A stretch of 10,161 bases of DNA from Gemmatimonadota bacterium (GCA_002712305.1 PATE01000061.1:1-10161), one strand, 5' to 3'; counted from the first letter of the stretch, positions 1 to 10,161 are shown. Translations and numbers: made by a program. Notes: generated from the letters alone by a model not told the origin.

Positions 1-1089
1 ACTGTCGGCTTCCTCAGTGGGTCAACGTATCGGGTCGTGCTCGATAGCGAATTGCGCGGCCCTCAGGCCGCCGGTGAGATCGATTGGAGCTTCCGCACCC
101 AGATCCCCGAGGTCGTGTCGACGACGCCGACAGATGCGGCGTCGATAACCTCGGACCCGCGTCGCATCAGCGTCACCTTCTCCAGTCCCGTCGACTCGGC
201 GGGCAGAGCGCCGCGGAATTTCCGCCTCGCCCGCGGGGGACGCCCCCTGGTGTTAGCGGCCAACGAGTTCCTCTACGATCCTGCCACCTTCACGGTGTCG
301 CTCCCGTCGGTCGATCTCGTATCGGGATCCGAATACACCGTCGCCGTCAGTGGTCGGATTGGTGGTCCTCAATCCGCCCTTACCGACCACCTCTTTACCT
401 TCAGGACTGAGATCCCCACCGTTTCTTCTACAGAGCCGGCTGATGGCGACGAAGGCATCGGTACCTCCCAGGGATTGATCAGCGTCGACTTCTCCAGTCC
501 CATCGCCAACCAGAGCGCCGAGGGTTTCTCCTTGCGCAGTCGATCTCTCGACGCGGCGGACACGACCTTCGTCGTTCTCCCGATTACGGGCTTTGGCGCC
601 GACTCGACGCAGACCCACATCAACTTTGCCCCAGAGGGCGGGTTCCGTGCCTTTACAGAGTATGAGGTCATCGTCGACCGCAGGGCCCTCGGACCGCTGG
701 CGGAAGAAGGCTTCTCCTGGCGCTTCTCCACGGCCCCCCGTCTGACGAGCATCAGCGACGGCGGCACGGTGAGCAATGCCGATGGCAGCATCCAACTCTA
801 TCTACCTCCGAATGCGCTTTCCGGCTCAGATGGCGAGATCGCCATCTCGCCCGTAACAGCTGACGACGGGGCTGGGCGTCCTGTGGCGTCGCAGCAGACG
901 CAGGTGGGCCCCGCTTATCGGATCGATGCAGGTTCGGCGACGCTCCGCAAGCCGGCGACGCTGACCATCGGTTATGACACGGACGACCTGGCGGGGCCAA
1001 CGCAGCGAGATTGGGGATCTTTGCTCTGGCCGATGGCGATGTGTGGACGCGCGTCGGAGGCACCGTCGATGAGGCGGCGCGGACAGTGA
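1..1089 (+). CDS. Tandem bacterial Ig-like (SbsA/Big_5-type) surface protein, partial at 5' end and frameshifted at 3' end
   Basis: The frame is open from base 1, so the true start lies upstream. The protein is built of tandem Ig-like domains of the SbsA/Big_5 type. Each ends in a matching strand (WSFRTQIP near nt 85-108, FTFRTEIP near 397-420, WRFSTAPR near 718-741) and opens with an S-x-x-P then VTFSSP or VDFSSP motif. The unit length is about 103-108 residues, and the first unit is cut by the window edge. After the last Ig unit, about nt 750-980, comes a ZU5-like segment (GSIQLYLPPNAL to PATLTIGYD). The reading frame then degrades: the last roughly 27 codons, from about nt 1009 to the stop at 1087-1089, look non-native, while the matching sequence continues in another frame from 1011. 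The likely role is a secreted or cell-surface structural or adhesive protein; the ligand is unknown. A signal peptide cannot be seen because the N-terminus is missing. It probably forms an operon with the two genes downstream. Confidence 0.8.
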   Translation, partial: TVGFLSGSTYRVVLDSELRGPQAAGEIDWSFRTQIPEVVSTTPTDAASITSDPRRISVTFSSPVDSAGRAPRNFRLARGGRPLVLAANEFLYDPATFTVSLPSVDLVSGSEYTVAVSGRIGGPQSALTDHLFTFRTEIPTVSSTEPADGDEGIGTSQGLISVDFSSPIANQSAEGFSLRSRSLDAADTTFVVLPITGFGADSTQTHINFAPEGGFRAFTEYEVIVDRRALGPLAEEGFSWRFSTAPRLTSISDGGTVSNADGSIQLYLPPNALSGSDGEIAISPVTADDGAGRPVASQQTQVGPAYRIDAGSATLRKPATLTIGYDTDDLAGPTQRDWGSLLWPMAMCGRASEAPSMRRRGQ

Positions 1090-1457
1090 CGACGACAGTG
1101 CCGGCCCTGGGAACCTTCGGTGTCTTCGAGGATACTGGTGCCGGCCTGGGGTCGTTGGCCGTCGCAGATGTCGACTGTCAGCCACGCGCCTTCACGCCCG
1201 CGGGCGGCCAATTGCGCGATCGGACTGATATCAGCTTCGACCTGAGTGCGCCGGCCGACGTGACCGTGCGAGTGTATAACGTCAGCGGCCGCGTCGAGCG
1301 AGTCCTGAGCCGTGATCGTGCCATGGCACCAGGACGAAATACCATAGTCTGGGACGGTCGAGATGACGACGCCGATGTCGTCGCCAGCGGCCTCTATGTC
1401 GTCGTCGTCAGTGTAGCTGGCGCGCAGGCGGAGAAGGTGGTGGCCGTTGTACGCTGA
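1011..1457 (+). CDS. C-terminal part of the same Ig-repeat protein, with FlgD-type Ig / sorting-like tail (out of frame)
   Basis: This frame continues the upstream Ig-repeat protein after an apparent one-base loss. Joining the frames at 1009-1011 gives TQRD-LGIFALADGDVWTR, followed by GGTVD and LGTFGVFED, which is the usual continuation of the ZU5-like segment. It is therefore not an independent gene: the TTG at 1011 is no credible start and there is no signal peptide. Residues about 54-148 of this fragment form a FlgD-type Ig domain (DISFDLSAPADVTVRVYNVSG, then IVWDGRDD and SGLYVVVVS), ending at the stop at 1455-1457. In FCB-group bacteria such a domain is the common last domain of exported proteins and resembles type IX C-terminal sorting domains. 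A role in export or surface anchoring is inferred from that. It ends 25 nt before the preferred start of the next gene. The alternatives are a real mutation that makes a pseudogene, or a sequencing error; the second seems likelier because codon use stays gene-like on both sides. Confidence 0.75.
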   Translation: MGIFALADGDVWTRVGGTVDEAARTVTTTVPALGTFGVFEDTGAGLGSLAVADVDCQPRAFTPAGGQLRDRTDISFDLSAPADVTVRVYNVSGRVERVLSRDRAMAPGRNTIVWDGRDDDADVVASGLYVVVVSVAGAQAEKVVAVVR

Positions 1458-1482
1458 GTGGAAACAGGCTGGATGCCGCCGG

Positions 1483-3018
1483 ATGGGTCGCCATGCGTTG
1501 GCTTTGATCGTGGGTAGCGTGCTCACAGCACCCGCCACTTGGGCGCAGCTGTCAGATGTGTCCAGTGCCAGTGGAGCCGACAATGCGGGTCTGTACAGCC
1601 CGGGTTTTGCGTGGGGTGACTACGACGCCGATGGCGATCTCGACCTCTACGTCACCAATTGGGCGACGGCTGTGTCCTTTCCATCGAACAAGCTGCTGAA
1701 CAACGGCGGCGACTCGACCTTCTCCGATGTGGCACCTGCCCTGGATGTCGACAACGATCAGAACAGCATCGGCGCCACGTGGGCTGACTACGACAACGAT
1801 GGTGATCTCGACCTGTATGTCGTGGATTTCTTCGCTCAGGACTATCTCTATCAAAGCCAGTCCAATGGCACTTCGTTCAGCGAGGTTGGCCGGCGTCAAG
1901 GATTGGTGGACCTGACCAAGGCCGGCAACTCGACCTCTGCCGCCTTCGGTGACGTAGACAACGACGGTTGGCTCGATCTGTACATCGGGAAGTTTTACCA
2001 CGACAACGAGTTATACGTCAGCCGTGGCGACGGTAGCGGCCCCGTCACCTTCGACCGTGTCGACGACCTGGGTGTCGGAGATCGACGTGATACGGCCGGT
2101 TTTGACTGGGTCGATATGGACAATGACGGTGATCTCGACCTCTACGTGGTCAATCGCGATCAGGAGAATGCCCTGTATCGCAATGACCTGGCCGATGGTG
2201 GCCCCTTCACCGAAGTGGCCTGCGCCCTCAGTGTGGCAAGCACCGAGATCGGCCAGGCTGGAGCGTGGGCCGACTACGACAACGATGGCGACCTCGACGT
2301 GTTCGTCGCCAATGTCGGTGCCAACGCGCTCTACCGGAACGACGGCGGCACGACTTTCGTCAATGTCGCTGCGGCGGCCGGTGTCCGTCAGAGTGGTTCT
2401 GGCTGGATCACGGCGGCAGCTGCCTGGGCAGACTACAACGGTGATGGTTTCTCAGACCTGTATCTGGCCAGCGGTGGAGACGAGCAGTTCCAGCCTGATC
2501 TGTTGTTTGTCGGAGGTGAAACGGGCGTCTTTGCCGATTCGACGGCCTCTGCCGGATTGCCGACATCCGTGACAGCTCAACTGTCTACGGGGTGGGCGGA
2601 CTTCGACGGCACAGGCACTCCCGATCTCTATGCGACGAATGGGTTTGGTCCCTACGGCCCGGGGAACCGGTTGTTCCGCAATGATCGCAGCCCGGATACG
2701 TTCCTCCGCGTGCTCGTTCGTGGCGTCGGCCCCTCCGCAGGCGGCGCAAATCTGGCCGCCATCGGTGCCCAGGTTCGATTGATCGACGCGGCCAGCAATG
2801 ACACGGTCGCCTACCAGCAGGTGCTTCCCAAGACGGCACTGATCCGGACCGTCGAATCGGACGGCGTCACGGCTGCCGCTGCTGAGATCATCTTTGGCGC
2901 ACCGGCGGGGCCCTACAACGTACACGTGAGGTTCCCCGGAAACGACGTACCGATCACGCGTGGCGTTTTTGTGGGTGGTGAGGTTGTCATCATCGACGAG
3001 GAAGTCTTCGGCGGATGA
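1483..3018 (+). CDS. Secreted FG-GAP/VCBS seven-bladed beta-propeller protein with ASPIC/UnbV-like C-terminus
   Basis: From ATG 1483 the product is 511 residues. It begins with a signal peptide (MGRHALALIVGSVLTAPATWA, cleavage before QLSD). An in-frame TTG at 1447 would add 12 residues ahead of this peptide and overlap the previous stop; ATG 1483 is preferred, although its ribosome site is weak. The body holds seven FG-GAP/VCBS units, each with a W/F-x-D-x-D-x-D-G-x-x-D calcium-type loop starting at residues about 46, 102, 157, 211, 264, 317 and 373. The 53-56-residue period fits one seven-bladed propeller. The last loop (DFDGTGTPD) lacks the third Asp, and the sixth has Asn at its second position. 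After about residue 405 comes an ASPIC/UnbV-like beta domain (FLRVLVRGVG, IGAQVRLID, HVRFPG). It should act outside the inner membrane, probably in surface binding; the ligand is unknown. Its stop overlaps the next start (ATGA), implying translational coupling. Confidence 0.88.
   Translation: MGRHALALIVGSVLTAPATWAQLSDVSSASGADNAGLYSPGFAWGDYDADGDLDLYVTNWATAVSFPSNKLLNNGGDSTFSDVAPALDVDNDQNSIGATWADYDNDGDLDLYVVDFFAQDYLYQSQSNGTSFSEVGRRQGLVDLTKAGNSTSAAFGDVDNDGWLDLYIGKFYHDNELYVSRGDGSGPVTFDRVDDLGVGDRRDTAGFDWVDMDNDGDLDLYVVNRDQENALYRNDLADGGPFTEVACALSVASTEIGQAGAWADYDNDGDLDVFVANVGANALYRNDGGTTFVNVAAAAGVRQSGSGWITAAAAWADYNGDGFSDLYLASGGDEQFQPDLLFVGGETGVFADSTASAGLPTSVTAQLSTGWADFDGTGTPDLYATNGFGPYGPGNRLFRNDRSPDTFLRVLVRGVGPSAGGANLAAIGAQVRLIDAASNDTVAYQQVLPKTALIRTVESDGVTAAAAEIIFGAPAGPYNVHVRFPGNDVPITRGVFVGGEVVIIDEEVFGG
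1618..2625 (+). repeat. Seven in-gene FG-GAP/calcium-loop coding repeats
   Basis: Seven coding repeats recur every 159-168 nt inside the propeller gene. Each encodes a D-x-D/N-x-D/T-G-x-x-D loop followed by a short hydrophobic strand such as LDLYVV. The copies at about 1779-1823 and 2263-2310 are close at DNA level (both read gactacgacaacgatgg in the core), while the sixth and seventh copies have drifted most. They are structural protein repeats, not mobile or intergenic repeats. Confidence 0.85.
2998..3004 (+). promoter_or_regulatory. Ribosome binding site for the barrel/transglutaminase/TPR gene
   Basis: GAGGAAG lies 10 nt before the ATG at 3015, inside the 3' end of the propeller gene. 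With the ATGA stop-start overlap it supports 3015 as the start and suggests coupled translation of the two proteins. Confidence 0.5.
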
Positions 3019-6000
3019 CACGAATCTTCGACACCCTCCGGCAAACGCGTGCCTCCACATGGGCAGCTACCCTGCTGATCGCCGGTAGTGCGTCCCTCGT
3101 CGAGGGTGCCGCATCGCGGCAGACGGATATTGGTGTGCGCGCCATCGGCATGGGCGGTGCCTATTCTGCTGTTGGGGCAGATGCGAGCGCCATCCGCTGG
3201 AATCCAGCGGCCATCGCCACACTACAGCGGCAGGAGATCCTGGGCACGTATACAGATCGCTATGGCCTGGGTTTGAACGAGTCCTATATGGGGTATGTCC
3301 TGCCGATTACTGATGCTCACGCCGTCGGCCTGGACTGGTTCCACCGGGGGTTCGACGACGTCAGCGGTGGTCTGGGCCTGAATTCCGGCCACAATCTGAT
3401 GAGCGTCGCCTATGGATATCGCAATGGGATCGCCGCCCTCAAGCCCTACATCGGCAATACCGCCATCGGTGGTACGCTGAAATACATCACCCAGGATGCC
3501 GATCTGGATGGGCGTTCGGTGATGTCTGCCTCCGGTCTGGGGTTCGATCTGGGTCTGCTGGCCCCCCTGCCCCGCGGATTCCGCCTGGGCGTGGCCATTC
3601 AGGATCTGGGCGGAACCTCCATCGAACACGATGGTGGGGTGAGCGAACAGATTTTTGATGCGCGTTGGCGAATTGGCATCGCTCACAAACCGGTCGAGGG
3701 CCTCACGCTGGCGGCCGACGTCGATGATCATCTGCGTCTGGGCGCAGAGTATTGGATCCGGGGTCAACTGGCCCTGCGTGCCGGGCTGCGCACGGTGTTG
3801 GATACACCCGAATCTCGAGGTGACGCGACGACACCGAGTGTTGGCTTTGGCGTGAAGTATCGTTTCGCTACGCTCGAATACGCCTACGAGCAGCATCCTG
3901 TCCTCGACGCGACGCACTACACGTCGTTGTCGCTGGCCTACAACTCGAAGATCGTCGAGATCAAGGACGCAACGGTCCGGCCAAATCCGATCTTCCGGTC
4001 TCTGTATCCACACTATCAGGAGTCGGAGTTCTTCGACGTCGTCCTGTCGAACTCCTCGCCACAGCCTCTGGATGTGACCGTGGGACTCATGCTCCCTCGG
4101 ACGATGAGTGTTCCCCATACGGAACGCGTCACCCTGCCTCCGCAGAGCACGGAGAAGTACTCTTTCTCCGTCACCTTCGATCCAGACCTGTTCAACGAAC
4201 CCGACGCGTACTACGACAACTTTGTTACACCGATCGTGTCGGTGACGTATCAGCGAAATCGGCGGGAACAACGACTCGAAAAACAACTCGAGCGCGTCTA
4301 CGTCGCCGGCAAGGGCAAACTTAGTTGGAATGTCCCGGGAATGGCGGCCGCCTTTGTGACCCCCGCCGATCTGGCTGTGGCCGGGTTCGCTCGGGGTTTG
4401 GTCTCCCGATACGACGACATCCTTTCGGGCAGATTCAATCACTCCAACCTGGGCAAAGCGGCGATCCTCTACGACGCGCTGGGTGTGTATCGATTTACCT
4501 ACCAGGCCGATCAGAAGACACCCTTCGCCAGTATCTCTGACGATCGAACCATCTTCGACACGGTTCAGTATCCCAGTGAGATGCTGTCAAAGCCCGAGGG
4601 AATCGACACGAAGATCGGCGACTGTGACGATCTGACCGTCCTCTATGCCTCGCTGCTGGAAAACCTGTCCATCGACACGGCCTTCCTCGAAGCCAATGAG
4701 CCGGGCAGAGGCCACATCTATCTGATGTTCGATGCGGGCATCCATCCAGATCAGGCGGAAGATCACTTCACCAGCCCTGCCGAGTACGTCGAGTGGGAAG
4801 GCCGAATCTGGATTCCCGTCGAAACGACCATGGTGGGTTTCACCTTTGGTGATGCGTGGCGACAGGGCGTGGGTGAATACAAGAGACTTGAGCCGCGAGG
4901 TCTGATCAATCAGGTCTACGTGCAGAAGTGGATGCAGACCTACAAGTCAGCTGTGTTGCCGGCCGTGGACATCGAGCTTCCCGGTGTGGTGGCCATCGAC
5001 AGCCTCATGATGCGGGATCTGGATTTCTTCGATCGCCGCACCGACGAGATCGCCTTAGGTTCGGTCACCTCCCTCGACACCCCGCAGGGCGCCTACGATG
5101 CAGGTGTCGCCTATCTGAGGGCCAACCACCTCGAGAAGGCGTCCGCCATGTTCCAACGAGCCCTCGGGATGGATGCGCGGCATGCGGATGCTCTCAATGC
5201 CCTGGGCGTCATCGACACCCGACGCGGCGACTACGACCTAGCCCTTGATCGCTATCGCGAGTCGCTGTCCTACGTAGAGGATAATGGCGTCCGCATGAAC
5301 ATCGCCCTCACCTACTATCTGATGGGCGATCGCGAACAGGCGGACATTTTCTACGAAGAGGTCGTTTCTCTCGACGGCACCTATGGGGAGCTGTTCGACT
5401 TCCTCGCCGGAGTGGGTGATGCGGCCGAATACTATGAGATTGGCGCCAGCTACCTGCGTCAACTGCGACTGGAACAGGCATCGGAACAGTTCGAACTGGC
5501 CATCGGCGCCGACCCCCAGTATGCAGACGCCATCAACGCGGCCGGGGTCGTCCACGCCCGACAGGGCCGCCCGGACGAAGCGCTTGCCGCCTTCGAACGC
5601 GCCTCTGAGATCGAGCCAGATCGACCTGGATTCCGGATCAATGTCGCCCTCGCCCATCATCTGTTGGGTGATTTCCAGACGGCTGACGTGGTTTACCGCC
5701 AGGTGGTCTCCGAGGACGAAACCTACGCCGGACTCTACGATTTCCTCGCTGCCACCGAGACGGCCGAGGAGAGCTACCGAATCGCCACTGGCTACATGCA
5801 GCAGAAGCTGTGGGGCAAGGCCCTCGAGCGCCTTGAGCGGGCCATCAAGGCGGGGACGACGGATGCCGACATCTTCAACGCCCGAGGCGTCGTGCTGACT
5901 CGACTGCTCCGTCATGATGAAGCCTTTGCCTCGTTCGAACGTGCCGAGTCGATGGATGCGAGCCAGGCCGGATATCGGCTGAATATGGCGATCGTCCGAC

Positions 6001-6095
6001 ATCTGCAGGGACGTCGCCATGAAGCGGCGGTCCTCTATCAGCAGGTTGTCGAGATGGAACCGGCCTATGAGGGGTATCTCGATCTGGGCCCATAG
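3015..6095 (+). CDS. PorV/PorQ-like outer-membrane barrel fused to a transglutaminase-like domain and TPR repeats
   Basis: This is a 1026-residue multidomain envelope protein. Residues 1 to about 33 are a signal peptide. Residues about 34-310 match the PorV/PorQ (UPF0164, FadL-related) barrel pattern: GVRAIGMGGAYSAVGADASA, IRWNPAA, many alternating short strands, and LRLGAEYWIRGQLALRAGLR before a final strand near SLSLAYN. Residues about 320-440 look like an Ig-type beta linker. Residues about 475-615 resemble a transglutaminase/papain-fold domain with GDCDDLTVLYASLLE (C537), GHIYLMFD (H567) and WIPVETT (E603, where Asp is usual), so a Cys-His-Glu triad is possible. Residues 689-1026 are three tandem TPR modules. 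The barrel should sit in the outer membrane; by analogy with PorV both ends would face the periplasm, placing the enzyme-like and TPR parts there. The substrate is unknown: cross-linking, proteolysis or a structural role are all open. It is translationally coupled to the propeller gene upstream. Confidence 0.85.
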   Translation: MTRIFDTLRQTRASTWAATLLIAGSASLVEGAASRQTDIGVRAIGMGGAYSAVGADASAIRWNPAAIATLQRQEILGTYTDRYGLGLNESYMGYVLPITDAHAVGLDWFHRGFDDVSGGLGLNSGHNLMSVAYGYRNGIAALKPYIGNTAIGGTLKYITQDADLDGRSVMSASGLGFDLGLLAPLPRGFRLGVAIQDLGGTSIEHDGGVSEQIFDARWRIGIAHKPVEGLTLAADVDDHLRLGAEYWIRGQLALRAGLRTVLDTPESRGDATTPSVGFGVKYRFATLEYAYEQHPVLDATHYTSLSLAYNSKIVEIKDATVRPNPIFRSLYPHYQESEFFDVVLSNSSPQPLDVTVGLMLPRTMSVPHTERVTLPPQSTEKYSFSVTFDPDLFNEPDAYYDNFVTPIVSVTYQRNRREQRLEKQLERVYVAGKGKLSWNVPGMAAAFVTPADLAVAGFARGLVSRYDDILSGRFNHSNLGKAAILYDALGVYRFTYQADQKTPFASISDDRTIFDTVQYPSEMLSKPEGIDTKIGDCDDLTVLYASLLENLSIDTAFLEANEPGRGHIYLMFDAGIHPDQAEDHFTSPAEYVEWEGRIWIPVETTMVGFTFGDAWRQGVGEYKRLEPRGLINQVYVQKWMQTYKSAVLPAVDIELPGVVAIDSLMMRDLDFFDRRTDEIALGSVTSLDTPQGAYDAGVAYLRANHLEKASAMFQRALGMDARHADALNALGVIDTRRGDYDLALDRYRESLSYVEDNGVRMNIALTYYLMGDREQADIFYEEVVSLDGTYGELFDFLAGVGDAAEYYEIGASYLRQLRLEQASEQFELAIGADPQYADAINAAGVVHARQGRPDEALAAFERASEIEPDRPGFRINVALAHHLLGDFQTADVVYRQVVSEDETYAGLYDFLAATETAEESYRIATGYMQQKLWGKALERLERAIKAGTTDADIFNARGVVLTRLLRHDEAFASFERAESMDASQAGYRLNMAIVRHLQGRRHEAAVLYQQVVEMEPAYEGYLDLGP
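5079..6092 (+). repeat. Three tandem 113-114-residue TPR modules
   Basis: The C-terminal third of the barrel fusion consists of three consecutive modules at about 5079-5414, 5415-5753 and 5754-6092. Each has about three TPR hairpins in the same order: a first hairpin with Y-x-x-x-x-x-Y-L/M, a second with NALGVIDTRRGDY, NAAGVVHARQGRP or NARGVVLTRLLRH, and a third starting MNIAL, INVAL or LNMAI. Modules one and two close with YGELFDFLA and YAGLYDFLA, and the third with YEGYLDLGP at the stop. Anchor tyrosines at residues 700, 813 and 927 give periods of 113 and 114. The pattern indicates duplication of a whole three-TPR block. Confidence 0.85.
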
Positions 6096-6282
6096 GCCGT
6101 TCCAACAAAAGAATCGGAATTGGGCGACGTGATCTGTATCATACTTATGGATCCTGAGATTGCCGATCTTTTGTGTAGACAGTGAGCGAAATGAGGTCTG
6201 GCCGTTGCCAGGCATTCGCCCTTGAGATGGATCGAAAATCAACTCCACGGGCGGTTGATCCCCCGAGTGGGAGGAGAGAACC
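6096..6282 (+). other. Intergenic leader region before the small secreted TPR gene
   Basis: This 187-bp gap probably carries the promoter and 5' leader of the next gene, because that gene has its own strong ribosome site and terminator. No -35/-10 pair of convincing match and spacing was found. A short hairpin, CTGGC-cgtt-GCCAG, lies at 6198-6211. A possible weak stem (AGAT/ATCT followed by TTTT) near 6157-6172 is too short to call a terminator for the upstream operon. Confidence 0.35.
6269..6276 (+). promoter_or_regulatory. Strong Shine-Dalgarno for the small secreted TPR gene
   Basis: GGGAGGAG stands 6 nt before ATG 6283. It is the best ribosome site in the window and fixes the start of the following gene. 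Confidence 0.8.
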
Positions 6283-6804
6283 ATGAAACTGACGTTGAAA
6301 CTGCTGACACTGGCTCTGATGACGGCCCTGCTTGTCGTGCCTGTCATGGCCCAGGAGGATGAGCAGGCTGCAACTGCCACCTCCACTGAGGTAGCTGGCT
6401 CTGACGAAGAGCTTGATGACGAGTGGCTGAACACGGTGTGGACTCAAGTCGACGACATGGTCAAGGAAGAGGAGCACAAACTGCAGGAGACGGTCACCGT
6501 CGCCGGCGTGCGTGGCGCTGAGGCTGAAGACTCCATCCTTGATCGCCTCTACTACAAGGGGGCCAAGCGGTATCCGAGCCAGGACAAGCTGAACAAGGCC
6601 ATTGAAACTCTGCGCGAGGCACTGGCCGCCGCACCGCGCGGCGAGAATGCTCCCATGCAGAAGTATTTCATCGCCCAGTGTTATGAGAAGCTCGGCCGGA
6701 CCAGCGACGCCCGGACATACTACGGTCACGTCACCAAGGATCATCCCAATACGACGTGGTCGAAGAAGGCCCAGGCTGATCTGGACAGACTGACGACCCA
6801 GTAG
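6283..6804 (+). CDS. Small secreted/periplasmic protein with a C-terminal TPR (CpoB/BamD-like repeat)
   Basis: The product has 173 residues. It starts with a clear signal peptide (MKLTLKLLTLALMTALLVVP then VMA, cleavage before QEDE at about residue 24). A short acidic, low-complexity stretch (about 24-50, rich in Glu, Asp, Ala and Thr) follows, then a helical segment with VWTQVDDMVKEEEHKLQETV. The C-terminal half (about 95-170) holds a TPR-like pair: KLNKAIETLREALAAAP, then KYFIAQCYEKLGRTSDARTY, then DHPNTTWSKKAQADLDRL. The final pattern is the one seen in CpoB/YbgF and BamD repeats. It is too short to be either full protein, so no specific function is assigned; a periplasmic adaptor or scaffold is the likeliest role. 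Its strong ribosome site and the immediate intrinsic terminator suggest an independently and perhaps well expressed single-gene unit. Confidence 0.85.
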   Translation: MKLTLKLLTLALMTALLVVPVMAQEDEQAATATSTEVAGSDEELDDEWLNTVWTQVDDMVKEEEHKLQETVTVAGVRGAEAEDSILDRLYYKGAKRYPSQDKLNKAIETLREALAAAPRGENAPMQKYFIAQCYEKLGRTSDARTYYGHVTKDHPNTTWSKKAQADLDRLTTQ

Positions 6805-6847
6805 TCAAGACCGCCACGGCTCGCCCTGGCGATTGATTGGGCAACTG

Positions 6848-6884
6848 AAAGGGAGGAGTGGCCCCCGGCCACCCCTCCTTTTTC
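6848..6884 (+). terminator. Rho-independent terminator
   Basis: The stem pairs GTGGCC (6858-6863) with GGCCAC (6867-6872) across a CCC loop. It extends through one A-C mismatch to GGAGG/CCTCC, a G-T pair and AAA/TTT, and runs into TTTTT at 6879-6883. It lies about 45 nt after the stop of the secreted TPR gene and before the cyclase start, so it ends that transcript. Confidence 0.92.
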
Positions 6885-6934
6885 TATATTTCCACACCTG
6901 ACCCGTCACCCATTCCCGATTTCCGATCGCACTC

Positions 6935-9736
6935 ATGGCTGAAGCGGGTAACACCGAAGAACGTATCCAGCTGATCCTCGGTCCCGTCGTGGGCCTGCTC
7001 ATCTTCCTGTTCTCCTTGACGGAGATCTACGAGCGGGCGGAACTGGTGACCTACGACTCGCGCTTCAACGTGCGCAATTCACTGTTCGGTCCACCGCCCA
7101 TGAATCCCAATCTGGGCACCATCGACATCGATCTGGAAAGCATCGAGGCCGAGGGACGCTACCAGGATTGGACACGAGATAAGTACACCGAGGTCGTGCG
7201 TCTGCTGGACGACTATGGAGCGCGGCTGGTCGGATTCGATGTGTTCTTCGTAGAGCCGTCGACGAATCTGGTCTCGGCCGATCAGATTCAGGCACTCAGC
7301 CGAATCGACGAAAAGAGTATCAACGACCTGCTGGCGCGTTCCGACCACGATGAACTGTTCCGCCAGACGATTCTCGACGCAGGGAATGTGTATCTGGGCC
7401 AGACGATCGTCGTGCCCCATGGCGAGCTGAGTGCCGAGGAGATCCAGAAACATCTCGAGCCACTGAGTGAGGACAAGCAGAGAGCCCTCGACGCGATACG
7501 GGGGCGCTCACCGGGTCTGGCCAAGGATGCGCAGAACACCGTGTGGCGAGGGTACGACTTCGATCCGCCCTTGATGTCTCTTCGCGATGCGGCTCGCGGT
7601 TTTGCCTACGCTCAGACGGTACCCGATGTAGATGGCGTCCGACGACGGTTCCCTCTGGTCTACCGGTATGAGGATGTCCTGTTCCCGTCCCTGGCCCTGG
7701 CCATGGCTGCCGATGTTTTGCAGGTCCCGATCAAGGACATCGTCGTTGAACCGGGCGATCACATTCTTCTTCCTGGGGCAAAGCTGCTCACCGGGGGTGT
7801 CGAGGACGTTGAGATCCCCATCGACCGCTTCGGCAATATGCACGTCAACTGGGCGGGTCGGTGGGAGAATACGTTTACCCACTATCCCCATTTCACGATC
7901 CGTGAAGCCGCCTGGCGCCAGGATCGCCAGTCCCTGCTCGATGACATGAAGGCGCGAGTTGCGGCGGATCCCGCCCTGCGAAATCCGCGAGCACTTCTGA
8001 AGGCGCTGACACAGGCTGGCTATGGCGATCGCGATTTGCTGCTGACGGCATTGCGCGCCTACCTCGCGTCGTCAGAGATGGAGAGCGCCCTGCGAGCCAA
8101 TGCAGATATCACGGCGACGGACTTCTGGAAGAAGAAGGGCATCGCCGAACCGACCGAGACGCTGTCGCTGATCTTCGAAAAGGTGCAGCTTACAAATGCG
8201 GCGGCGGCCCTGATCGAGAGCGACCCAGGCATCGCCTTCGAAGGGCTGCAGGGAAGCTTCCCGGATGCGGATCAGGGCGAGTTGCGTCAGAGCGAATACT
8301 ACGTGCGTTCCGTGCTGGCCGATGGCGTGGTGCCCGACAGCGCTCGCCCCCTGTATTTCTATCCCTTTCAGAAATACCAACCCCGCAATGGCGCTTCGGC
8401 CTTCGTGAGCCCGGATGACGTTGAGGGCAAGATCCTGTTCTATGGACTCACCGCACCAGGCACAACCGACCTCAATGTCACGCCCGTGCAGGGAAGTTAT
8501 CCCATGGTCGGAATCTACCCGAACGTGCTGAATACGATTCTCGAGGGAATCTTCATTCAGCGCATGCCAGCCTGGAGCGATGCGTTGCTCATGTTCGCCC
8601 TGGGCATGTTGCTGTCCCTCGTCGTACCACGGATGCGCGTGCTGGCTGGGGCAGGCGTCGTTTTAGGCATCGTCATTCTGTATTCAGCGATCGCTTTCTT
8701 CAGCTTCACTCACGCGGGCTGGTGGCTCGAGTTCGTGGCGCCCCTCATGACCCTCGTCGTCGGCTATCTGGTACTCACCATTTACGGATACATCATCAAG
8801 GAGAAGGAGAAGGAGTTCGTGCAGGGCGCCTTCGGTCACTACCTGTCGCCTGCCGTCGTCGACCAGATCATGACGAATCCTGACATGATCGGGCAACTCG
8901 GTGGTGAAGAGCGGGTCATGACGGCGTTCTTCTCGGACATTGCCAGTTTCTCCACGATCTCCGAATGCCTCACACCCGCCGAATTGGTGAATTTCATCAA
9001 CGAGTATCTGTCGGATATGTGCGACATCATCGAGAAAGCCGGCGGCACCATCGACAAATTCGAAGGTGATGCCATTGTCGCATTCTTCGGCGCTCCCCTG
9101 TACTACGATGATCATGCGGTCCGTGGCTGCATGTCGTGTATCGATCAGCAGCGGGCGATGACGCAGTTGCGCGAGCGATGGCGGGTTGACGGGGCGCTGC
9201 CATCGGCCCTGGCTGACCTGCGCGACCGCTGGGACCAACAGGGTCGCCCCTTCTGCCACGTTCGGATCGGGCTGACTGCCGGACCGATGGTGGTGGGCAA
9301 CATGGGATCGCGCACGCGCACAGACTATACCATGATGGGAGATACGGTGAATCTTGCCGCGCGCTTCGAGTCGGGGCAGAAGATCTACGGTACGGGCATC
9401 ATGGTGAATGAAGCGATCTACGATCAGGTAAAAGACCTGGTAGAGGGTCGGCGTCTCGACTATATCCAGGTCATGGGCAAAGAAGAGCCGGCCACAGCAT
9501 ATGAGATTCTCGAACGCAAGGGCGAGATCTCAAGCGAACAGTCCGACTTGCTCGCGTTGTATCATCAAGGGCTCGAGTTATACGATCGTTTTGAGTTTGC
9601 TGAGGCCAAGACCCGATTCGAAGAGGCGCTGAAGGTCCTGCCCGACGATGGACCGAGTGCGCTGTATGCGGATCGGTGTGAAGACTACGCGGAGAATCCG
9701 CCTGAGGACCTGGTCTTCCAGGCCGACAGCAAGTGA
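6935..9736 (+). CDS. CHASE2-sensor class III adenylate cyclase with C-terminal TPR
   Basis: This 933-residue inner-membrane receptor is predicted to make cAMP from ATP. One N-terminal transmembrane helix (about 12-31) precedes a periplasmic CHASE2 domain (about 35-540): GTIDIDLESIEAEG, GARLVGFDVFFVEPS, DVDGVRRRFPLVYRYED, NWAG, GKILFYGLTAPGTTDL, GIYPNVLNTIL. Three helices follow (about 548-563, 569-590, 597-620). The catalytic domain (about 658-855) has both metal aspartates (D668 in FFSDIASFS, D712 in KFEGDAIVAFFGAP), the ATP-selecting pair K708 and D797 (TDYTMMGD), and the transition-state pair N806 and R810 (VNLAAR). All key residues for an active adenylate, not guanylate, cyclase are therefore present. 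A TPR-like tail follows (about 874-920, HQGLELYDRFEFAEAKTRFE). CHASE2 carries about 155 extra residues between NWAG (305) and GKIL (498). ATG 6935 has no clear ribosome site, yet its position just before the first helix supports it. Confidence 0.93.
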   Translation: MAEAGNTEERIQLILGPVVGLLIFLFSLTEIYERAELVTYDSRFNVRNSLFGPPPMNPNLGTIDIDLESIEAEGRYQDWTRDKYTEVVRLLDDYGARLVGFDVFFVEPSTNLVSADQIQALSRIDEKSINDLLARSDHDELFRQTILDAGNVYLGQTIVVPHGELSAEEIQKHLEPLSEDKQRALDAIRGRSPGLAKDAQNTVWRGYDFDPPLMSLRDAARGFAYAQTVPDVDGVRRRFPLVYRYEDVLFPSLALAMAADVLQVPIKDIVVEPGDHILLPGAKLLTGGVEDVEIPIDRFGNMHVNWAGRWENTFTHYPHFTIREAAWRQDRQSLLDDMKARVAADPALRNPRALLKALTQAGYGDRDLLLTALRAYLASSEMESALRANADITATDFWKKKGIAEPTETLSLIFEKVQLTNAAAALIESDPGIAFEGLQGSFPDADQGELRQSEYYVRSVLADGVVPDSARPLYFYPFQKYQPRNGASAFVSPDDVEGKILFYGLTAPGTTDLNVTPVQGSYPMVGIYPNVLNTILEGIFIQRMPAWSDALLMFALGMLLSLVVPRMRVLAGAGVVLGIVILYSAIAFFSFTHAGWWLEFVAPLMTLVVGYLVLTIYGYIIKEKEKEFVQGAFGHYLSPAVVDQIMTNPDMIGQLGGEERVMTAFFSDIASFSTISECLTPAELVNFINEYLSDMCDIIEKAGGTIDKFEGDAIVAFFGAPLYYDDHAVRGCMSCIDQQRAMTQLRERWRVDGALPSALADLRDRWDQQGRPFCHVRIGLTAGPMVVGNMGSRTRTDYTMMGDTVNLAARFESGQKIYGTGIMVNEAIYDQVKDLVEGRRLDYIQVMGKEEPATAYEILERKGEISSEQSDLLALYHQGLELYDRFEFAEAKTRFEEALKVLPDDGPSALYADRCEDYAENPPEDLVFQADSK

Positions 9737-9809
9737 TGGCCGCACCTTTGCAGTCCCGGCCCAACCTGCGCATCTTCTGGGTTTGCGAACCTGTCAGCCT
9801 GCAGCTCGA

Positions 9810-10161
9810 ATGGATGCTCCCGGTCGACCCCACAGCCAGCCTGTGACCCGCTGTCCGCGAATCGTTGTCGTCGGCTTGCTGCTGACGATGGTGGTCTTTG
9901 ACGCTTGTTCGGGTCGTCGTGCGCAGCTGGCCGAACGGCTCGACTCCACCGATGCCGAGTTGCGTGCCGATCAGGAAGCCCTGCGCAAAGAGCTGGCCTC
10001 TCAGCATTTGCGCCAGCAGCTGCTGGCGGAGCGATTGCGGCAGGCCGAGGAAGAACTCGTGAGGCTCCGGGCCCAGATGCTGGTCGCTGGGGAACGACCG
10101 AAGGGGCTCGGCCGTCGATCGAGTGGAGCGTCGACGCCTTCTCAGGCTGCAACCGGTGGAT
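9810..10161 (+). CDS. Probable envelope lipoprotein with N-terminal coiled coil, partial at 3' end
   Basis: This open frame runs off the right edge. From ATG 9810 it reads MDAPGRPHSQPVTRCPRI, then a hydrophobic run VVVGLLLTMVVF and DAC-SGRR. A GTG at 9843 (MTRCPRIVVVGLLLTMVVFD) would give a more typical short signal peptide and is an equal alternative; neither has a good ribosome site. The Cys at the end of the hydrophobic run suggests lipidation, but FDAC is a poor lipobox. Next comes a long Leu-, Glu-, Arg- and Gln-rich heptad region (QLAERLDSTDAELRADQEAL through EEELVRLRAQM), a coiled coil, then a Gly/Ser/Arg-rich linker. A signal, coiled coil and linker order is seen in CpoB/YbgF-type proteins, whose TPRs would lie beyond the edge. 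That is inference. No terminator separates it from the cyclase 73 nt upstream, so the two may be co-transcribed. Confidence 0.7.
   Translation, partial: MDAPGRPHSQPVTRCPRIVVVGLLLTMVVFDACSGRRAQLAERLDSTDAELRADQEALRKELASQHLRQQLLAERLRQAEEELVRLRAQMLVAGERPKGLGRRSSGASTPSQAATGG

Follow-up and report, generated by a model that had tools for sequence, protein, structure and literature searches.

Gene organization of the locus

The stretch of DNA analyzed here, referred to as the window, comprises 10,161 nucleotides from a genome deposited as a Gemmatimonadota bacterium (GCA_002712305.1 PATE01000061.1:1-10161). On its plus strand it carries, in this order, a giant FG-GAP/Big_5 gene, an FG-GAP repeat gene, a gene for a multidomain fusion protein, a gene for a small exported TPR protein, and a gene for a CHASE2-class III cyclase. 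The fusion gene extends over 3015-6095 and encodes 1,026 amino acids; a first-pass annotation had reported an ORF at this position with the residues C537, H567, and E603, and translation by program confirms the coordinates, length, and residue numbers exactly. C537 is the sole Cys of the protein. Residues 1-32 (3015-3110) form a predicted signal peptide, with a hydrophobic N terminus that is modeled as a helix over residues 2-25 and followed by disorder. The ATG of the fusion gene overlaps the stop codon of the preceding FG-GAP ORF by 4 bases (ATGA), an arrangement resembling that of translationally coupled genes.

Only the 3' end of the giant gene is contained in the window (1-1457, Big_5 by Pfam). 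Its product ends in a FlgD_ig or T9SS type A CTD-like C terminus (encoded at about 1224-1436), which scores 20.8 to 21.4 bits with the TIGR04183 CTD model, against a cutoff of 23 bits. The ORF changes frame near 993 (993-1089), from frame 1 to frame 3. The counterpart in a close relative, L035, is continuous (2516-8350, 1,944 amino acids), and the frame change is probably due to an indel introduced into the MAG by sequencing or assembly. The FG-GAP repeat gene (1447-3018; Pfam FG-GAP_3, E value of 1.4e-50) is a conserved neighbor, and such a gene adjoins most Latescibacterota-type loci.

Downstream of the fusion gene, the small exported TPR protein (6283-6804; Pfam and NCBIfam TPR, YbgF-like) is also conserved, with an adjacent homolog in most loci of the main clade. 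The gene at 6935-9736 encodes a receptor with a CHASE2 domain (PF05226, E value of 2.4e-36), a class III adenylate/guanylate cyclase domain (Guanylate_cyc, E value of 4.1e-16), and a C-terminal TPR region. The CHASE2 region lies between transmembrane-like segments at residues 9-32 and 545-622, and inspection by eye indicated that both metal-binding Asp positions and the N-x-x-x-R motif of the cyclase are kept. PADLOC matches to Pycsar cyclases were discarded as evidence of a defense function, as they reflect class III cyclase homology.

The gene order in L035, whose contig is 154 kb in length, is identical to that in the window, and the locus there runs on into CpoB-like and YfiO-like TPR genes. 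Because the same order is found in L035 and in many independent genomes, we reject the possibility that the fusion is an assembly chimera or a product of chance. Phage, plasmid, and viral-contig searches with the fusion locus gave zero matches, and the locus is therefore not phage- or plasmid-borne within the contigs searched. SprA is present in 25 of 25 relatives as well as in the source genome, which also encodes 46 T9SS type A CTDs above the TIGR04183 cutoff. The source organism, a member of a Latescibacterota-like lineage, thus has a T9SS outside the Bacteroidota.

Domain architecture of the fusion protein

An AlphaFold2 model of the full chain, built on a 45-sequence alignment (mean pLDDT of 87.2, pTM of 0.57), displays barrel strands followed by an Ig-like sandwich, a domain of mixed alpha/beta structure, and finally the TPR array, and it supports every domain described below. 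The barrel occupies residues 34-310 (3114-3944), with about 14 modeled strands within 73-309. The NCBIfam model PorV_fam (NF033709) matches residues 40-307 with an E value of 5.4e-23 and a score of 82 to 88 bits (82.1 in the NCBIfam search), just under the cutoff of 90 bits. All 32 homologous barrels that were tested match the same model, some of them above the cutoff (L087 and L092). A profile made from 32 aligned barrels detected the solved PorV structure 6h3i (E value of 4.5e-21) in two segments that together cover almost the full length of the barrel. The score with the T9SS PorV equivalog (NF033710) is 29.9 bits, versus a cutoff of 250 bits. By these profile scores, the barrel is a member of the PorV/PorQ family and not PorV itself.

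To our knowledge, the known PorV/PorQ proteins are single barrels. The fusion protein is homologous to PorV 6h3i over nearly the entire barrel but continues for about 700 residues past the last strand. In PorV/FadL barrels, both ends of the chain are in the periplasm. Because of this topology and the modeled strand count, the Ig-like, transglutaminase-fold, and TPR regions should be periplasmic rather than located outside the cell.

Among the best 50 Foldseek matches listed for the full model, TPR and other helical-repeat proteins were found throughout, and the region between the barrel and the TPRs was therefore predicted and searched alone. The model of residues 316-640 has a mean pLDDT of 93.1 and a pTM of 0.89. 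With VIA-align, the Ig-like beta-sandwich (residues 316-434; 3960-4316) resembles the GH2 beta-sandwich 8u01 (Z of 10.4, 3.5 Å over 98 residues). Residues 437-640 (4323-4934), designated TGL here, match human TG2, TG3, and FXIII and yeast PNGase, with Z values of 8.7 to 10.2, along with two putative bacterial cysteine proteases (3kd4 and 3isr); the matches to the TGL part have deviations of 3.1 to 4.1 Å over 131 to 173 residues. As modeled, residues 437-640 have a papain-like transglutaminase fold. LapG/BTLCP structures are absent among the VIA-align rows, which is still compatible with a shared fold.

Similarity at the level of sequence is weak. A Pfam search of the window protein found nothing over residues 320-640, and Transglut_core (PF01841) and DUF553 (PF04473) each give weak matches in 37 of 48 homologous TGL domains. 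PF06035 (LapG/BTLCP) gave no match among these 48 domains at an E value of 0.1. When the TGL alignment was used as a profile against the PDB, no match was obtained at an E value of 10, and the fold is therefore demonstrated by structure. The weak Pfam matches identify the TGL domain as a remote member of the transglutaminase-like superfamily, which includes TG2, FXIII, and PNGase; it shares with them the fold and the Cys-then-His order but differs in having its own Ig-like domain in front. The TPR array covers residues 690-1018 (5082-6068), with modeled helix pairs and matches to Pfam TPR families at 690-1020 (TPR_2, E value of 2.3e-27).

The domain series that the first-pass annotation had read from the sequence, namely, a barrel-like N terminus at about 34-310, an Ig-like linker, a papain fold, and a TPR array of about 340 residues, therefore stands, with the profile searches identifying the N-terminal part as PorV-like. 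Only the extent given for the papain fold (470-620) has to be revised, to about 437-640. ORF 3015-6095 encodes a genuine fusion in which a barrel is followed by Ig-like, transglutaminase-fold, and TPR regions.

Conservation of the Cys-His-Glu triad

The predicted nucleophile C537 (4623-4625) lies in the sequence GDCDD and is invariant in the homolog alignments A1, A4, A5, and A6. The predicted catalytic His is H567 (4713-4715), and the third triad position is E603 (4821-4823), within the motif W-x-P-x-E-x-T. A pattern-free search of 60 relatives detected the module in 23 genomes, from which 24 barrel fusions were aligned; all three residues are invariant in this alignment. A scan of named genomes provided 78 loci. 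In the alignment of 45 barrel fusions, with identities down to about 24%, GDCDD, H567, E603, and T605 are all invariant, and the Cys, His, and Glu are kept in 21 of 21 further relatives with other N termini, so that the triad is found in 66 of 66 homologs checked. As one of the patterns used for the named genomes contained GDCDD, the conservation of C537 is partly biased in that set, with H567 and E603 unaffected; the 24 fusions of the pattern-free set are free of this bias.

The usual third residue of the triad is Asp, whereas this family has an invariant Glu. The first-pass annotation had regarded activity as uncertain on account of this Glu, a doubt that the conservation of E603 does not justify. 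Because the triad is present in the 45 barrel fusions and the 21 relatives, the alignments identify Glu at this position as the rule of the family and not as decay, and loss of activity through the Glu substitution was rejected as an explanation. The TGL domain, with its Cys-His-Glu triad, is probably protease-like.

Such conservation also bears on the possibility that the TGL domain has no catalytic activity and serves as a binding fold in which the triad is kept for structure. The TGL sequence matches no solved enzyme, and TGL-fold proteins of other families, such as XPC/Rad4, have lost activity. Invariance of Cys, His, and Glu in 66 homologs, at identities as low as about 24%, would be unusual for a dead site, and we regard an inert domain as rather unlikely.

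Distribution and other architectures of the Ig-TGL module

The barrel fusion, with the same domain order, recurs across several phyla: Latescibacterota and their relatives, Neomarinimicrobiota, KSB1, Zixibacteria, Calditrichota, Bacteroidota, and Spirochaetota. Elsewhere, the Ig-TGL(-TPR) module is found behind Reg_prop/Y_Y_Y propellers or NHL propellers, behind an nSTAND2 NTPase, and, in spirochetes, behind about 200 residues without domain assignment. A tree of the module requires three changes between the barrel and other N termini, with the starred branches forcing two; the module has therefore moved between fusion partners. The nSTAND2 NTPase was observed N-terminal to the Ig-TGL module at L093 (8609-11437); nSTAND proteins are common in defense. 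At L102 (6228-9323) and related spirochete loci, the TGL gene adjoins a gene whose product contains LVIVD repeats and fn3 and weakly matches the PorZ propeller.

The Ig-TGL module of the homologs also matches positions 11-319 of the model for the anti-phage protein ProA (NF058533), with a best E value of 1.1e-17 in L092; the match was found at L092 (6551-9109) and at spirochete loci. The resemblance is confined to the N terminus of ProA: only positions 11-319 of 1,903 are shared, the scores are far under the cutoff of 1,500 bits, and ProA, unlike the fusion protein, is without a barrel. A literature search found no paper explaining the name ProA.

Linkage to CHASE2 receptors

In the named genomes, a CHASE2 gene is present on the same strand in 35 of the 35 main-clade loci whose contigs reach far enough; the other 10 main-clade loci end before the place where it is expected. 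The CHASE2 gene is 0.5 to 1.3 kb downstream of the fusion gene in Latescibacterota, KSB1, and Zixibacteria and 4 to 6 kb upstream in Neomarinimicrobiota. In the latter phylum, a secretin may lie between CHASE2 and the fusion; at L058 (3904-5701) and similar loci, a secretin gene and a T2SSB-like gene are located between the CHASE2 cyclase gene and the giant FG-GAP gene. The linkage in the main clade may go back to a single ancestral arrangement and thus not represent 35 independent events.

The two genes also occur together at the level of genomes. Of the 47 genomes compared from the nearest families, 20 of the 20 with the full fusion also have CHASE2, 26 have neither, and 1 has CHASE2 alone (Fisher P value of 2e-12, not corrected for kinship). 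In the phylum sample, 19 of 21 fusion genes have CHASE2 on the same contig, 1.5 to 3.1 kb from the probed segment.

The output domain of the CHASE2 protein changes among the more distant barrel fusions, where it is a SpoIIE phosphatase (L085), a sigma-54 AAA activator (L089 and L097), or a histidine kinase, near which an NtrC-type regulator is encoded (L092). Propeller-type versions of TGL from Nitrosomonadales and a deltaproteobacterium adjoin CHASE2 genes as well: at L098, a TGL module fused to an NHL propeller is next to a CHASE2 cyclase, and L101 and L104 are of the same kind. No CHASE2 was found at three distant barrel fusions with long flanks (L078, L079, and L081) or at the loci of most nonbarrel relatives, including most spirochete versions. 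The module therefore also has other partners. Directly downstream of two of these CHASE2-less barrel-TGL fusions, at L079 (12421-15849) and L081 (12442-15894), is a gene for a large protein of a single family, the L079 copy of which has weak WD40 matches, a Big_7 domain, and a caspase (C14) domain.

A candidate input for CHASE2 receptors

Because the fusion gene usually lies beside a gene for a CHASE2 receptor whose output end varies, the gene neighborhood, from which the pairing is drawn, suggests that the fusion protein feeds envelope signals to this receptor. The first-pass annotation had looked for partners among the proteins encoded upstream. Processing or fixing of these proteins is a possible, putative role of the fusion; its most constant partner is the CHASE2 receptor, encoded downstream in the window.

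We favor, with a probability of about 0.5, the reading that the fusion protein is an outer-membrane-tethered periplasmic relay passing the state of a surface protein to CHASE2. The PorV-family barrel would sit in the outer membrane, where it would probably hold or monitor the giant FG-GAP/Big_5 surface protein, and the Ig-like, transglutaminase-fold, and TPR domains would hang in the periplasm. There, these domains would bind to the CHASE2 domain in the periplasm or act upon it, with or without the small TPR protein as an intermediary. The output of the CHASE2 protein, which in the window would be a cyclic nucleotide, would thereby change with the state of the surface protein, the information being passed on either through binding or through a cysteine-dependent enzymatic step. 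This reading also draws on the T9SS of the source genome, a system in which PorV-family barrels collect cargo at the outer membrane, and on the CTD-like end of the giant protein, the score of which is just under the cutoff.

Another explanation is that the fusion protein is a dedicated T9SS-type shuttle or anchor, whose barrel would receive the giant FG-GAP/Big_5 protein as cargo and whose TGL domain would trim or cross-link cargo or partners in the periplasm, with CHASE2 merely sharing the locus. The cargo-like giant gene with its CTD-like end adjoins the fusion gene, the source genome has SprA and many CTDs, and at L082 a giant Ig/FG-GAP gene is beside the fusion, with no CHASE2 in the available sequence. 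In T9SS, PorV collects type A cargo, and the genes for type B shuttles are frequently found next to those for their cargo, such linkage being common among specialized shuttles (PMC12618676). PorV, however, handles cargo at the outer face, whereas the TGL part of the fusion should be periplasmic, and a bystander role for CHASE2 is difficult to reconcile with its presence in all main-clade loci that could be tested and with its retention outside this clade, in combination with four kinds of output. We consider a shuttle unlikely, although it is the strongest of the alternatives.

LapD controls LapG and LapA (PMC3032545), and a Lap-like inside-out circuit, in which the CHASE2 protein would control a periplasmic TGL protease that releases a surface protein, has analogous parts (a TGL-fold periplasmic enzyme, an inner-membrane nucleotide protein, and a giant surface protein) but is improbable, as the inner-membrane partner here synthesizes a nucleotide instead of binding one (in other loci it is a kinase, a phosphatase, or an AAA activator), which fits an outside-in flow, and as PF06035 matches 0 of 48 TGL domains. 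Unlike LapG, which is soluble and has a c-di-GMP receptor as its binding partner, the enzyme-like part of the fusion is tethered to a barrel, and its candidate partner is a receptor with an output domain. The Lap system is thus the closest in logic, not in membership.

CHASE2 genes beside genes for exported partners are already known. In the BiofilmReg operon, a LysM/FecR gene is located beside a CHASE2 histidine kinase gene, and the cue for CHASE2 was called unknown (PMC5192318). As in the fusion locus, an exported partner stands beside a CHASE2 receptor with a variable cytoplasmic part, but that partner is a peptidoglycan-binding FecR protein and not an outer-membrane TGL fusion. Magnetotactic bacteria have MtxA, which is exported and contains Ig-like and TPR domains and whose gene is followed by a CHASE2-adenylate cyclase gene (PMC4439547); MtxA shares these features with the fusion protein but is without a barrel, and no TGL domain has been reported in it. 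Our literature search, outside of which lay preprints and most subscription papers, found no description of a PorV-TGL(-TPR) fusion and nothing relevant on CHASE2 and transglutaminase together.

A partner gene that is kept with CHASE2 across phyla despite the change of output is a concrete candidate for the CHASE2 input. This raises the possibility, which we put forward tentatively, of an undescribed type of trans-envelope signaling in which a barrel with a periplasmic cysteine-enzyme/TPR platform would be the input of CHASE2 receptors with interchangeable outputs, and CHASE2 would read the state of an outer-membrane protein, perhaps a proteolytic event, and not a small molecule. If this is true, information would pass from a T9SS-type barrel in the outer membrane into signaling through cyclic nucleotides, kinases, or sigma-54, and the route would serve large uncultured phyla. 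Two public MAG names associated with these loci look wrong: the genome of L043, named "Gemmatimonas phototrophica," carries a Latescibacterota-type locus, and that of L086, named "Alphaproteobacteria," carries a Neomarinimicrobiota-type locus.
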